A stretch of DNA of 64,000 bases from Dyella sp. EPa41. GTDB taxonomy: Bacteria; Pseudomonadota; Gammaproteobacteria; Xanthomonadales; Rhodanobacteraceae. Made by a program: the position numbers and the translations under genes. Under the pieces are notes generated by a model. It ran no database searches. It saw nothing but the letters and a program-made list of their open reading frames with translations, and was not told the origin of the DNA. Below, piece by piece: positions 1 to 64,000 of the stretch (the stretch's first letter is position 1; every line of letters starts with the position of its first letter). Location: NCBI RefSeq assembly GCF_016586165.1, contig NZ_BCPR01000010.1:1-64000 (forward strand). The letters run 5' to 3'.

Positions 1-282
1 AGAGGGGGAAAAACGGCGGTGCGGCGCGAATAGATCCCCTCACGGCTCAACAAAGTTGCCTTGAGTCCTCTCCGCTACGGCGCGTGGCGGTGTAGCGGCG
101 CCGTTCGAGGTAGTAACGAGCCCATCCCGGCCGGCCTCGGTCGGCTGACGCCTCTATCTCTCGTACTGCTATGAGCCTTGGCTCTGAAGGCCATTTTCTT
201 TGGGTTACTTTTCTTTTGGGCCAGCAAAAGAAAGTGACTCGGCGGCCGGCAGGACGTCGAAACGCCCGCTGCGTAAGCGGCA
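1..282. repeat. Dispersed intergenic repeat, copy A (runs off the window start)
   Basis: About 280 bp closely matching 61889-62195 in the same orientation. Shared blocks include CTTGAGTCCTCTCCGCTACG, ATGAGCCTTGGCTCT and ACGTCGAAACGCCCGCTGCG. At 204-238 lies an A/T-rich hairpin with arms CTTTTCTTTTG and CAAAAGAAAG, standing out in GC-rich DNA. The minus strand can be read as a short peptide starting MPLTQRAFRRPAG. The same peptide start appears in the second copy, so I read it as part of the repeat and not as a gene. Copy B carries an extra stretch of about 24 nt after the hairpin. No transposase is nearby. Confidence 0.85.
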
Positions 283-360
283 CTCTCGCGGTAGCGGAGC
301 TACCGAAGGCATACCCCGCTCTTACAAGAACGAAAACATGCGAACAGGCGCAAAAGGCTG

Positions 361-386
361 TCGCGCACAGGGTGCGCTCCTACAAG
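361..386. repeat. REP-like palindromic element (single)
   Basis: Contains CGCGCACAGGGTGCGCTCCTAC, the reverse complement of the GTAGGAGCGCACC-type element seen at 3157, 61673, 62496 and elsewhere in this window. The GTAG end and the imperfect palindrome (GGAGCGCAC/GTGCGC) are typical of bacterial REP sequences mobilised by RAYT transposases. It lies in the intergenic tail downstream of hemB. Confidence 0.75.
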
Positions 387-411
387 GAGAGTGCGGGACG
401 CAACCGCGCCA

Positions 412-1437
<1,026 letters not shown>

Positions 1438-1590
1438 TTAACGCCTCGCCGCCGGTTTGCCCGCGGGCCGCATTGACGCGGCGGTTGAGACGAGGGACCC
1501 GCACGATGCGTGAACGCACCATTTTGCGAACACCCTGCTGACACGTTCGCCGGTGCAGTCTCCCCATCGACCCTCGAAGGAGCCCAGCCC

Positions 1591-3147
1591 ATGAGCATGT
1601 CCACCGCCCGGCACAGCCAATGGCCTCTTGGCAAAGACGCAAAATACCTCGGCCCGCACCAGGGCACGGAACCGATCGATGTCACGCTCGTGATGCGACG
1701 ACGTGGCGGCCACCCCGCGCCCGCCGCGTGGCCGCACCGGCCGCCATGCAAGCGTGAGGATTTCGACACGCAATGGGGCGCCGATCCCGCTGATGCGCAG
1801 AAGCTGCGCGCTTTCGCGCAGCAGCACGGCCTGGCCGAGACCGGATGCGATCTGCATCGCCGCGTCATGCATCTGCGCGGCACGCCGCAACAACTGCAGC
1901 AGGCCTTCGGCATCCAACTGGGCAGCTACCAGATGCCCGATGGCGGGCCGATCAAGCGCGGATGCCACGGCAAGCCCACGCTGCCCAGCGACGTTTCACC
2001 CGCCGTGCTCGCCGTGCTTGGCCTGGACCAGCGACCGGTCGCGCGTCCGCATTTCCGTCGCCTGGCCGCTGCGGCCGCCGCCAAGTCCCATACGCCGCTG
2101 CAGGTCGGTGAACTTTATGGTTTTCCGGCAAACACCGACGGCAGCGGCCAGACCGTGGCCATCATCGAGTTGGGTGGCGGCTATACCGCCAGTGATTTCA
2201 GCCGGTACATGCAATCGCTGGGCATCACCAAGGTGCCCAAGGTCGACGTGGTTTCGGTGGCTGGCGGCACCAGCCAGCCCGGTGGCGACGCGGACGGCGA
2301 AGTGATGCTGGACGTGGAAGTGATCGGCGCACTCGCGCAGGGCGCGTCCATCGCCGTGTACTTCGCGCCCAATACCGACCAGGGTTTCTACGAGGCCATT
2401 TCGCAGGCTGCGCACGACAGCACGCGCAATCCGTCCGTCATCTCGATCAGCTGGGGCGGCCCGGAAGACAGCTGGGCCTCGACCACGCTCCAAGCCATGG
2501 AGAGCGCGCTGCAGGATGCCACCACGCTTGGCGTCACCGTTACCGCCGCCAGCGGCGACAGCGGGTCCACCGACGGCGAAACCGACGGCCAGCAGCACGT
2601 GGACTATCCCTCCTCCAGCGCGTACGTGCTCGCCTGCGGCGGCACCAAGCTCAGCGGCAGCGGCACCAAGATCTCCAGCGAAACCGTGTGGAACGAGCTC
2701 TCGAAGAACGAAGGCGCGACCGGCGGCGGCGTCAGCGCCAGCTTCGGCCAGCCCACATGGCAGGCGTCCGCGAAGGTGCCCGCAGGCGCCAACGGCTTCA
2801 GCGGCCGCGGCGTGCCTGACGTGGCCGGCAACGCCGATCCGGAGACCGGCTACCAGGTGCTGGTCGACGGGCAGAGCCAGGTCATCGGCGGCACCAGTGC
2901 CGTGGCGCCGCTATGGGCCGCGCTGATCGCGCGTTTCAACCAGCAACTGGGGCAGAACGTGGGCGATGTGCACGAGGCGCTCTACGGTATCGGCAAGAAG
3001 GCGTTCCACGACATCACCCGGGGCAACAACGGCGCCTTCAAGGCGGCGAGCGGCTGGGATGCGTGTACCGGCTGGGGCAGCCCCAAAGGCCAGACGCTGC
3101 TGACGTCGCTGGCGTCGTTGAAAGGCAGTGGCGCCGTGAGTGGATAA
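1591..3147 (+). CDS. Sedolisin (S53) serine-carboxyl peptidase with pro-domain, kumamolisin type
   Basis: Acid-active endopeptidase family with a subtilisin fold and a Ser-Glu-Asp triad. In the 518-residue product the expected residues are present: E237 and D241 in GDADGEVMLDVEV, oxyanion D323 in ASGDSGS, and nucleophile S436 in GGTSAVAP. Their spacing closely follows kumamolisin. Residues 1 to about 165 form the activation pro-domain. The C-terminal FHDITRGNNG...GWDACTGWGSP region is the calcium site. No classical signal peptide is visible, as in other kumamolisins, so the export route is unclear. The start at 1591 has GGAG 8 nt upstream; an upstream in-frame ATG at 1510 would add 27 residues and lacks support. 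A REP pair follows the stop codon. Confidence 0.93.
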   Translation: MSMSTARHSQWPLGKDAKYLGPHQGTEPIDVTLVMRRRGGHPAPAAWPHRPPCKREDFDTQWGADPADAQKLRAFAQQHGLAETGCDLHRRVMHLRGTPQQLQQAFGIQLGSYQMPDGGPIKRGCHGKPTLPSDVSPAVLAVLGLDQRPVARPHFRRLAAAAAAKSHTPLQVGELYGFPANTDGSGQTVAIIELGGGYTASDFSRYMQSLGITKVPKVDVVSVAGGTSQPGGDADGEVMLDVEVIGALAQGASIAVYFAPNTDQGFYEAISQAAHDSTRNPSVISISWGGPEDSWASTTLQAMESALQDATTLGVTVTAASGDSGSTDGETDGQQHVDYPSSSAYVLACGGTKLSGSGTKISSETVWNELSKNEGATGGGVSASFGQPTWQASAKVPAGANGFSGRGVPDVAGNADPETGYQVLVDGQSQVIGGTSAVAPLWAALIARFNQQLGQNVGDVHEALYGIGKKAFHDITRGNNGAFKAASGWDACTGWGSPKGQTLLTSLASLKGSGAVSG

Positions 3148-3156
3148 CGCCTTTCT

Positions 3157-3237
3157 GCAGGAGCGCACCCGGTGCGCGATGACTCCGGCGAGCTGGCTTC
3201 ATGCCGCGCTGTGGTTGCGTACCGGGTGCGCTCCTGC
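3157..3237. repeat. Inverted pair of REP elements
   Basis: CAGGAGCGCACCCGGTGCGC at 3158-3177 is followed by the opposite-facing GCGTACCGGGTGCGCTCCTG at 3217-3236. Together they can fold into one hairpin between the convergent protease and FAH-family genes, where they may also protect or terminate transcripts. Confidence 0.75.
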
Positions 3238-3254
3238 CGTCGGCGGCGAAGGCA

Positions 3255-4124
3255 TTACGGCTCGTCGACCACCCTATTGCGCAAGGTCCCGATGCGCTCG
3301 ATGGACACCTCGCACACGTCACCGGCCTTCATGTAGACCGGCGGCTTGCGTCCGTAGCCGACGCCCGATGGCGTACCCATCACCAGCACGTCGCCGGCTT
3401 CCAGCGTCATCGCTTCGCTGAGCAGAGCGATGGTGCGCGCCACGCCGAAGACCATGTCGTCGGTGGACGCGTGCTGCATCACCGTGCCGTTGAGCGTCGT
3501 CTCCAGCGTGAGGCCTACGCCACCCGGCGGCAGTTCGTCCGCGGTGACCACCCATGGGCCGAAGGCGCCGGTACCATCGAAATTCTTGCCGACGGTCCAC
3601 TGCGTCGTGCGCATCTGGTACTCGCGAATCGAGCCGTCGTTGAACACGGCGTAGCCGAAAACGTGGTCCAGCGCCTCGCGTTCGGCGATATGGCGCCCCC
3701 CACTGCCAAGGACCACCGCCATCTCGCCCTCGTAATCGAACGTGGCCGATACACGCGGCCGCACCAATGGCTGGCCATGACCGACCAGGCTGGAAGCGAA
3801 GCGGGCGAACACGGCCGGATAGCTCGGCGCCTCCGAGTCGAACTCGCGCGCATGGTCGTGATAATTGAGGCCAAGGCAGACGATCTTGCCCGGCTGCGCG
3901 CACGGCGGCAGGCAGGCGACGGCATCGGCATCGATCGGCAGGCCTTCGCGCAAGGCATCGATGGCGCGCGCACGTTGCGCCTCGTCCATGCGCATCAGCG
4001 CCGAGACATCACCGGGATAATGCGGCTCGCCGTCGAAACGCGCGCGGAAACCCTCGCCGGCATCCACGGCCAGACCCACGCGGCCACCCTGCTGGAAGCG
4101 CAAGAATCGCATGTCGCCCTTCAT
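3255..4124 (-). CDS. Fumarylacetoacetate hydrolase (FAH) fold family protein
   Basis: Member of the metal-dependent FAH superfamily, which cleaves or hydrates acylpyruvates and related 2-keto acids. The exact substrate cannot be read from sequence. It has 289 residues. The FAH core runs from about residue 78 (PGKIVCLGLNYHDHA) to the end. Metal ligands are seen as E132 and E134 in DYEGEMAVVLG and D163 in FGYAVFNDGS. The VGKNFDGTGAFGPW and VMGTPSGVG motifs are typical of the ureidoglycolate lyase/acylpyruvase branch. Residues 1-70 form the usual small N-terminal domain. ATG at 4112 is an alternative start. It stands alone, convergent with the S53 gene, so there is no pathway clue from neighbours. 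Confidence 0.88.
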   Translation of the reverse strand: MKGDMRFLRFQQGGRVGLAVDAGEGFRARFDGEPHYPGDVSALMRMDEAQRARAIDALREGLPIDADAVACLPPCAQPGKIVCLGLNYHDHAREFDSEAPSYPAVFARFASSLVGHGQPLVRPRVSATFDYEGEMAVVLGSGGRHIAEREALDHVFGYAVFNDGSIREYQMRTTQWTVGKNFDGTGAFGPWVVTADELPPGGVGLTLETTLNGTVMQHASTDDMVFGVARTIALLSEAMTLEAGDVLVMGTPSGVGYGRKPPVYMKAGDVCEVSIERIGTLRNRVVDEP

Positions 4125-4196
4125 GGCATCCGGGCTGATGAAGCGCCCGCGATGATTGGGATGTTGCGGGAGCTTACTACGCCGCCACGACGGTCT

Positions 4197-4640
4197 TCAG
4201 CGACCCGCGCAAGCCGCAGGCGTCGTCACCGCGCCGTTGGGCTCGCATTGGATGGCTTCGGCACCCGGCTCCGGCATGGGCATGCCCGGCCGGTAGGGTG
4301 CATAGGAGGGAGCCGGCACGGGCCGGACGGTGCCGGTACGACTCGCGGCCAGGGAGAACGCGGATGTGGCGGCGAAACCGAACGCCGCCGCCGAAACACG
4401 CTCGCCCTGCGTGGGTCCGCTGGGAAATACCGGCACCGGGCTGCGAGGCGCGGACCGCGGCCGCTCGACCGCACCGGCCACGTTTCCGGCAAGCGGTTCG
4501 CGATAGCCGGCCTCGGCCGCTGCATCGGGCTTCGGCGGCGGCGGCGAAAGCATCGGCGTCGTACTCCCCTGTTGCGCGAACGTGGGCGACGGCGCCACAC
4601 AGGCAACCGCCATTGCCAGGCAAAACATCGTGCATTTCAT
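4197..4640 (-). CDS. Small exported proline/alanine-rich protein, unknown function
   Basis: 147 residues starting MKCTMFCLAMAVACVAPS with a probable signal peptide cleaved near TFAQ. The rest is low-complexity, rich in Pro, Ala and Gly, with PPPPKP and several PxP segments, and two late cysteines (IQCEPNG, PAACAG). The start at 4640 has an excellent GGAGG 8 nt upstream; longer in-frame starts lack this. It is divergent from the borosin-type methyltransferase with about 206 bp between starts, so a shared control region is possible. I recognise no family. A role beside the RiPP-like locus is only a guess from position. Confidence 0.65.
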   Translation of the reverse strand: MKCTMFCLAMAVACVAPSPTFAQQGSTTPMLSPPPPKPDAAAEAGYREPLAGNVAGAVERPRSAPRSPVPVFPSGPTQGERVSAAAFGFAATSAFSLAASRTGTVRPVPAPSYAPYRPGMPMPEPGAEAIQCEPNGAVTTPAACAGR

Positions 4641-4846
4641 CTGCCGCGCCTCCGCTTCATCCATGACAGGCCACCGATCGTTGCCGAGACTGTACCCGGC
4701 CGGGCGGAGGACGCTCCAGCGGCGATGCGCCACTCCCTGGCGATTCGTTCATCCGGCTGGCGGGCCGCAAAGCGCTGCACTTATGCTGCGGGCACTGGCG
4801 TACGCCGCCGGCATCCCAGCCCTTCGCGATCACGGAGCACAAGGTA

Positions 4847-5650
4847 GTGACCACCACCTCGACCGGCAGCCTGGCCTGCGTGGGCATCGGCATCACCCTG
4901 GGATCGCACATCAGCCCGCTGGCCCGCAGCCATATCGAGACGTCCAACGTGGTGTTCACGGCCGTGTCCGATGGCATCGTCGAGCTCTGGCTCAAGGAAA
5001 TGAACCCGGACGTGCGCAGCCTCCAGCCCCTCTACGCCGAGGGCAAGCCACGCCCGCAGACCTATCGCGAGATGGTGGAAGCCATGATGACCGAGGTGCG
5101 CGCCGGCAAGCGCGTCTGCGGCGTGTTCTACGGTCATCCGGGCGTCTTCGCGTGGGCGCCGCACCGGGCGATCAAGGTGGCTCGCGAGGAAGGCTATCGC
5201 GCGCATATGGAGCCCGGCATTTCCTCGGAGGACTGCCTGTATGCCGACCTGGGCATCGACCCCGGCAGGGTGGGCTGCCAGCATTTCGATACCACCCAGT
5301 TCATGCTCTTCCGCCGCAACGTCGACCCGAGCGCGTGGCTGATCCTGTGGCAGGTCGGCCTGGCGGGCGAACAGACCGGCCGCCGGTTTGCCACGGGCCC
5401 GGCCTACCGCCGGGTGCTGGTGGACGTCCTGTTGCGTGACTACCCGGCCGACCACGAAGTGACCGTCTACCGGGCCGCCACATTACCGTTGCAAGCTCCG
5501 CGTATGGAGCGCCTGCCAATTTCGGGGTTGACTGATATCGATCTCACCATGTCCGATACCCTTGCAGTGCCGCCCTGTCGAGAGATGGAGGTCGATCACG
5601 CGATACGCGACCGACTGACGGCGCTGGATGCGGCTTTTGCAGCCAACTGA
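4847..5650 (+). CDS. Borosin-type peptide backbone alpha-N-methyltransferase (stand-alone, TP-methylase fold)
   Basis: Predicted SAM-dependent enzyme that N-methylates the peptide backbone of a partner precursor. The 267-residue protein matches the catalytic domain of fungal OphMA across its hallmark blocks: GIGITLGSHIS near the N-terminus, VFYGHPGVF (93-101) and EPGISSEDCLYADLGIDPG (122-140). The catalytic trio of OphMA (Y66, R72, Y76) appears as Y63, R69 and Y73 with identical spacing. The protein ends soon after the methyltransferase fold and lacks the clasp and core peptide fused in OphMA, as in split bacterial enzymes such as SonM of Shewanella. GTG start with GGAG 9 nt upstream. The small gene at 5802 is the obvious substrate candidate. 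A general tetrapyrrole (precorrin) methylase is the alternative, but the GHPGVF and SSEDCLYADL blocks argue against it. Confidence 0.9.
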   Translation: MTTTSTGSLACVGIGITLGSHISPLARSHIETSNVVFTAVSDGIVELWLKEMNPDVRSLQPLYAEGKPRPQTYREMVEAMMTEVRAGKRVCGVFYGHPGVFAWAPHRAIKVAREEGYRAHMEPGISSEDCLYADLGIDPGRVGCQHFDTTQFMLFRRNVDPSAWLILWQVGLAGEQTGRRFATGPAYRRVLVDVLLRDYPADHEVTVYRAATLPLQAPRMERLPISGLTDIDLTMSDTLAVPPCREMEVDHAIRDRLTALDAAFAAN

Positions 5651-5679
5651 TTTGGCCGCCCGCCAAGCCAGGTGTCATC

Positions 5680-5738
5680 TAGACATTTTTGCCTTAAAAC
5701 AGAGCTATGATCGCTTTCTCCCAGTACTCCCCGGGGAG
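5680..5738 (+). promoter_or_regulatory. Candidate promoter and palindrome ahead of the borosin precursor gene
   Basis: The 151 nt between methyltransferase and precursor contain a good -10 hexamer TATGAT (5706-5711) in an unusually A/T-rich patch. The best -35 is weak: TAGACA with a 20 nt spacer, or ACATTT with 17. A perfect 12-nt palindrome, CTCCCCGGGGAG, lies at 5727-5738, close to the expected transcription start. Such a promoter would let the precursor be made in excess of its enzyme. Seen by eye only. Confidence 0.4.
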
Positions 5739-5801
5739 AGGGGAACGGCAAGTCGGAGGGGGGTGCGTCGCATCAAACGACCATCAGGGGAAATCAAAGC
5801 C

Positions 5802-6116
5802 ATGTCGAGCGTCATCGAGTTCTTGGAGCGCATGGGTGCGGACGCACTCCTGCGCCATGCATCGCAGGAAGAGATCGCCGTAGCAGTGGAAGCGTCGCAG
5901 GTCGATGCCGAAGTCGGGGCGGCGATCATCGCCCGCAGCACGTCCGATCTTTATGCGCTGCTGGATCAACAGCAGCCCATGTTCCACGTGCAGAACAATC
6001 CTGGCCGGGAAGAGGAAGAGGAAGAAGAGGAAGGCGAAGACGACGAGGAAGCACCGTCGCAGCGCAAGCTCGCGGAGCTGCCTTCCGCACGACGCACCAC
6101 CGTCGCGCTGGGATAA
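5802..6116 (+). CDS. Putative split-borosin precursor protein with acidic C-terminal tract
   Basis: 104 residues starting MSSVIEFLERMGADALL; ATG with GGGGA 10 nt upstream. Residues 1 to about 56 are predicted helical and follow the FLxxMGxDAxLRxA...EEI pattern of the small helical borosin-binding domain of SonA-like precursors. A short hydrophobic stretch QPMFHVQ (58-64) then stands where SonA carries its methylated strand. An acidic tract (E70-E77, then GEDDEE) and a Lys/Arg-containing tail ending VALG complete it. It follows the methyltransferase by 151 nt and precedes the GGDEF gene by 8 nt. I infer that it is methylated in trans. The exact core residues are not determinable here, and no leader-protease site is evident. 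Confidence 0.8.
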   Translation: MSSVIEFLERMGADALLRHASQEEIAVAVEASQVDAEVGAAIIARSTSDLYALLDQQQPMFHVQNNPGREEEEEEEEGEDDEEAPSQRKLAELPSARRTTVALG

Positions 6117-6124
6117 GCCCTTCC

Positions 6125-7954
6125 GTGCCTCGGCAAGGCAAAACCTGCCGTTGGACAGCCGCGGCAATGCTGCTGCTTGGCATGGTCGTGGGCGTGGCGA
6201 ACGCCGCGCCCACGACGGAAGTCCCCGAACAACTGCTCAAGCGCGCCGACGCGATCAAGACCGCCGATCACGTCGAGTTCCTTAAAGTCCTCCAGCAGCT
6301 CGACCAGAACGCTGCCGACCTGCCCGTCGACGAGCAGTGGAAGTTGCGTTATCTCAATGCGTGGCAGTGGGCCTTCGACGGCAATTATCCACGCGCCACC
6401 ACCTCGCTCCGTACGATCATCGAGCAGGCGCCCGACAAGGCGCTTCGGCTGCGCGCCATAGGTACGCTGATCAATATCCTTGGCTTCGGTCACCGCTATG
6501 AAGAAGCCTTCATCCAACTGAACCAGCTCGCCGAGCTATTGCCGCAGATCACCGACAAGGAAGCGCGCTACGCGGCCATGGCGGATGCGGCGCAATTCCT
6601 CATCATCGCCCGCCAGTACGACCAGGCGGTGGAGTACGCCGACCAGATGATGAAGAGCGTGCCGGACGGCATGAATGGATGCCGGGCCCTCTATTTCAAG
6701 CTCCATGCGCTCTTTCATGGCAAGACGGTCAGGCTCGCGCAAAACCAGCTCCAGGAAGGAGTGGATCTATGCATGGGCGCCAACGAGTCGCTGCTGGCCA
6801 ATGCCGTCCGCACCGACATGGCGACACTCGACATCGAGCAAGGGCACCCTGTCGAAGCCGTGCACCTGCTCGAAGGACACTATGCCGAGGTGCAGGGATA
6901 CGAATATCCGGCCCTCATGCAGTACTTCAATGTGTTGCTCGCGAAAGGCTATTACCGCCTGGGCGATCTGGTGAAGGCCCGTCGCTATGCGCTCGCCACG
7001 ATCGCAAGCGCGGTTGAAAACGAGATCAGCGAGCCGCTGGGCCAGGCCTACGATTTGCTCTACCGCATCGAGAATCAGCAGGGCCACGCGACGGAAGCAC
7101 TCGCCTACCACGAAAAATTCATGGCGGCGGACAAAGGCTATTTGACGGACGTCAGTGCGGGAGCGTTGGCCTATCAGGCCGTCAAACAGCAGGTACAGAC
7201 CAAGAAGAACGAAGTCGACACCCTCAACCGCCAGAACCAGATACTCCAGCTCCAGCGCGAGCTCGATCACAAGGCCATGGAAACCAGCCGGCTGTACATC
7301 GCCCTGCTGCTCACCGTGCTCGCTTCGGCCGGTTTCTGGCTGTTGCGCACCAAGCGATCGCAATTGCGGTTCAAGCGGCTGGCGACGCAGGACAGCCTCA
7401 CGCACATCTGCAGCCGCCAGCATTTCGTCGACGAGGCGGAACAGGTGCTGCGCCAGGCGGCCCGCACCACGCGCAGCGTGTGCCTGGTGCTGATGGACCT
7501 GGATCACTTCAAGCTGGTCAACGACACGCATGGGCATGTCATTGGCGACCTGGTGCTGAAGCGCGCTGTGGCTGCCTGCCAGCAGCACCTGCGGCGCAAC
7601 GAGTTGTTCGGGCGGCTGGGCGGCGAGGAATTCGCAATACTGTTCCCCGAGTGCACGGCCGCGCAGGCGCAGGAACGTTCCGAGCGCATCCGCCAGGCGA
7701 TAGCCGCGACGCCGTTGTGGGGCGAGACGCGGCATGTGGTGATCTCGGCCAGCTTCGGCGTGGCGTGCACCGACCGCAGCGGGTATGAACTGCGCCAGCT
7801 GATGATCGATGCCGACAACGCGCTCTATCGCGCCAAGCGCGATGGCCGCAACCGGGTGATCTACGGCGATGAGATGGACGCGGTGTCCGAGGCCGGGGTG
7901 GCTTCGATCCATGGCGCCGTCCACGACGAACGGCTCGCCGACCTGCCGCATTGA
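6125..7954 (+). CDS. Membrane diguanylate cyclase: periplasmic TPR-like sensor, one TM helix, GGDEF domain
   Basis: Makes cyclic di-GMP from two GTP. The 609-residue protein has a signal peptide or anchor at 1-28 (AAAMLLLGMVVGVANAA) and a helical, TPR-like region to about 350. A coiled-coil stretch (about 355-385) leads to one TM helix near 389-408 (LYIALLLTVLASAGFWLL). The C-terminal GGDEF domain contains MDLDHFKLVNDTHGHVIGD and the active-site GGEEF near 499. The inhibitory I-site, usually RxxD, reads RRNE here, so feedback inhibition may be altered. GTG start 8 nt after the precursor stop implies co-transcription with it. Such sensors respond to unknown periplasmic cues; a link to the borosin product is inference from spacing alone. 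Confidence 0.88.
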   Translation: MPRQGKTCRWTAAAMLLLGMVVGVANAAPTTEVPEQLLKRADAIKTADHVEFLKVLQQLDQNAADLPVDEQWKLRYLNAWQWAFDGNYPRATTSLRTIIEQAPDKALRLRAIGTLINILGFGHRYEEAFIQLNQLAELLPQITDKEARYAAMADAAQFLIIARQYDQAVEYADQMMKSVPDGMNGCRALYFKLHALFHGKTVRLAQNQLQEGVDLCMGANESLLANAVRTDMATLDIEQGHPVEAVHLLEGHYAEVQGYEYPALMQYFNVLLAKGYYRLGDLVKARRYALATIASAVENEISEPLGQAYDLLYRIENQQGHATEALAYHEKFMAADKGYLTDVSAGALAYQAVKQQVQTKKNEVDTLNRQNQILQLQRELDHKAMETSRLYIALLLTVLASAGFWLLRTKRSQLRFKRLATQDSLTHICSRQHFVDEAEQVLRQAARTTRSVCLVLMDLDHFKLVNDTHGHVIGDLVLKRAVAACQQHLRRNELFGRLGGEEFAILFPECTAAQAQERSERIRQAIAATPLWGETRHVVISASFGVACTDRSGYELRQLMIDADNALYRAKRDGRNRVIYGDEMDAVSEAGVASIHGAVHDERLADLPH

Positions 7955-7966
7955 TCGATCGGCCTT

Positions 7967-7984
7967 GCCGCGCCTGCTCGCGGC
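7967..7984. terminator. Candidate stem-loop between convergent genes
   Basis: GCCGCG and CGCGGC arms with a 6-nt loop (CCTGCT), placed between the stops of the GGDEF gene and the convergent glycosyltransferase gene. There is no long T tract, so terminator function is only suggested by position. Confidence 0.4.
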
Positions 7985-8005
7985 GCCCGTCAACGGATCA
8001 GGGCA

Positions 8006-9616
8006 TCAATCGCCCGGCGGCGGCGCCAGTCGGTCGAGCAAGGCCGCATTGGCTTCGACGGTCGGCGATGGCATCAGGCCTACCCAGCCATTGGCGAGCC
8101 TGACGGCGTTCTGGGTGCCCTCCGGCGCCGTACCGCGTCCCGCATAGGCCAGCAGCATGCCGTCGGGATGCGCTTTCGCCCAGGTGGAGGGTCGGGTTGC
8201 TTCGGGCAAGGGCGATGGCAACTGCGCGAGGAAGGTGATGACACCCGGGTCGTTGGGGATGCGCGCCACCGGCACGCCCTGCGCCTGCAGCTCGGTCACG
8301 CGACGGGCGACCTCGCGCGCATCCAGCGCGCCCAGCACCTGCAGCCTGATCAGCGGCAGCAGGGCCATCGCCAACGCCAGGGCGACCACCGACGCACGCT
8401 GCTCCACGCGCAGGCCGCGGCTTGCGAGAAAAAAGACGACGGCCGCCAGCAACAGTGCCGCGGCCAGCAGGTAGAGCCACACCACGGTGTGTCGCTGCTG
8501 GATGCCTCGACCGATGGGCTCGGGTCCAAGCATGGCCCAGGCCAGCACCCCGGCGACCAGCGCAACCAGTATCCACATCCGCCGAATATCGAGCAGGGCG
8601 GGCTCGCTTCTCAGCCAGGCGCCCATCAGGACCGCCGCGCCGGGCATCAGCGGCAGCAGGTAATGCAGCTGCTTGCCGCTCACCACGCAAAACGCGATCA
8701 AGGCCGGCACGCACGCGCACAGGCCGAAGCGGGCGGCGCGCGAGCCACGTGAGCCGCGCATCGCGCTCGCCACGCGGCGCCAGCGCAGCAGCAGCGGCCA
8801 GGGCAACAACAGCACGGGGACCCATGGCAGGTACCACCAGAGCGGGCGGTTGTGCGCAAAGCTCTGCACCACCCGACCCGCCGTCTGGCGCAGCAGCAGG
8901 TTGTCGGCATCCGCGGCACTGAGGTGATGGACCGCGGCCCATGCCCAACCCAATACCGGCAGGCCGCCCAACACGGCCACGAGCAACATCGCCAGCAAAC
9001 GGCGCCACGAGGCACGCGGTCCTTCAGCGGACCACCATGGCGCCAGGATGATCGGGCCGGCCAGATGCAGCAGCATCACCGGACCTTTCGCGAGCATGCC
9101 CAGTGCGCTGGCCGCGAACAGCAGCCACAACGCCGCGGGGCGCCCTTCTCCCACGTAATCCACGATGGCGACGAAGCCCAGCAGCACGCACAGGCACAGC
9201 AGCACGTCGAACATCACCACGCCGGCAAACAGCGCCAGGAAGATCAAGCCGAGCAACAGCCACGGCGCCTGCCCCGATGCGTCGGGAGACAGCCGTTTTT
9301 CCAGCCGCTGGCACAAGGCGATGCAGCCAACCCCACAAAGCGCCACGAGCACGCGCGACGACCACAGGGAAACGCCGAGCACGCTCCAGCCGAGGTTCAA
9401 CAACCAGAACAGCAACGGCGGCTTGTCGAAGTAGGGGGCGCCATTGAGATGCAGGGTGACCCAGCTGCCGGTCTGGCGCATCTCCCAGGCGATGCTCAGG
9501 TAGCGCGTTTCATCGATGGGCACGGGCGGCAACACCACCAGCAGTGGCAACAACACGAGCAGCCACAGCGCCGGTGGAATCTTCAACTGACCGTCACGAC
9601 TGACATTGAAATCCAT
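8006..9616 (-). CDS. GT39/PMT-family membrane glycosyltransferase (ArnT-like)
   Basis: Integral membrane glycosyltransferase that would move a sugar from a polyprenyl-phosphate carrier to a lipid or protein on the periplasmic side. It has 536 residues with many TM helices. The first periplasmic loop carries the family's acidic pair in PIDETRYLSIAWEM (D35, E36), followed by YFDKPPLLFWL, as in ArnT. A periplasmic C-terminal part follows the last helices. No arn operon genes accompany it, so aminoarabinose transfer to lipid A is not supported specifically; other glycan transfer is equally possible. It stands alone between the GGDEF gene (convergent) and the RND operon. Confidence 0.85.
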   Translation of the reverse strand: MDFNVSRDGQLKIPPALWLLVLLPLLVVLPPVPIDETRYLSIAWEMRQTGSWVTLHLNGAPYFDKPPLLFWLLNLGWSVLGVSLWSSRVLVALCGVGCIALCQRLEKRLSPDASGQAPWLLLGLIFLALFAGVVMFDVLLCLCVLLGFVAIVDYVGEGRPAALWLLFAASALGMLAKGPVMLLHLAGPIILAPWWSAEGPRASWRRLLAMLLVAVLGGLPVLGWAWAAVHHLSAADADNLLLRQTAGRVVQSFAHNRPLWWYLPWVPVLLLPWPLLLRWRRVASAMRGSRGSRAARFGLCACVPALIAFCVVSGKQLHYLLPLMPGAAVLMGAWLRSEPALLDIRRMWILVALVAGVLAWAMLGPEPIGRGIQQRHTVVWLYLLAAALLLAAVVFFLASRGLRVEQRASVVALALAMALLPLIRLQVLGALDAREVARRVTELQAQGVPVARIPNDPGVITFLAQLPSPLPEATRPSTWAKAHPDGMLLAYAGRGTAPEGTQNAVRLANGWVGLMPSPTVEANAALLDRLAPPPGD

Positions 9617-9729
9617 GCCATCAATCTTGCGTAGCGTCGCTTACGGGATTCTTAGGGGCATGTGTCATTCCTTGCCGCCTCGGGCGTGGCCCGGGGCGGC
9701 AAGGCGATGGCGGTCATGTCCTCGCCCCT

Positions 9730-12700
9730 TTACGGAAGCGCCTTTGTCACACGGCCCTCATCAGGTCGATGTGAACGGCGCGCGGCAAGGCCGATCAAGG
9801 TAGGCAGCACCAGCAGCACCAACGGGTACTGCAACGTGAGGCCCGCGATGATGGCGATGGCCAGCGGCTGCTGGATGCCCGCCCCCGCGCCCAGCGCGAG
9901 CGCCAACGGCAACAGGGTGAGGATGGCCGCCAGCGTGGTCATGGTGATCGGGCGCAGGCGATCGCGGCTCGCCGTGCGCAAGGCTTCGTGCGGCGGCAGG
10001 GTACGCGCAAGCGTCACGTACTCGGACACATAGAAGATGGCCATTTCCGTGCCCATGCCGATGATCATGGTCATGCCCATCATCGCGGTGATGTTGAGGT
10101 CGACCCCGCACAGCCACAGCGCGATGAACACCGCCGTGGCCGAGAACAGCGAACACGCCATCACGATGACCGCGAGCCCGGGCCTGCCGTAAAGGAACAG
10201 CAGCAGCACGAACTCCGCCACCAGCGCCATCAGGAAAACCTTGGTGAGCCCGACGAACGCGATCTGCTGTTGCTGGTACAGGCCGCCGAGTTCATAGCGC
10301 ATGTCGGCATCGAGCATGCCGGGCTTCGCCAGCAGCTGCTTCACGTCCGCCACGGCGGCGCCCATGCCCCGCCCCTCGATGCGCGCGGTGACGGCAACCA
10401 TCTGCTGCAGGTTCTCGCGCGAGATCTGCGGCTGGCCATTTTCCGTCGCGATCGTCGCCACCCGGCTGAGCGGAAACACATGGCCGTCCGGCGCGCGGAT
10501 GGGCAGCGCGAGCAACTGCGGCTCCCGCCATTGCATGGCATCGGGCATGCGCACGCGCACCCCCACGCTCTTGGTCGCCTGCGGAATCTGCGTGGCGATG
10601 ACGCCGGTGAGTGCGCTGTCCACGGCCTGCGTGACGGCGCCCACCGTCATGCCCTCGACCATCGCCTTGTCGCCATCGACCTGCACCTTCAGTGCGTCGC
10701 CGGCAAGTTGCACGCCATCCTTGATCTCCACCACGCCCGGGATATCGGCCAGGGCCTTGGCGATCTTCTGCGCCTGCGGCACCAGCTGCGCAGGGTCGAC
10801 GGCGTACAGCTTGATCTCGATGGGCTGCGGCACCGCGGTGAGATCGCCGATGAGGTCTTCCATCAGCTGCGCCAGTTCCACCTGCACGCCCGGTATGCCG
10901 CTCTCGACCTGCTGGCGCACATCGCTCATCACGTCTTCGGTCGAGCGCGCGTGATCGGGCTTGAGGCGCACGAAGTAGTCACCGTGGTAGGACTGCCCCA
11001 GTTCACCGCCCAGGCCGGTGCCGAGCCGGCGCGAGAACGTGGCCACTTCCGGGGTCTTGCGCAGGATGGCATCGATCTGGCCGATCTGCCGCTCGGTTTC
11101 GGGCAGCGATCGGCCAGGCTTCGCGTAGTAGTCCATCACGAAGCCGCCCTCGTCCGCGTCGGGCATGAAGCCGGTGGCCACGTGCGTGTAGGCGATGCCG
11201 CCGACCAGCAGCAGCGGCACGACGATCGCCAACAGCCAGGCAGGCCGTCGCGCGAGTCCGTCATAAAGCCGCCCATGCCAGCGCGACAGCCACTGGTCAT
11301 GCGTGAAGCCGGGATCGTGCCAGCGCCTGAAATCCACCAGCCAGCGCAGCAGGGGCGGCACCACCCATGCGCTGACCAGCCAGGACACGGTGAGCGCCGC
11401 GGCCATGGTGAGTGACAACGCCTTCGAGAACGAACCCGTCACGCCGCCCAGCAGGCCCAGCGGAATGAACACGATCAGCGTGGCCAGGCTCGAGCCGGTG
11501 AGCGGCGCGAGAAATTCCCGCGCGGCCGGCAAGACGGCCTCCCTGCCGCCGCCCTCCTGCGTGCCGGCACGACGCGCCACGTGCTCCACCATCACGATCA
11601 CGTCGTCGATCACCAGGCCCACGGCGGCCGCGATGCCGCCGAGCGTCATGATGTTGAAGCTCATGCCGAACACCTGCAGCAGCAGCACCGTGACGGCCAG
11701 CGTCAACGGCACCACCACCATGGCGATCAGCGTCACGCGCAGGTTGCGCAGGAACAGCAGCAGCACCGCGGCTGCAAGCAGCAGCCCGATCAGCACCGCA
11801 TCGCGCACGCTGTGCGCGGAATCCACCACCAGGTTGCTCTGGTCGTACCAGTTCTTCAGCTTGACGCCGGCAGGCAGGCGAAACGCCGCCAGTTTCTGGC
11901 GCACGGCGCGGGCGATCTGCACGGCGTTGCCATCGGGCTGCTCGTAGACGTTGAGCAGCACGGCGGGCTTGCCGTCCTCGCTCACCTTGACCCACTGCGG
12001 CACGTAGCCGGCATGGATGTCGGCGACGTCGCCCAGGTGCACCCAGCCGTGCGGGTCGCTCTTCAGCACCACCTTGCGCAAGGCCTCGATGTGCTGCAGC
12101 GAGTGATCGGCCACCACCAGATACAGCTGGTTGCGATCCTGCAGGCGCCCCACGGCTTCCAGCTGGTTGGCGGCGGACAGTGCCGATACCAGATCGTCCA
12201 GCCCCAGGCCGTACTGGGCGAGCTTGCGGGCATCGGCATCCACCTGCAGCTCGGCGGTCTCGCCGCCCTGCACGTCCACGCGCGAAAGACCTTCCACCGA
12301 GGCCAGCAGCGGTACGATCTGGTACTGCGCGAGGTCGCGCAGCGCAACCGGCGACAGCGTGTCCGATTGCAGCGCATAGGAGATGATCGGGAACACCGTG
12401 GGGTCCATGCGCCGCACGTTGTAGGTGGCGCCGGCCGGCAAGCTCGGCAGCACGCGCGCGATCGCCGCGTCCACCTGCAGGGTGGACGCGATCATGTCGC
12501 GCCCCCAGCCGAAGTCGACCGAAATCTGCGCCGATCCGCGCGTGGTATCCGAGCGCACGTTCGCCACGCCGGGCACGGTGCGGATGGCTTCTTCGACGGG
12601 ACGCGTCAGCAACAGCGCCGTCTGGTCGGCGGGACGATCGCCCGCATCGAGGTCGACCACCACGCGGGGAAACGATACCTGCGGGAACAAGCCCACCGGC

Positions 12701-12795
12701 AGGGTGAACGAACTCGCCAGGCCGGCCAGCGCCAACGCAAAAGCCACGATGACGATGGCACGCGCGTGCCTGGCGAGAAACGACGGCATGCTCAT
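9730..12795 (-). CDS. RND-superfamily efflux transporter, inner-membrane pump subunit
   Basis: Proton-driven pump of a tripartite efflux system. At 1021 residues it has normal RND length. TM1 lies near 10-30. The first large periplasmic loop follows (PVGLFPQVSFPRVVVDL), with the central TM bundle from about 335, and the TM4 region reads GGIAAAVGLVIDDVIVMVEH with the adjacent Asp residues that relay protons. The second half repeats the plan and includes GMTMIIGMGTEMAIFYVSEY. Its start overlaps the adaptor stop by 4 nt (ATGA). The sequence does not clearly belong to the drug (HAE) or heavy-metal (HME) branch by eye, so the substrate is open. It is the last gene of the OMF-adaptor-pump operon. 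Confidence 0.92.
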   Translation of the reverse strand: MSMPSFLARHARAIVIVAFALALAGLASSFTLPVGLFPQVSFPRVVVDLDAGDRPADQTALLLTRPVEEAIRTVPGVANVRSDTTRGSAQISVDFGWGRDMIASTLQVDAAIARVLPSLPAGATYNVRRMDPTVFPIISYALQSDTLSPVALRDLAQYQIVPLLASVEGLSRVDVQGGETAELQVDADARKLAQYGLGLDDLVSALSAANQLEAVGRLQDRNQLYLVVADHSLQHIEALRKVVLKSDPHGWVHLGDVADIHAGYVPQWVKVSEDGKPAVLLNVYEQPDGNAVQIARAVRQKLAAFRLPAGVKLKNWYDQSNLVVDSAHSVRDAVLIGLLLAAAVLLLFLRNLRVTLIAMVVVPLTLAVTVLLLQVFGMSFNIMTLGGIAAAVGLVIDDVIVMVEHVARRAGTQEGGGREAVLPAAREFLAPLTGSSLATLIVFIPLGLLGGVTGSFSKALSLTMAAALTVSWLVSAWVVPPLLRWLVDFRRWHDPGFTHDQWLSRWHGRLYDGLARRPAWLLAIVVPLLLVGGIAYTHVATGFMPDADEGGFVMDYYAKPGRSLPETERQIGQIDAILRKTPEVATFSRRLGTGLGGELGQSYHGDYFVRLKPDHARSTEDVMSDVRQQVESGIPGVQVELAQLMEDLIGDLTAVPQPIEIKLYAVDPAQLVPQAQKIAKALADIPGVVEIKDGVQLAGDALKVQVDGDKAMVEGMTVGAVTQAVDSALTGVIATQIPQATKSVGVRVRMPDAMQWREPQLLALPIRAPDGHVFPLSRVATIATENGQPQISRENLQQMVAVTARIEGRGMGAAVADVKQLLAKPGMLDADMRYELGGLYQQQQIAFVGLTKVFLMALVAEFVLLLFLYGRPGLAVIVMACSLFSATAVFIALWLCGVDLNITAMMGMTMIIGMGTEMAIFYVSEYVTLARTLPPHEALRTASRDRLRPITMTTLAAILTLLPLALALGAGAGIQQPLAIAIIAGLTLQYPLVLLVLPTLIGLAARRSHRPDEGRVTKALP

Positions 12796-13838
12796 GGCTT
12801 GGCGTCCGCCCCGGGCGCACGCACCGCCATGCCGTCATCGAGCTGGGTGGCGCCCACGGTCACCAGCGGCCGATGGGCGTCCAGGGCACCACTGACGACG
12901 CTGGCACTGTCGGATTCACCCAGCACTTTCACCGGCACGCGCACGGCCTTGCCGTCGGCCACCTGGAAGACGTAACGGTCCGCTTCGTCGCCCTGCAAGG
13001 CATCGCGCGGCACCAGCCAGCCCTGCCACTGGCCCACCGTGATGTCCGCACGAAAGCTCTCGCCGCTCACCAGGGCGCCATCCGGCACCACCTCCACGTC
13101 CAGCTGGTGCGTGTGCGGGTTCAATGCGCGCGCCACGCGGCGCACGGTGCCGTGCATCGGCCCGGCGGCATCCAGCGGCGTCAGCGTGGCACTGGCGCCC
13201 GACTGCACGCGCCCCATCGCGGAGCGCTCCATGCCTGCCGTCACCACCAGACCATCGCCGCGCTGCAGCGTGAGCAGCGGCGCACCGGGCTGCAACTGAT
13301 CGCCCTGCGACGCATCCACGCTCACCACGGTGCCGTCAAAGGGCGCGGTGACCTCCACGGTGGGCTGGCGCCCCTGCTGCTGCACGAGGGCGTCGAGATT
13401 GGCCTGCGCGTCCTGCAAGGCCTTGTCGGCCTGCTCCTTCTGGTCGCGCGTCGCGAGTTGCTGCGCGAACAGTTCGTCCGTATGCGCACGTGCCGCGGCG
13501 GCGACCTTCTGCGCCGAAAGCGCCTGTTGATAGGCGGCGATGGACGATGGCGAGAGGGCGAAGGTAAGCAGCCGCTGCCCACGCTTCACCGGCAGGCCGG
13601 CCGTCACGTTCCATTGCGCCACATGGCCGGCGGCCTGCACGTTCATGACATGCGTGGCATCGGACGAGGGCCCGGCCGTGCCGTAGGCCACCACCAGCTC
13701 CGGCAGGCTGCCCTGACGCACCGGCACGGTTGTCACGGCGGCGCTGACCGCGGCTTCATCCGGTGCCTCGCCACGCGAACAGGCCGCCAGCATCAGTGCG
13801 GCAAGCGCGGGCATCAACCATGGCTGACGAAACATCAT
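12792..13838 (-). CDS. RND efflux periplasmic adaptor (membrane fusion protein), lipoprotein
   Basis: Connects the pump to the outer-membrane channel. It has 348 residues with an N-terminal lipoprotein signal (MPALAALMLAAC, lipidated Cys about 20). The lipoyl-type half-motifs VMNVQAAGHVAQWNVTAGLPV and VEVTAPFDGTVVSVDASQGDQL flank a helical hairpin (about 95-155, AYQQALSAQKVAAAARAHTDE onward). The beta-barrel and membrane-proximal domains follow. It overlaps both neighbours by 4 nt, so translation is coupled through the operon. Confidence 0.92.
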   Translation of the reverse strand: MMFRQPWLMPALAALMLAACSRGEAPDEAAVSAAVTTVPVRQGSLPELVVAYGTAGPSSDATHVMNVQAAGHVAQWNVTAGLPVKRGQRLLTFALSPSSIAAYQQALSAQKVAAAARAHTDELFAQQLATRDQKEQADKALQDAQANLDALVQQQGRQPTVEVTAPFDGTVVSVDASQGDQLQPGAPLLTLQRGDGLVVTAGMERSAMGRVQSGASATLTPLDAAGPMHGTVRRVARALNPHTHQLDVEVVPDGALVSGESFRADITVGQWQGWLVPRDALQGDEADRYVFQVADGKAVRVPVKVLGESDSASVVSGALDAHRPLVTVGATQLDDGMAVRAPGADAKP

Positions 13839-15220
13839 GGAGCGATCACATCCTGTTCGAGTGAAGTGGGCATGCCGCGGCCGACGAGCAGTTCCACCGC
13901 CGCCTGCTGTTCGAGCATCGTCTGCTCGGTGGCTACCAGCGCGGCCTGGCGATTGAGCGCGGCAACTTCGAGGTCCACGTAGTTGCGCATATCCACCAGC
14001 CCGTCCTGCCAGGCCCGCCTGGCCTGGGCCGCGGCGCGCACGGCATCGTCCTGCGCGGGCACCAGCGCCCGGCGTTGCCGTTGCAGCTGCGCGTATTGGT
14101 CGAGCAGCGCATCCACCTCGTCGCGCGAGGTCGCCATGCGCACCGTGTATTCCTGATGAAGCTGTTCGCGCGTGGCCTTGGCGATGGCCACGTTGCCCTG
14201 GTTGCGGTCGAAGATCGGCAGCGCGAACGACACCGCCGGTCCGCCATTGCGCACGCGGCTGTTGTCCTGCGAGGCGTCGTAACCGATGGACAGCGGCGGG
14301 AATTGCGCGAGCACCGCCGCGCGCAGCGTGGCCTCCTGCGCCCGGTAACCCAACTGCAGGGCAACCAGGTCGGGCCGGCGACGACTGATGCTGTCGGCGT
14401 CCTGGCGAATCGACGCGGCATCGAGATCGGCCGGCGCCAGCGGCGTGGCGAGAGGCACGGCCACCCCGGGTTTCAGTCCCAGCAGGGCGGCGAGTTGTTG
14501 TTGCCGGTCGAGCTGCCGGCGCTGCTGGTCATGCAAGGCCGTGCGCGCATCGGCGGCGGCGGAAAGATCCGAGGCCACCGTCACCCGATCGACGTTGCCT
14601 GCGCCGATCGCATGCGTGATGCGCGCCTCGCGTTGCGTCAGCAGGTCCAGCGCCTGTTGCTGCAGCTCGAGCTGGCGCTGCCCTTCGACGAGATCGATCA
14701 CCAGCAGGCGCGCCTTGCCGATCGTCTGCCATGCTTCCCACAACAGGCTTGCGTCCACTTCGTCGGCGGTCGCCTTGGCGGCCTCGCGTCGCGGCTTGAG
14801 CGTGATCAGCGAGGTGATGTCCTGGGTGATCGAGGCCGTCCACGCCGTGGCGTCGCCGGGGCCCGAGAGCAGGTAGCCGATGCTGCCGCCCACCACCGGA
14901 TTGGGCAGCACGCTGTCCTGCTGCCGCTGTGCCTGTGCCGCCTGGTGACGTGCACGCGCGCTCCTGAGATCCGGATTGTTGAGCAGCGCCAGGCGCTCGA
15001 TCGCATCCGCGCTGAAAGGCTGTGCCGCGGCGTCATAGCCGTGCAGTTGCGCCAGGGATGAAGCCGAGGTCGCCTGTTCCGGCAGCGGCCTGGCCTGGTA
15101 GGTGGCGCAGCCGGCTAGGCAGGCACCGGCCATCAGGGCCATGGCGCGGCCATGAACCTTCAGTAGCGCTGGGGGGAAAGGCAATCGCACCGAGTGTCCG
15201 TACACCGTTGGGGAGTACAC
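13835..15220 (-). CDS. TolC-family outer-membrane efflux factor, lipoprotein
   Basis: Outer-membrane channel of the tripartite system. The translation up to a GTG at 15220 has 461 residues. A lipobox (MALMAGACLAGC) follows, then two repeats of the TolC alpha-barrel domain, with RRRPDLVALQLGYRAQEATLRA marking the second half. The start is uncertain: GTG 15220 and GTG 15190 place a basic region before the lipobox, while ATG 15142 would remove it; none has a strong ribosome site. It is the first gene of the operon and lies 157 bp downstream of the sensor kinase gene. That gap contains CTAA/TTAG half-sites 10 nt apart (CTAACGTTATTGCCTTAG) near the start, a weak candidate operator for the adjacent response regulator. 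Confidence 0.9.
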   Translation of the reverse strand: MYSPTVYGHSVRLPFPPALLKVHGRAMALMAGACLAGCATYQARPLPEQATSASSLAQLHGYDAAAQPFSADAIERLALLNNPDLRSARARHQAAQAQRQQDSVLPNPVVGGSIGYLLSGPGDATAWTASITQDITSLITLKPRREAAKATADEVDASLLWEAWQTIGKARLLVIDLVEGQRQLELQQQALDLLTQREARITHAIGAGNVDRVTVASDLSAAADARTALHDQQRRQLDRQQQLAALLGLKPGVAVPLATPLAPADLDAASIRQDADSISRRRPDLVALQLGYRAQEATLRAAVLAQFPPLSIGYDASQDNSRVRNGGPAVSFALPIFDRNQGNVAIAKATREQLHQEYTVRMATSRDEVDALLDQYAQLQRQRRALVPAQDDAVRAAAQARRAWQDGLVDMRNYVDLEVAALNRQAALVATEQTMLEQQAAVELLVGRGMPTSLEQDVIAP

Positions 15221-15377
15221 ACCCTAACGTTATTGCCTTAGCTTTCTCTTTGCTGTGTGCCGCAAGACATAGGCGGCCCAACGCCCGCCATCGCCTGCCA
15301 GCCTCGCGTGACAGGCCCGGCGAGCGGCAAATACCTGCGATGGGGTACCGCCTCGCGCACGAAGCCCCTGGCAACCT

Positions 15378-16775
15378 TCAGGCCGCCAGGGGCATCCGCA
15401 CGCTCACCCGCAAGCCGCGACCGAACGGCGAATCGAGCAGTTCGATGGAAGCGTCATGCAACTGCGCCGCACGCTGCACGATGGAAAGGCCCAGGCCGTA
15501 GCCATCGCCGCGACTGCCAGCCTCGCGATGAAAGCGCGCGAACACCGCGGCGCGTCGTTCCGGCGGAATGCCTTCGCCGTTGTCGATCACGTCGATCACC
15601 GCCTTGTCCCGCTCGCTGCCCACCGCAAACTGCACGCGGCCGCCGCCCGGCACGTGACGCAAGGCGTTTTCCAGCAGGTTGCGCATGAGCGCCGCGAGCG
15701 CGACCTCGTGGCCATGCACGGGCACCGGCCGGTCCGGAAGTTCCACGTCGAGTTCCACGTCGCTGTCGGCGATCAAGGGCGACAGTTCCTCGATCACCAT
15801 TCTCGCCACCGCGGAAAGGTCGACGACGCTGCGCTCGCCATCGCGGAAGCTGGCCTCCAGGCGGGCCAGCGACAACAGTTGCTCCACGCGCCGGGCCAGC
15901 GCCGCAAGGCTTTCACGCGCGCTCGCGAGCGCCACGTCCGCCTCGTGCGTGTCACGCGTGGCCTCGGCGTTTTCCAGGTTGATCATGGTGGAGGCGAGCG
16001 GCGTGCGCAGCTCATGCGCCACATCCGCGCTGAAACGGCGCTCGCGCTCGAGGGCCTCCTCGAGCAGGCCCAGCTGGGCGTTGAGCGCCGCCAGTACCGG
16101 CTCGAGCTCGCGCGGCGCATCGGCCAGCGCCAGCGTCTCGTGGCTGCCGGGCTTGCGCGTAGCCAGCAGCGAGGCCAGCGCATCCAGCGGCCGCAGGCCG
16201 CGCCGTACTGCCCAGCCCACCAGCAAGGCGAGCACGGGCAGGCCGATCATGGGCGGCAGCACGTATTCCATCCATAGCGCATTGGCGATGTCGCGACGGC
16301 TGTCATAACGTTCGGCGGCGCGAATGGTCACGCCTTCGGGTGTCGCCGGCAGGGTGAACAGGCGCCAGCGGTAGCGACCCAGCTCCACGTCCTCATAGCC
16401 GACATCGCTCAAGGTGGGCGGCGGCAGGTCCGCGATATTGCCCGTGACCATCAACAGGCGGCCCTGCATGTCGAACACCTGGAAGCCCACTTCGGATTCG
16501 TAGGTCTGTTCGTGCAGCGCCCGTTCCTGCGTGGACTTGGCTTCGATCGGCACCACCACGCCGCCCTCGCCCGCCTTGCGCCGGATGGTCTCGAGGCCGA
16601 CGTTGCCGATCATCGTCTGCAGCGTGCGCGCCGATTGCGCGAGTCGTCCATCCGACAGTTCGCCCACCTCCTGCGTGGTGCGCTTGATGCTGAAGACACC
16701 CAGGGGAAGCAACACCAGGGCGATCACACCCAGGATCAACCAGCGCAGGCGGGAACGCAGGCTGCCGGGCTTCAC
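15378..16775 (-). CDS. Two-component sensor histidine kinase (PmrB/QseC type)
   Basis: 465 residues: TM1 about 12-29, a periplasmic sensor region of about 140 residues, TM2 about 170-190, a HAMP-like linker, H-box FSADVAHELRTPL with phospho-acceptor H254, N-box (NLLENALRHV), DNGEGIPPE and GDGYGLGLSIV in the ATPase domain. It overlaps the response regulator by 4 nt, so the two form one unit. The RND efflux operon follows on the same strand, which makes it the likely target of the pair. Confidence 0.93.
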   Translation of the reverse strand: MKPGSLRSRLRWLILGVIALVLLPLGVFSIKRTTQEVGELSDGRLAQSARTLQTMIGNVGLETIRRKAGEGGVVVPIEAKSTQERALHEQTYESEVGFQVFDMQGRLLMVTGNIADLPPPTLSDVGYEDVELGRYRWRLFTLPATPEGVTIRAAERYDSRRDIANALWMEYVLPPMIGLPVLALLVGWAVRRGLRPLDALASLLATRKPGSHETLALADAPRELEPVLAALNAQLGLLEEALERERRFSADVAHELRTPLASTMINLENAEATRDTHEADVALASARESLAALARRVEQLLSLARLEASFRDGERSVVDLSAVARMVIEELSPLIADSDVELDVELPDRPVPVHGHEVALAALMRNLLENALRHVPGGGRVQFAVGSERDKAVIDVIDNGEGIPPERRAAVFARFHREAGSRGDGYGLGLSIVQRAAQLHDASIELLDSPFGRGLRVSVRMPLAA

Positions 16776-17437
16776 TTCGGATCCCGCGGAACCATGTAGC
16801 CGAAGCCGCGCACGTTGCGGATGGCTTCGAAGCTGAGCTTGCGGCGCAGCGAGTGCACCAGCACCTCCAGCGCATTGTTGCCGACCACGTGGTCCAGCCC
16901 GTACAAGGAGTTTTCCAGGCTCTCGCGGCGCACGAGCTTGCCGGCGTTTTCCATCAGCGCCTGCAGCAGCGCGAACTCGCGGCGCGTGAGGTCCACCGGC
17001 TTGCCGCGGAACACCACCTCGGACGTGCCGACGTCCAGGCTCAGCGCACCGGCGTCGATGCGGTTCACCGCCATCCCGCGCATGCGCCGGCTGAGCGAAC
17101 GGATGCGCGCGGCCAGTTCGTCCACATGGAAGGGCTTGGTGAGGTAGTCGTCGGCGCCCGCGTCCAATCCATCCACGCGGGCGGACACGCCGTCACGCGC
17201 CGTCATCACCAGCACCGGCGTGTCGACATGCGCGCGGCGCGCCTCCACCAGCACGTCGATGCCGTCGCGGCCCGGCAGGCCGAGGTCCAGCAGGATCAGG
17301 TCCGCCGAGCGATCGCGTATCGCGTTCATCGCCGAACGGCCGTCGCGCAGCCACGACACCGTGTAACTCAGGCGCTCCAGCGTCCGCTGGATGGCGGCGC
17401 CAAGCTGCGCGTCGTCTTCGACCAGGAGAATGTGCAC
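16772..17437 (-). CDS. OmpR/PhoB-family response regulator
   Basis: 221 residues from a GTG at 17437 (VHILLVEDDAQLG, GGAG 10 nt upstream). An in-frame start at 17476 would add 13 residues that do not fit the receiver fold. Receiver domain 1-115 has phospho-acceptor D51 in LILLDLGLPG and the switch lysine in DDYLTKPF. The winged-helix DNA-binding domain occupies about 125-221 and ends in IRNVRGFGYMV. First gene of the RR-HK unit upstream of the RND operon. Confidence 0.94.
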   Translation of the reverse strand: MHILLVEDDAQLGAAIQRTLERLSYTVSWLRDGRSAMNAIRDRSADLILLDLGLPGRDGIDVLVEARRAHVDTPVLVMTARDGVSARVDGLDAGADDYLTKPFHVDELAARIRSLSRRMRGMAVNRIDAGALSLDVGTSEVVFRGKPVDLTRREFALLQALMENAGKLVRRESLENSLYGLDHVVGNNALEVLVHSLRRKLSFEAIRNVRGFGYMVPRDPK

Positions 17438-17562
17438 GAGCCGTTGGCTCCCGTTGGCAGCGCGGACAGCGCCCATTATGCGGGAGGCGACTCATGAATG
17501 ACCAAAACACCGCCTCCCGCCCGCGCCGGAGGCAATGGACGGGAAGCGACGGCACCGTGGCC

Positions 17563-18201
17563 TCAATCCTTGTCGTAGGCGAACTGGATACCCGCCGTGC
17601 CGCCGGTCTCGATGAACAGGTTGATGAAGGCCGGCACCGTGTCCTTGCGCTGCCAGTCACGCTGCAGCTCGCAGAACAGCTGGGCCACGCTGATCATCTT
17701 GCCGCCAGCCTGCTCGATGCGGCGCAGCGCCATCTCGTGCGCCGTGGCCGAAGTGCCGCCCACCGCATCGGCCACCACGTAGACCTCGTAGCCTTCGCGC
17801 AGCGCATCGATGGCGGGAAAGGTCAGGCACGCCTCCGTCCACAACGCGGTCATGATCAGCTTCTTGCGCCCCGTGGCTTCCACGGCCTTGCGGAACTCCA
17901 CGTCTTCCCACGAGTTGATGCTGGTTCGGTCATAGGTGGGAAACGTGTCCAGCACCTTGCGCAGCTGCGGGATCGGCGGCTTGTTGAGGCCCGTTTTCAC
18001 GTTGACGGTGGAATGCACGATCGGCAGTCCGTACGTCACCGCGGCCTTCGCGGTGCCCACGATGTTGTTCACCAGCAGTTGGCGGTCCATCGATGCGATG
18101 GAGTTCACCTGCACGGGCTGGTAGTCGATGATCACGAAGGCCGCGTTCTGCGGCGTGAGCAATTCGTCGTTGACGGGATCGCGGATGGGTTCACTGGCCA
18201 T
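17563..18201 (-). CDS. Isochorismatase-family (YcaC-like) cysteine hydrolase
   Basis: Cytoplasmic hydrolase of the isochorismatase fold. The catalytic triad Asp-Lys-Cys is visible: D in AAFVIIDYQPVQVNS, K in GRKKLIMTALWTEACL and C in the same block. It resembles E. coli YcaC, whose substrate is not settled. The start at 18201 (MASEPIRD) is favoured because AGGAG stands 8 nt upstream; ATG 18207 would put the site only 2 nt away. It overlaps the end of a truncated paralogue at 18191-18439, pointing to an old tandem duplication. Pirin lies upstream on the same strand, and such pairs are often controlled together. Confidence 0.88.
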   Translation of the reverse strand: MASEPIRDPVNDELLTPQNAAFVIIDYQPVQVNSIASMDRQLLVNNIVGTAKAAVTYGLPIVHSTVNVKTGLNKPPIPQLRKVLDTFPTYDRTSINSWEDVEFRKAVEATGRKKLIMTALWTEACLTFPAIDALREGYEVYVVADAVGGTSATAHEMALRRIEQAGGKMISVAQLFCELQRDWQRKDTVPAFINLFIETGGTAGIQFAYDKD

Positions 18202-18439
18202 GGTCATGTCTCCTGGGGTGAAAGAGCGCGCGCGGCGCCGGATGGGTGAGCGCCCGGATAAGGGGGCGGTCGGAATCGAGGGTCTCGGGAACCAGCGGGC
18301 CGCCGGGCGGTTGCGGCACCGATGCCGTGCGGATCACCGGCATGCCGGCCACGGCCTGGAACAAGCCGCTCGGGTGGTTGATCAGCAACATGGCGGTCGA
18401 GGGTGGGGACCTTGCCGTGAGGTCCGCGGGAACGCTCAT
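18191..18439 (-). pseudogene. Remnant of an isochorismatase-family gene with internal deletion
   Basis: An 82-codon frame with a good GGAGG 6 nt before its ATG at 18439. Residues 16-30 (TAMLLINHPSGLFQA) match the first strand of isochorismatase-fold hydrolases, with Asn in place of the catalytic Asp. Residues 32-52 (GMPVIRTASVPQPPGGPLVP) match the later GLPTVLTTS...GPLIPE block. The roughly 30 residues normally between them, and all of the catalytic Lys-Cys half, are missing. The frame then runs into unrelated sequence and over the start of the intact gene at 18201. I infer a decayed paralogue. Confidence 0.65.
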
Positions 18440-18559
18440 GCTGCACCTCCTGGCGTGGAGTGAAGGACAAAGACCGGCCGTGCCCGGCGACGACATCGCC
18501 AGCAAGGCAAGCAGTGGAAGGCGCCGTCGCGCCGCCCTGCGGCGCGACGGCATGCAACC

Positions 18560-19438
18560 TTAGGACGCGCCCTGCGGCGGGATGCGCCCGAAGCGGCCGT
18601 TGCTGAAATCGGCGATGGCCTGGTGGATTTCCTGCATGGTGTTCATCACGAACGGGCCGCGTCCGACGATCGGCTCGTTCAGCGGTTCGCCGCCCAGCAG
18701 CAACAAGGTGGCGTCGGTGTCGGCCTCGATCACCACGTCGGTGCCTTCGCGATCGAGCATCACCATCTGCGCATCACGCGCCACCTGGCTGCCGTTCACC
18801 TGCACGGTGCCGCGCAGCACCACCAGCGCCGCCGTGTGGCCGGCCGGCAACGACAAGCGTGCCTGGCGACCCGCATTGAGGCGCACGTCCCATACGTTGA
18901 TCGGGCTGAAGGTCTGCGCCGGGCCGCGACGGCCGTCGTAATCACCGGCGATCACGCGCACCCGGCCCACGCCCTGCGGCAGGTCCACCGAGGGGATCTC
19001 GCCATCGAGCAGGGTCTGGTAACGCGGCGCATCCATCTTGTGCTTCGCGGGCAGGTTCACCCACAGCTGCACCATCTCCAGCACGCCGCCGGTGCGGGTG
19101 AATTCGGCCGAGTGGAATTCCTCGTGCAGGATGCCCGAAGCCGCCGTCATCCATTGCACGTCGCCCGGGCCGATGCGGCCGCCGGCACCGGTGGAGTCGC
19201 GGTGTTCCACCTCGCCCTCGTAGACGATGGTGACCGTCTCGAAGCCGCGATGCGGATGCTCGCCCACGCCACGCGGGCGCTCGCCGGGCTTGAAGTTCAG
19301 CGGCCCGGCGTAGTCCAGCAGCAGGAACGGGCTCAGGTGCTCGCCGTGGCTGTCATACGAAAACAACGAGCGCACGGGGAAACCGTCGCCCACCCAATGG
19401 CCGTGGGGCGCACTGTAAAGGCCAAGCACCTTCTTCAT
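18560..19438 (-). CDS. Pirin-family bicupin protein
   Basis: 292 residues from ATG 19438 (MKKVLGLYSAPHGHWVGDGF; GGAGA 5 nt upstream). The N-terminal cupin holds the metal-binding set of pirins: two His in GEHPHRGFETVTIVYEGEVEH, and His/Glu in ASGILHEEFHS. Pirins of this type can show quercetin 2,3-dioxygenase activity, or act as redox-sensing partners; which applies here is unknown. It is divergent from the LysR regulator at 19571 over a 132 bp gap with a palindromic operator, the usual layout of a LysR-controlled target. Confidence 0.92.
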   Translation of the reverse strand: MKKVLGLYSAPHGHWVGDGFPVRSLFSYDSHGEHLSPFLLLDYAGPLNFKPGERPRGVGEHPHRGFETVTIVYEGEVEHRDSTGAGGRIGPGDVQWMTAASGILHEEFHSAEFTRTGGVLEMVQLWVNLPAKHKMDAPRYQTLLDGEIPSVDLPQGVGRVRVIAGDYDGRRGPAQTFSPINVWDVRLNAGRQARLSLPAGHTAALVVLRGTVQVNGSQVARDAQMVMLDREGTDVVIEADTDATLLLLGGEPLNEPIVGRGPFVMNTMQEIHQAIADFSNGRFGRIPPQGAS

Positions 19439-19478
19439 GGAAGTCTCCGGTTCGGGCAGCGCCAGTTGGGCTGCTCCA

Positions 19479-19556
19479 TTGACAGGGGACGATACGCTTG
19501 GAACGATGAGCCCAGTAGACAGCAATTTTCGCCTCCTGCGTTCCATATCTGGAACG
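19479..19556. promoter_or_regulatory. Divergent control region with perfect palindrome (LysR operator candidate)
   Basis: CGTTCCATATCTGGAACG at 19539-19556 is a perfect 7-4-7 inverted repeat just before the LysR start. A third half-site, TGGAACGAT, recurs at 19499-19507, 51 bp away, in the same orientation as the right arm. A consensus -35 TTGACA lies at 19479-19484, with a poor -10 (AACGAT) 17 bp later on the plus strand. A palindrome plus a distal half-site fits LysR recognition and activation sites. Confidence 0.65.
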
Positions 19557-19570
19557 ATAGACGAGACCGC

Positions 19571-20473
19571 ATGCGCGACCTCAACGACCTGTACTACTTC
19601 GCCCAGGTGGTCGAGCACCAGGGCTTCGCGCCGGCCGGCCGCGCCTTGCGCATCCCCAAGTCCAAGCTCAGCCGGCGCGTGGCGCTGCTGGAAGAGGAGC
19701 TGGGCGTACGGCTGATCCAGCGCTCCTCACGCCGCTTCTCGGTGACCGAGATCGGCCAGGAGTTCTACAGCCACTGTCGCGCCATGCTGGTGGAGGCCCA
19801 TGCGGCGGACGAAGTGATCGCCCTGCGCAGCGCCGAACCGCAGGGCGTGGTGCGGCTGAGCTGCCCCATCGCGCTGCTGCATGCCCGCGTCGGCGACATG
19901 CTGGCGGAGTTCATGCGGCGCTATCCCAAGGTGACCTTGCTGCTGGAAAGCACCAACCGGCGCGTGGACGTGATCGCCGAAGGTTTCGATGTCGCCATCC
20001 GCGCCCGTCCGCCGCCGCTGGAAGACAGCGACCTGGTGATGCGCGTCTTTGCCGAACGAAGCTGGCGGCTGGTGGCGAGTCCGGCGCTGATCGCCGAGCT
20101 GGGCCGGCCAAGCGTGCCGGCGGACCTCAACCGCTTTCCCACCGTGGACACCGTGCCGCCCGCCGGGCATCACACCTGTGAGCTGGACGGCCCCAACGGC
20201 GCGCGCGCCACGCTGCACCACACGCCGCGCATGGTCACCGACGACCTGATCGCGCTGCGCGCGGCGGCCATCCATGGCGTCGCGATCGCCCAGCTGCCCA
20301 GCATGGTGGTCACCGACCAGCTCAAGAACGGGGAGCTGGAGGAACTGCTGCCGGGCTGGTCGCCGAAGCTCGGCATCGTGCATGCGGTGTACCCCTCGCG
20401 CCGCGGCATGCTGCCGGCGGTGCGGACGCTGATCGACTTCCTGGCCGAACGCATGCGCGCGGCGGACGACTAG
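19571..20473 (+). CDS. LysR-family transcriptional regulator
   Basis: 300 residues from ATG 19571 (MRDLNDLYYFAQVVEHQGFA). The winged HTH spans about 1-60, with recognition-helix sequence RALRIPKSKLSRRVALLEEELG. The effector domain starts near 90. It belongs to the AaeR/CrgA-like group with PQGVVRLSCPIALLHARVG. It is divergent from pirin with a palindrome between them, so it most likely controls pirin (and perhaps the hydrolase beyond) and itself. The inducer is unknown. Confidence 0.93.
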   Translation: MRDLNDLYYFAQVVEHQGFAPAGRALRIPKSKLSRRVALLEEELGVRLIQRSSRRFSVTEIGQEFYSHCRAMLVEAHAADEVIALRSAEPQGVVRLSCPIALLHARVGDMLAEFMRRYPKVTLLLESTNRRVDVIAEGFDVAIRARPPPLEDSDLVMRVFAERSWRLVASPALIAELGRPSVPADLNRFPTVDTVPPAGHHTCELDGPNGARATLHHTPRMVTDDLIALRAAAIHGVAIAQLPSMVVTDQLKNGELEELLPGWSPKLGIVHAVYPSRRGMLPAVRTLIDFLAERMRAADD

Positions 20474-20484
20474 CGCACGCCTCG

Positions 20485-20503
20485 CGTCTCATCCGATGAG
20501 ACG
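20485..20503. other. Short perfect stem-loop after the LysR gene
   Basis: CGTCTCAT and ATGAGACG arms around a CCG loop, 11 nt past the LysR stop and 43 nt before the helicase start. There is no T tract. It could be a weak transcription stop, an operator or a structured leader of the helicase mRNA. Confidence 0.4.
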
Positions 20504-20545
20504 GTCACCGGCTGCAATGCCGCTCCCTGCCGGACGGAGCGCGCC

Positions 20546-22966
20546 ATGAATGCCTTGCCCAATCCCCTCGCCCGGCGCGCGGTGCGCCAGGACGGCGCGC
20601 TGGCGGCCCCGGTGCCCGGGGGCGATGAGCTGGCGAGCCGGCTGGCCAAGCGCTATGGCGACCGCATCACCGGCTCGTTCGTGCAGCCGGCGCGCGAAGG
20701 GCGTTTCGCACCGCTGCCCGGCGACATGCCGCCCGCCCTCGCGCAGGCGCTGCGCTCGCGCGGCATCGAGCAGCTCTACGACCACCAGGCACAGGCCTGG
20801 AGCGCCGCGGCGGCCGGCAAGCACGTGGTGATCGCCACCCCCACCGCCTCGGGCAAGTCGCTGTGCTACACGCTGCCGGTGATCAGCGCCGCGATCCGCC
20901 AACGCGCCAAGGCGTTGTTCCTGTTTCCCACCAAGGCGCTCGCGCAGGACCAGGTGGCCGAGCTGCTGGAGCTCAACCAGGCCGGCGGGCTGGGCGTGAA
21001 AGCCTTCACCTTCGACGGCGACACGCCGGGCGATGCGCGCCAGGCGATCCGCCTGCACGGCGACATCGTGGTGAGCAACCCGGACATGCTGCACCAGGCG
21101 ATCCTGCCGCATCACACCAAGTGGGCGCAGTTCTTCGAGAACCTGCGCTATGTGGTGATCGACGAGGTGCACACCTATCGCGGCGTGTTCGGCTCGCACG
21201 TGGCCAACGTGCTGCGCCGGCTGCAGCGCGTGTGCGCGTTCTACGGCGTGTCGCCGCAGTTCATCCTGTGCTCGGCCACCATCGGCAACCCGGCCGAACA
21301 TGCCAGTGCGCTGATCGAGCAACCGGTCACCGCCATCAGCGAGAGCGGCGCGCCGGTGGGCGAAAAACACGTGCTGCTGTGGAACCCGCCGGTGGTGAAT
21401 CCCGACCTCGGCCTGCGTGCTTCGGCGCGCTCGCAGTCCAACCGCATCGCGCGCACGGCGATCCGCGCGGGATTGAAGACACTGGTGTTCGCGCAATCGC
21501 GGCTGATGGTGGAAGTGCTCACCAAGTACCTCAAGGACGTGTTCGACAGCGATCCGCGCAAGCCACCGCGCATCCGCGCCTATCGCGGCGGCTACCTGCC
21601 GACCGAACGCCGCGCCGCCGAACGCGAGATGCGCGCGGGGCAGGTGGACGGCATCGTCAGCACCTCGGCGCTGGAACTGGGCGTGGACATCGGCGCACTG
21701 GACGTGGTGGTGCTCAACGGCTATCCCGGCAGTGTCGCGGCGACGTGGCAGCGCTTTGGCCGCGCCGGTCGCCGCCAGCAGGCCTCGCTCGGCGTGCTGG
21801 TGGCCAGCAGCGATCCGCTGGACCAGTACCTCGTGCGCCATCCCGAATTCTTCCAGGGCGCGCCGCCGGAGCATGCGCGCATCGCGCCCGACCAGCCGCT
21901 GATCCTGCTCGACCACATCCGTTGCGCGGCCTTCGAACTGCCGTTCCGCGAAGGCGAGCTGTACGGCCCGCAGGACGCCACGCCGTGGCTGCAGGTGCTG
22001 GGCGAGGAAGGCGTGCTGCACCAGGAGGGCGAACGCTTCGAATGGATCGCCGACAGCTATCCGGCCAATGCGGTGTCGCTGCGCTCGGTGGCCGACGGCA
22101 ACTTCGTGGTGGTCGATCGCACCGAAGGCCGGCAGACCATCGTGGCCGAGGTGGATTTCAGCGCGGCCTCGCTCACGCTGTACGAAGGCGCCATCCACAT
22201 GATCCAGTCCGTGCCCTACCAGGTGGAAAAGCTGGACTGGACCGGCCGCAAGGCCTACGTCACGCGCACGCAGGTGGATTACTACACCGACGCCATCGAT
22301 TACACCAAGCTCAAGGTGCTCGAGGCCTTCGATGGCTCGTCCGCCGGACGCGGCAGCGCGCACCACGGCGAAGTGCACGTGGCGCGGCGCGTGGCCGGCT
22401 ACAAGAAGATCCGCTACTACACGCACGAGAACATCGGCTACGGCCCGGTGAACCTGCCCGACCTGGAACTGCACACCACCGCCGTGTGGTGGCAGCTGCC
22501 GCAGCGCGCGCTGGAACAGGCCTTCGATCATCGACAGGAGGCGCTGGACGGTTTCCTTGCCGCCGCGCACGCGCTGCACATCGTCGCCACCGTCGCGGTG
22601 ATGGCCGAGGCGCGCGACCTGCAGAAAGCCGTGGGCAGCGGCGACGGCGCGTGGTTCGCCACGCCCGACGCGAATGGCCGCGCGCAGATTCGCGCGGGTT
22701 TCGGCGAGGACGAAGCGGTACTGCACGGCCCGTTCGTCCCCACGCTGTATCTCTATGACGCGTTTCCCGGCGGCGTGGGCCTGAGTGCGCCGTTGTACGA
22801 GCGGCGCGAGGACCTCGTGCGCCTGGCGTGCGACCTCGTGCATCGCTGCGACTGCCACGCGGGCTGCCCGGCCTGCGTCGGCCCCGTGCTTGCCACGGAC
22901 GAGCAGCAGGAGCGTTCGCTCAAGTCGCTCGCCACGCGCGTGCTCGACCTGATCGTCGCCCTGTGA
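20546..22966 (+). CDS. mrfA: DEAD/DEAH-box helicase with C-terminal cysteine cluster, MrfA (YprA)-like
   Basis: 806 residues. The superfamily 2 helicase core has Walker A TPTASGKS (98-105), DEVH box (206-209), SAT motif (CSATIGNP), and the second RecA domain with STSALELGVDIG and FGRAGRRQQ. The C-terminal DUF1998 region ends with the metal-binding cysteines HRCDCHAGCPACVG (C768, C770, C774, C777). MrfA of Bacillus is a 3'-5' helicase that works with the nuclease MrfB in repair of mitomycin C damage, independently of UvrABC. Here the MrfB-like gene starts inside the stop codon (GTGA overlap), matching that partnership. Symbol assigned by architecture and pairing. Other Lhr-like helicases are the alternative. 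Confidence 0.85.
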   Translation: MNALPNPLARRAVRQDGALAAPVPGGDELASRLAKRYGDRITGSFVQPAREGRFAPLPGDMPPALAQALRSRGIEQLYDHQAQAWSAAAAGKHVVIATPTASGKSLCYTLPVISAAIRQRAKALFLFPTKALAQDQVAELLELNQAGGLGVKAFTFDGDTPGDARQAIRLHGDIVVSNPDMLHQAILPHHTKWAQFFENLRYVVIDEVHTYRGVFGSHVANVLRRLQRVCAFYGVSPQFILCSATIGNPAEHASALIEQPVTAISESGAPVGEKHVLLWNPPVVNPDLGLRASARSQSNRIARTAIRAGLKTLVFAQSRLMVEVLTKYLKDVFDSDPRKPPRIRAYRGGYLPTERRAAEREMRAGQVDGIVSTSALELGVDIGALDVVVLNGYPGSVAATWQRFGRAGRRQQASLGVLVASSDPLDQYLVRHPEFFQGAPPEHARIAPDQPLILLDHIRCAAFELPFREGELYGPQDATPWLQVLGEEGVLHQEGERFEWIADSYPANAVSLRSVADGNFVVVDRTEGRQTIVAEVDFSAASLTLYEGAIHMIQSVPYQVEKLDWTGRKAYVTRTQVDYYTDAIDYTKLKVLEAFDGSSAGRGSAHHGEVHVARRVAGYKKIRYYTHENIGYGPVNLPDLELHTTAVWWQLPQRALEQAFDHRQEALDGFLAAAHALHIVATVAVMAEARDLQKAVGSGDGAWFATPDANGRAQIRAGFGEDEAVLHGPFVPTLYLYDAFPGGVGLSAPLYERREDLVRLACDLVHRCDCHAGCPACVGPVLATDEQQERSLKSLATRVLDLIVAL

Positions 22967-23817
22967 GCGCACTCGCCGACAAGCTGCGCGGCCTGCGCCG
23001 ACAAGCCGGCGTGCCGGTGCCCGCCGCGCCCGGGCCTGCGCCGGTGCGGCGTCCCGAACCCCTGCCCGACAACCTGCGCGCGCTGCTCGGCGTGCGGCGG
23101 CACAAGGGCACGGCGCCACGCAAGGTGGCCGCAGCGCCAGCGAGCTTGCCCGGGCGCACCCTCGCGCCAGGCCTGCAGCTGTGCGAGGCGAACGTGGCGT
23201 GGCCGCCCGCACCGCCGCTGTTCCATGCCCAGTTCGCCAGGCTGGAGGCGTGGATCGAGCCCGAACGGCTCGTGCTGTTCGACACCGAAACCACCGGGCT
23301 CGCGGGTGGCACCGGCACGCGCGCCTTCATGATCGGCGTGGGCCACTGGCACGAGGGCCACTTCCGCGAACGCCAGTTGCTGATCACCACGCTTGCCGGC
23401 GAAGCGGCGATGCTCGACTGCTTCGCCTCCTGGCTGAAGCCCGACAGCGTGCTTGTCAGCTACAACGGCAAGTCCTACGACGCGCCGCTGCTCAAGACAC
23501 GCTTTCGTCTGCAGCGGCGCGCCAGCCCGCTCGACGGCCTGATGCACATCGACCTGCTGCATCCCGTGCGCCGCCGTTGGCGCGGCGCGTGGGAGAACTG
23601 CCGCCTCGCCACCGCGGAGCGCCAGTTGTTGCAGGTGGTGCGCGAAGACGACCTGCCCGGCGCCGAAGCGCCCGCCGCATGGCTCGGCTTCCTGCGCGGT
23701 GGTGACGCCGCGCCCTTGCATCGCGTCGCGCACCACAACAGCCAGGACCTGCGCAGCCTGGGCGGTATCCTTCACCAGTTCGCCTCGCCACACGACGCCT
23801 TGCCCATCGACGAATGA
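22963..23817 (+). CDS. mrfB: RNase H-like exonuclease, MrfB (YprB)-like
   Basis: 284 residues from GTG 22963, overlapping the helicase stop by 4 nt. The DEDD-type nuclease fold starts near residue 93 with LVLFDTETTGLAGGTGTRAF (first acidic pair D, E). Further motifs are VSYNGKSYDAPLLKTRFRL, DLLHPVRRRW and the late HHNSQDLRSL (final Asp). The first 90 residues are Pro/Arg-rich and probably flexible. In Bacillus, MrfB is a metal-dependent exonuclease in the same repair pathway as MrfA. The tight gene coupling supports the assignment. The 3' end meets the leader of the decarboxylase gene. Confidence 0.83.
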   Translation: MSALADKLRGLRRQAGVPVPAAPGPAPVRRPEPLPDNLRALLGVRRHKGTAPRKVAAAPASLPGRTLAPGLQLCEANVAWPPAPPLFHAQFARLEAWIEPERLVLFDTETTGLAGGTGTRAFMIGVGHWHEGHFRERQLLITTLAGEAAMLDCFASWLKPDSVLVSYNGKSYDAPLLKTRFRLQRRASPLDGLMHIDLLHPVRRRWRGAWENCRLATAERQLLQVVREDDLPGAEAPAAWLGFLRGGDAAPLHRVAHHNSQDLRSLGGILHQFASPHDALPIDE

Positions 23818-23984
23818 CAACCATGCATGTCACCCGATTGACATGCCGACTTTCGCAGCCGATTCACGCCATCGCGCCCACAATCGCCGGCACCGCCCGG
23901 GGTAGGACGCCCCTTCGAATCACCAGGGGATCCTACACACCGGCCCGCATCGGCGCATGCCGCCCTCTCTCGGGAGTGGTAACG

Positions 23985-26237
23985 ATGAGCATCCCCTTCA
24001 TCCATTATTTCCGCATCCTCGTCGCCGGCGACCGGGCCGAGGAGGTCGCCAGCATCATCGAGCAGGACCTGCATTTCAGGGTCCACGTCGCGCCCCCATC
24101 GGGCGTCGAAGAAGCCATCCGCTCGGGTGCGGACCTGGGCGCCATCGTGGTGTCCCGCGCGCTGGCGCCGACGGCGATTGCGGCGCGCGACGACCGTGGC
24201 CTGCGCATGCCCATCTTCATGATGACCGACCGTCATGAGGAGACGTTCCACGATCCCTTCCTGAAATCGCTGGACGGCATCGTCATCGCCGATCTGGAAA
24301 GCCGCGACTTCTACGAGAAACGCCTGGTCGCCTCGGTGGAACAGTACGTGTCGAGCCTGCTCACGCCGTTCTTCGGCACCCTCATGCAATACGACTTCGA
24401 CGCCAACCGCACCTGGGCATGCCCCGGCCACCAGGGCGGCCAGATGTTCATGCGCCACCCGGCGGGCCGCCTGTTCTACGAGCACATGGGCGAGAACGTT
24501 TTCCGCGACGACATCTGCAACGCCATGGTGTCGCTGGGTGACCTGCTGATCCACGAAGGCCCCGCGCTCGCCGCGCAACAGGCCGCCGCGCGCGTGTTCC
24601 AGGCCGATCGCACCTACTTCGTGCTCAACGGCACGTCGGCCTCCAACAAGGTGGTCAACACGGCGCTGCTCACCAGTCGCGACATCGTGCTGTTCGACCG
24701 CAACAACCACAAGTCCAACCACCACGGCTCGCTGGTCTTTGCCGGCGCGATACCGATCTATCTGGAAGCCGACCGCAACGGCTTCGGCATGGTGGGGCCG
24801 ATCGACTGGACGGCCTTCGACGAGGCGTCGATCCGCGACAAGATCAAGCACCACCCGCGCCTCAAGGGCACCAACGCATGGCAACGCGAACGCCCGATCC
24901 GGGTGGCCATCATCGAGCAATGCACCTATGACGGCACCGTATACAACGCCAGGAAGGTGTTGGAGAAGATCGGCCACCTGTGCGAGTACATCCACTTCGA
25001 CGAGGCCTGGGCCGGCTTCGGCGCGTTCCATCCGTTGATGAAGGATCACTTCGGCATGAGCCTGTCCCTGACCGGCAAGGACCCCGGCATCATCGCCACC
25101 CAGTCCACGCACAAGCAACTGGCCGGCTTTTCACAGGCGTCGCAGATCCACGTACGTGATGCGCACATCCGCGAGCAGCCGTTTCGCCTGAACCACAAGC
25201 GGTTCAACGAGATGTTCATGCTGCAGGCGTCGACGTCGCCGTTCTATCCGTTGTTCTCCAGCCTTGACGTCAACGCGCAAATGCACGCCGACAAGGCCGG
25301 CCGCGTGCTGTGGGACGACATGGTGCGGCTGGGTATCGAGGCGCGCAAGGCGATCCGCAAGCGATTCGCCGGCTTCCTCAACCCGTTCGTGCCTGACACC
25401 GTGAAATACCAGGGCGAGCGCATCAAATGGGAGGACGTGCCGACCGATGCCCTCGCCACCGAACAGGAGTACTGGCAACTCGACCCGCATGAAACGTGGC
25501 ACGGCTATCGGCATCTCGGTGCCGACGCGGCGATGGTCGATCCGACCAAGCTGATGCTCACCACGCCAGGCATCGACGCAAGAACAGGCGCATACGCCAG
25601 CAGTGGCATACCCGCCACCATCATCGCCAACTACCTGCGGGAAAACCACGTCATTCCGGAGAAGAATGACCTCAACAGCATCCTCTTCCTCATGACTCCC
25701 GCCGTGGGCGAAGGGAAGATGGCGATGTTGCTGGCAGCGCTGGAACGCTTTCGGGACCACTACGACGAGGACAGCCCGCTCGATCAGGTCTTGCCTGGCG
25801 TCGCCCGCAAATACGAAGCCCGGTACCGGGGATACACCGTGCGCCAGATCGCGCAGGAAATGCACGACTTCTACGCGTCGAGGGACGTCAAGGAACTGCA
25901 GCGCCTGAGCTTCCGCTACGAATCGTTCCCCGAGCAGGCCATGTCGGCGCGCGAAGCCAACGAAGCCCTGGTCAGCGGCCGCGTCGACTTCGTGCCCATG
26001 GACCAGGTAAAGGGCCGCGTCGCAGCGACCCTCGCGCTGATCTATCCGCCCGGCATCGGCATCGTGGTGCCGGGCGAGCGCTACGACGATCGTGCCAAGC
26101 CGATGATCGATTACTTCCTTGCATTCGAGGAAAGCTGCAACCGTTTCCCCGGTTTTTCCTATGAAGTGCAGGGCGTCTACCAGGTGCCCGAGGGCGACAA
26201 GGTACGGTTCTACACGTATGTCGTCCGGGAGGATTGA
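23985..26237 (+). CDS. Orn/Lys/Arg decarboxylase, PLP-dependent, class I (inducible type)
   Basis: Decarboxylates a basic amino acid to a polyamine or diamine in the cytoplasm, consuming a proton. The 750-residue length suits the AdiA/LdcC/SpeF family. An N-terminal receiver-like wing domain covers about 1-130. The PLP domain follows with ACPGHQGGQMFMRHPAG, NGTSASNKVVNT and the cofactor lysine K377 in STHKQLAGFSQ. The C-terminal domain has IYPPGIGIVVPGERY. The exact substrate cannot be fixed by eye. ATG 23985 has GGGAG 8 nt upstream. In the 167 bp leader TTGACA (23838-23843) stands 17 nt before GATTCA, a weak promoter candidate. The stop codon is part of a hairpin shared with the convergent gene. 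No antiporter gene is adjacent. Confidence 0.9.
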   Translation: MSIPFIHYFRILVAGDRAEEVASIIEQDLHFRVHVAPPSGVEEAIRSGADLGAIVVSRALAPTAIAARDDRGLRMPIFMMTDRHEETFHDPFLKSLDGIVIADLESRDFYEKRLVASVEQYVSSLLTPFFGTLMQYDFDANRTWACPGHQGGQMFMRHPAGRLFYEHMGENVFRDDICNAMVSLGDLLIHEGPALAAQQAAARVFQADRTYFVLNGTSASNKVVNTALLTSRDIVLFDRNNHKSNHHGSLVFAGAIPIYLEADRNGFGMVGPIDWTAFDEASIRDKIKHHPRLKGTNAWQRERPIRVAIIEQCTYDGTVYNARKVLEKIGHLCEYIHFDEAWAGFGAFHPLMKDHFGMSLSLTGKDPGIIATQSTHKQLAGFSQASQIHVRDAHIREQPFRLNHKRFNEMFMLQASTSPFYPLFSSLDVNAQMHADKAGRVLWDDMVRLGIEARKAIRKRFAGFLNPFVPDTVKYQGERIKWEDVPTDALATEQEYWQLDPHETWHGYRHLGADAAMVDPTKLMLTTPGIDARTGAYASSGIPATIIANYLRENHVIPEKNDLNSILFLMTPAVGEGKMAMLLAALERFRDHYDEDSPLDQVLPGVARKYEARYRGYTVRQIAQEMHDFYASRDVKELQRLSFRYESFPEQAMSAREANEALVSGRVDFVPMDQVKGRVAATLALIYPPGIGIVVPGERYDDRAKPMIDYFLAFEESCNRFPGFSYEVQGVYQVPEGDKVRFYTYVVRED

Positions 26238-26254
26238 GCCGCGCTCGCGGCTCA
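26235..26254. terminator. Bidirectional hairpin built from two stop codons
   Basis: TGAGCCGC and GCGGCTCA pair perfectly around GCTC. The left arm begins with the TGA of the decarboxylase gene. The right arm ends with the reverse-strand TGA of the convergent SGNH hydrolase gene. It is followed by GTGTTT on the plus strand. Only 14 nt separate the two reading frames, so this is the sole place for termination signals of either. Confidence 0.65.
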
Positions 26255-27472
26255 GTGTTTCGCCTGGAAAAGCCCGAGGTCGATGCTCGCGGCCATCGCC
26301 TTGTAACCCGCCCCGTTGGGGTGCAGGTGGTCGCCGCTGTCGTACGCGGGAAGCATCCGGTCGGGGTGTGCCGGATCGCGGATGGCCTTGTCGAAGTCGA
26401 CCACCGCATCGAAGGCGCCGCCGTGGCGGATCCAGTCGTTGACCGCCTTGCGCTTCGCTTCATTGGCGGCGGAGTGATAAGGCCACGAGGCGCCGCCAAA
26501 CGGCGTCAACGTGGCGCCGACGATGCGGATGCCACGTGCATGCGCGCGCTGGATCAGCGTCTTCATGCCGCCGGTGACCTGTTCCGCCGTGACGCGGTCT
26601 TCCGCCTTGGCCTGGGGGCCGGAGTTGCCGATGTCGTTGATGCCTTCCAGCAGCACGATCCAGCGTACGTTCGCCTTGTCCAGCGCATCGCGATCGAAGC
26701 GCGACAGGGCGCTCGGGCCGTAATCGTCATGCAGGATGCGATTGCCGCCGATGCCCGCATTGGCCACGCCGACGGCCTGGAATCGCGCATCGCCCTGCAG
26801 GCGCGTGGCGAGGTCATCCGGCCAGCGCTGTTGGGCGTCGGCGTTGGACCCGACGCCATCGGTGATGGAGTCGCCAAACGCGACGATCGTGGCGCCTTCC
26901 GGTACCGACGCCACGTCGACATCGGTGAGGAAGAAGCGGCTGCCGTTCGTCTCCGTTCCGGGAAACCGCACCGAGGTGGTGGCGTCGCCCTGCTCCGTAA
27001 GATAAGCCGTCGCCATGGCCGCGCTGTGGAGGGTGGATGCCACGCCCGCGTTGGCCGGCACGTAGAGGCTGACGGCCAGCTCCTGCAACGGCCTCACCGT
27101 CATCTCGACCGCATCGCTCCATGCCGCTTCGCCCTTGGCGAGCGTGATGGTTGGTTTGCCGTTGAACGACACCGCGTGATCCGTGCCCGGCGCGATGGCG
27201 CCTCCTTCCGTATGGGACGCCACCCGCACGGGGCCGAGCATCAGCGGTGCAGCGCCATCGAGGTTGGACAAGCGCACGCGCACGGCGGTGCCACCCGCGC
27301 TGATGCGCACCACCTGTCGGATCGTCTGGTCGGACACGGCCGGACCCGCCGCATCCGGCGACGCGGACCATGCGCCTATCCAGTGCGCTTCGCCGCCGGT
27401 TGCCGCGCAGGCCGATGCGAAGCAGAAGAAGCACGACATCCACAGGGCAAAACGTGACAGCGGGCGATGCAT
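26252..27472 (-). CDS. Secreted SGNH/GDSL-family esterase
   Basis: 406 residues with a signal peptide (ALWMSCFFCFASACAA) and a GGAGG ribosome site before ATG 27472. After a beta-rich N-terminal region (to about 190) comes the SGNH domain: block I FGDSITDGVGSN (nucleophile S202), block II NAGIGGNRIL, block III LLEGINDIGNSG and block V DHLHPNGAGY with the catalytic Asp and His. Relatives include GDSL lipases and carbohydrate acetyl-esterases. A periplasmic or secreted role is likely, and it is a plausible T2SS cargo, by inference only. It stands alone. Confidence 0.9.
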   Translation of the reverse strand: MHRPLSRFALWMSCFFCFASACAATGGEAHWIGAWSASPDAAGPAVSDQTIRQVVRISAGGTAVRVRLSNLDGAAPLMLGPVRVASHTEGGAIAPGTDHAVSFNGKPTITLAKGEAAWSDAVEMTVRPLQELAVSLYVPANAGVASTLHSAAMATAYLTEQGDATTSVRFPGTETNGSRFFLTDVDVASVPEGATIVAFGDSITDGVGSNADAQQRWPDDLATRLQGDARFQAVGVANAGIGGNRILHDDYGPSALSRFDRDALDKANVRWIVLLEGINDIGNSGPQAKAEDRVTAEQVTGGMKTLIQRAHARGIRIVGATLTPFGGASWPYHSAANEAKRKAVNDWIRHGGAFDAVVDFDKAIRDPAHPDRMLPAYDSGDHLHPNGAGYKAMAASIDLGLFQAKH

Positions 27473-27601
27473 GGGGGTCTCCTCCGGAGGCGGAACAGGG
27501 GGACTTTGATGCGCTGGATCATCCGACCATACCAAACCACGCCGCGGCGGACATCGCCATGCCCTCCGCGCCGTCCCTGCGGCTGCGGTCAGCCATGCAC
27601 G

Positions 27602-28087
27602 TCACGGAACGAGCGAAAGCTCGGCTTCGATCTCCACCGGCATATGGAACGGCAGCTCCGCCATGCCCACGGCGCTGCGCGTGTGCGCGCCGCGCCCGGG
27701 ACCGTACAACTCGAGGATGAGGTCGGAGAAACCGTTGATCACGCTCGGCTGCTGCGCGAAGCCCGGCGCGGAGTTGACCATGCCGAACACGCGATGCCAG
27801 CGGCGCACCCTGTCCAGGTCGCCGATGCTCCGCTTGATGCTCGCCAGCATCGACAGCGCGACCAGCCGCGCGGCGCGATAGCCCTCTTCCACCGTGAGAT
27901 CGGCGCCCACCTTGCCGAACGGCCCCGCCAATGAACCGTCGGCGGCCTGCGGCCCATGGCCCGAGGCCCATACCCGCAGGCCGTCGACCTGGACGACATC
28001 GAAGGGCAGCGACAGATGGGCCGGCACCGGAAACGGCGGCGGCAGCACCAGCCCCATCGTGGCCAGCCGATCTTCGATGTCGCTCAT
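27602..28087 (-). CDS. RidA/YjgF-YER057c-UK114 (Rid) family protein
   Basis: 161 residues from ATG 28087 with GGAGG 7 nt upstream. The Rid fold is recognisable from WASGHGPQAADGSLAGPFGKVGADL and the C-terminal HTRSAVGMAELPFHMPVEIE, where the Arg matches the catalytic arginine of RidA. Family members hydrolyse reactive enamine/imine intermediates. This one is longer than classical RidA (about 128) and belongs to the longer YjgF-like subgroup whose activity is less certain. It lies 124 bp downstream of the sensor kinase gene on the same strand. Confidence 0.88.
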   Translation of the reverse strand: MSDIEDRLATMGLVLPPPFPVPAHLSLPFDVVQVDGLRVWASGHGPQAADGSLAGPFGKVGADLTVEEGYRAARLVALSMLASIKRSIGDLDRVRRWHRVFGMVNSAPGFAQQPSVINGFSDLILELYGPGRGAHTRSAVGMAELPFHMPVEIEAELSLVP

Positions 28088-28211
28088 GGGTCGTCCTCCG
28101 GTCGCGCTCAACGGGCAAAGAAGAAAGCCGATCGATTCGGAAAGCCTTCGACAGGCATTCGGCGCGTGCCGCGCGCTTTACCGGCCTCATCGGTGCATGC
28201 CGGCCCCCGCT

Positions 28212-29552
28212 TCACCCCGCGCGCACACCAGGCAATCGTAACCGCACCAGCAACCCCGTGCCCGGCGCGTGCAGCTGCAGTTCGCCGCCCATGCTTCGCG
28301 CCAGATCATTGGCTATGGCCAGGCCCAGGCCGCTGCCGGTCTCTGCCGTCTGCGTCGCGCGGAAGAACGGCCGGCAAGCCTGGCCGAGATCATCCGGGGT
28401 CATGCCCGGGCCATTGTCCTCGACCTCGATGCATGCCCACGTGCCATCCGCATAGACACGAATATCCACGCGTCCTTGCGCCGGGGTATAGCGAATGGCG
28501 TTGTCGACCAGATTGCGCAGCGCGGTCTGGACGGCCAGACGATCGCCTGGCAAACCCAGGCGCTCCAGGCGATCCGCACCGAGATCGATGCGCTTGCTTT
28601 CGGCAAAGTCCAGCGCCTCCCCGACCACCTGCCGCACGATATCCGCAAGCCACAGGACGCCGTGGTTATCCGCCGCGCCCTGCTGCAGGCGTGCCAGCGA
28701 AAGCAGCTGCGACACCAGGCGGGAACTGCGCTTGAGGCCGACGCGCAACTCATCGACGCGCTCGCGCGCCGCCGGCGCCATGGCCACCGTGTCCAGGTTC
28801 TGCGCCTGCAGGGTAAGCGCGGTAAGCGGCGAGCGCAGCTCGTGGGCGGCGTCGGCCACGAAGCGACGCTGTTGTTCCAGCGCCTCGCCCAACCGATGAA
28901 GCAGGCGGTTGATCGATACGATGAAAGGCTCGATTTCCGAAGGCATGCCCGCGGTGGGCAACGTACCGATCTCCTTGCGCCCGGCCCGATCGAGTGCTTC
29001 GGCCAATTGCGTGATGGGCTTGAACGAGCGTCGCACCACCCACGCCACCACCATCATCAGCGCCACCATCAGGCACAGCAGCGGTACCAGGGTGCGCAGG
29101 GAGCCGTCGCGTGCGATCTCATCGCGCAGCGCTGTAGGTTGCGCCACCGCAAAACGCAGGCCCGCATCACCGGAAACGACCCAGACCCGCCAACGCTCGC
29201 CACCGTACATGACGGTGTGCAGGCCATCACCCAACCCACATGGCAAGGCGATGCCCTGCGTTGCCCCGCAGAGGCCACCTGCATCGTCACGCAACCGAAC
29301 GACCGCGACGGCTTCCGAGGAGGGCGGCGACGGCCGGAAGATGCCGGCCTGGTCGATCACCGCGGGCGGAATGCGGCGGATCAAGGCGCCTACCTGCTTG
29401 AGGGTTTCATCCTGCAGGGCATGTGCCTCGCCTTCGGCGAACCGGAACGAAGCCACCGTCGCGATGCTGCCCACGCCCGCGATGGCCACGATGATCCACA
29501 ACGACAATCGCAGGCTCAGGGATCGTGGCGTCCCGCGCTGCCTAGCGTCCAT
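28212..29552 (-). CDS. Two-component sensor histidine kinase
   Basis: 446 residues: TM1 about 16-36, a periplasmic domain of about 115 residues, TM2 about 153-173, HAMP, H-box FVADAAHELRSPL (H237), N-box NLVDNAIRYTP, DNGPGM and GSGLGLAIA. The periplasmic part contains two cysteines (LCGATQGIALPCGLG, about C95 and C105) that could form a disulfide. Its start lies 37 nt inside the response regulator gene, so translation is coupled. TctE/PmrB-like; the signal is unknown. Confidence 0.92.
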   Translation of the reverse strand: MDARQRGTPRSLSLRLSLWIIVAIAGVGSIATVASFRFAEGEAHALQDETLKQVGALIRRIPPAVIDQAGIFRPSPPSSEAVAVVRLRDDAGGLCGATQGIALPCGLGDGLHTVMYGGERWRVWVVSGDAGLRFAVAQPTALRDEIARDGSLRTLVPLLCLMVALMMVVAWVVRRSFKPITQLAEALDRAGRKEIGTLPTAGMPSEIEPFIVSINRLLHRLGEALEQQRRFVADAAHELRSPLTALTLQAQNLDTVAMAPAARERVDELRVGLKRSSRLVSQLLSLARLQQGAADNHGVLWLADIVRQVVGEALDFAESKRIDLGADRLERLGLPGDRLAVQTALRNLVDNAIRYTPAQGRVDIRVYADGTWACIEVEDNGPGMTPDDLGQACRPFFRATQTAETGSGLGLAIANDLARSMGGELQLHAPGTGLLVRLRLPGVRAG

Positions 29553-30190
29553 CCGATGCCCCTGACATTCCGGATGACGGATGCACCCAGCTTCTTGCGC
29601 ACGCGATGGATGAGAAATTCGATCGCATTGCTTTCCACCTCCTCATTCCATCCGTACAGCGCCGTTTCCAGCGTAGCGCGCGAGACGACCGCGTGGCGGC
29701 GCAGCACCAGGGCTTCGAGCAAGGCGTACTCGCGGGGTGACAATTCATGCTCCGCGCCGGCGAACCAGGCCACGTGGCGCACCGGGTCGATGGACAACGC
29801 CCCGTGGTTCAGCCGTCCGGACGATTGCCCGGCAAGTCGGCGCGCTATCGCGCGCAGGCGCGCCAACAGCTCGCTCAGATCGAAGGGCTTGACGAGGTAG
29901 TCATCCGCACCGAGGTCGAGCATGGCGATCCTGTCCTCGATCGCGTCCCTCGCCGTCATCACGAGCACCGGCACGGTCTTGCCTTCCCGGCGGATCCAAC
30001 GCAGTACATCGTCGCCACTTCGACGCGGCAAGCCCAGGTCGAGCAGCACGGCGTCATGCTCGACCTTCGTCAACGCGAGCTGGGCGGTTTGTCCGTCGGA
30101 TACCCAATCGACCGCGTAGGCCGCATCACGCAGGGCCTGGATGACCGCCTTGGCGATCATGGCGTCATCTTCGACGACAAGTATGCGCAT
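29516..30190 (-). CDS. OmpR-family response regulator
   Basis: 224 residues from ATG 30190 (MRILVVEDDAMIAKAV). Receiver domain with phospho-acceptor D51 in VLLDLGLPRRSG and DDYLVKPF. The winged-helix output domain ends in IRNVRGIGWTLG. An upstream in-frame start (30226) would add 12 residues before the first receiver strand and is unlikely. It forms a unit with the kinase at 28212-29552. No obvious target operon lies beside it apart from the Rid gene downstream. Confidence 0.94.
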   Translation of the reverse strand: MRILVVEDDAMIAKAVIQALRDAAYAVDWVSDGQTAQLALTKVEHDAVLLDLGLPRRSGDDVLRWIRREGKTVPVLVMTARDAIEDRIAMLDLGADDYLVKPFDLSELLARLRAIARRLAGQSSGRLNHGALSIDPVRHVAWFAGAEHELSPREYALLEALVLRRHAVVSRATLETALYGWNEEVESNAIEFLIHRVRKKLGASVIRNVRGIGWTLGSAGRHDP

Positions 30191-30245
30191 GGCGCATTGT
30201 AGGCACCCGCGCGGCGATGCAGGCAAACCGCCATGGCCGATGGCC

Positions 30246-30265
30246 GCCCGGGAATCGTCCCGGGC
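30246..30265. terminator. Perfect stem-loop downstream of the esterase gene
   Basis: GCCCGGGA and TCCCGGGC around ATCG, 13 nt past the stop of the minus-strand esterase and ahead of the response regulator start. GC-rich with no T run; terminator role inferred from position. Confidence 0.5.
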
Positions 30266-30278
30266 CTCCCCATCCGCC

Positions 30279-31223
30279 TCACTTGGCGGGAATCATCCCG
30301 AGGCTGCGCATCCATGTCTCGGCCAGCGCCGGCCAGTGCGTGATTGGCAGCGACGTGGGCCGCAGGCCGAAGGCGTGCCCTCCGTGGGGGTAGATGTGCA
30401 GTTCGGCCGGCACGTCGGCGTTCTTGAGCGCGTTGTAGTAGGCCAGCGCCTGCTCCACGCCATCCACGTGGTCGTCCTCGGCCTGCAGCACGAAGGTCGG
30501 CGGGGTCTCGCGCGATACCGGAATATGGGGGTTGAACTTGATGCTGTCGGTGGCCAGGTGGCCCGGATAGATGGCCAGGGCGAAATCCGGGCGGCTGCTT
30601 TCCTTGTCGGCCGCGTCGATCGGCTCATACGTGCGGCGCTTGAACTGCGTGCTGACCTCGGCCACCAGAAAGCCGCCCGCGGAGAAGCCGAGCACGCCGA
30701 CCTTGTGCGGATCGATCTGCCACTCGGCGGCGCGCGAACGCACCAGGCGCAGGGCACGCTGCGCATCCTGCAACGACGGCATCGACAGATCCAGATTGTG
30801 CGGCCGGCAGTCACATTTCCAGTCGTAAGGCGCACTCGGAACGCGGTACTTCAGCAGGATGCAGGTGACGCCTTTGGCGGTCAGCCAATCACACACGTCC
30901 GTACCTTCCAGATCGATGGCGAGCATCTCGAAGCCGCCGCCAGGAAAGACCACGACCGCCGCGCCGGTGTTTTTCCCCTGCGGGGCGTAAACAGTCATCG
31001 TGGGCAGCGACACGTTCCGCACCGCAGTCACCGACTTGCCGCCAATCAGCGCCTCGGGGTTGGTTTCAACCGTCTCGGGCCCGGGCATGGGCTGAGCATG
31101 CGGTGGCGTGCCGGGCCACAGCGGTATCTGCGCATGGCCGGCGGCGGGCTGCCAGACCATCGTTTCCGCCGGCGCGTTGGCGCACGCGGCGAGCAGGCAA
31201 AGCGCAATCGCCCATGACTTCAT
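30279..31223 (-). CDS. Alpha/beta hydrolase, acetyl-xylan-esterase-like lipoprotein
   Basis: 314 residues from ATG 31223 with AGGAGG 7 nt upstream. The N-terminus MKSWAIALCLLAACANA ends in a lipobox with Cys14, so a lipoprotein is likely. The hydrolase domain shows VVVFPGGGFEM (oxyanion region), GFSAGG with nucleophile S181, EDDHVDG with the acid, and the late GGHAFG with the catalytic His. The sequence resembles BD-FAE/esterase-lipase proteins that deacetylate or de-esterify plant polysaccharides. The substrate is not proved. Single-gene unit. Confidence 0.88.
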   Translation of the reverse strand: MKSWAIALCLLAACANAPAETMVWQPAAGHAQIPLWPGTPPHAQPMPGPETVETNPEALIGGKSVTAVRNVSLPTMTVYAPQGKNTGAAVVVFPGGGFEMLAIDLEGTDVCDWLTAKGVTCILLKYRVPSAPYDWKCDCRPHNLDLSMPSLQDAQRALRLVRSRAAEWQIDPHKVGVLGFSAGGFLVAEVSTQFKRRTYEPIDAADKESSRPDFALAIYPGHLATDSIKFNPHIPVSRETPPTFVLQAEDDHVDGVEQALAYYNALKNADVPAELHIYPHGGHAFGLRPTSLPITHWPALAETWMRSLGMIPAK

Positions 31224-31569
31224 GGCGCATCCTCCTGGTTGATGCCTGGAAACCCTGCGGGACCGCAGCGGCACCAGGTGCCGCCACACGAACCGGAGCA
31301 TGCGGGCCACATCGGCCCTTTTGACGCCACGATGGAGTCAATCCTGGGGCGGCGACAACGCAGTGGCGCATGGGACGTCGCGCATCCCGGCCGTGGTCAT
31401 CAGGACGGTGCTCCAGGCGCCGCAGAGCTGCCGTTTCCTCTTGGGCTGAGATACCCGGACGTTTTGCCGCATGTGCTTTCTTGCCGCGCAGCACTGATCC
31501 AGACAGCTGTCAGACTTTGAGCTCCCACCACTTCAGTCTTCGCACGGGCTGCGCCCGGGCAACACGCCT
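31224..31569. other. Intergenic stretch without a recognised gene
   Basis: Contains the upstream region of the esterase (minus strand) and of the 52-codon frame at 31570. The perfect palindrome GACAGCTGTC (31502-31511) lies 58 nt before that frame and could be an operator. No other feature was recognised. Confidence 0.5.
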
Positions 31570-31728
31570 ATGAACAAGTTCAAGCTCAAGAAGCCGTCCG
31601 GCATGGCACTCGTGCTGACCCTGCTGTCGCTGCTCTGCATCACCATCTACGGCGCGATCGCCTTCGGGCTGGCGTCGCAGATCGGCAAGGCGCCTGGCGT
31701 CGTGCATGGCGTGACGGCAGACGACTGA
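31570..31728 (+). CDS. Small single-span membrane protein, unknown
   Basis: 52 codons: a basic N-terminus (MNKFKLKKPSG), one TM helix (MALVLTLLSLLCITIYGAIA) and a short tail ending GVTADD. Positive-inside rules suggest a cytoplasmic N-terminus. The ribosome site is poor (CGGGC about 9 nt upstream). The charge and hydrophobicity pattern is typical of genuine small membrane proteins and unlike neighbouring out-of-frame translations. No family recognised. Confidence 0.5.
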   Translation: MNKFKLKKPSGMALVLTLLSLLCITIYGAIAFGLASQIGKAPGVVHGVTADD

Positions 31729-31900
31729 AGCATCGCGACGCCAGGGGCATCCGCTTCCTCCACGCGGATTCCTCATCCATCGGCGCCCCACTCGCAAGGA
31801 CGACCGAAGGGACGCGGTGATCGCGCAAGCTCTGCCAAAAGGACGATTGCACCGGTCCGCGAGCGGGCACAGCATGAGGTCCGCGTCGGAGGGGGCGTTC

Positions 31901-32125
31901 ATGGTGAAGACCTTCAGCTGCGATTTCCTTGGTGCGCAGGTGCGCGTCAGGTACGAACACAGCGGTGACGAAGAGGCGATCTGGATCGCCAACGTCGTGC
32001 TGAATGGCCGTGCGCGTAGCATCGACGGCGCCACTGCGCTGCAAACCGCCTGCGCCAGGAACGACGTCACCCGCTCCGTCCTGCGTGGACTCGAGTGGAT
32101 GCGCAAGGTTGACGCAAGGGTCTAA
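31901..32125 (+). CDS. Hypothetical 74-residue protein
   Basis: Starts MVKTFSCDFLGAQVRVRYEH after GGAGGGG at a good distance. It is soluble with mixed alpha/beta character, and includes IWIANVVLNGRARSIDGATA and an Arg-rich C-terminal helix (SVLRGLEWMRKVDARV). Earlier in-frame ATGs at 31874 and 31817 lack ribosome sites. No homologue recognised. Confidence 0.55.
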   Translation: MVKTFSCDFLGAQVRVRYEHSGDEEAIWIANVVLNGRARSIDGATALQTACARNDVTRSVLRGLEWMRKVDARV

Positions 32126-32834
32126 GCACCCGGCCTGCGCCCTGCGTGGCAGGGACCATCCCGTCGGACAGCGAGGCAAGCCCGTGACGCGCAGTCGGCC
32201 ACGGTGGCGCAAGCCCTCCCTGGCGACGCACATCCCACGACGGCATGCAGGCGAAACAGCCTCACCACGAGGTCGGCGGACTTCGCGGGAAGCCGCGTGG
32301 ACGCGCACCATCATCCGCATGCGTGGGAAACGATGCGTGCCGCACGTAGTTCTACCTGGAACCGCCAGGCATATCGACGAAGCCGCTGGCGCGCGGACCA
32401 CGCCGACGCGCCAACGGCAGGAGGATGAGAAAAGCAGCGCCCGTCCGGATCGCACGACCCTTCGCGCGATCGAACGCGCATGTCATGCGCGGCACCGCCA
32501 CGTGGCCGCTCACGCAACCTAGGTAAATCTACTTACGACTCACAGAGGGAAGACGGCGGGCGACCAGAAGACGATCATTGGCCAAGGCGGAAGCACACCT
32601 TCATCGAGACGATCGCCGTTGCGGTGGCCAACCCCGGCATCCCCTCTCGCTCGACCGCGTGCCTCCACCGGCATATCGCGCATGGCACCATGCCTGGCAG
32701 CCCGGCTTTCTCGCGACGCATACGTCGACTGACGGAACATCGCGCCGCCACGTCGCCGCGTTCGACGTGGTACGGCCAGAACAGCCTGGTTCGCCGCTCG
32801 GGCATCTCTACGGCAACACGCAAGGAGATCGTCG
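32126..32834. other. 700 bp stretch without a convincing gene
   Basis: Several open frames exist on both strands but all are Arg/Pro/His-rich translations without ribosome sites or recognisable folds. An A/T-rich spot near 32519-32537 contains CTAGGTAAATCTACTTACG, with inverted GTAA/TTAC half-sites, and could be a regulator site or promoter for the AI-2E permease operon about 300 bp downstream. Confidence 0.5.
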
Positions 32835-33941
32835 ATGCTGTCCACGCTCATTTCCGAAAAGACCCTGTCCCGCGGCATGCTCGACGTCCTCATTCGAGCC
32901 GGCCTGATCACGGTACTTGCCGTGTTCTGCTTCCGCATCTTCTATCCCTTCGGAAGCCTGCTGGTGTGGTCGCTGATTCTCGCGATCACGCTCTATCCGC
33001 TGCACCTTCGACTACGCAAACGCCTTTCGAACAAGAATGGCCTGACGGCGACACTCATCGTCGTGCTCTCCCTCATCGTCATCATGGTGCCCGCCTATCT
33101 GCTGGGTGTCGCCTTGGTCGATTCAGTGGAGCATGCGATGGAAGTGGCCAAGGAAGGCAGCATCCGCATTCCTCCGCCTTCGGAATCCGTGGCGAGCTGG
33201 CCGCTCGTGGGCGGCAAGATCTATGCGTTCTGGTCGCAGGCCTCCACCGACCTCACCGGCTTGATCCAGAAGTTCACGCCGCAGCTCAAGGGCGTTGGCT
33301 CGGCACTGCTCGGCGTCGCCACCAGCGTTGGCTCGGGGCTGCTGATCTTCATCTTCGCGCTGATCATCTCGGGCATCTTCATGGCCTACGGCGAGGAAGC
33401 TCGGGCCAGTGCGATGAAGATCGCCTCGCGCCTGTTCGGGCAGGAGACCGGCCCCAAGATCACCGAACTTTGCGCCGCCACCATTCGCGCGGTGGCCCAG
33501 GGCGTGGTCGGCATCGCGTTCATCCAGATGTTGCTGGTGGGCATCGCCTTCGTGGTCAAGGGCGTCCCGGGCGCAGGCCTGCTTGCGCTTGCGGTGCTGC
33601 TGTTGGGCATCATGCAATTGCCGGCCACGCTGATCACCATCCCCGTGATCATCTTCGTGTTCGCCAAAGAGGGCTTCACCGTCGGCGCCATCGTGTTTGC
33701 GGTCTACGTGTTCGTCGCCGGCCTCGCGGACAACGTGCTCAAGCCACTGTTGCTGGGCCGCGGCGTGGACGTGCCGATGCCGGTGGTGCTGATCGGCGCA
33801 CTCGGCGGCATGGTGACCGGTGGCGTGATCGGGCTTTTCATCGGCCCGGTGGTGCTTGCCGTCGGCTATCAACTGTTCTGGCGCTGGGTGGAAGACCAGC
33901 CGCACACCGTCGAGGTGCCCATCGAGCCCAAACAACCTTGA
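32835..33941 (+). CDS. AI-2E (PerM/YdiK) family membrane permease
   Basis: 368 residues, about eight TM helices, with a soluble insert around 100-150 as in the family. Typical segments are FALIISGIFMAYGEEA and GIMQLPATLITIPVIIFVF. Family members include TqsA-like exporters and Na+/H+ antiporters, so a transport role is likely but the substrate is not known. AGGAG stands 7 nt before ATG 32835. The NodT-type channel gene follows 18 nt later, suggesting one operon through 37686. Confidence 0.88.
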   Translation: MLSTLISEKTLSRGMLDVLIRAGLITVLAVFCFRIFYPFGSLLVWSLILAITLYPLHLRLRKRLSNKNGLTATLIVVLSLIVIMVPAYLLGVALVDSVEHAMEVAKEGSIRIPPPSESVASWPLVGGKIYAFWSQASTDLTGLIQKFTPQLKGVGSALLGVATSVGSGLLIFIFALIISGIFMAYGEEARASAMKIASRLFGQETGPKITELCAATIRAVAQGVVGIAFIQMLLVGIAFVVKGVPGAGLLALAVLLLGIMQLPATLITIPVIIFVFAKEGFTVGAIVFAVYVFVAGLADNVLKPLLLGRGVDVPMPVVLIGALGGMVTGGVIGLFIGPVVLAVGYQLFWRWVEDQPHTVEVPIEPKQP

Positions 33942-33959
33942 CCCGGGCGGAGGTCGAAC

Positions 33960-35507
33960 GTGTCGTGCCTTACCGGTTCCCGCCGACTGCTGCTGGCGAG
34001 CGTGGCGTGCCTCGGCGGCTGCGCGACGGTGGGGCCGGATTTCCAGCCGCGACATGAGGACTGGCCCGCCCGCTGGACCAGTGCCGCGATCGAACAAGCC
34101 ACCACGCCGCAGACGCAGGCCGATGCGAGCCAGTGGTGGCAGGTATTCGACGATCCGAACCTGCAACGGTTGATCGCCGAAGCCGATGCGCACAACACCG
34201 ACATCAAGGTCGCCGGCCTGCACGTGCTGGAAGCGCGCGCGCAACTGGGCATCGCGCTGAGCGGCCGCTATCCGCAGGTGCAGCAGATCGGCGCCGATGC
34301 GGCATACACGAAAACCAGCAACCACCACGAGCCCACGCCGGACATCCCGGGCTCCTGGCAGTACGGCGCAGGCTTCAACCTCGGCTGGGAGCTGGATTTC
34401 TGGGGGCGCTTCAAGCGGGCGATCGAATCGGCCGACGCGGCCTATTTCGCCTCGCAGGCCAATCGCGAGGCGATCCTGGTGCTCATGCACGCCCAGGTGG
34501 CCGACACCTATTACACGATGCGCACGGCCGAGGCGCGCCTGCGCATCGCGCGGGAGAATGCCGACCTGCAGAAGCGCAGCTTCGAGATCACCGAGCGGCT
34601 GTTCAAGAGCGGCGAAAGCGACGAGCTCGATTTCCAGCAGGCCAAGACGCAGTACCTGAGCACGGCCAGCAGCATCCCGGACTTCGAGAGCCAGATCGCG
34701 CTCGCGCGCCACGCATTGGCGGTACTGGTCGGCCGGCCACCCGGCCCCATGCCCGAACTGGACGAATCATCCGGCAAGCAGGGCTTCATCCCCCTGGTCG
34801 ATCGCGCCGTGCTGCAGGACGTGCCGGCGAACCTGTTGCTTCGTCGCCCCGACGTGCGCGCCGCCGAATGGCAGATGGCCGCGCAGTCCGCGCTCATCGG
34901 CGTGGCCAAGGCGGATCTCTATCCCTCGGTGAGCTTGCTCGGCACGCTGGCGTGGAGTGCGAGTTCGCTTTCCGGATCACCCAGCACGCTGGCCCTCGCC
35001 GTCGGCCCGAGCGTCACCTGGAACGTATTCGACCACGGCAGGATCATCAACAACGTGCGCGTCCAGGACGCCCGGCTGCAGCAACTGGTCGTCACCTACC
35101 AGGGCACGGTGCGCGAAGCGGCGCGCGAGGCCGACGATGCGGCTACCGCGCTGATCTCCGCGCTGCAGCGGGACAGCATCCTGCGCGATGCAGAGACCTC
35201 GGCGCGGCGCTCGCTCACGCTGGCCAACACCGTTTATCGTGAAGGCTATTCCGACTTCCAGCGCGTGCTCGATGCCCAGCGGGCGCTGTCTTCCGAGCAG
35301 GATGCGTACGTCGTCAACCGCAGCAACGCGGTGGGCAGCCTGATCGCGCTCTACAAGGCAGTGGGCGGTGGCTGGCATACGGACCAGCCCATGATCGATC
35401 CGGCCACGCGCGACCAGATGAAGCAACGCACCGACTGGGGCGACCTGTTCGACGAGGTGGAGTCGCCATCGGCCTCCGCCCGCGCACCAGCGAGCCCCGC
35501 ACGATGA
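33960..35507 (+). CDS. NodT-family outer-membrane efflux lipoprotein
   Basis: 515 residues from GTG 33960 (GGAGG 6 nt upstream). Signal LLLASVACLGGC with a lipidated Cys near 21, then the family opening GPDFQPRHEDWPARW. Two TolC-type repeats follow; LLLRRPDVRAAEWQMAAQSA marks the second and GYSDFQRVLDAQRAL is a NodT signature. Outer-membrane channel for the HlyD/DUF2955 exporter encoded next. It overlaps the HlyD gene by 4 nt. Confidence 0.92.
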   Translation: MSCLTGSRRLLLASVACLGGCATVGPDFQPRHEDWPARWTSAAIEQATTPQTQADASQWWQVFDDPNLQRLIAEADAHNTDIKVAGLHVLEARAQLGIALSGRYPQVQQIGADAAYTKTSNHHEPTPDIPGSWQYGAGFNLGWELDFWGRFKRAIESADAAYFASQANREAILVLMHAQVADTYYTMRTAEARLRIARENADLQKRSFEITERLFKSGESDELDFQQAKTQYLSTASSIPDFESQIALARHALAVLVGRPPGPMPELDESSGKQGFIPLVDRAVLQDVPANLLLRRPDVRAAEWQMAAQSALIGVAKADLYPSVSLLGTLAWSASSLSGSPSTLALAVGPSVTWNVFDHGRIINNVRVQDARLQQLVVTYQGTVREAAREADDAATALISALQRDSILRDAETSARRSLTLANTVYREGYSDFQRVLDAQRALSSEQDAYVVNRSNAVGSLIALYKAVGGGWHTDQPMIDPATRDQMKQRTDWGDLFDEVESPSASARAPASPAR

Positions 35508-36616
35508 GCGAGACGGCTGCGCCCGCCCCATCCACGCCGGCAGCCGCCGAGCCTTCCGGCAAGGGCGTCAAATGGGTGCTCGTGCTGATCGGCGCCAGCC
35601 TGCTTTGGTACCTGCTGGCCGATCGCTACACGCCCTATACGCAGCAGGCACGCGTGCAGGCCTTCGTTATTCCTGTCGCCGCGGAAGCGGCCGGTCGCGT
35701 GACGCGCGTGTTCGTGCACGACAACCAGCAGGTCGCCGCGGGACAGGTGCTGTTCGAGATCGATGCGGAGCCGTACCGCATCGCACTGATTCGCGCGCGC
35801 GCCGACCTGGAGTCGACGCGTCGGCAGATCGGCGCCAGCACCGCCGGCATCGATTCGGCGACCGCATCGTTGCGTGCGGCCATCGCCAACGAAGTGAAGG
35901 CGCGACAGGACAGCGACCGCCTGGAACGCCTGTATCGCGAAGACCAGGGCACCGTATCGCTGCGTCGCCTGGAAGTGGCGCGCGCCACGCATGAGCAGGC
36001 GATCAGCCAGGTCAGCGCCGCGCGCGCGGAAGTCGAACGCGCCAAGGAGCAGCAAGGAGGCAGTGAAGCCGAGAACGCGCAGTTGCGCAGCGCCGCAGCA
36101 GCCGTGGAGAAGGCCGAACTGGATCTGGCCAACACCAAGGTGCATGCGCGCTCCGCGGGGTTGATCACCGACCTGCGCACGGACGTGGGCCAGTTCGCCG
36201 CCGTAGGCCATCCGGTCATGACGCTGATCGCCAACCATGACGTATGGGTGAGCGCCGACATGACCGAGAACAATCTCGGTCACCTGGAGCCGGGCATGCC
36301 GGTGGTCATCGCATTGGATTCGCGTCCGGGCGAACTGTTCCACGGGCGCATCCGCAGCATCGGCTACGGCGTCAGCGCCGGCCAGAGTTCGCCGCCCGGC
36401 ACGCTTCCCACCATACAGAACAGCCGCGACTGGCTGCGACCCGCGCAGCGATTCCCGGTGGTCGTCGAATTCGCCGCCGGCGAGACCGTGCCGGTTCGCG
36501 ACATCCGCGTCGGCGGGCAGGCGGAGGTGATGGCGTTTCCCACCCGGGGCAATCCGCTCAACCCGCTGGGAAGGGTCTTCCTGCGCGTGATGAGCTGGCT
36601 TTCCTATCTCTACTGA
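35504..36616 (+). CDS. HlyD/EmrA-family periplasmic adaptor
   Basis: 370 residues. One TM helix near 26-42 (WVLVLIGASLLWYLLAD), then a biotinyl-lipoyl half-motif PVAAEAAGRVTRVFVHDNQQV. A long helical hairpin (about 95-205) follows, then the second half-motif with VHARSAGLITDLRTDVGQF and a beta-barrel domain. ATGA overlap with the channel gene upstream, and a 1-nt overlap with the DUF2955 gene downstream. Together they form a tripartite exporter of the EmrA-like, non-RND kind. Confidence 0.9.
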   Translation: MSETAAPAPSTPAAAEPSGKGVKWVLVLIGASLLWYLLADRYTPYTQQARVQAFVIPVAAEAAGRVTRVFVHDNQQVAAGQVLFEIDAEPYRIALIRARADLESTRRQIGASTAGIDSATASLRAAIANEVKARQDSDRLERLYREDQGTVSLRRLEVARATHEQAISQVSAARAEVERAKEQQGGSEAENAQLRSAAAAVEKAELDLANTKVHARSAGLITDLRTDVGQFAAVGHPVMTLIANHDVWVSADMTENNLGHLEPGMPVVIALDSRPGELFHGRIRSIGYGVSAGQSSPPGTLPTIQNSRDWLRPAQRFPVVVEFAAGETVPVRDIRVGGQAEVMAFPTRGNPLNPLGRVFLRVMSWLSYLY

Positions 36617-37686
36617 TGACCGGCGCCATGAGCCAACGCGAACTGCTCGGCCGTCGCGCACTGCGCCTGGCCTTTGGCACGGCGCTTTGCCTCGCCATCA
36701 GCTTCGGCATGGACTTGCCCATTCCTTTCATCGCGCCCGTGCTGTCGGTGTTCCTGTTCGCCTCGATGCCACGACCGCTTTCGCCCAAGGCAGGTATCGG
36801 ACTGGTGCTGGTTGTCGCTCTCACCACGGGCAGCGGGCTGCTGCTCGCACCGGTATTGCGCTATTACGTCATGAGTGGCGTGCTGCTGGTCGGCTTGTGC
36901 CTGTTCCTGGCGTTTCGCCATGGCCTGGGCGGAGGCAACCACCTCGTCTCGACGTTTCTCGCCGCCGGCCTCACCATGATCTCCGCCGCCGGCACCGCCG
37001 ATCTCCAGCTCGCTCTCACCGTGGTCGGGGCGCTGGTGAAGGGGCTGTTGCTCGCCGTGCTGGTCCTGGGCATGGGACACGCGATGCTTCCGGAGCCGGC
37101 CAGCGCTCCGAGGCCGCCCGCCCGACCTCCTCCTTCACGCGCCGAAGCGACGCGCCTCGCCTTGCGCGCGGCGCTGGTGGTGTTGCCGGCCTTCCTGCTG
37201 GCGCTGGCCGATCCGGCCAGCTACATGCCGATCATCATGAAGTCAGTGAGCCTCGGCAGGCAGAGCTGCACGACGACCGCACGAAGCGCCGCGCGCGAGC
37301 TGCTCGGCTCCACCCTGCTTGGCGGCGCCATGGCGATCGTGTTCTGGTTCGCGCTCAAGTGGTTCGTGCACCTGTGGATGTTCTTCCTGTGGATGCTGCT
37401 GTTCGGGCTGTTCGTCGCGCGCAGGCTGTACCGGCTCAAGCCGACCCGCTACACGCCCGGCTTCTGGCTCAACAGCCTGGTTACGCTGATCATCCTGCTC
37501 GGCCAGTCGGTGCAGGACAGCGTGGCGGGCAAGGACGTCTATACCGCCTTCATCGTGCGCATGGGCCTTTTCATCGCGGTCACCCTCTATGCCTGCCTGA
37601 TGCTTCAACTGCTCGATGCGCGCCCCCGCCTGCGACGCGGCGCGCCGCTGGAGCAGGCGGGGCACGCACCGCCACCGTCGCGATAG
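36616..37686 (+). CDS. DUF2955/FUSC-like inner-membrane protein
   Basis: 356 residues with two sets of five to six TM helices separated by a cytoplasmic stretch (about 150-180, Pro/Arg-rich). The layout resembles aromatic-acid exporter (FUSC) proteins. DUF2955 proteins are regularly encoded next to HlyD adaptors, which is the case here (TGATG overlap). Probable inner-membrane part of the exporter with the two genes upstream. Substrate unknown. Confidence 0.82.
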   Translation: MTGAMSQRELLGRRALRLAFGTALCLAISFGMDLPIPFIAPVLSVFLFASMPRPLSPKAGIGLVLVVALTTGSGLLLAPVLRYYVMSGVLLVGLCLFLAFRHGLGGGNHLVSTFLAAGLTMISAAGTADLQLALTVVGALVKGLLLAVLVLGMGHAMLPEPASAPRPPARPPPSRAEATRLALRAALVVLPAFLLALADPASYMPIIMKSVSLGRQSCTTTARSAARELLGSTLLGGAMAIVFWFALKWFVHLWMFFLWMLLFGLFVARRLYRLKPTRYTPGFWLNSLVTLIILLGQSVQDSVAGKDVYTAFIVRMGLFIAVTLYACLMLQLLDARPRLRRGAPLEQAGHAPPPSR

Positions 37687-37730
37687 TCACCCCGACCTCG
37701 CAGGACACCCATCATCCGGAGGCTTCCATC

Positions 37731-38111
37731 ATGGGAATCAACGTGAGAGATGCACGAACTCATCTGAAGGCGAAAGACGTGCTCGCCGAGTTCCTGGAAA
37801 CCCTGTGGTACCTGCGCGCGATCATGCTCGGCCAGCTCCTGTTGTTCATCCTGCTCACCATCGCCATGTACTACTTCGGCGGGCCGGTCGAAACCTCGGA
37901 TCGATCCGCGTCGCCGCCGGGCGAGACGTTTTACTACTGCGCCATCACCGCGCTCACCATCGGCTATGGCGACGTGGTGCCCACCACGCCCTTCGGCCGC
38001 CTGGATGCGCTGCTGCTTGGCCTGGTAGGCCTCTTGATGACCGGGCTGGTCATCGCCGCGGCGGTAAGAGGCGTGCAGGAGGCTGCGCACAGGGCCGGCA
38101 ACGACGGCTAG
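37731..38111 (+). CDS. Two-TM potassium channel subunit
   Basis: 126 residues from ATG 37731 (GGAGG 8 nt upstream). TM1 near 33-50 (MLGQLLLFILLTIAMYYF), a pore helix and selectivity filter in ALTIGYGDVVPTTPFGR, and TM2 near 95-112. No cytosolic RCK domain, so it is a minimal KcsA-like channel forming a tetramer. It follows the exporter operon by 44 nt and may share its transcript. Confidence 0.9.
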   Translation: MGINVRDARTHLKAKDVLAEFLETLWYLRAIMLGQLLLFILLTIAMYYFGGPVETSDRSASPPGETFYYCAITALTIGYGDVVPTTPFGRLDALLLGLVGLLMTGLVIAAAVRGVQEAAHRAGNDG

Positions 38112-38180
38112 TCGCAGGTTTTCACGCGAGGCGCAACAGCCCAGCGGGCACCGCATCCAGGGACGGCAACGTTTCGGACT

Positions 38181-38690
38181 TCAGGGCGTCGAGGCGTCCA
38201 CGACTTCGATCGTCGTAACGTGGTCGACCCAGCGATCGGTGCGTTTGTCCCTGGGCACGATCAGTCGGAAGGGCCCGTCCTGCGCGAGCGGCTTGCCGTC
38301 CCTGGTATCGGCCAGCAGCACTTCGACGTTGCCGAAATCGGGATCGAGCTCGGTCGCACTGAAGACGACCTGGTAGCCGTTCGCCGCGGTGACGCGCACC
38401 AGCCTCGCGATGGCGCGGCCGCTTAGCGCATCTCCCGATGCGACGCAGGTGCGGCGAACGATATCTTCCAGCGCCACGCCCTGCCAGGTGCTGGGTGGCC
38501 CGCCGTTCGTCGCAGCCTGCACGCTGGTTCGCGGCATCAGCGCCAGCGCCTCGCGATCGAACGTATCGGAAGGTTTGCCGTCGAGCACCAGCTTGATCGA
38601 CGGATGATCCGCCGGGCCCGGGACAGGCCCCGCGCCGAACACCGGCGTTGCGAGGCACAAGAGCAGGCTGAACATGCCACCGGAACGCAT
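38181..38690 (-). CDS. Secreted protein with oxidoreductase molybdopterin-binding fold
   Basis: 169 residues with a signal peptide (MFSLLLCLATPVFGAG). The mature part matches the compact sulfite-oxidase-type domain: VALEDIVRRTC, VRVTAANGYQVVFSATELDPDFG, PFRLIVPRDKRTDRWVDHVTTIEVV. It is much shorter than full YedY/sulfite oxidase enzymes, and whether it binds the cofactor is unclear; the single Cys of RTCVASG is the only candidate ligand. Convergent with the K+ channel. Confidence 0.78.
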   Translation of the reverse strand: MRSGGMFSLLLCLATPVFGAGPVPGPADHPSIKLVLDGKPSDTFDREALALMPRTSVQAATNGGPPSTWQGVALEDIVRRTCVASGDALSGRAIARLVRVTAANGYQVVFSATELDPDFGNVEVLLADTRDGKPLAQDGPFRLIVPRDKRTDRWVDHVTTIEVVDASTP

Positions 38691-38798
38691 GGCTCGACCT
38701 CACCTGGAGATGCGGTCCCCGCGGGCCGTGGGGATGCATCCCACGAATATGGCAATGCCTGACAGCTTACGCCGATGGAAAGCCGGCTGCGCCGCCTG

Positions 38799-39149
38799 CT
38801 ACATCAGCAGGTCCTGCCAATCCTCGGGCACCTTGCCCTTGGGACCGGGCACCGGCTGGTCGAGCGGATGGGACATCGGGGGATGCAACGCGGGGCCGTC
38901 GAAGAACTGCTGCGAGCGGAAGTCGTAGAACCACGTTTCGCCGGGCTCGAAGCTGCGGATCACGGCATGCCCGGTGGCGTGGAAATGCTTGGTGGCGTGT
39001 TGATGCGGAGAGTTGTCGCAACACCCGATGTGGCCGCACTGGGCACACCGCCGCAGATGTAACCACCATCCGCCGGCCTGCATGCATTCGACGCAGCCCG
39101 TGCCGCTGGGCGCGGCGTCAACGTCGATCTCTCCGTCCTGACTGCTCAT
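38799..39149 (-). CDS. UBP-type zinc finger protein
   Basis: 116 residues from ATG 39149 (AGGAG 6 nt upstream). A ZnF-UBP domain fills the middle: CVECMQAGGWWLHLRRC, CAQCGHIGCCDNS, HQHATKHFHATGHAVIRSF and GETWFYDF. The Cys/His ligands are all present. In eukaryotes this fold reads the ubiquitin C-terminus. Bacterial single-domain versions are known, but their role is not. Nothing adjacent suggests ubiquitin-like chemistry. Confidence 0.88.
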   Translation of the reverse strand: MSSQDGEIDVDAAPSGTGCVECMQAGGWWLHLRRCAQCGHIGCCDNSPHQHATKHFHATGHAVIRSFEPGETWFYDFRSQQFFDGPALHPPMSHPLDQPVPGPKGKVPEDWQDLLM

Positions 39150-39252
39150 GCCTGTCTCCTCGCGCAATGAACGCCGTGCGGCTGGGGCACGGCGCCTGCC
39201 TGTCTTAGCGGATCGGTTGCGCGCGCATCGTGAAGACGCGCGCGCGTGGGGC

Positions 39253-40206
39253 TCAACAGTAACGGTCCGCCAGGCTGTCGGTCGCGCTCACCAGCTTGTC
39301 GACGATCGCCGGATCGGCGGCGCTGTGGCCGGCCAGCACGATGTCGAAATGCGCTTCCGGCCAGGCCTTGGCGAGATCGCAGGCCGATTTCACCGGGCAG
39401 ATGATGTCATAGCGGCCATGCACGATCGCAGCCGGGATATGGCGGATGCGCTCCACATCGCGCAGCAGCTGGCCTGGCTCCAGGAAGATGCCATGGCGGA
39501 AATAGTGCGCCTCGGCGCGCGCCACGCTGATCGCGGCCTGCGGGTCCTCGAAATTGCCCGGTTCATCAGGGTCGTGCACCAGCGTCGTGCTGCCGCCCTC
39601 CCAGTTGCCCCAGGCCATCGCCGCGGCGAAGCGCACGGCTTCATCCTCGCTGTCGAGACGGCGCCAGTACGCCTCGACCATGTCGTCGCGTTCGTTCTCG
39701 GGGATATGGGCGAGATATCGCTCCCACCGCTCCGGGAAGATCCATTGCGCCCCGCCATCGCGTTCGTTGAACCAGCGCAACTCGTAATCGCGGCCAAGGA
39801 AGATGCCGCGCAGCACGAGCCCGAGCACGCGCTCCGGATGCTTCTGCGCGTAGGCCAGCCCCAGCGTCGAGCCCCACGATCCACCGAACACCACCCAGCG
39901 CTCGATGCCGAAATGCTCGCGGACGGCCTCGATGTCGGACACCAGGTGCCAGGTGGTGTTGTCGCGCAATTCCGCATGCGGCGTGGAACGCCCGGCGCCA
40001 CGCTGGTCGAACAGCACGATGCGATAACGCGCGGGATCGAAGAAGCGGCGATGGTACGGCGACACGCCCGCGCCCGGCCCGCCATGCAGAAAGACGACGG
40101 GCAACCCGTTGGGGTTGCCGCACTCCTCGATATGCAACTCGTGGAGATCATCGACCTTCAGTCGATGCTGGGCGTAGGGCTCGATCTCGGGATACAGCTC
40201 GCGCAT
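39253..40206 (-). CDS. pip: Proline iminopeptidase
   Basis: Releases N-terminal proline from peptides in the cytoplasm (peptidase S33). The 317-residue length is standard. Seen motifs: VVFLHGGPGAG (oxyanion region), FDQRGAGRSTPHAELRDNTTW, nucleophile elbow FGGSWGSTLGL, GRYDIICPV with the acid, and AGHSA with the catalytic His. ATG 40206 starts MRELYPEIEPY, the usual family opening. Single-gene unit following the TonB receptor gene on the same strand. Confidence 0.95.
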   Translation of the reverse strand: MRELYPEIEPYAQHRLKVDDLHELHIEECGNPNGLPVVFLHGGPGAGVSPYHRRFFDPARYRIVLFDQRGAGRSTPHAELRDNTTWHLVSDIEAVREHFGIERWVVFGGSWGSTLGLAYAQKHPERVLGLVLRGIFLGRDYELRWFNERDGGAQWIFPERWERYLAHIPENERDDMVEAYWRRLDSEDEAVRFAAAMAWGNWEGGSTTLVHDPDEPGNFEDPQAAISVARAEAHYFRHGIFLEPGQLLRDVERIRHIPAAIVHGRYDIICPVKSACDLAKAWPEAHFDIVLAGHSAADPAIVDKLVSATDSLADRYC

Positions 40207-40262
40207 GGGAAGGCTCCGTCGTGTCCCGCGAGCATAACCCCGCGAACGAAGCTCCCGGAAGA

Positions 40263-40300
40263 CGGCACGGGCGGATGCGCCGCGGCATCCGCCCGTGCCG
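40263..40300 (-). terminator. Strong 16-bp hairpin after the TonB receptor gene
   Basis: CGGCACGGGCGGATGC and GCATCCGCCCGTGCCG pair perfectly around a 6-nt loop, 3 nt past the receptor stop on the minus strand. Only a weak T-rich run (TCTTCC) follows. Likely terminator or 3' mRNA protection. Confidence 0.7.
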
Positions 40301-40303
40301 AAT

Positions 40304-43258
40304 TCAGAGCTTGTAGTTCAGGCCAAGCAGCACCGTGCGACCCCAGGTGTTGTAGTCGAGCGGACGTCCGACTTCCACGTTGTTGGGCAGCGCGGAGATC
40401 TGCCGCGTCTTGGCAGCTTCGTTGTTGAGGTTGCTGACCTGGAACAGCACCGACAGGCCCTTCCACTTGCCCTCGTCGGGAAAGGCATAGCCGGCCTGGA
40501 AGTCGGTGACCAGTTCCGGGAGGACCTGGATGTAGCCCAGCTGGTCGAACAGCGCGATCGCCTCGCCGGTGTACGAGGAACGATAACGTTCGGCGATGCG
40601 CACCGACCAGCCATACTTCTCGTAGTACAGCGCGAGGTTCGCCACCTTGCGCGAGAGACCCGGCAGCGTGGCCGGGCCGCCGGGCACCGAGGAGATGGAG
40701 CTCACCGGGATGCTGCTGTTGGTCAGCGAGAAATTGGCCTGCGCGCCAAAGCCGTCCAACGCGGGGTTGATCAAGCCGCCTTCGATGGCGCCGGACAATT
40801 CCAGGCCCTGCATCTTGCCGCCGGTACCGTTCTCCGGACGCGTGAACGCGCCGATGGGGCTGGTGGGCGTGAGCGTCGGATTGTCGTTGACATAACCAGC
40901 CTGCTCGAAATTGAAGTCGAGCACGGTCTTGTTGTAGATGTAGTTGAGCAGGTTCTTGCCGAACACCGCGGCCGCCACGTAGCTGGACTGGCCGAAATAT
41001 TTTTCCCACGACAGGTCCACGCCGACGGCGACGTAAGGCTTCAACTGCGGGTTGCCGCCGCTGCCGGACCACAGTACCTGCCCGGCCGCAGGACCGGAGG
41101 TCACTTCCGAGACACCCGCGGAGCTGGCCACCTTCTCGTCGTCGATGCGGCCGCGCGCCATGGTCTTGGCGAAACCAAAACGCAGGTACTGGCGATTGCC
41201 CAGGTCGGCGATCAGGTTGAGGCTGGGCAGCACGTTGTTGTACGTGGTGCCGCCCGTGAGCGTTCCCACCAGCGCGTCGCCATTGGTCTGGTACGCGTCG
41301 GACGACTGGTCGGTGTGCACGAACTGCACGCCGACGTTGCCGCGCAGCGGCACATCGCCCAGCGCCGTGTCGATGTTGAACTTCACGTAGCCGACCGGCA
41401 CCTTCTCCTCGATCGAGTAGTTGCGGCTCCAGTCCGACTGGCCGTTGCGCTGGGTGAGGTAGAACTGGTTCGACAACGCGGCGAGCACGTTGTAGTTGAG
41501 GATGCCGCCGAGGCCGCCATAGCCCAGGTCGGTCGGGCCGTGCAGGTATGCCGGGTTCACCGGCACGCCCAGCGTGTGGTCGTACGAGCCCGAATCCGAG
41601 CCGTTGCCGTTGAGCCACGCGAAATAGACGTCCGCGGACTTGGTCTTCTTGCGGTCGGAGTAATCCATGCCCAGGTCGAACGTGCTGAAGATCCAGCCGA
41701 GCGGATGCGAGATCTGCAGGCGGATGGCCTTGATGGTGTCCTTCTGCTTGTCGAACTCCTCGCGGCCGTTGTAGCCGTAGTTGTCCGGATCGGTGAACAC
41801 CACCGAGGCCGGGTCGGACAGGCTCGCGTCGGTCCGGAAGTTGGGAAAACCGAAGTTGACCGGCGTGGCGAAGTTCACGCTGGTGGTGGCGCCATTGGCG
41901 AGGCCGGTGAACAGGTACGCGTCGCGCAGGTTCACCTTGGCGGTGGAGTACGAGAGATCGGCCATGCCCTGCCAGCCGCTGCCGAAGTCGTACTGGTTGT
42001 TCCAGCCCACCGAGAACAGCTTGTCGTGTTCCTTGTTGTAGTCGTTCTGCAGGATCGGCGCGATGTTGCCCATCGTGCCGGTCGTGACGATGGGATAGGG
42101 CTGCGAGGGTACGGCGCCGACATTGCTGTAGACGGCGGGGCCCGCGTTGTCATACGGACCGCTCGCCCACTGCGCACCGTTGGTGTACTTCTTCTCGTTG
42201 AACGTGGAGTAGTACATGTCCAGCGTGGAGTGGTAGGCGTCATTCGGCGCCCACTCGAGCACGGCCATCAAGCCGTTGCGCAGCTGGCTCTGCGATTGCG
42301 CGCGAAGCTGCATGCCCTGCTGCGAGATCACGCCATCGGGCATGCCCGGCGTGTGGGGGCCGCCCCACGCGTCCTCGATGCTGCCCGGGCCGTTGTCGAT
42401 GCTCCACCACCACGCCTGGTACTGCTTCTCCTGGATGGGCGAGTCGAGCTGGGCAAAGCCCACCGCCAGGCCCAGCGTGTGGTCGAAGAACTGATCGATG
42501 TACGAGAAGCTGACGCGATGGCCGGTATCGCCCACGCCGCTGCCCGGGTTGAGCTTGCCGTTGGTGTTGTACTCGCCACGGATGTTCGCGGCGATCGCCC
42601 GGTTGGGCAGGTCCAGCGGCTTGATCGTATGCAGGTCGACCGTGCCGGAAAGACCCTGGCCGATCAGGCTGGCGTCGGGCGTCTTGTAGACCACCGCGCC
42701 GGTCATCAGCTCGGCAGGATACTGGTCGTATTCCACGCCGCGGTTCTCGCCGACGGTGGCCTGCTCGCGGCCGTTGAGCGTGGTGCCGGCGAAATCGGGC
42801 GAGAGGCCGCGAATGGAGATGAGGTTCGCCTTGCCGTCGGCACGCTGCGTGGCCAGGCCCGGCAGGCGGGAGAGGCTTTCGGCAATGCTCGCGTCCGGCA
42901 GCTTGCCGATGTCTTCGGCAGAGATCGCTTCGACGATGTCGTCCGCGTTCTCCTTGGTCTTGAGCGCATTCTGGATGCTCGCCGCGATGCCGGTGACCAC
43001 GACGGCGTCGAGGTTCTTCGCGGTGTCTTCCGAGCGCCTGGATGCCGGTGTCGCCTGCTGGTCCTTGGTGGCCTGCTTGTTGTTGGCGGGCGGCGCGGCT
43101 TGCTGCTGGCTATTGGCGGCCGGGTTCTGTGCGTCCTGCGCGTGGGCGATGCCCATCGTGGTGAATGCGAACAGCGCGGCGCAAGCAACGGACAGCGGAC
43201 GACGGCGGCCAAGATCGGAACGCACGATCCGCATCGGCGGTAAGCAACGGTAGCTCAT
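40304..43258 (-). CDS. TonB-dependent outer-membrane receptor
   Basis: 984 residues from ATG 43258 (GGGGA close upstream). Signal peptide ending AFTTMGIAHA (about 40), then a Gln/Asn/Ala-rich linker. The plug domain contains LDAVVVTGIAASIQNALKTK, DIGKLPDASIAESLSRLPG, ISIRGLSPDF and TTLNGREQATVGENRG. A 22-strand barrel ends in the aromatic RTVLLGLNYKL. The size and LNGREQ plug place it with the Caulobacter/Xanthomonas receptors that often import carbohydrates. No nutrient-processing or regulator gene lies beside it, so the substrate is open. The strong hairpin at 40263-40300 closes the unit. Confidence 0.93.
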   Translation of the reverse strand: MSYRCLPPMRIVRSDLGRRRPLSVACAALFAFTTMGIAHAQDAQNPAANSQQQAAPPANNKQATKDQQATPASRRSEDTAKNLDAVVVTGIAASIQNALKTKENADDIVEAISAEDIGKLPDASIAESLSRLPGLATQRADGKANLISIRGLSPDFAGTTLNGREQATVGENRGVEYDQYPAELMTGAVVYKTPDASLIGQGLSGTVDLHTIKPLDLPNRAIAANIRGEYNTNGKLNPGSGVGDTGHRVSFSYIDQFFDHTLGLAVGFAQLDSPIQEKQYQAWWWSIDNGPGSIEDAWGGPHTPGMPDGVISQQGMQLRAQSQSQLRNGLMAVLEWAPNDAYHSTLDMYYSTFNEKKYTNGAQWASGPYDNAGPAVYSNVGAVPSQPYPIVTTGTMGNIAPILQNDYNKEHDKLFSVGWNNQYDFGSGWQGMADLSYSTAKVNLRDAYLFTGLANGATTSVNFATPVNFGFPNFRTDASLSDPASVVFTDPDNYGYNGREEFDKQKDTIKAIRLQISHPLGWIFSTFDLGMDYSDRKKTKSADVYFAWLNGNGSDSGSYDHTLGVPVNPAYLHGPTDLGYGGLGGILNYNVLAALSNQFYLTQRNGQSDWSRNYSIEEKVPVGYVKFNIDTALGDVPLRGNVGVQFVHTDQSSDAYQTNGDALVGTLTGGTTYNNVLPSLNLIADLGNRQYLRFGFAKTMARGRIDDEKVASSAGVSEVTSGPAAGQVLWSGSGGNPQLKPYVAVGVDLSWEKYFGQSSYVAAAVFGKNLLNYIYNKTVLDFNFEQAGYVNDNPTLTPTSPIGAFTRPENGTGGKMQGLELSGAIEGGLINPALDGFGAQANFSLTNSSIPVSSISSVPGGPATLPGLSRKVANLALYYEKYGWSVRIAERYRSSYTGEAIALFDQLGYIQVLPELVTDFQAGYAFPDEGKWKGLSVLFQVSNLNNEAAKTRQISALPNNVEVGRPLDYNTWGRTVLLGLNYKL

Positions 43259-43498
43259 TCCCTTCCCCGTATTGTTGGTATTGGAAGCTGCGCCCCCCGC
43301 GCAGCTGGGCACGAAACGCAAGAATTTGCGCCGACCGATGGACGGCCAGCTCAAGGTCGTCGGTTCCTGAGTGCAGGCGGAGGATGATCGAGAGAAATTG
43401 TTGCGTCATCATGCGACGCAGCATCTTTCGCGGACGCCATTCACGATGATGAAGAGGCGTCGACAAACTGCGTCACGTATTGAAAGCCTCGCGACGCC

Positions 43499-43882
43499 CT
43501 ACTTCGCCGTGCGCGCCATGCATGCCGACATGACAGGCGCGGCATTCGGACCCGCCAGGGCATCGTAAAGGTCGCCACGCTCGCCCTTGGTCCACCACGT
43601 GTAACGGCCGGCCATGTATTTCACGCCCGAGGCCGCGATCGTATCGACGAACAGCATCGGCTTTCCGTCCACGGCGAGCAGCGCGAAGCCCTGCCCGGAC
43701 TGGCTGTTCCAGTAGGTGACGGTGAGCGCCTTGCCGCCTTCGCACTGGTAGGCATGGGTCGAGGTGGAAGCGACCTCGATGCCCGGCACGTGGAATGTAT
43801 CCGCCGTGGTGCATCCGCACAGCAGGCACGACCCCATGAGGCCTGCAGCCACGTGACGACCGATGCCTGTCGATAAGGGCAT
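43499..43882 (-). CDS. MliC/PliC-like lysozyme-inhibitor lipoprotein
   Basis: 127 residues. Lipobox MGSCLLCGC (lipidated Cys about 24), then an MliC-type beta-barrel: AYQCEGGKALTVTYWNSQSG, SGVKYMAGRYTWWTKGERGD and a final Cys in MSACMART that would pair with the first. MliC proteins sit in the envelope and block C-type lysozyme; the SGxxY...WWxKG pattern holds the inhibitory region. The stop of the serine hydrolase lies 2 nt from the start codon, so the two may be co-transcribed. Confidence 0.8.
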   Translation of the reverse strand: MPLSTGIGRHVAAGLMGSCLLCGCTTADTFHVPGIEVASTSTHAYQCEGGKALTVTYWNSQSGQGFALLAVDGKPMLFVDTIAASGVKYMAGRYTWWTKGERGDLYDALAGPNAAPVMSACMARTAK

Positions 43883-43884
43883 GG

Positions 43885-45867
43885 TTACCTCACCTCGTCG
43901 TAGACGTATTCGTGCTGGCCATCGCGCAGGGTGAGCTTGCGGCTGTCCGGCGAGCCCGACACCACGAACTCGAAGCCGTCCGCGCCCGGCGAAATGGTCA
44001 CGAAGGACAGCGATCCATCGTCGTTCTTCCGCGAGGCCATCTCGCTATGCCAGGCGCCGAAATCGAACACGGTGGACTTGCCGTTGCGGGTGACCTGGAT
44101 GCTGCCCACCGCCGGATTGCGATAGTTGGTGGCGAGCCTGGACGACGCTTCGGCATCAGCGGGCACCGTCAGGCGCTTGCGCTCCGCCGCCACCTGCGCC
44201 TTCAGGCGCTTTACGCCGGCATCGATGTCGCCCTGCGCCAATGGCCTGCCGTCGAACAGCACTTCGAGCAGGCGCCGCTGGAACGGACCCCGGATGAACA
44301 CGCCCGCGTCCGCGTTGGTGAGGATCACCGCGCCCACGCCCTGTTGCGGCAGCCAGTACATGTCGGAATGGAAGCCGGTGAGGTCGCCGCCGTGGTGCAC
44401 CACCGGCACGCCCCAGGTGTTGTCGACGATCAGGCCCATGCCGTAGGTCGCGGTGGTACCCAGCGCCACGTTGGGCTTGCGGCGCTCGAGCAGTGCCTCC
44501 TTCGATACGTAGCGCGAGCCATCCGGCAGCAGTCCGTCGGCCAGCTCCATCTGCACGTAGCGCAACATGTCCGTGACCGCGCTCCACGCCGCACCCGCGG
44601 GACGGGCGGGGCGGATGGAATCATTGATGCCCATGCCCGCCACCGCCGTATGGCCGTCCACGTCCAGACCGTGTGGCGTGGCGTGGTTGCCGAGCAGTGC
44701 GCGGTCGTAGTCGAACGTCGTCTGCCGCATGCCAAGTGGATCGAACACCTGCTTCTGCATGGCCAGGTCATAGGCCGCGCCCAGCTCCAAGTCGGGATAG
44801 AGCACGTGCCCGCCCATGTAACCGGCGGCCGCGGCCATCAGGTTGGAGTATTGGAACAGCTGGCCGAACCTGCTGGTGGGCTGCATGCCGGCCAGCGACT
44901 TCATCACCGTTTCCGGCGTGGCGTTGCGGCTGTTGAGCACCCACTCCATGTCCTGCCGCGGCATGCCGGTGCAGGCGCAGATCAGGTGGCGTACCAGCAC
45001 CTGTTTCGTGGTGTCCGCGTCGCCCAGCTTGAACGAGGGCATCACCTCCACCACCGGCGTGTTCCAGTCGAACCGCTTCTGGTCCACCAGCCTCGCGAGC
45101 ATCAGCGTGGTCAGCGCCTTGGTGTTGGAGGCGATCATGAACAGCGTGTCGCCATCGATCGGCTCGGGCTTGCCGATCTCGCGCACGCCCAATCCACCGA
45201 CGTACACCACCTTGCCGTGATCGATCAGCCCCAGCGCGACGCCGGGCACGTCATAGGCCTTGCGCGCGCTGTCCACGAAGTTCTTCAGCGTTTCGACGCG
45301 CCGGGCATCCAGCGGATGCGCCTTCTTCCCCGCGAAACTCTCGCGCTTGTAGCCCTTGGGCAACAGCCGGTCCGAAATGGCGCGCAACTGCGAGCTTCGT
45401 TTCTCGCCCACGGCGATGGCCACGTCGTAGATCAGCACCGTGAACTGGTTGGCGCGCCGGTAGACGATGGCAAAGACCGAGCGCTTGTCGTTGGCCGATG
45501 TCTCGTAGTTGTACACGCGCACCTGATCCCAGTTGTCGCGGGGCGCACTGTCGGTGGCCACTTGCAGCGGCCATGTCCTTGCGGGCGCATACGCCTTCCA
45601 GGCCTGTGCGACGGCGGCATCCGCATCGGCCGCCTGCACATCCACCAACACCACCTGCGAGCCCGACTCCGGTGGATCGAGGGTGACCTTGTTGCCGCCG
45701 GCATGCATCGCCCAGTCGGAGGGCACGACGAATTGCGTACCGGCCGAGGTGGTCTTCGGTGTGTCCGCCTTGACCGTGGTGCCCGCGGCACCGGGGGCAG
45801 GCGTGGCTGCCGCCGTCGGCATGGCCCAGGCGATCAGGCCAAGGAACAGGAAACATCGCGGCAACAT
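43885..45867 (-). CDS. Exported serine hydrolase, beta-lactamase/DD-peptidase (class C) fold
   Basis: 660 residues from ATG 45867 (signal CFLFLGLIAWAMPTAAA; GAGG 6 nt upstream). An N-terminal domain of about 165 residues precedes the hydrolase. Active-site motifs: SxxK as IASNTKAL (about 246), YxN as FQYSNLM, and HxG as VHHGGDLTG. A C-terminal domain of about 140 residues follows the catalytic part. Such proteins include D-aminopeptidases, esterases and penicillin-binding relatives; true beta-lactamase activity is not implied. The frame stays open upstream to 46242, but that extension lacks a start signal. MliC-like gene follows immediately. Confidence 0.88.
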   Translation of the reverse strand: MLPRCFLFLGLIAWAMPTAAATPAPGAAGTTVKADTPKTTSAGTQFVVPSDWAMHAGGNKVTLDPPESGSQVVLVDVQAADADAAVAQAWKAYAPARTWPLQVATDSAPRDNWDQVRVYNYETSANDKRSVFAIVYRRANQFTVLIYDVAIAVGEKRSSQLRAISDRLLPKGYKRESFAGKKAHPLDARRVETLKNFVDSARKAYDVPGVALGLIDHGKVVYVGGLGVREIGKPEPIDGDTLFMIASNTKALTTLMLARLVDQKRFDWNTPVVEVMPSFKLGDADTTKQVLVRHLICACTGMPRQDMEWVLNSRNATPETVMKSLAGMQPTSRFGQLFQYSNLMAAAAGYMGGHVLYPDLELGAAYDLAMQKQVFDPLGMRQTTFDYDRALLGNHATPHGLDVDGHTAVAGMGINDSIRPARPAGAAWSAVTDMLRYVQMELADGLLPDGSRYVSKEALLERRKPNVALGTTATYGMGLIVDNTWGVPVVHHGGDLTGFHSDMYWLPQQGVGAVILTNADAGVFIRGPFQRRLLEVLFDGRPLAQGDIDAGVKRLKAQVAAERKRLTVPADAEASSRLATNYRNPAVGSIQVTRNGKSTVFDFGAWHSEMASRKNDDGSLSFVTISPGADGFEFVVSGSPDSRKLTLRDGQHEYVYDEVR

Positions 45868-46434
45868 GGAGCACCTCGCGGATAGAGGAAACGCTCGACT
45901 GTCGACTGCGCGCACGAACCAGAAACGCTCGCGGCGAAGCCGGTGACGCTGGTGATCAACGGAGTCTACACATGTTGGAACACGTTGCCAGTGCGCCTGC
46001 CGTGGTGCGCCGGATGACAGCAGCGTTGCAATGTCCTCGCCGTAACTCGCCCAGGCAGGCGCGACTTGCTTCACATCGAGCGCCTTGCCGCGTCTCTCCC
46101 TGATGCGCCAAACCACGATCACGGCGGCGATGGCGCAAGCGAGGCGCAGCAGGTCGTTGATCCATCCCCAGTCGCCTGCACCCGAAGGATCGAACACGCG
46201 CACGCTGCGTTGAGCGGACAGTGGAATACCGGGCGACTCCACGCTCCGACATGCCTCCCGCCCCCTGGCGTGGCTTGTAACCGCCTCGGCAACGGCGCTG
46301 CCTTAGCATTGCCTTAGCCCCCGGCGACGCAGCTTGCTGCCGGGTAACTGGAGCCATGGCGATCGAAATTTTTTTCAGTACGCATTAAGCGCGGCAAGCC
46401 GAGCATCAGCGCCGAACCAACGGAGGTAAGTGTC
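45868..46434. other. Intergenic region upstream of divergent exported-protein genes
   Basis: Holds the control regions of the serine hydrolase (minus) and of the Tyr-rich protein (plus). The minus strand stays open in frame with the hydrolase and could encode a segment with one hydrophobic helix (INDLLRLACAIAAVIVVW, 46096-46149). No start signal supports it. A/T-rich stretch at 46362-46386 (GATCGAAATTTTTTTCAGTA within it) probably belongs to the promoter of the plus-strand gene. Confidence 0.45.
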
Positions 46435-46878
46435 ATGAGCAAGCGCGTGATGGGTAGTCGGGTACTGATGGGTCTTGCCGTCGCCGCCATGGCAGCCGCG
46501 CCCATGGTCGCGTCGGCCCATGATGGCTGGGGGCGCGACAACGGTTACCACCGCGGCTGGGACCGCGGCGGCTACCACGACCGTGACGGCTGGCGCCGCG
46601 ACTACGGCCATCACGACGGTCACTGGAGCGGCGGCAGGTGGATTGCCGGCGCGGTGGTGGCTGGCGCGGTGATCGGGCTCGTGCAAAGCGCGATGGCGCC
46701 GGCGCCGACCTACTACGCGCAGCAGCCGACGGTGGTCTACCAGGATCCGCCGGTGGTCTATCGCCAGCCTCGCACCGTGGTGTATGAGCAGCCCAGGACC
46801 GTGGTCTATGAAGACGCGCCGGTGCAACCCGGCACGGTCGTCTATGGCTCGCCCTATGGTGACGACGACGGCAATTGA
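46435..46878 (+). CDS. Small exported His/Gly/Tyr-rich protein, unknown
   Basis: 147 residues with a signal peptide (MGLAVAAMAAAPMVASA) and strong GGAGG 8 nt before ATG 46435. Section 29-67 is rich in Asp, Gly, His, Arg and Tyr (RGGYHDRDGWRRDYGHHDGH). A glycine-zipper-like hydrophobic stretch follows (WIAGAVVAGAVIGLV), then imperfect repeats based on RTVVYEQP with VVY in each. Possibly envelope-associated and metal-binding through the His-rich part. No defined family. Followed by a clear terminator, so it is monocistronic. Confidence 0.75.
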   Translation: MSKRVMGSRVLMGLAVAAMAAAPMVASAHDGWGRDNGYHRGWDRGGYHDRDGWRRDYGHHDGHWSGGRWIAGAVVAGAVIGLVQSAMAPAPTYYAQQPTVVYQDPPVVYRQPRTVVYEQPRTVVYEDAPVQPGTVVYGSPYGDDDGN

Positions 46879-46913
46879 TCCCGCCTCGTGCCGCGCAAGG
46901 GAAGACTCAGGAG

Positions 46914-46937
46914 AAGCCCGGCACCCGCCGGGCTTTT
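46914..46937 (+). terminator. Rho-independent terminator after the Tyr-rich protein gene
   Basis: AGCCCGGC and GCCGGGCT around ACCC, followed by TTT and flanked by matching A/T (AAGCC...GGCTTTT). It lies 36 nt past the stop codon. Downstream it faces the convergent hrpB. Confidence 0.9.
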
Positions 46938-46974
46938 CTGATTCCGGCAGCGGGCTGACGCCACGAGGCGATGC

Positions 46975-49500
46975 TCAGGTGCCGCGCGGCTTGGCCCGAT
47001 GCGTCGGTGCCGCCGTCCATGGATCGTCCGGCCACGGGTGACGCGGGTAGCGGCCTTTCAGTTCCTTCTTCACTTCGGGATAGGTGCGCTCCCAGAAGCC
47101 CTTGAGGTCCTGCGTGACCTGGATGGGGCGGCCGGCCGGCGACAACAGGTGCAGCGTCACCGGAATGCGGCCGTTGGCAACGCGGGGCGTGTCGGCGAGG
47201 CCGAACAGCTCCTGCAGCTTCACCGCCAGCACCGGCGGTTCGCCTTCGGCGTATTCCAGCCGGCGGCTCATGCCGCTGGGCACCGTGAGGCTTTCGGGCA
47301 CCTGCGCGTCGAGCTGGCGGCGTTGCTCGTAGTCGAACAGGCTGCCCAGTGCCTGCGAGAGTTCGTCGGCGCCCAGCGCACCAAGGCTGCGCTTGCCGTT
47401 GAGATAAGGCGCGAGCCAGTCGTCGAGCGACTCCAGCAGCGCGGCGTCGGAGACATCGGGCAAGCCGAGCTCCGGTATCCAGGCGCGCAGGGCCTGCATG
47501 CGAGCGCGCAGGCGATGGGCGTGCTCGCTCCACGGCAGGACGCCGATGCCCTTGGCGCGAACCGCGGCAAGCAGCGCCGGCAAGGCATCCTCGGGTTTCA
47601 CCGGGACGCTGCGGCGATCGAGCACGATGGCGGCGTAGCGTTGCTCCTCGAAGGCTTCGACGGCCTGGCGCTCATCGTTCCAACGCAGCACACGCTCGCG
47701 CTTGAACTGCGCGGGATACTCGCGTTCCAGCACGCGCGCATCGATGGGCGCGGCGGCGAGGATCAAGCTGTCACGCGCCTCGAAGCGCAGGTCCAGCGCC
47801 ACCAGCCAGGGCTCGCCGTGCAGCGCGGTGCCCTCATGCAGGCGCGCACCGCGGCCATTGGCGAGGGTGTAGCGCAGCGGGTTGGCGTCGTCGCGACGCG
47901 CAACGCGATCGGGAAAAGCATGCAGCAACAGATCGCCCACCGCGTGGCTGTCGGGCACGCCGCTGGCCGCGCTACGCACGTCGAGCCGGCGACGCCAACC
48001 CTTGCTGGCCTGCTCGATCGCTGCCAGCGCACCCGCATCGGCGCCGGTACGCGCGCCGGCCGTGTGACGGTCGCGCCAGGCATGCAGCGCGCTGACGCGC
48101 GCGCGGAAGTCGTCGGTGCGCGCCTGCTCGCCGCGCAGCGGCGAACGCGCCTCCATCAAGGCAAGCAGGTCGGCGACCAGCGCGCGCAACTCCGGCGCCG
48201 CACGCAGCGCCGCTGCGCCAAGACGTGGCGTGGCGCCCAGTTCCAGCATCTCGCGGCCGAGTGCCGTGATGCGCCCATCGGCCGCGAGCGCACCGAGCTG
48301 CGTGAGCAGATCCCGCCCCTGCGCCAGCGCGCCGGCTGGCGGCGACTCCAGCCAGGGAAGCTCGACGCCGCTGCCCGCCGTGATGCCCCAGGCCGCAAGC
48401 TCGAGGGCAAGACCGGAAAGCTCGGCCTGCACGATTTCCGCGGTGCGCGATGGATCGAGCCGCTTGCTCTGCGGCCACAGGCGATACGCCGTGCCTTCGG
48501 CCACGCGGCCGGCGCGGCCGGCGCGCTGGTCGGCGGAGGCCTGCGAGATGTTCACGGTTTCCAGCCGCGTGAAACCCGAGTTGGGATCGAAGCGCGGCTC
48601 GCGCGCGAGCCCGCTGTCCACCACGGCGCGGATGCCCGGCAAGGTCACGCTGGACTCGGCGACGTTGGTGGCGAGCACCACGCGCCGCGTGCCCGGCTCG
48701 GCTGGACTCAACGCCGTCTGCTGCTCGGCCAGCGAAAGCTCGCCATGCAAAGGGACGACGTCAACGTTCTCGTCGAGCGCGGATTCCAGCACGGATTGCG
48801 TGCGTGAGATCTCGCGTCGCCCCGGCAGGAAGGCGAGCACGTCGCCTGGATTTTCCTGCAACGCCTGGCGCACGACGCGCGCCAGATGATGCTCGGTGCT
48901 TTCCTGCACGCGCGCAGGCGGATACGCCACGGCGACCGGGAAGCTTCGGCCGGGACTGCTGATGCGCGGCGCATCCAGCCACTGCGCGATGCGCTCGCCG
49001 TCCAGCGTGGCGGACATCACCAGGATGCGCAGGTCGGGCCGCAGCGTGCCTTGCACGTCGAGCGCCAGCGCGGCGCCGAGATCACCGGCGAGGTGCCGCT
49101 CATGGAATTCGTCGAACAGGATCGCGCCGATGCCGGTGAGTTCGGGATCGTCCTGTATCAGTCGCGTGAGGATGCCTTCGGTCACCACTTCGACGCGTGT
49201 CGCCTTGCCCACCTTCGCCTCGAAGCGGATGCGGTAACCGACCGTGTGGCCGACTTCTTCACCCAGCTGCTGCGCCATGAACTGCGCCGCCGCCCGCGCC
49301 GCGATACGCCGGGGCTCGAGCATGAGGATCTTGCCCTCGCCCAGCCACGGCTGGCCGAGCAAGGCGATCGGCACCTGCGTGGTCTTGCCTGCGCCGGGCG
49401 GCGCCTCCAGCACCAGGCGCGGATGCGCGGCGAGCGAAGCGCGGATCTCCGGCAGCAGCGGAGTGATGGGGAAGGAAGGCGATGCACTCATCGCGCACAT
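46975..49500 (-). CDS. hrpB: ATP-dependent helicase HrpB
   Basis: DEAH-box (superfamily 2) RNA helicase of the HrpA/HrpB group; its cell role in bacteria is not firmly known. At 841 residues it has normal length. Walker A LEAPPGAGKTTQ (about 31-42), DEFHERH box, SATLDGERI, helicase C-terminal ATNVAESSVTLPGIRAVVDSG and QRAGRAGR, the HA2 region, then the HrpB-specific C-terminal domain. Start ambiguous between ATG 49500 and ATG 49491 (MSASPSFPITPLLPEI); neither has a clear ribosome site. Confidence 0.95.
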   Translation of the reverse strand: MCAMSASPSFPITPLLPEIRASLAAHPRLVLEAPPGAGKTTQVPIALLGQPWLGEGKILMLEPRRIAARAAAQFMAQQLGEEVGHTVGYRIRFEAKVGKATRVEVVTEGILTRLIQDDPELTGIGAILFDEFHERHLAGDLGAALALDVQGTLRPDLRILVMSATLDGERIAQWLDAPRISSPGRSFPVAVAYPPARVQESTEHHLARVVRQALQENPGDVLAFLPGRREISRTQSVLESALDENVDVVPLHGELSLAEQQTALSPAEPGTRRVVLATNVAESSVTLPGIRAVVDSGLAREPRFDPNSGFTRLETVNISQASADQRAGRAGRVAEGTAYRLWPQSKRLDPSRTAEIVQAELSGLALELAAWGITAGSGVELPWLESPPAGALAQGRDLLTQLGALAADGRITALGREMLELGATPRLGAAALRAAPELRALVADLLALMEARSPLRGEQARTDDFRARVSALHAWRDRHTAGARTGADAGALAAIEQASKGWRRRLDVRSAASGVPDSHAVGDLLLHAFPDRVARRDDANPLRYTLANGRGARLHEGTALHGEPWLVALDLRFEARDSLILAAAPIDARVLEREYPAQFKRERVLRWNDERQAVEAFEEQRYAAIVLDRRSVPVKPEDALPALLAAVRAKGIGVLPWSEHAHRLRARMQALRAWIPELGLPDVSDAALLESLDDWLAPYLNGKRSLGALGADELSQALGSLFDYEQRRQLDAQVPESLTVPSGMSRRLEYAEGEPPVLAVKLQELFGLADTPRVANGRIPVTLHLLSPAGRPIQVTQDLKGFWERTYPEVKKELKGRYPRHPWPDDPWTAAPTHRAKPRGT

Positions 49501-49531
49501 GATAACGGCGCGCCGGCGATGACGAAGGCTG

Positions 49532-49561
49532 CCGGCATTCCGGCAGTCGCCGAAATGCCGG
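49532..49561 (-). terminator. Hairpin downstream of the T2SS operon
   Basis: CCGGCATT and AATGCCGG arms enclose an inner CGGC/GCCG stem around AGTC, giving 12 paired bases with one mismatch, 40 nt past the gspD stop. Likely end of the xps-type operon transcript. Confidence 0.65.
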
Positions 49562-49600
49562 TGGGAAGGGCGTCATGCCCTGCCCGTCGGAACGACAAGT

Positions 49601-51979
49601 TCAGTGGGTGGATGGCGTCTCGCTCGCCGCGCGCAACGGAGCCAGCGATTCGAACTTCCGTTGGTACTCGTCCGTCACCTGCTTGGCTTCCTCGCTGCTG
49701 GTGATGACACGCGGCGTGATCAGCACGATGAGCTCGGTGCGGTTGCGGTTGTGGTTGGTGGTGCCGAACAGGCGGCCGATGACCGGCACGCGGTTGAGGC
49801 CGGGAACGCCGGTATCGGTGTTGCCCTCGTTCTGCTGGATCAGGCCGCCCAGCAGCACGGTCTGTCCGCTCTGCACGGCGATCTGCGTGCCCACCGCGCG
49901 CTGCTGGATGGTGAAGTTGCCCTGCGAGTTGGCGGCGCCGGTCGTGTTGCTCACCTGCTGCTGCACGTTGAGATATACCAGCCCGCCCGGATTCACGCGC
50001 GGCTGCACGTCGAGGATCACGCCGGTGGGCACATAGCTCACGCTGCTCGCCGTGGAACCGGCCGTGGTGGCGCCCAGGCCGGTCACGATGGAGGTCTGGT
50101 TGATCGGCACCTGGTCACCGACCTGGATGTGCGCGACTTGATTGTTCAACACCACCAGCGACGGCGCCGACAGTGTCTTGGTGGTGCCATTGGTTTCCAG
50201 CGCGCGCACCGCGACCTGCAGCTTGCTGTTGCCGCTCAGGAACGAATAGAAGAACGGCTCGCCGCCATACTTGTTACCGCCACCACCCAGCGCGCCCTGA
50301 TGGAGCATGCCCGGATACGCCGAGGTGGCGCCATTGATGTTGCCGCTGCTGTCGTAGGTCGGCGTACTGTTGGCCAGGCCTTGCAGGTACCACTGCACGC
50401 CAAATTCCAGCTGGCCGGTGAGATCCACTTCGAGGATGCGCATCTCGATCTGCACCTGCAGCGGCACGTTGTCCAGGCGCTTGATGGCCTGTTCGATCTC
50501 TGCCCACTGCGAGGGACGCGCGCGCACCAGCAGCTGGTTGTTGGAATCCACCGAGCTGATGCGGATGCTGCCGTCTTCGGAGGTGTACTGCGCGCCCGCG
50601 CCGTTGCCGCCGCTGCCGTTGGCGTTGCTGGCATTGCCGAAGGTGCCGGCGGCGCCACCGCTGTTGCCGAAACCGCTGCCGGTGTTGCCGAACGCATTGC
50701 CGGTGCTGGTGCCGGTACCACTGGTGGTTCCCAGTCCACCGGCGCTGCCGAAGCCGCCGCCCACGCCGTTGACGCCGGTGCTGCTGCCGAAGCTGCCGGC
50801 GGTGCTGCCCATGCCGCTGGCCGAGCCGTTGGCGTTTTCGCTGGTGCCCAGCGTATTGCTGGTAAGGCCGGAAGCGACCTTGCCGTTGTTGGCGCCGCCC
50901 GCGCCGGCGCCGTTGGTGTAGATCTGCGCCAGGTACTGCGCGAGGTCCGACGCCTTGATGTTGCGCACGTCGTACACGAACAGGTTGGGCTCGTTGCCGC
51001 CGCCGCGATCGATCTTGGCGACCCAGTCGCCGACTTCCTGCAGGTAGTTGGGCTGCGTGCTGATCACCACCAGCGCATTGGTGCGTTCGATCGGGATGAA
51101 GCGCAGCATGCCGGCCAGCGGCGTGTCGCCCTTCGGCCCGAAGATCTGGTCGAGCTGCGGCATCAGCTCGGCGACATTGGCGTGCTGCAGGCTGAACACG
51201 CCCACCGACATGCCGCGCAGCCAGTCCACGTCGAAGGTGTGGACGGTGCGCTGGTAGTTGTCCAGCTCCGAGGGCGTGCCGGAAAGCACGATCAGGTTGC
51301 GCGACGGATCCACCAGCAGGATGGAATCGGCGCGCGCGAACGGCTTGATCAGCTTCTGCATCTCGTTGGCCGAGATGTAACGCAGCGAGAACAGGCGCGC
51401 CTGCAGCCCGCCCTGCGGCGCCACCGCGTTGAGGCTGGGCACGAGGTTGCCGGCGACCGCGTCCTTGGCGGGCATCACCACGTAATGGCCGTTCTGCATG
51501 ACCAGCGCGTTGTTGGTCCAGGACAGCAGCGTCTCCAGGATGGGAATGGCCTGGCTGCTGTCCACCGGTTCGGCGGTGGAGAAGGAGATGTTGCCCTGCA
51601 CGCCCGGCACGATGGTGTAGTTCTGCTTGAGCAGGTCGCCCAGGATCGCCTTGACCACCGCCTGCACGGGCTGGTTTTCGAAATTGAAGGTGACCGCGCC
51701 GTCGCCGCTGGCCGCCTTGCGTGGCTGTGCCAGCCCGGTCGCGCGAATGAACTGGCCGCTGCCGCTGTTCACGTCGGGACGTGGGACCACGGCGGTTTCC
51801 GCACTGTTGCCGGCATTGAGTGGCAAGGGCTGCGGCACCGGTTTTTCCGTTCCGGCCATCGCCTCGCGCTGCAGCGCCCCGTCATCGGGCTGGGGCGGCA
51901 AGGTCTGGCAGCCGGCAAGCCACATCGCCATGGCAAGCGTGCCGATGCGGTGAAACCGCCGTGTGCGGTGGGTGGTCAT
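49601..51979 (-). CDS. gspD: Type II secretion outer-membrane secretin GspD (XpsD)
   Basis: Forms the multimeric outer-membrane channel for folded exoproteins. The 792-residue protein has a lipoprotein signal with Cys24 (MWLAGCQ). N-domains start with VTFNFENQPVQAVVKAILGDLL and ARLFSLRYISANEMQKLI. A 108-residue Gly/Ser/Asn/Thr low-complexity insert (356-463) splits the N-domain region. The secretin core has LSAPSLVVLNNQVAHIQVGDQVP and VPVIGRLFG, ending near LIVLITPRVI. It is the last gene of the operon, as in Xanthomonas, 3 nt after gspN. Confidence 0.95.
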   Translation of the reverse strand: MTTHRTRRFHRIGTLAMAMWLAGCQTLPPQPDDGALQREAMAGTEKPVPQPLPLNAGNSAETAVVPRPDVNSGSGQFIRATGLAQPRKAASGDGAVTFNFENQPVQAVVKAILGDLLKQNYTIVPGVQGNISFSTAEPVDSSQAIPILETLLSWTNNALVMQNGHYVVMPAKDAVAGNLVPSLNAVAPQGGLQARLFSLRYISANEMQKLIKPFARADSILLVDPSRNLIVLSGTPSELDNYQRTVHTFDVDWLRGMSVGVFSLQHANVAELMPQLDQIFGPKGDTPLAGMLRFIPIERTNALVVISTQPNYLQEVGDWVAKIDRGGGNEPNLFVYDVRNIKASDLAQYLAQIYTNGAGAGGANNGKVASGLTSNTLGTSENANGSASGMGSTAGSFGSSTGVNGVGGGFGSAGGLGTTSGTGTSTGNAFGNTGSGFGNSGGAAGTFGNASNANGSGGNGAGAQYTSEDGSIRISSVDSNNQLLVRARPSQWAEIEQAIKRLDNVPLQVQIEMRILEVDLTGQLEFGVQWYLQGLANSTPTYDSSGNINGATSAYPGMLHQGALGGGGNKYGGEPFFYSFLSGNSKLQVAVRALETNGTTKTLSAPSLVVLNNQVAHIQVGDQVPINQTSIVTGLGATTAGSTASSVSYVPTGVILDVQPRVNPGGLVYLNVQQQVSNTTGAANSQGNFTIQQRAVGTQIAVQSGQTVLLGGLIQQNEGNTDTGVPGLNRVPVIGRLFGTTNHNRNRTELIVLITPRVITSSEEAKQVTDEYQRKFESLAPLRAASETPSTH
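50591..50914 (-). repeat. Low-complexity Gly/Ser/Asn-coding stretch inside gspD
   Basis: Encodes secretin residues 356-463, built from loose repeats such as GFGSAGGLG, GFGNSGGAAG and TFGNASNANG. The DNA shows degenerate units of 6-12 nt (CCGCTGCCG, GTTGCCGAA) and is prone to length change by slippage. Confidence 0.8.
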
Positions 51980-51982
51980 GGC

Positions 51983-52714
51983 TCAGTGTGCTCCCTCGGG
52001 GTTCGCTGCCTGCTGTTGGGCGCGACGCTTTTGGATGGCTTCTCGCAGCGCGCGAAGGCGATCGGCCTGCGTGCTGTTGGGTTGGTCGGGCGCCATGTTG
52101 GCGCCGGGCGCGGGTGGGCCTTGCGGCTTGACCGGCCCGATCATCATCTGCATGCCGCCGGCGGGTGCAGGCGCGGGCGGCGTATTGGTGGCTGCCTGCG
52201 CGGGTGCGGGCGGCGCCGGCGTGTTCTTGGGCATGTCGATCGGTGCGCCGGCCGGCAGTTCCAGCTCGGTGCGTCCACTGGCCGATTCGAACACCGCGGC
52301 GCGCGGCTTGAGCTCGACCAGGCGCCAGCTGCCATCGGGAAGCGTGTCGCCTTCGCGCACGCGCACTTCCCGATCGCCCCCCTTGTCGTGCAGCAAGGCC
52401 ATGTGCAGGGCCGGCGTGACGATGATGCCGGTCAGCTGCATGTCGCCCAGGCTGGCGCCGCCGCTGGCGGTACGCAGGCTAGGCTTGCGGTCGGGACTGA
52501 ACAACGGCTGCTGCCACACCGCGGAAAACTGCGCGAGCGGTATGGGCGGCGGCAAACCCTGGTCATGGGTTTCGGGCAGCGGCGTCGCCGGGCGCGGCGC
52601 GCCCCAGTTCACGCCCCGGCCCACGCCCACCAGGAATAACAGCAGCACGACGCCGAACACGGCGGCGAAGACGCCGAGGATGGGGGTCAGTCGGCGTTGC
52701 GCGGCGGCGTTCAT
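51983..52714 (-). CDS. gspN: Type II secretion protein GspN/XpsN (GspC-like)
   Basis: 243 residues. TM helix near 13-31 (GVFAAVFGVVLLLFLVGVG), then a homology region around LTGIIVTPALHMALLHDKGGDREVRVREGDTLPDGSWRLVEL that resembles the HR domain of GspC. The tail is a Pro/Ala/Gln-rich linker with a basic helix (RLRALREAIQKRRAQQQ). In Xanthomonas, XpsN takes the place of GspC as the link to XpsD and the XpsL-M complex; no separate gspC is present here. ATGA overlap with gspM. Confidence 0.85.
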   Translation of the reverse strand: MNAAAQRRLTPILGVFAAVFGVVLLLFLVGVGRGVNWGAPRPATPLPETHDQGLPPPIPLAQFSAVWQQPLFSPDRKPSLRTASGGASLGDMQLTGIIVTPALHMALLHDKGGDREVRVREGDTLPDGSWRLVELKPRAAVFESASGRTELELPAGAPIDMPKNTPAPPAPAQAATNTPPAPAPAGGMQMMIGPVKPQGPPAPGANMAPDQPNSTQADRLRALREAIQKRRAQQQAANPEGAH

Positions 52715-53337
52715 GGCGCCTCCTGCGACGCTTCGCCACCGGCCGCGCGCGGCTGGCGCACGTAGCCCGACAAGGTGAACTGCACCTCCAGCGGCGCGCT
52801 GTTCTGCTGCATGGCCGCCACCGGATTGCGGTAGATGCTGAGGTCGTCGACGAACAGGTAGGGCGTGCCCTGCTCCAGGTCGTGCAGCGTCTCGGCCAGC
52901 GGCTGCACGTCGCAGCGCAGGCTGATGCTCACGGCCACCTTGCGGTACGGCTCGTCGGCGGCGGCCGGCGGATTGGGCACCGGCATCTTCTGCGTCACGT
53001 CACAGGCACCGCCCGGATGCGCAGCCACCGCATCGACCACGCGCTGCATCAGCCCGGCGGCGGCGGCGTTCGGATCGTCTTCGGGAAGGAAGGCATGGCT
53101 CGCCGCCTGCCCTGCGCCCATCGCGGCAAGGCGCTGCTGCAGTTGCGGCTTCTCGGCGATGGCGGCGGCGTAGCGCGAATGCGTGTCGCGCAGGTCGTCC
53201 ATCTCCGCGTGGATGGTGCGCAGCGGCGCCACGAACCACCAATGCAGCAGGGCGAAGTACGCGACCACCAGCACGGCCAGCAGGAGCAGCACGGCGGCGA
53301 TGCGGCTTTCGCGCGGCTTGAGCGCCGTCATCTTCAT
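52711..53337 (-). CDS. gspM: Type II secretion inner-membrane protein GspM (XpsM)
   Basis: 208 residues: one TM helix about 15-32 (AVLLLLAVLVVAYFALLHWW), coiled-coil region about 35-75 and a ferredoxin-like periplasmic domain (SISLRCDVQPLAETLHDLEQ, LFVDDLSIYRN). Partners GspL in the inner-membrane platform. Overlaps gspL by 4 nt and gspN by 4 nt. Confidence 0.88.
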   Translation of the reverse strand: MKMTALKPRESRIAAVLLLLAVLVVAYFALLHWWFVAPLRTIHAEMDDLRDTHSRYAAAIAEKPQLQQRLAAMGAGQAASHAFLPEDDPNAAAAGLMQRVVDAVAAHPGGACDVTQKMPVPNPPAAADEPYRKVAVSISLRCDVQPLAETLHDLEQGTPYLFVDDLSIYRNPVAAMQQNSAPLEVQFTLSGYVRQPRAAGGEASQEAP

Positions 53338-54491
53338 GGCATGCCTCCCGCCGGTGCCGCCTTGGGCTTGGCGTCAGCGGGCTTGCGCAGTTGCGCCACC
53401 ATGTAGAAGCGTTCCTTGCCGGTCGAAGGATCCACCTGGATGGTGCCCTGGAAATTCGCGTCGGTGATGACAGGCGAGCCCTTCAGCGCATCCACCAGGC
53501 GCGCCGCCTGCGGGCTCTGGCCCTGGAAACCCACCTGCCCGCTGTTGTCGATGCTCAGGCGCTCGAGCCACGCCGTGGCGGGCAGGCGCTGGCTGATGTC
53601 CTGCAGGACGGCCAGGGCGGAGACCGTGCGCGCCTTGCGCTGGGCCAGGAAGCCGGCCGCACCCGCATTGTCCTGCAGCTGCTGCCGCAACGAGGCGACT
53701 TGCTGCGCGTCGGTGCGCATGCCCTCCACCTCGCTGCGCATCTGCTCCAGCGCGGCTTCGCGGTTGTGCAGGAACTGCAGCAGCGACAGCACCAGCAGCA
53801 CGATCGCCGCGACGCCCAGTGCCATGTTGAGCCGCTGCCGCGGATGCTGGCGGCGCGGCACCTGGTCGGCGGGCAGCAGGTTGACGCCCAGGCGATCGTT
53901 GCCGTTGGCCACGTCCACCGCGTCGACCTGCAGGCCTGACGATGCCAGCCGCGCCAGCAGGGGGTCGAGCGTGGTGCGCGGCACCACCACCAGTTCCGCC
54001 GCGAAGCGGCCGGCCGGCGCATTCGCACGCAGCTCGCGCACGCCGTAGCGCACCTGGTCGACGCGGAACGGCGTCTGGCGATCCATCTCGAAGGCGCCGA
54101 TCTGCTGCAGGTTGTCGCGCGCCGCGAGCGGCAGGTTCAGGCGCGGCCGCAACGCATGGGCGGCATCCAGGCACAGCGCGATGCGCAGGTCTTCGCGATC
54201 GACGCCCCGCAGGGCATCGCCGAACGCCACTTGCTGGCTGCCTGCATCGAGCTGGCTGCTCCATCGGGCCAGCGGATAGATGTCGCCTATGCGCCGCAGC
54301 GTCCACTCATCGCCATCGCTCTGGAGCAGATGCCAGGCGAGGCCGCCGCCGAAGCGCGCGCGCCAGCGCGCCGGCAGCAAGGCGAACAGCTCGCCGCGCC
54401 ACCACGAAAGAAACCGCGGCAACGGCGAGGCCTGCCATGCGCGGCGCACCCGGTCCAGCTGCAATTGCAACGGCTGCGTAGCCGAGTTCAT
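53334..54491 (-). CDS. gspL: Type II secretion protein GspL (XpsL)
   Basis: 385 residues from ATG 54491, which overlaps the gspK stop as ATGA. A cytoplasmic actin-like region covers about 1-210. A TM helix follows near 221-237 (ALGVAAIVLLVLSLLQF), then a coiled coil and a PilN-like periplasmic domain (SALAVLQDISQRLPATAWLERLSI). It recruits the ATPase GspE to the platform and binds GspM. An in-frame start at 54512 is possible but less coupled. Confidence 0.88.
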   Translation of the reverse strand: MNSATQPLQLQLDRVRRAWQASPLPRFLSWWRGELFALLPARWRARFGGGLAWHLLQSDGDEWTLRRIGDIYPLARWSSQLDAGSQQVAFGDALRGVDREDLRIALCLDAAHALRPRLNLPLAARDNLQQIGAFEMDRQTPFRVDQVRYGVRELRANAPAGRFAAELVVVPRTTLDPLLARLASSGLQVDAVDVANGNDRLGVNLLPADQVPRRQHPRQRLNMALGVAAIVLLVLSLLQFLHNREAALEQMRSEVEGMRTDAQQVASLRQQLQDNAGAAGFLAQRKARTVSALAVLQDISQRLPATAWLERLSIDNSGQVGFQGQSPQAARLVDALKGSPVITDANFQGTIQVDPSTGKERFYMVAQLRKPADAKPKAAPAGGMP

Positions 54492-55351
54492 TCCCCGTCT
54501 CCCTCCTGCCAACGCAGCACCGCGTAAGGCAATGCGCCCGGGCGTGCGCCCTGCAATCGCACCGTCGCCCGCAGTATCGCGCGCGTGCCGTCGTTTAGCG
54601 TGGCCTCTGAGCGAATACTATGCGTCACTCCCTGCAAGGCAGCCAGCGCGGGTTGCGGCTCGCCCGCGGAACGGGCCGCCACCACCGCCTGCGCCTGCTG
54701 CGGCGTCATGCCGGGTACCGCGGCCAGCGCGAGCGCCTGCGCCGTGGTGGGGTCGGGGCTCTGCCGACCCGACCACAGCGTGACCTGGGGCGCCAGCGTG
54801 CGATACAGCGCCGGCTGCATGCCCACCACCATCTGCAGCTCCTCCACGGTGGCGAAGGGGCCGTGCCGCGGGCCGTAGTCGCGCCCGGCCTGCGCGTACG
54901 CCGCATTGGGCACATTGCTTGGCGGCGCGGCGCTGAAGGTGCGCCAGTCGACCACGTTGCGGGCCAGCGACTGGGCGTCGTTGTCCGCCAGGCCAGCCGC
55001 CTTGAACAGGTTCTGCAGCACGTCCGGCGAGGCCGCGTTGAGGTCCACCTTGCCGTTTTCGCTGACGATGCTCACCTTGACCTTGGCGCCGTCGAAATCG
55101 AACGGATAGCTGCGCCCGTCCGGCATCCAGCGTTGCTGCAGCTGCGGATCCTGCAAGGCGTAGATGGCGCGCATCAGGCCGGCCTCGGCCGCGTAGTGGG
55201 CCTGGGTCTGGGCGAACTGGTAGCGGGCCTGCAACCCCTCGGTGCGCGCCAGCATGGCGTAGCCGCCCACCAGGATCGCCAGCAGCGTGCAGGCCCAGAG
55301 CACCACCAGCAGGGCCACGCCATGTTGCGCACGGTGCGAGGGGCGGCTCAT
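54488..55351 (-). CDS. gspK: Type II secretion minor pseudopilin GspK (XpsK)
   Basis: 287 residues. Prepilin start HGVALLVVLWACTLLAILVGGYA with the hydrophobic helix, and GspK-type Gly-Val at the leader cut in place of Gly-Phe. The large alpha-domain insert contains VDLNAASPDVLQNLFKAAGL, as usual in GspK, the largest pseudopilin, which caps the pseudopilus tip with GspI and GspJ. Overlaps gspJ by 4 nt. Confidence 0.9.
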   Translation of the reverse strand: MSRPSHRAQHGVALLVVLWACTLLAILVGGYAMLARTEGLQARYQFAQTQAHYAAEAGLMRAIYALQDPQLQQRWMPDGRSYPFDFDGAKVKVSIVSENGKVDLNAASPDVLQNLFKAAGLADNDAQSLARNVVDWRTFSAAPPSNVPNAAYAQAGRDYGPRHGPFATVEELQMVVGMQPALYRTLAPQVTLWSGRQSPDPTTAQALALAAVPGMTPQQAQAVVAARSAGEPQPALAALQGVTHSIRSEATLNDGTRAILRATVRLQGARPGALPYAVLRWQEGDGE

Positions 55352-56052
55352 TGGACGGTCCTGCGCTGCAGGCCCTGCAGCAAATCGGTCTGGCCCTGCA
55401 GCGCCGACGCATCCACGCGCAGCGGCGCATCGAGCCGCGGCCAGGCCGTCGTCCCGTCGAGCTCCAGCGCGATGCGCACGACGCGCGGCATGCTGCGGCT
55501 GCCGTCCCAGCGATCGTGCCAGTCGCCCGGCGCCTGCTGCGTGTCCGGGGCGCGGTAGCTGAAGCTGCCGCTGCGGATGTTGTCCACCAGTACTTCGGGC
55601 TCGCCCAGCGGACGCGCCGCGCTGCCGTCGGGCGGCATCAAGGCGAAGCTCGCCTCCAGCCGCGAGCCGCCCTTGCCGTTGGGCACCAGCTTCAACTGCT
55701 GCAACTGCGGGCCGAGCCGGCCCAGGTAGCCCGGCAAGGGCGCCACGAAGCGCAGCTCGTGCGCATCGCCGGTGAAGAACAACGGGTCGCCCTTATCGGT
55801 GTGCGCGATCGCCACGGCCCGCGCCTGCGCCAGTTCGCGCCGCAGGAACTGCTGCGCCGATCGCACCTCGTCGAGCCGCTGGATCGACGTCTCGCCCGAA
55901 CGCACGGCATGCGTCGCCGTGCGCACGCCCGAATAGATGCCCAGCAGCAGCAGGGTGAACAAGGCCAGCGCGCCCAGCACTTCGAGCAGGGTAAAGCCCC
56001 GCTGCGCCGGCGCGGTGCCTGCATGCATGGAAGCTGCGCGAGGGCTCGTCAT
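55348..56052 (-). CDS. gspJ: Type II secretion minor pseudopilin GspJ (XpsJ)
   Basis: 234 residues from ATG 56052. Leader MTSPRAASMHAGTAPAQRG and cleavage before FTLLEVLGALALF, with Glu at position +5. The rest is a beta-rich domain of the tip complex. ATG overlaps the gspI stop (ATGA). Confidence 0.9.
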   Translation of the reverse strand: MTSPRAASMHAGTAPAQRGFTLLEVLGALALFTLLLLGIYSGVRTATHAVRSGETSIQRLDEVRSAQQFLRRELAQARAVAIAHTDKGDPLFFTGDAHELRFVAPLPGYLGRLGPQLQQLKLVPNGKGGSRLEASFALMPPDGSAARPLGEPEVLVDNIRSGSFSYRAPDTQQAPGDWHDRWDGSRSMPRVVRIALELDGTTAWPRLDAPLRVDASALQGQTDLLQGLQRRTVQ

Positions 56053-56480
56053 GGCGTTCCCGTGGCGGGGGGGCCAAGCAGCCGTAGCGTGCTGAAGTGC
56101 GCGGAGCGTTCCCGCGAGCGTGCACCCCAGTAGACATCGAGATCGAGCTTCACCATCCGCATCGGGTTGCCAGCCAGCTCCGGCGTTGCCATCGGGGCGG
56201 CGGCCTGCGCCCGCGGCGCCGTCCACGGCGTCACCACCAGGCGCCAGCGGTAGTGGTCGTCGAAACGGCCTTCGCTGGCGCCCGCGCGCAGCGGCGTGGT
56301 GATATCCACGGTGTCGAGCAGGCTGCGCGCCCATAGCGCCGCCTGGCTGTGATCGTCCGCGTTGCGGGTCAGCGCGATCGATCCGCCGGCCACCTTGAGC
56401 AACGCACTGAACGCGATCGCCAGCAGCAGCGTGGCCGCGATCACCTCCAGCAGGCTGAAGCCCCGCACGCGTTGCGTCAT
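56049..56480 (-). CDS. gspI: Type II secretion minor pseudopilin GspI (XpsI)
   Basis: 143 residues from ATG 56480. Very short leader MTQRVRG followed by FSLLEVIAATLLLAIAFSALL. C-terminal beta region typical of GspI. Overlaps both neighbours by 4 nt. Confidence 0.9.
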   Translation of the reverse strand: MTQRVRGFSLLEVIAATLLLAIAFSALLKVAGGSIALTRNADDHSQAALWARSLLDTVDITTPLRAGASEGRFDDHYRWRLVVTPWTAPRAQAAAPMATPELAGNPMRMVKLDLDVYWGARSRERSAHFSTLRLLGPPATGTP

Positions 56481-57019
56481 CGACGACTGCTCACGTCGGC
56501 CACGCTCACCGCGCCGGTGAGCCACGACACGTTCACCCGCCACTGGCGCTGGTTGCGCTGCAACGTGATGTGCCCGCCGGTGGAACTGCCGTCGGGAAAG
56601 AAGCGGATGCGCCCGGTGGTGGCGCCGGCCTGGTCTTCCTTCGCGCTGGTGATGCCGATGCGCATGCCCGAAGGCAACCGCACCGTCTTGCCGTCGTCGG
56701 CGCGATACGTGTTGGCGCGCGTGTCGACATCGAAGGTGTGTTCGTTGCCGTGCACGATGGCCTGCGTACGGGTGGCGCGCAGCGCGGCGGCGAGCTCGCC
56801 GCTGGCCGCGGCCACGCGCGCACTGGCCAGGCCCTGCGTGACCGACACCGCGACGGCCGCCGCGGCGATGCCGATCAAGAGGATCACGGCCAGCATTTCC
56901 AGCAGTGTAAAACCTGCGGTTTTACGGGAATGGTGAATAGGGAATGGTGAATAGGAAAAGCCGGAGCCTCTACGCTCCGCCGATTCCCCACCCCCTGTTC
57001 CCGATTCCCTGCCTTTCAT
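56477..57019 (-). CDS. gspH: Type II secretion minor pseudopilin GspH (XpsH), unusual long leader
   Basis: 180 residues if started at ATG 57019, which overlaps the gspG stop (ATGA). The prepilin peptidase site is RKTAG/FTLLEMLAVILLIGI at residues 36/37, so the leader is 36 residues instead of the usual 6-15. It is encoded by repeat DNA (56926-57009) rich in GGGAATGGTGAATA units. No other ATG, GTG or TTG lies between 57019 and the cleavage site in frame. A short stem-loop, GTAAAACC/GGTTTTAC, spans the cleavage-site codons. The mature part is a normal GspH beta-domain. Confidence 0.85.
   Translation of the reverse strand: MKGRESGTGGGESAERRGSGFSYSPFPIHHSRKTAGFTLLEMLAVILLIGIAAAAVAVSVTQGLASARVAAASGELAAALRATRTQAIVHGNEHTFDVDTRANTYRADDGKTVRLPSGMRIGITSAKEDQAGATTGRIRFFPDGSSTGGHITLQRNQRQWRVNVSWLTGAVSVADVSSRR
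56926..57009. repeat. GGGAAT-type hairpin repeat inside the gspH leader
   Basis: Two perfect tandem copies of GGGAATGGTGAATA (56926-56939 and 56940-56953). A small hairpin CGGAGC/GCTCCG follows, then GATTCCCC...GTTCCCGATTCCC, roughly complementary to the first units. The same family forms the long inverted repeat at 58724-58807. It lies within the coding frame of gspH. Confidence 0.75.
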
Positions 57020-57441
57020 TGCCAGTTGCCCACGTCGGCGCTGTAGCCGTCGCCGCCGGGCTTGCCGTCCTGGCCGTAGAAGATCAGGTCGAAGTTGCCG
57101 TGGTCGCCCGGGTACTTGTAGCCGAACTCATGGCCCCACGGATCGTGCAGCTCCGATTCCTTCGCGTACGGGCCCTGCCAGTTGCGCGCGTTGGCCGGCT
57201 TGGTCATCAGGTCCTGCAATTGCTGCGGCGGCGAGCCGTTGTCCAGCGCGTAGTTCTCGATCTTCTGGCTCAGCGTGGTGAGCTGGGCCTTGCCGGCGCC
57301 GTACTTGCCCTTGTCCACGTTCTTGCCGACCTGGGTCACCACCACCGCGCCGATGATGCCGATCAACACGATCACCGCCAGCATTTCCAGCAGGGTGAAG
57401 CCGCGGTTGGCGTGGTGAGGGCGGAGTGTCCGTTGTCGCAT
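57016..57441 (-). CDS. gspG: Type II secretion major pseudopilin GspG (XpsG)
   Basis: 141 residues from ATG 57441 (GAGG 6 nt upstream); ATG 57477, overlapping the gspF stop, is the alternative with 12 more leader residues. Leader MRQRTLRPHHANRG then FTLLEMLAVIVLIGIIGAVV. The C-terminal calcium-binding loop region WGHEFGYKYPGDHGNFDL...GDGYSADVGNW is that of major pseudopilins. It polymerises into the pseudopilus shaft. Confidence 0.95.
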   Translation of the reverse strand: MRQRTLRPHHANRGFTLLEMLAVIVLIGIIGAVVVTQVGKNVDKGKYGAGKAQLTTLSQKIENYALDNGSPPQQLQDLMTKPANARNWQGPYAKESELHDPWGHEFGYKYPGDHGNFDLIFYGQDGKPGGDGYSADVGNWQ

Positions 57442-57473
57442 GGCGTACCTCGTGGTCGTTCGATGGAAAAGAG

Positions 57474-58691
57474 TCATTGGATGTTGCTGGTGAGGCTGAG
57501 CAGCGGCAGCAGGATCGCGGCCATGATGATCGCCACCAGCACGGTCATCACGATGGTCAGCGCAGGCACCAGCGCGGCGAGCAGGCGATCGATCGCGCGC
57601 CGGCTCTCCAGTTCGAAGGTATCGGCGACCTTGAGCAGCATGGTGTCGAGCTGGCCGGCTTCCTCGCCCACCTGCACCATCTGCAAGGCGAGGCGCGGGA
57701 AGCGCTGCGACTGCGCCAACGCCAGGCTGAGGCCGGTGCCGCCCTTCACCTGCTCGGCCGCCTGTTCCAATGCCTCGTCGAGCGCGCGGTTGGCGGTGAC
57801 CTGGCGAGCGATGCCCAGCGCGGAGAGCAAGGGCACGCCGTTCTTGAGCAGGGTACCCAGCGTGCGTGCGATGCGCGCCGTCTGGATCTTCAACAGCAGT
57901 GGGCCGACCACGCGCATGGTGAGCAGGCGGGCATGCCAGGCCAGCAGCATCGCCGGATCGCGCAGGCGGGCGCGCACGATCAGCACGCCGAGCACCAGCA
58001 GGATCAGCAATGCCCACCACCAGTGCTGCAGCACGCTGCCGATGGCGAGCACGGCCTGCGTGATCCACGGGATCGGCACCTGCATGTCCTCGAAGATCGG
58101 CACGAACTGCGGCACCACATACGCCAGCAGCAACAGCAGCGAGCCGAGCACGCCGACCATCAGGAAGGCCGGATAGATCAGCGCGTTGATGATGCTGCCG
58201 CGCAGCTGCTGCGAGCGTTCCAGGTAATCGGCCAGGCGGCGCAGCGTGTCTTCCAGCGAGCCGCCCGCTTCGCCCGCACGCACGAGGCTGATGTAGAGCT
58301 TGGGGAATACGCCGTGCTCGTCGTCCATGGCCTGCGACAGTGGCGTGCCGCCGCGCACGCGGTCGCGCACGCGTTCGATCAGTTGCTTCGCGCGCTCGCC
58401 TTCGGGCAGGTCCATGAGGATGCCGAGCGCGCGATCGAGCGGCTGCCCGGCGCCCAGCAGCGTGGCCAGCTGGTGGGTGAACTGCGCGAGCTGGTCGCCG
58501 GTGAACGGGCCACGGCGGAACAGCGCCGCAAGACCGCTGCCGCCGGCTTCCGCATCGGCAGCGCGTGCATCGAGCGGCGTATGGCCCTGGTCCTGCAGGC
58601 GGCTGACCACTTCGTCGAGGCTGGCGGCTTCCATCTGGCCCTGCAGCACTTCGCCCGACGCGGTGACGGCGCGATAGCGGAACTGGGTCAT
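57474..58691 (-). CDS. gspF: Type II secretion inner-membrane platform protein GspF (XpsF)
   Basis: 405 residues from ATG 58691 (MTQFRYRAVTASGEVLQG; GGAG 8 nt upstream). Two cytoplasmic four-helix domains (about 70-175 and 275-375) and three TM helices (about 172-192, 225-240, 378-400). Polytopic core that couples the GspE ATPase to pilin assembly. Separated from gspE by 117 nt that fold into a long hairpin. Confidence 0.94.
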   Translation of the reverse strand: MTQFRYRAVTASGEVLQGQMEAASLDEVVSRLQDQGHTPLDARAADAEAGGSGLAALFRRGPFTGDQLAQFTHQLATLLGAGQPLDRALGILMDLPEGERAKQLIERVRDRVRGGTPLSQAMDDEHGVFPKLYISLVRAGEAGGSLEDTLRRLADYLERSQQLRGSIINALIYPAFLMVGVLGSLLLLLAYVVPQFVPIFEDMQVPIPWITQAVLAIGSVLQHWWWALLILLVLGVLIVRARLRDPAMLLAWHARLLTMRVVGPLLLKIQTARIARTLGTLLKNGVPLLSALGIARQVTANRALDEALEQAAEQVKGGTGLSLALAQSQRFPRLALQMVQVGEEAGQLDTMLLKVADTFELESRRAIDRLLAALVPALTIVMTVLVAIIMAAILLPLLSLTSNIQ

Positions 58692-58723
58692 GGCGGCGGC
58701 TCCGCTGCCGCCAGGGAATCGGA

Positions 58724-58807
58724 AATAGGGAATGGGGAATAGGCAAGGCACGCCCCGCAAACTTGCGGGAACCCGCTCTTCCTACTCCCTATTCCCCATT
58801 CCCTATT
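58724..58807. repeat. 20-bp perfect inverted repeat between gspE and gspF
   Basis: AATAGGGAATGGGGAATAGG (58724-58743) is the exact reverse complement of 58788-58807. The 44-nt loop holds a second perfect stem, CCCGCAA/TTGCGGG (58754-58769). The outer arm abuts the gspE stop codon (58809-58811). In the mRNA it would lie between the ATPase and the platform gene. Confidence 0.9.
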
Positions 58808-58808
58808 C

Positions 58809-60539
58809 TCAGCTTTCCTGCGTGACACGCAGCACCTCCTCGATGGTGGTGATGCCGGCCACGGCCTTGGCAATGCCATCCTCGTACATCGTGCGCATGC
58901 CTTCGGCGCGCGCGAGGCGCTCGATCTCGCCGGCATCGGCGCGCTGCATCACCATGCGGCGCAGCGGGTCGCTCATCACCAGGAATTCCATGATCGCCTG
59001 GCGCCCGCGGTAGCCGCTGGGGTTGGCGGCGCTGCTGCCCGGCTTCCACAAGCGGATCGGGCGCTCGTCGGTGTACTTGTGCAGCTCGAACTCCTCGATC
59101 ACCTCGGGCAGCGCCTCATACGGAATCGCCGTTTCCGGGTCGAGGCGACGCACCAGGCGCTGCGCCAGGATGCCGTTGACGGTGGAACCCAGCAGGTAAT
59201 CCTCCACGCCCATGTCGAGCAGGCGCGTGATGCCGCCGGCGGCGCTGTTGGTGTGCAGGGTGGACAACACCAGGTGGCCGGTGAGCGCGGACTGGATGGC
59301 GATGCGGCAGGTTTCCAGGTCGCGCATTTCGCCGATCATGATCACGTCCGGATCCTGGCGCACGATGGAACGCAGCGCGCCGGTGAAATCCAGCCCGATC
59401 TGCGGCTTCACCTGGATCTGGTTGATGCCCTCGATCTGGTATTCGACCGGATCCTCGACGGTGATGATCTTCACGTCCGGCGTGTTGATCTTCGACAGCG
59501 CGGTATACAGCGTGGTGGTCTTGCCCGAGCCGGTCGGGCCGGTGACCAACAGGATGCCGTTCGGGCGTTCCAGCACGTCGACGAAGCGTTGCTGGAAGCT
59601 GCCGGTGAAGCCCAGCGAAGCGAAGTCGAACACCACCGATTCGCGATCGAGGATACGCATCACCACCGACTCGCCGAAGCTGGTGGGCACGGTGGACACG
59701 CGAAGATCCAGCTCCTTGCCCTGCACGCGCAGCTGGATGCGACCGTCCTGCGGCAGGCGGCGCTCGGCGATGTTGAGCTTGGCCATGATCTTGACGCGCG
59801 AGATCACCGCGGCGGTGGAACTGGCCGGCGGCGCCTCCACTTCGTGCAGCACGCCGTCGACGCGGTAGCGCACCTTCAGGCGGTTCTCGAACGGCTCGAT
59901 ATGCACGTCGGAGGCGCGCTGCTCCACCGCGCGCTGCAGGATCAGGTTCACCAGGCGGATCACCGGCGCCTCGGACGCGAGGTCACGCAGGTGCTCCACG
60001 TCGTCTTCCACGGCGGCACTGCCGTCGAGGTTTTCCACGATGGTGCCCATGGCCGAGCGCCCGGAGCCGTAATAGCGCTCGATCAGGTCGTCGATTTCCG
60101 AGCGCAGGCCGATGCGCAGCGACACCGGCCGCCCGGCCGCCAGCTGGATGGCCTGCAAGGGATAGGGGTCGGCGGGATCGGAAACCGCCAGCGCCAGGTC
60201 GTCCTCGCCCACGCGCACCGGCACCACGTGCTGCTGCTTGAGGAAGCGCACGGAGATGTCGAGCTCGGTGGGTGGCAGTTCCGGCGCCTCGCGGGCGACC
60301 AGCAGCGGCGTCTGCAGCAGCTCGGACCAGGCCTCGGCCAGGTCGCGCTCGGACACCAGGCCCAGCCGGGCCATCAGCGCGGTGAGCGTGCCGTCGGGCG
60401 ACTCCTCGTGGAGCCGGCGCGCACGCGCGAGATCCGACTCCTTCAGCCGCCCACGGGAGACCAGCAGCGCACAGACCGCTGCTTCGCGGCCGTCCATTGC
60501 CGCCTCCTCGTTGGCCGCCGGCTTTGCGACTGCCGACAT
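58809..60539 (-). CDS. gspE: Type II secretion ATPase GspE (XpsE)
   Basis: Cytoplasmic hexameric ATPase that drives pseudopilus assembly. It has 576 residues. The N-terminal GspE domain covers about 1-160, and Walker A GPTGSGKTTTLYTAL has K at about 340. Further motifs are the Asp box and Walker B DPDVIMIGEMRD, and the His box GHLVLSTLHTNSA. The four-cysteine zinc motif present near GYRGR in many GspE proteins is absent; the region reads KPGSSAANPSGYRGR. First gene of the eleven-gene operon. Start ATG 60539 (GGGG 6 nt upstream); ATG 60497 is possible. Confidence 0.95.
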   Translation of the reverse strand: MSAVAKPAANEEAAMDGREAAVCALLVSRGRLKESDLARARRLHEESPDGTLTALMARLGLVSERDLAEAWSELLQTPLLVAREAPELPPTELDISVRFLKQQHVVPVRVGEDDLALAVSDPADPYPLQAIQLAAGRPVSLRIGLRSEIDDLIERYYGSGRSAMGTIVENLDGSAAVEDDVEHLRDLASEAPVIRLVNLILQRAVEQRASDVHIEPFENRLKVRYRVDGVLHEVEAPPASSTAAVISRVKIMAKLNIAERRLPQDGRIQLRVQGKELDLRVSTVPTSFGESVVMRILDRESVVFDFASLGFTGSFQQRFVDVLERPNGILLVTGPTGSGKTTTLYTALSKINTPDVKIITVEDPVEYQIEGINQIQVKPQIGLDFTGALRSIVRQDPDVIMIGEMRDLETCRIAIQSALTGHLVLSTLHTNSAAGGITRLLDMGVEDYLLGSTVNGILAQRLVRRLDPETAIPYEALPEVIEEFELHKYTDERPIRLWKPGSSAANPSGYRGRQAIMEFLVMSDPLRRMVMQRADAGEIERLARAEGMRTMYEDGIAKAVAGITTIEEVLRVTQES

Positions 60540-60869
60540 GCGTCACCCCGCTTCAATCCAGTGCACCGGCACAGGTGTCGCCGCCGAACGCCACCCATGA
60601 GAACACCATTGGTAGCACACCCGTTGTCTGCCGCGCGAGCACGGTTTCTCACCGAACACCCTGGATTTCGACCGCGTGCAGGGCGTCACGTTCAATCCGC
60701 CGGAGGCTAGACAAGCCGCATGACGGTAGCCTTGCGGACGGGCCGGCCATTCAGCGGCGGCTCGGGCCGGCGCCGGCCCGCGATATCTTGCGGAACGGCC
60801 GGCCACGGGGTTTGCCGCCAGGCCGCCGGCTGGGACAATGCATGCTTTGCCCTGCCCCTTTCCGCCCCC
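60540..60869. other. Divergent gspE/tatD upstream region
   Basis: 330 bp with the promoters of the T2SS operon (minus) and tatD (plus). A GC-rich self-complementary spot, GGCCGGCGCCGGCC, lies at 60766-60779. I see no consensus promoter on either strand; GACAATGCAT, 30 nt before tatD, is the only -10-like element. Confidence 0.45.
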
Positions 60870-61676
60870 ATGCAACTGATCGACATCGGCGCCAACCTTA
60901 CCCATGAGTCGTTCCACCACGACTTCGACGACGTGCTGGCGCGGGCACACGCCCATGGCGTAGCGCGCCTGATGGTCACCGGCGCCTCGCGCGACGGCAG
61001 CACGCATGCGCTGGCACTCGCGCAGAAGCACCCCGGCGTGCTCTATGCCACCGCCGGCGTGCACCCGCACCACGCGATCGACTACGACGAGGCCACCGAT
61101 GCGCTGCTGCGCGGATTGGCCACGCACGGGGAAGTGCGCGCCGTGGGCGAGACGGGCCTGGACTACAACCGCAACTATTCGCCACGCGACGTGCAGCTGG
61201 CGGTGTTCGAGCGGCAGCTGCAGATCGCGGTGGACGTGCAGAAGCCGGTGTTCCTGCACCAGCGCGACGCGCACCACGACTTCGTCGCGCTGCTGCGCCG
61301 CTATCGCGACAGGATTCCCGGCGCGGTAGTGCATTGCTTCACCGACACCGGCGAGGCCATGCGCGACTACCTCGCGCTGGACTGCCACATCGGCATCACC
61401 GGCTGGATCTGCGACGAGCGGCGCGGCACCCACCTGCGCGAGCTGGTGAAGGACATCCCGGCCAATCGCCTGATGATCGAAACGGATGCCCCCTACCTGC
61501 TGCCACGCACGGTGCGCCCGCAGCCTTCGCACCGGCGCAACGAGCCGATGTACCTCAAGCACATCTGCGAAGAGATCGCGCGCGACCGCGGCGAGCCGGT
61601 AGAGGTGACGGCGGCCAACAGCACGGCGACCGCCGCGGCGTTCTTCAACCTCGCCCAAGCCCCCGCCCTTCTGTAG
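60870..61676 (+). CDS. tatD: TatD-family metal-dependent hydrolase (3'-5' DNA/RNA exonuclease)
   Basis: 268 residues from ATG 60870 (MQLIDIGANLTHESF). TIM-barrel metal ligands: first-strand motif IGANL in place of the usual DxHxH, Glu in AVGETGLDYNRNYS, His in VFLHQRDAHHDF, His in VVHCFTDTG and Asp in MIETDAPYLLPR. This variant set matches true TatD, not YcfH/YjjV. E. coli TatD is a magnesium-dependent exonuclease linked to DNA repair and apoptosis-like degradation. No ribosome site precedes the ATG. The TAG stop codon is part of a REP element. Confidence 0.92.
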   Translation: MQLIDIGANLTHESFHHDFDDVLARAHAHGVARLMVTGASRDGSTHALALAQKHPGVLYATAGVHPHHAIDYDEATDALLRGLATHGEVRAVGETGLDYNRNYSPRDVQLAVFERQLQIAVDVQKPVFLHQRDAHHDFVALLRRYRDRIPGAVVHCFTDTGEAMRDYLALDCHIGITGWICDERRGTHLRELVKDIPANRLMIETDAPYLLPRTVRPQPSHRRNEPMYLKHICEEIARDRGEPVEVTAANSTATAAAFFNLAQAPALL

Positions 61677-61785
61677 GAGCGCCCCCTATGCGCGACTGCG
61701 GCGCGTATGGTGCTCCTCTGTTGAAGAATGGTGCGGTCGGCTTCGGTGCTCCGTAGGCTTTTCGCGCACAGGGTGCGCTCCTACA
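61673..61785. repeat. Inverted REP pair (BIME) starting in the tatD stop codon
   Basis: GTAGGAGCGCCCCCTATGCG at 61673-61692 and GCGCACAGGGTGCGCTCCTA at 61764-61783 face each other around about 70 nt. The first TAG is the tatD stop. The inner sequence (GCGGCGCGTATGGTGCTCCT) resembles that of the pair at 62496-62602, so both belong to one composite family. Confidence 0.8.
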
Positions 61786-61888
61786 GAGGTACGCGAGGCT
61801 CTCGCGAGCACCCATCCCTCACCCCAGCCCTCCCCTCGCTCCTCAAAGCCGCGGGTATCCATGGCCGCTCCCCGCGCGCCCCGGAGGG

Positions 61889-62195
61889 GAGAGGAGAAAA
61901 GACGGCGGTGCGGTATGAATAGATCCCTTCGCGGCTCAACGACGTTGCCTTGAGTCCTCTCCGCTACGGCGCGTGGCGGTGTAGCCGCTTCGTTCGAGGT
62001 AACAACGAGCCTATCCGGCTGGCCTCAGTAGACCGGCGCTTCTATCCCCCGTACCGCCATGAGCCTTGGCTCTCAAGGCCATTTTCTTTGGGTTACTTTT
62101 CTTTTGGGCCAGCAAAAGAAAAGTGACTCGGCGGTCCCACGGGACTAGCTTCGCGTCGCCGGCAGGACGTCGAAACGCCCGCTGCGTAAGCGGCA
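61889..62195. repeat. Dispersed intergenic repeat, copy B
   Basis: Same element and orientation as 1-282, with about 15 percent differences by eye and an extra GC-rich insert (62129-62152). The A/T hairpin TACTTTTCTTTTGGGCCAGC lies at 62095-62114, continuing AAAAGAAAAGTGAC. The two copies flank almost the whole window as direct repeats. Confidence 0.85.
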
Positions 62196-62234
62196 ACCTG
62201 GCGGGAACGCCCGGTCAGAAGCGAACGTCACTGG

Positions 62235-62254
62235 ACTCCTGCCTTTGCAGGAGT
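62235..62254. repeat. Short palindromic repeat of the CTCCTGC-GCAGGAG type
   Basis: ACTCCTGC and GCAGGAGT around CTTT, inside GTCACTGG...GTGACG. This form (TGG-stem-TGACG) is a common intergenic palindrome class in proteobacteria. It lies between the long repeat and the rluE region. Confidence 0.6.
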
Positions 62255-62285
62255 GACGAATAGGAAGGACCGAGGCGAAAGGCGG

Positions 62286-62310
62286 TCGCGCACAGGGTGT
62301 GCTCCCACAG
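62286..62310. repeat. REP-like element (part of the rluE-tail duplication)
   Basis: TCGCGCACAGGGTGTGCTCC followed by CACAGGAG, matching the REP at 62579-62602 with a few changes. It sits at the same distance from the rluE tail copy as the intact gene's REP, so it was probably duplicated with it. Confidence 0.7.
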
Positions 62311-62315
62311 GAGTT

Positions 62316-62454
62316 TCAGCCGACCACGCGCGTCTCGCCGGGCGCCAGCCCATCCAGCGCATACGGCCCGATGCGCTCGCGGATCAGCCGCAGCGTGGGA
62401 AATCCTGCCGCCGCCGTCATGCGGCGTACCTGGCGGTTTCGCCCTTCACGGAGG
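62316..62454 (-). pseudogene. Duplicated 3' end of rluE (about 46 codons)
   Basis: Nearly identical (about four differences in 139 nt) to the last part of rluE at 62611-62749, offset by exactly 295 nt. It encodes [20 protein letters not shown] and continues to GETRVVG, including a matching stop codon. The catalytic part of the enzyme is absent. The differences are mostly silent, which means the copy is recent or kept similar by conversion. Confidence 0.88.
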
Positions 62455-62495
62455 CCACGCGGCGTTCTTCCGCCTCGGTTGACCCCCAGCCCTTT

Positions 62496-62602
62496 GTAGG
62501 AGCGCACCCAGTGCGCGACCGCGGCGCCGTGATGTTCCTCTGTTCGAGGCTATCGCGCCCGCCTCGCTTCGCAGGCTTTTCGCGCACTGGGTGCGCTCCT
62601 AC
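62496..62602. repeat. Inverted REP pair (BIME) downstream of rluE
   Basis: GTAGGAGCGCACCCAGTGCG at 62496-62515 and GCGCACTGGGTGCGCTCCTA at 62582-62601 are exact reverse complements. It lies between the rluE stop codon and the duplicated tail. Confidence 0.85.
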
Positions 62603-62610
62603 AGGGAACC

Positions 62611-63144
62611 TCACCCGACCACGCGCGTCTCGCCCGGCGCCAGCCCATCCAGCGCATACGGCCCGATGCGCTCGCGGATCAGCCGCAGCGTGGGAAATCC
62701 CGCCGCTGCCGTCATGCGGCGTACCTGGCGGTTCCGCCCTTCACGGAGGGTGATGCGCAGCCAACTGGTCGGAATCAGCTTGCGGAAGCGCACCGGCGGA
62801 TCGCGTGGCCACAGCCACTCCGGTTCGATGGCGTGCTCGGCGCCGGCGGGCAGGGTCGGCCCGTCGTTGAGCGTCACGCCGCGACGCAGGGCGGCGATGG
62901 CTTCGTCGGTGACCTGCCCGTCGACCTGCACCAGGTAGGTCTTGGGCTGCTTGTGCCGTGGATCGGTGAGCTTGTGGGCCAGCACGCCGTCGTCGGTGAG
63001 CAGCAGCAGGCCTTCGCTGTCGTGGTCAAGGCGTCCGGCGGCGTACACGTCCTTCTGGTGGACGTACTCGGCCAGCGTGGGTCGCCCGTCCGGATCGCGG
63101 AACTGGCAGAGCACGCCATAGGGTTTGTTGAGGGCGATGAGCAT
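62611..63144 (-). CDS. rluE: 23S rRNA pseudouridine synthase, RluE type
   Basis: Isomerises uridine in 23S rRNA (position 2457 in E. coli). The 177-residue protein starts [15 protein letters not shown]. The catalytic Asp is in [19 protein letters not shown], then [14 protein letters not shown] and the C-terminal RLRI-type motif [19 protein letters not shown]. No S4 domain, consistent with RluE. The 3' end is followed by REP elements and a second copy of its last 139 nt. An alternative is the related RsuA/RluB branch, but size and lack of S4 favour RluE. Confidence 0.9.
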
Positions 63145-63190
63145 GCGGAAACGACCCGCGCGCCTCGCGGCGCGCGGTCTTGCGTGGACG

Positions 63191-64000
63191 TTACGGCGAA
63201 GCCGCGGCGGCGGGCTTCACGAAGCGCAGCGTCATGCGGTCCGATTCACCGATGGCGAGGTACTTCGCGCGATCCTGGTCGCCCAGCGTCAAGGTCGGCG
63301 GCAGCGTCCACACGCCCTTGGGATAGTCCTTGGTGTCCTTCGGGTTGGCGTTGATCTCGCTCTTTTCCTCGAGCGTGAAGCCCGCATCGGTCGCCAGCTT
63401 CACCACGTAGCTGGTGGGCAGGTAGCCGCTTTCCTTGACCGACTCCATGCTGGCGTTGTCCGCCGCGCGATGGTCGACCACGCCGAGCACGCCGCCGGGA
63501 CGCAGGGCGGCGAAGAACGCCTTGAACATCAGCGGCGCCGTATCGGCCTCCACCCAGTTGTGCACGTTGCGGAAGGTCAGCACCACGTCAGCCGAACCCG
63601 GTGCGCCGAACACCGGCGCCTTGGGGTCGAACTCCAGGATCTGCGCCTTGCCGTAGTGCGCGGCGTCGGCGGCGAACTTGGCCTGCAGGCCCGACCGGTC
63701 GCGGCTGGCCTCGCCTTCGCCGGAAGGCTTGGCGATGGCGGCGATGTAGTGGCCGTTGTCATGCAGCAGCGGCGCGAGCACCTCGGAATACCAGCCGCCG
63801 CCCGGCGTGATCTCGATGACCGTCTGGTCGGGGCGCACGCCGAAGAACTGCAGCGTCGCCTTGGGATGGCGATAGACGTCGCGCGCCTTGTGCTCCGGCG
63901 AACGCCAGTCGCCCGCCAGCACCTGGTCGAGCCGCGTGGCGGTGAAGTCGCTCGCCGTGGTCGGCGGCACCAGTCCACCGGCCGGCTGGTCCTGCACCTG
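63191..64000 (-). CDS. Class I SAM-dependent methyltransferase-like protein (5' end outside the window)
   Basis: At least 268 residues. The visible part opens with [20 protein letters not shown], then [31 protein letters not shown], a variant SAM-binding motif [15 protein letters not shown] and [18 protein letters not shown] follow. Predicted methyltransferases of this kind usually have a signal peptide, which would lie beyond position 64000, so the GTG at 63997 is not taken as the start. Substrate unknown; it might not be catalytic. It ends 46 nt before rluE on the same strand side. Confidence 0.8.

What the first reader, a model, noticed from the sequence alone, without database searches (positions are those of the whole stretch)
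4847..6116. Split borosin-type RiPP pair: stand-alone backbone N-methyltransferase plus small precursor
The enzyme carries the OphMA hallmark blocks (VFYGHPGVF, EPGISSEDCLYADLGIDPG) and its catalytic Tyr-Arg-Tyr at identical spacing (Y63, R69, Y73). The substrate is not fused; a 104-residue protein with a SonA-like helical N-terminus is encoded next. Backbone N-methylation on ribosomal peptides is rare, and bacterial trans-acting versions are few. The family is known; this pairing with its acidic-tailed precursor and neighbours is what I consider possibly undescribed.
Basis: partly seen in the sequence, partly recalled or inferred. Interest (0 to 1): 0.93.

Follow-up and report, generated by a model that had tools for sequence, protein, structure and literature searches.

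The report
Methylated-peptide operon with its own sensor
A bacterial enzyme that methylates the backbone of a small protein is encoded, in nearly all relatives examined, beside a membrane sensor that makes a second messenger, which suggests that the modified peptide is a signal read by that sensor.

Summary
Window 4847-5650 encodes a stand-alone SonM/OphMA-type peptide backbone N-methyltransferase (SonM, E 1e-75); 5802-6116 encodes a separate 104-aa precursor with a SonA-like five-helix leader, a short candidate core and an acidic tail. It is a new member of the type IV split borosins, and not a rare one: the enzyme is in 162 of 233 genomes of the window's family.

Such a TPR protein is in 81 of 83 loci examined. 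Of 109 copies, 106 have a precursor directly upstream, even where no methyltransferase is near. Precursor and TPR copies duplicate in pairs and diverge together. The same order is found beside a SonM 261/263 identical. In three distant loci a hybrid histidine kinase replaces GGDEF.

I infer that the N-methylated peptide is the ligand of the periplasmic TPR sensor (about 60%). Methylation, export and binding are untested. A published figure legend already lists GGDEF among borosin architectures, so the bare link is probably in print; the main split-borosin papers could not be read.

The parts
4847..5650 (+). Peptide alpha-N-methyltransferase, SonM/OphMA type, 267 aa, stop included
   Evidence: phmmer SonM E 1e-75; Pfam TP_methylase 5.9e-19; Y63/R69/Y73 invariant in 32 sequences
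5802..6116 (+). Separate borosin-type precursor, 104 aa, stop included
   Evidence: ORF; profile's top PDB hits are SonA; own-genome profile hit 6.3e-35
5802..5966 (+). Leader, borosin-binding-domain-like, residues 1-55, five predicted helices
   Evidence: AlphaFold2 helices 2-13, 15-18, 22-31, 36-43, 47-53; Foldseek top five SonA, weak E
5976..6002 (+). Candidate core, residues 59-67, PMFHVQNNP; methylated residues unknown
   Evidence: Position after the SonA-aligned leader and similarity among relatives; inference
6009..6050 (+). Acidic tail, residues 70-83
   Evidence: Sequence; similar tails in 89 of 127 relatives
6125..7954 (+). TPR-type diguanylate cyclase, 609 aa as called from GTG: signal peptide, TPR solenoid, TM, GGDEF; proposed receptor
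   Evidence: GGDEF PF00990 9e-43, no TPR family at its cut-off; AlphaFold2 alpha-solenoid, pLDDT 89; precursor directly upstream in 106 of 109 copies
6224..7084 (+). Predicted periplasmic TPR sensor region, residues 34-320, with invariant C186 and C216
   Evidence: Model; both Cys in 106 of 106 copies
7280..7339 (+). Predicted transmembrane helix, residues 386-405
   Evidence: Hydrophobic segment before GGDEF in 105 of 106 copies
7382..7855 (+). GGDEF domain, residues 420-577, active-site motif GGEEF
   Evidence: Pfam; motif

Best explanation
The three genes 4847-7954 form one operon. SHOWN by sequence: a SonM-type backbone N-methyltransferase, a separate precursor with a SonA-like leader, and a TPR-TM-GGDEF protein that is inherited with the precursor. 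INFERRED: the leader docks on the methyltransferase, which methylates backbone amides in the short core after it (around residues 59-67). The core is then released and reaches the periplasm by an unidentified protease and exporter. There it binds the TPR domain of its own partner protein, and binding changes cyclic-di-GMP synthesis by the GGDEF domain. In other lineages the same input half drives a histidine kinase instead. The backbone methyl groups would make the signal resistant to proteases and specific.
For: Enzyme and leader homology. TPR-type protein in 81 of 83 loci. 106 of 109 TPR copies have a precursor directly upstream on the same strand, median 53 nt from precursor stop to first aligned residue (three partial copies, two of them plainly cut by contig ends, were left out of the count). 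Eight two-cassette loci keep one precursor in front of each TPR copy. Of 18 TPR copies with no methyltransferase in the stretch fetched, 17 have a precursor profile hit directly upstream and 1 a broken remnant. Family genomes: 162 have both, 2 TPR only, 0 enzyme only, 69 neither (lists compared by hand). SonM genus: 56 of 56 TPR hits lie within 3 kb 3' of an enzyme on the same strand; beside a SonM that is 261 of 263 identical, the TPR-GGDEF starts 6 nt after the SonA homologue. Hybrid histidine kinase as output in L192, L193, L194, with a small precursor-like ORF in between. Precursor-leader divergence follows TPR (rho 0.77) more than GGDEF (0.57); partials 0.64 and 0.16, length-reduced control 0.51 and 0.31. 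True pairing beats swapped pairing for TPR in 8 of 8 loci. The TPR model resembles peptide-binding TPRs, among them NprR-NprX and Rap.
Against: No conserved exporter or protease in the neighbourhood; the precursor has no signal peptide that I can see (no predictor run), so delivery to the periplasm is unexplained. TPR folds are generic: eukaryotic LGN scores best, and sequence hits to RapF and the arbitrium receptor are weak (1e-3 to 5e-3). The own genome's third pair (L034) has no TPR protein. The own C5 pair's TPR-GGDEF has an in-frame TGA. Swapped pairings score only slightly below true ones, and the 8 loci share ancestry. TPR copies without their own precursor: second tandem copies in L062 and L104 and in L182, one in L183, and L200, which has neither enzyme nor precursor in 13 kb. 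By the crude hydrophobicity measure 15 of 106 copies lack a clear N-terminal segment and 17 have a further hydrophobic stretch inside the TPR part. Weak TPR-profile hits occur in genomes without the enzyme.
Confidence: 0.6

Rival explanations
1. It is a split borosin natural-product pathway whose peptide acts elsewhere (antibiotic, metal ligand or similar). The TPR-GGDEF protein is a co-inherited regulator that reads some other cue and controls the operon or biofilm.
For: RiPP operons often carry regulators (general knowledge); the own C30 pair has no TPR protein; no export genes seen; some TPR copies stand without a precursor.
Against: Precursor and TPR copies also travel together without the methyltransferase and duplicate as pairs; the output domain differs while the TPR input stays.
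Confidence: 0.22
2. The precursor, methylated or not, acts inside the cell as a small regulatory subunit of the membrane cyclase and is never cleaved or exported.
For: Genes nearly abut (median 53 nt from precursor stop to first aligned residue); no protease or exporter; the acidic tail suits a soluble protein.
Against: A hydrophobic N-terminal segment in 91 of 106 copies, a hydrophobic segment before the output domain in 105 of 106, and two cysteines in 106 of 106 point to a periplasmic TPR domain; correlated divergence is more with TPR than with GGDEF.
Confidence: 0.12
3. The enzyme is an ordinary tetrapyrrole or diphthine methylase and the small ORF next to it is chance.
For: Pfam names it TP_methylase, the superfamily to which borosin enzymes also belong.
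Against: SonM E 1e-75 against precorrin methylases at 0.043 or worse; NCBIfam methylase models far below cut-off; precursor ORFs in 82 of 83 related loci.
Confidence: 0.01

Closest known systems
SonM-SonA type IV split borosin of Shewanella oneidensis (PMC8429565)
   Same: Stand-alone methyltransferase, separate precursor with helical binding domain, core after it, Tyr-Arg-Tyr residues. A locus with a SonM 261 of 263 identical and a SonA homologue (E 4.7e-38) also has a TPR-GGDEF gene directly after the precursor (L208).
   Different: Window precursor is 104 aa with an acidic tail against 71 aa; active-site loop three residues shorter; different core sequence.
OphMA fused fungal borosins
   Same: Methyltransferase fold and active-site region (E about 1e-46).
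   Different: Fungal core is fused to the enzyme; no TPR transducer is known to me in fungal borosins (recalled).
RNPP and Rap peptide receptors (NprR-NprX, Rap-Phr, arbitrium AimR)
   Same: TPR superhelix that would read a small peptide encoded by the neighbouring gene (fold matches for NprR and Rap; weak sequence hits to RapF and AimR).
   Different: Those receptors are cytoplasmic and their peptides unmethylated (recalled); here TPR is predicted periplasmic, joined by a TM helix to GGDEF or histidine kinase.
GGDEF-labelled borosin architecture in Fig. 1 of PMC11395268
   Same: The legend names a GGDEF domain among borosin architectures, so a link is in print (legend read).
   Different: I could not see the figure and read only the introduction, the legends and passages; these give no TPR sensor, pairing rule, histidine-kinase variant or signalling proposal.

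Membership tests
Type IV split borosin | Methyltransferase of the OphMA/SonM family with its active-site residues | tested here: met
Type IV split borosin | Precursor encoded separately, next to the enzyme | tested here: met
   precursor-like ORF in 82 of 83 loci
Type IV split borosin | Leader is a five-helix borosin-binding domain | tested here: met
   Five helices; SonA ranks first by sequence (E 0.032) and by fold (E 1.2); both significances are modest
Type IV split borosin | Backbone alpha-N-methylation of the core | not testable with these tools
   Needs mass spectrometry
Type IV split borosin | Enzyme dimer with two precursors | not tested
TPR-type peptide receptor (RNPP/Rap-like) | TPR solenoid | tested here: met
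   AlphaFold2 pLDDT 89 and Foldseek hits
TPR-type peptide receptor (RNPP/Rap-like) | Cytoplasmic protein acting on DNA or response regulators | tested here: not met
   Hydrophobic N-terminus, TM and GGDEF or histidine kinase instead; so not a member, at most works like one
TPR-type peptide receptor (RNPP/Rap-like) | Binds the peptide encoded next door | not testable with these tools
   Genetic linkage and correlated divergence only
Tetrapyrrole methylase (precorrin/diphthine type) | Best match to those enzymes above their curated cut-offs | tested here: not met
   NCBIfam scores 11-38 bits against cut-offs of 163-525

The most novel reading that the evidence does not exclude
Bacterial split borosins with a TPR partner are peptide-signalling systems: a backbone N-methylated ribosomal peptide is the dedicated ligand of a periplasmic TPR sensor, and evolution exchanges the output (diguanylate cyclase or hybrid histidine kinase) and multiplies ligand-receptor pairs behind one shared methyltransferase.
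Probability: 0.55. Interest if true: 0.92.

Novelty: new variant of a known kind. Interest (0 to 1): 0.74.

Why it matters
The 2021 SonM/SonA paper says that none of the type IV pathways was yet tied to a final natural product (passage read). A nearly fixed partner gene with a sensor architecture turns that open question into a direct binding and c-di-GMP experiment, probably also in the laboratory strain S. oneidensis MR-1 (its own locus was not searched here; L208 is from an unnamed close relative). If right, backbone N-methylation, valued in drug chemistry for peptide stability, would have a natural role in bacterial signalling, and each precursor-TPR pair would predict a new ligand-receptor match.

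Tried and rejected
Divergent precursor orientation (first reading) was an artefact: loci from the genome search are not turned; after correction the precursors listed lie on the enzyme's strand.

Gene-calling misses in five named loci (L073, L107, L108, L122, L124), and in L033 from the own genome, were not real absences: tblastn finds the TPR-GGDEF in all six.

Homogenisation of GGDEF domains within loci was tested and dropped: between-locus pairs with equal GGDEF distance have similar TPR distances.

The sedolisin-like gene 1510-3147 and the small secreted-looking protein 4197-4733 as maturation or export factors: apart from enzyme, precursors and TPR-GGDEF, no gene cluster was in more than 16 of 83 loci, and that one is an antisense ORF over the enzyme (crude gene calling).

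The promoter and terminator scan of 4700-8100 gave no signal above shuffles.

Pfam DUF4611 and ribosomal L10 hits of the precursor are low-complexity matches below cut-off. Hits of the L208 precursor to TAL-effector repeats are sums over many repeats, with no stretch passing on its own.

Literature limits: the papers at 10.1021/acschembio.1c01002 and 10.1039/d3cb00093a are not held. Borosin+diguanylate gave 0 papers, borosin+tetratricopeptide 0, borosin+GGDEF 1. The main bioinformatic borosin papers are therefore unread here; PMC11285071, of which I read passages, names Cho et al. and Imani et al. for them.

Full report
What is in the window. Three genes run in one direction: 4847-5650 (267 aa), 5802-6116 (104 aa) and 6125-7954 (609 aa), followed by an opposite-strand gene at 8006. 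The genome is Dyella-like: the named record nearest in enzyme sequence is D. jiangningensis, 93% identical.

Enzyme. The best solved relative is SonM (E 1e-75), then dbOphM, OphMA and MroMA (5.6e-48 to 1.3e-44); precorrin methylases are at 0.043 or worse. Y63, R69 and Y73 are invariant in a 32-sequence alignment. They align with SonM Y58, R67 and Y71, whose mutation lowers or abolishes turnover (PMC8429565, passages read), with a loop three residues shorter.

Precursor. A profile of 24 relatives finds SonA chains as its seven best PDB hits, best E 0.032, and nothing else better than 0.3. The AlphaFold2 model has five helices in residues 2-53 and none after; PMC8429565 calls the SonA leader a five-helix bundle (passage read). 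Foldseek ranks five SonA chains first, with weak E-values of 1.2 to 4.1. A stronger link is by intermediates: a profile trained on the precursors also hits precursors in the SonM genus (L141, L142, L150), and one of these (same place in L184) matches SonA at 6.7e-26. The likely core is PMFHVQNNP (residues 59-67); the methylated residues are unknown. Acidic tails are common (89 of 127 precursors with at least 25% D/E after residue 57).

How widespread. The enzyme is in 162 of 233 genomes of the family (E 1e-20), 15 of 398 drawn from the phylum (E 1e-25) and 59 of 69 of the SonM genus (E 1e-40). The window's own genome has three enzymes and three precursors, one each on contigs 10, 5 and 30.

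The third gene. In 83 loci (the 80 best of 556 named relatives, plus the three of the own genome) the only neighbour shared by nearly all, besides precursors, is the gene after the precursor: 84 members in 75 loci by crude gene calling, all on the enzyme's strand. A more sensitive search finds a TPR protein of this kind in 81 of 83; the exceptions are L034 (own contig 30) and L095, where the contig ends within the enzyme. The window copy has a GGDEF domain (9e-43) with motif GGEEF and a TPR solenoid (AlphaFold2 pLDDT 89), though no Pfam TPR family reaches its cut-off. Among 106 copies, 91 have a hydrophobic N-terminus, 105 a hydrophobic segment before the output domain, 106 the two cysteines (window C186, C216), 104 the GGDEF motif and 76 an RxxD inhibition-site pattern, which the window copy lacks by eye; 17 have a further hydrophobic stretch inside the TPR part. 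A TM segment between TPR and GGDEF, with GTP only in the cytoplasm, places TPR in the periplasm (inference).

Pairing. In 102 loci examined (window, L033, L053-L132, L162-L181) there are 109 TPR copies with at least 300 aligned model positions; three partial copies were left out. Of the 109, 106 have a precursor directly upstream. The other three are second tandem copies in L062 and L104, and L167, where a broken precursor remnant lies upstream. Eight loci hold two TPR copies, each behind its own precursor, with one methyltransferase. The 20 loci L162-L181 were picked by eye from the listed rows as TPR copies far from any listed enzyme; two (L180, L181) turned out to have an enzyme or a piece of it beside them. 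Of the other 18, 17 have a precursor profile hit and one the remnant; one of the 17 (L168) has a deviating start and may be broken. Genome co-occurrence is near perfect: 162 both, 2 TPR only (G038, G080), 0 enzyme only, 69 neither (compared by hand). Linked genes co-occur by inheritance, so this alone does not show joint function.

Specificity in the phylum sample. The TPR profile matches 19 of 398 genomes at 1e-6. Ten have a match of 1e-40 or better; nine of these also have the enzyme, the exception being G518 (L200). Weaker hits also fall in genomes without the enzyme (G550, G301, G562, G582) and away from the enzyme in others.

Prototype and distant loci. In the SonM genus all 56 TPR hits lie within 3 kb downstream of an enzyme, median 357 nt; 54 of 59 enzyme genomes have one. 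The five without a hit at that threshold also carry a GGDEF protein directly after the enzyme region, four of them with TPR matches in Pfam (L203-L207). In L208 the enzyme is 261 of 263 identical to SonM by my count of the alignment, the precursor matches SonA at 4.7e-38 with a near-identical leader and a differing core, and the TPR-GGDEF starts 6 nt after the precursor. Of 14 enzyme loci from the phylum sample, 13 have a small precursor-like ORF and a TPR transducer. Ten carry GGDEF: nine with the GGEEF motif, L191 with a GGDEF domain lacking it. Three (L192, L193, L194) carry hybrid histidine kinases. The precursor ORFs of L187, L188 and L192-L194 were called by position, size and appearance, not by profile; in L185 precursor and TPR lie on the strand opposite to the enzyme, and in L191 the enzyme follows the TPR gene. 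L183 has a second TPR-GGDEF, with GGEEI at the active site, without a precursor that I can see upstream. L195 has the methyltransferase inside a 1174-aa ORF and no partner seen.

Correlated divergence. Over 104 precursor-TPR pairs, precursor leader distance correlates with TPR distance (rho 0.77) more than with GGDEF distance in the same protein (0.57); partials 0.64 and 0.16. With TPR cut to half the GGDEF columns the partials are 0.51 and 0.31. In 8 of 8 two-cassette loci the true pairing scores higher than the swapped one for TPR, by small margins and with shared ancestry between loci; for GGDEF it is higher in 4, equal in 2 and lower in 2 after rounding. An expected homogenisation of GGDEF domains was not found.

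Mechanism. By homology: leader-guided backbone methylation. Inferred: cleavage, export, binding to the periplasmic TPR domain and change in c-di-GMP. The TPR model resembles peptide-binding superhelices, LGN first, then NprR-NprX and Rap with its peptide; sequence hits to RapF and the arbitrium receptor are weak. The missing exporter and protease are the main gap.

Novelty. Type IV split borosins are known, and the legend of Fig. 1 of PMC11395268 lists a GGDEF domain in borosin architecture, so the bare association is probably published. No held paper joins borosin with diguanylate or tetratricopeptide. The pairing rule, duplication of pairs, pairs away from the enzyme, the kinase variant and the signalling proposal are what may be new; the main split-borosin papers could not be read.

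Noticed in passing
L034 (own contig 30): enzyme 9248-10084, precursor 10152-10433, RHS protein 10946-15085: Third own methyltransferase-precursor pair has no TPR partner; a large gene downstream encodes an RHS-repeat protein. The precursor end GIAVQLFAVQL lacks the acidic tail.
   Followed up: partly
L033 (own contig 5), from 10343: Second own cassette's TPR-GGDEF (42% identical) has one in-frame TGA, so it may be an inactive copy; the TPR part is open.
   Followed up: partly
L200 6863-7036 and 7790-9529: A TPR-GGDEF without methyltransferase or borosin-type precursor in 13 kb lies about 750 nt after a small ORF that looks like a double-glycine leader peptide (MRELKANDIQKISGG), perhaps another peptide ligand; leader motif recognised from memory.
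   Followed up: no
L117 and L121 precursors: Proline-glycine-rich cores (PPGPPG...) replace the usual hydrophobic core.
   Followed up: no
Related precursors (127 in all), core region: 36 of 127 carry a Cys-Cys pair in the core region, by eye mostly Rhodanobacter-type; metal or disulfide chemistry possible.
   Followed up: no
L183 3618-5381: TPR-GGDEF protein just after a valine-tRNA-ligase-like gene, with a degenerate GGEEI motif and no precursor seen upstream; a possible orphan receptor.
   Followed up: partly
window 1510-3147: Protease-like gene with a pro-kumamolisin activation domain, close to the operon but not among the shared neighbours.
   Followed up: partly
L195 6839-10363: Methyltransferase domain inside a 1174-aa ORF in a distant phylum member, a possible fused borosin type.
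   Followed up: no
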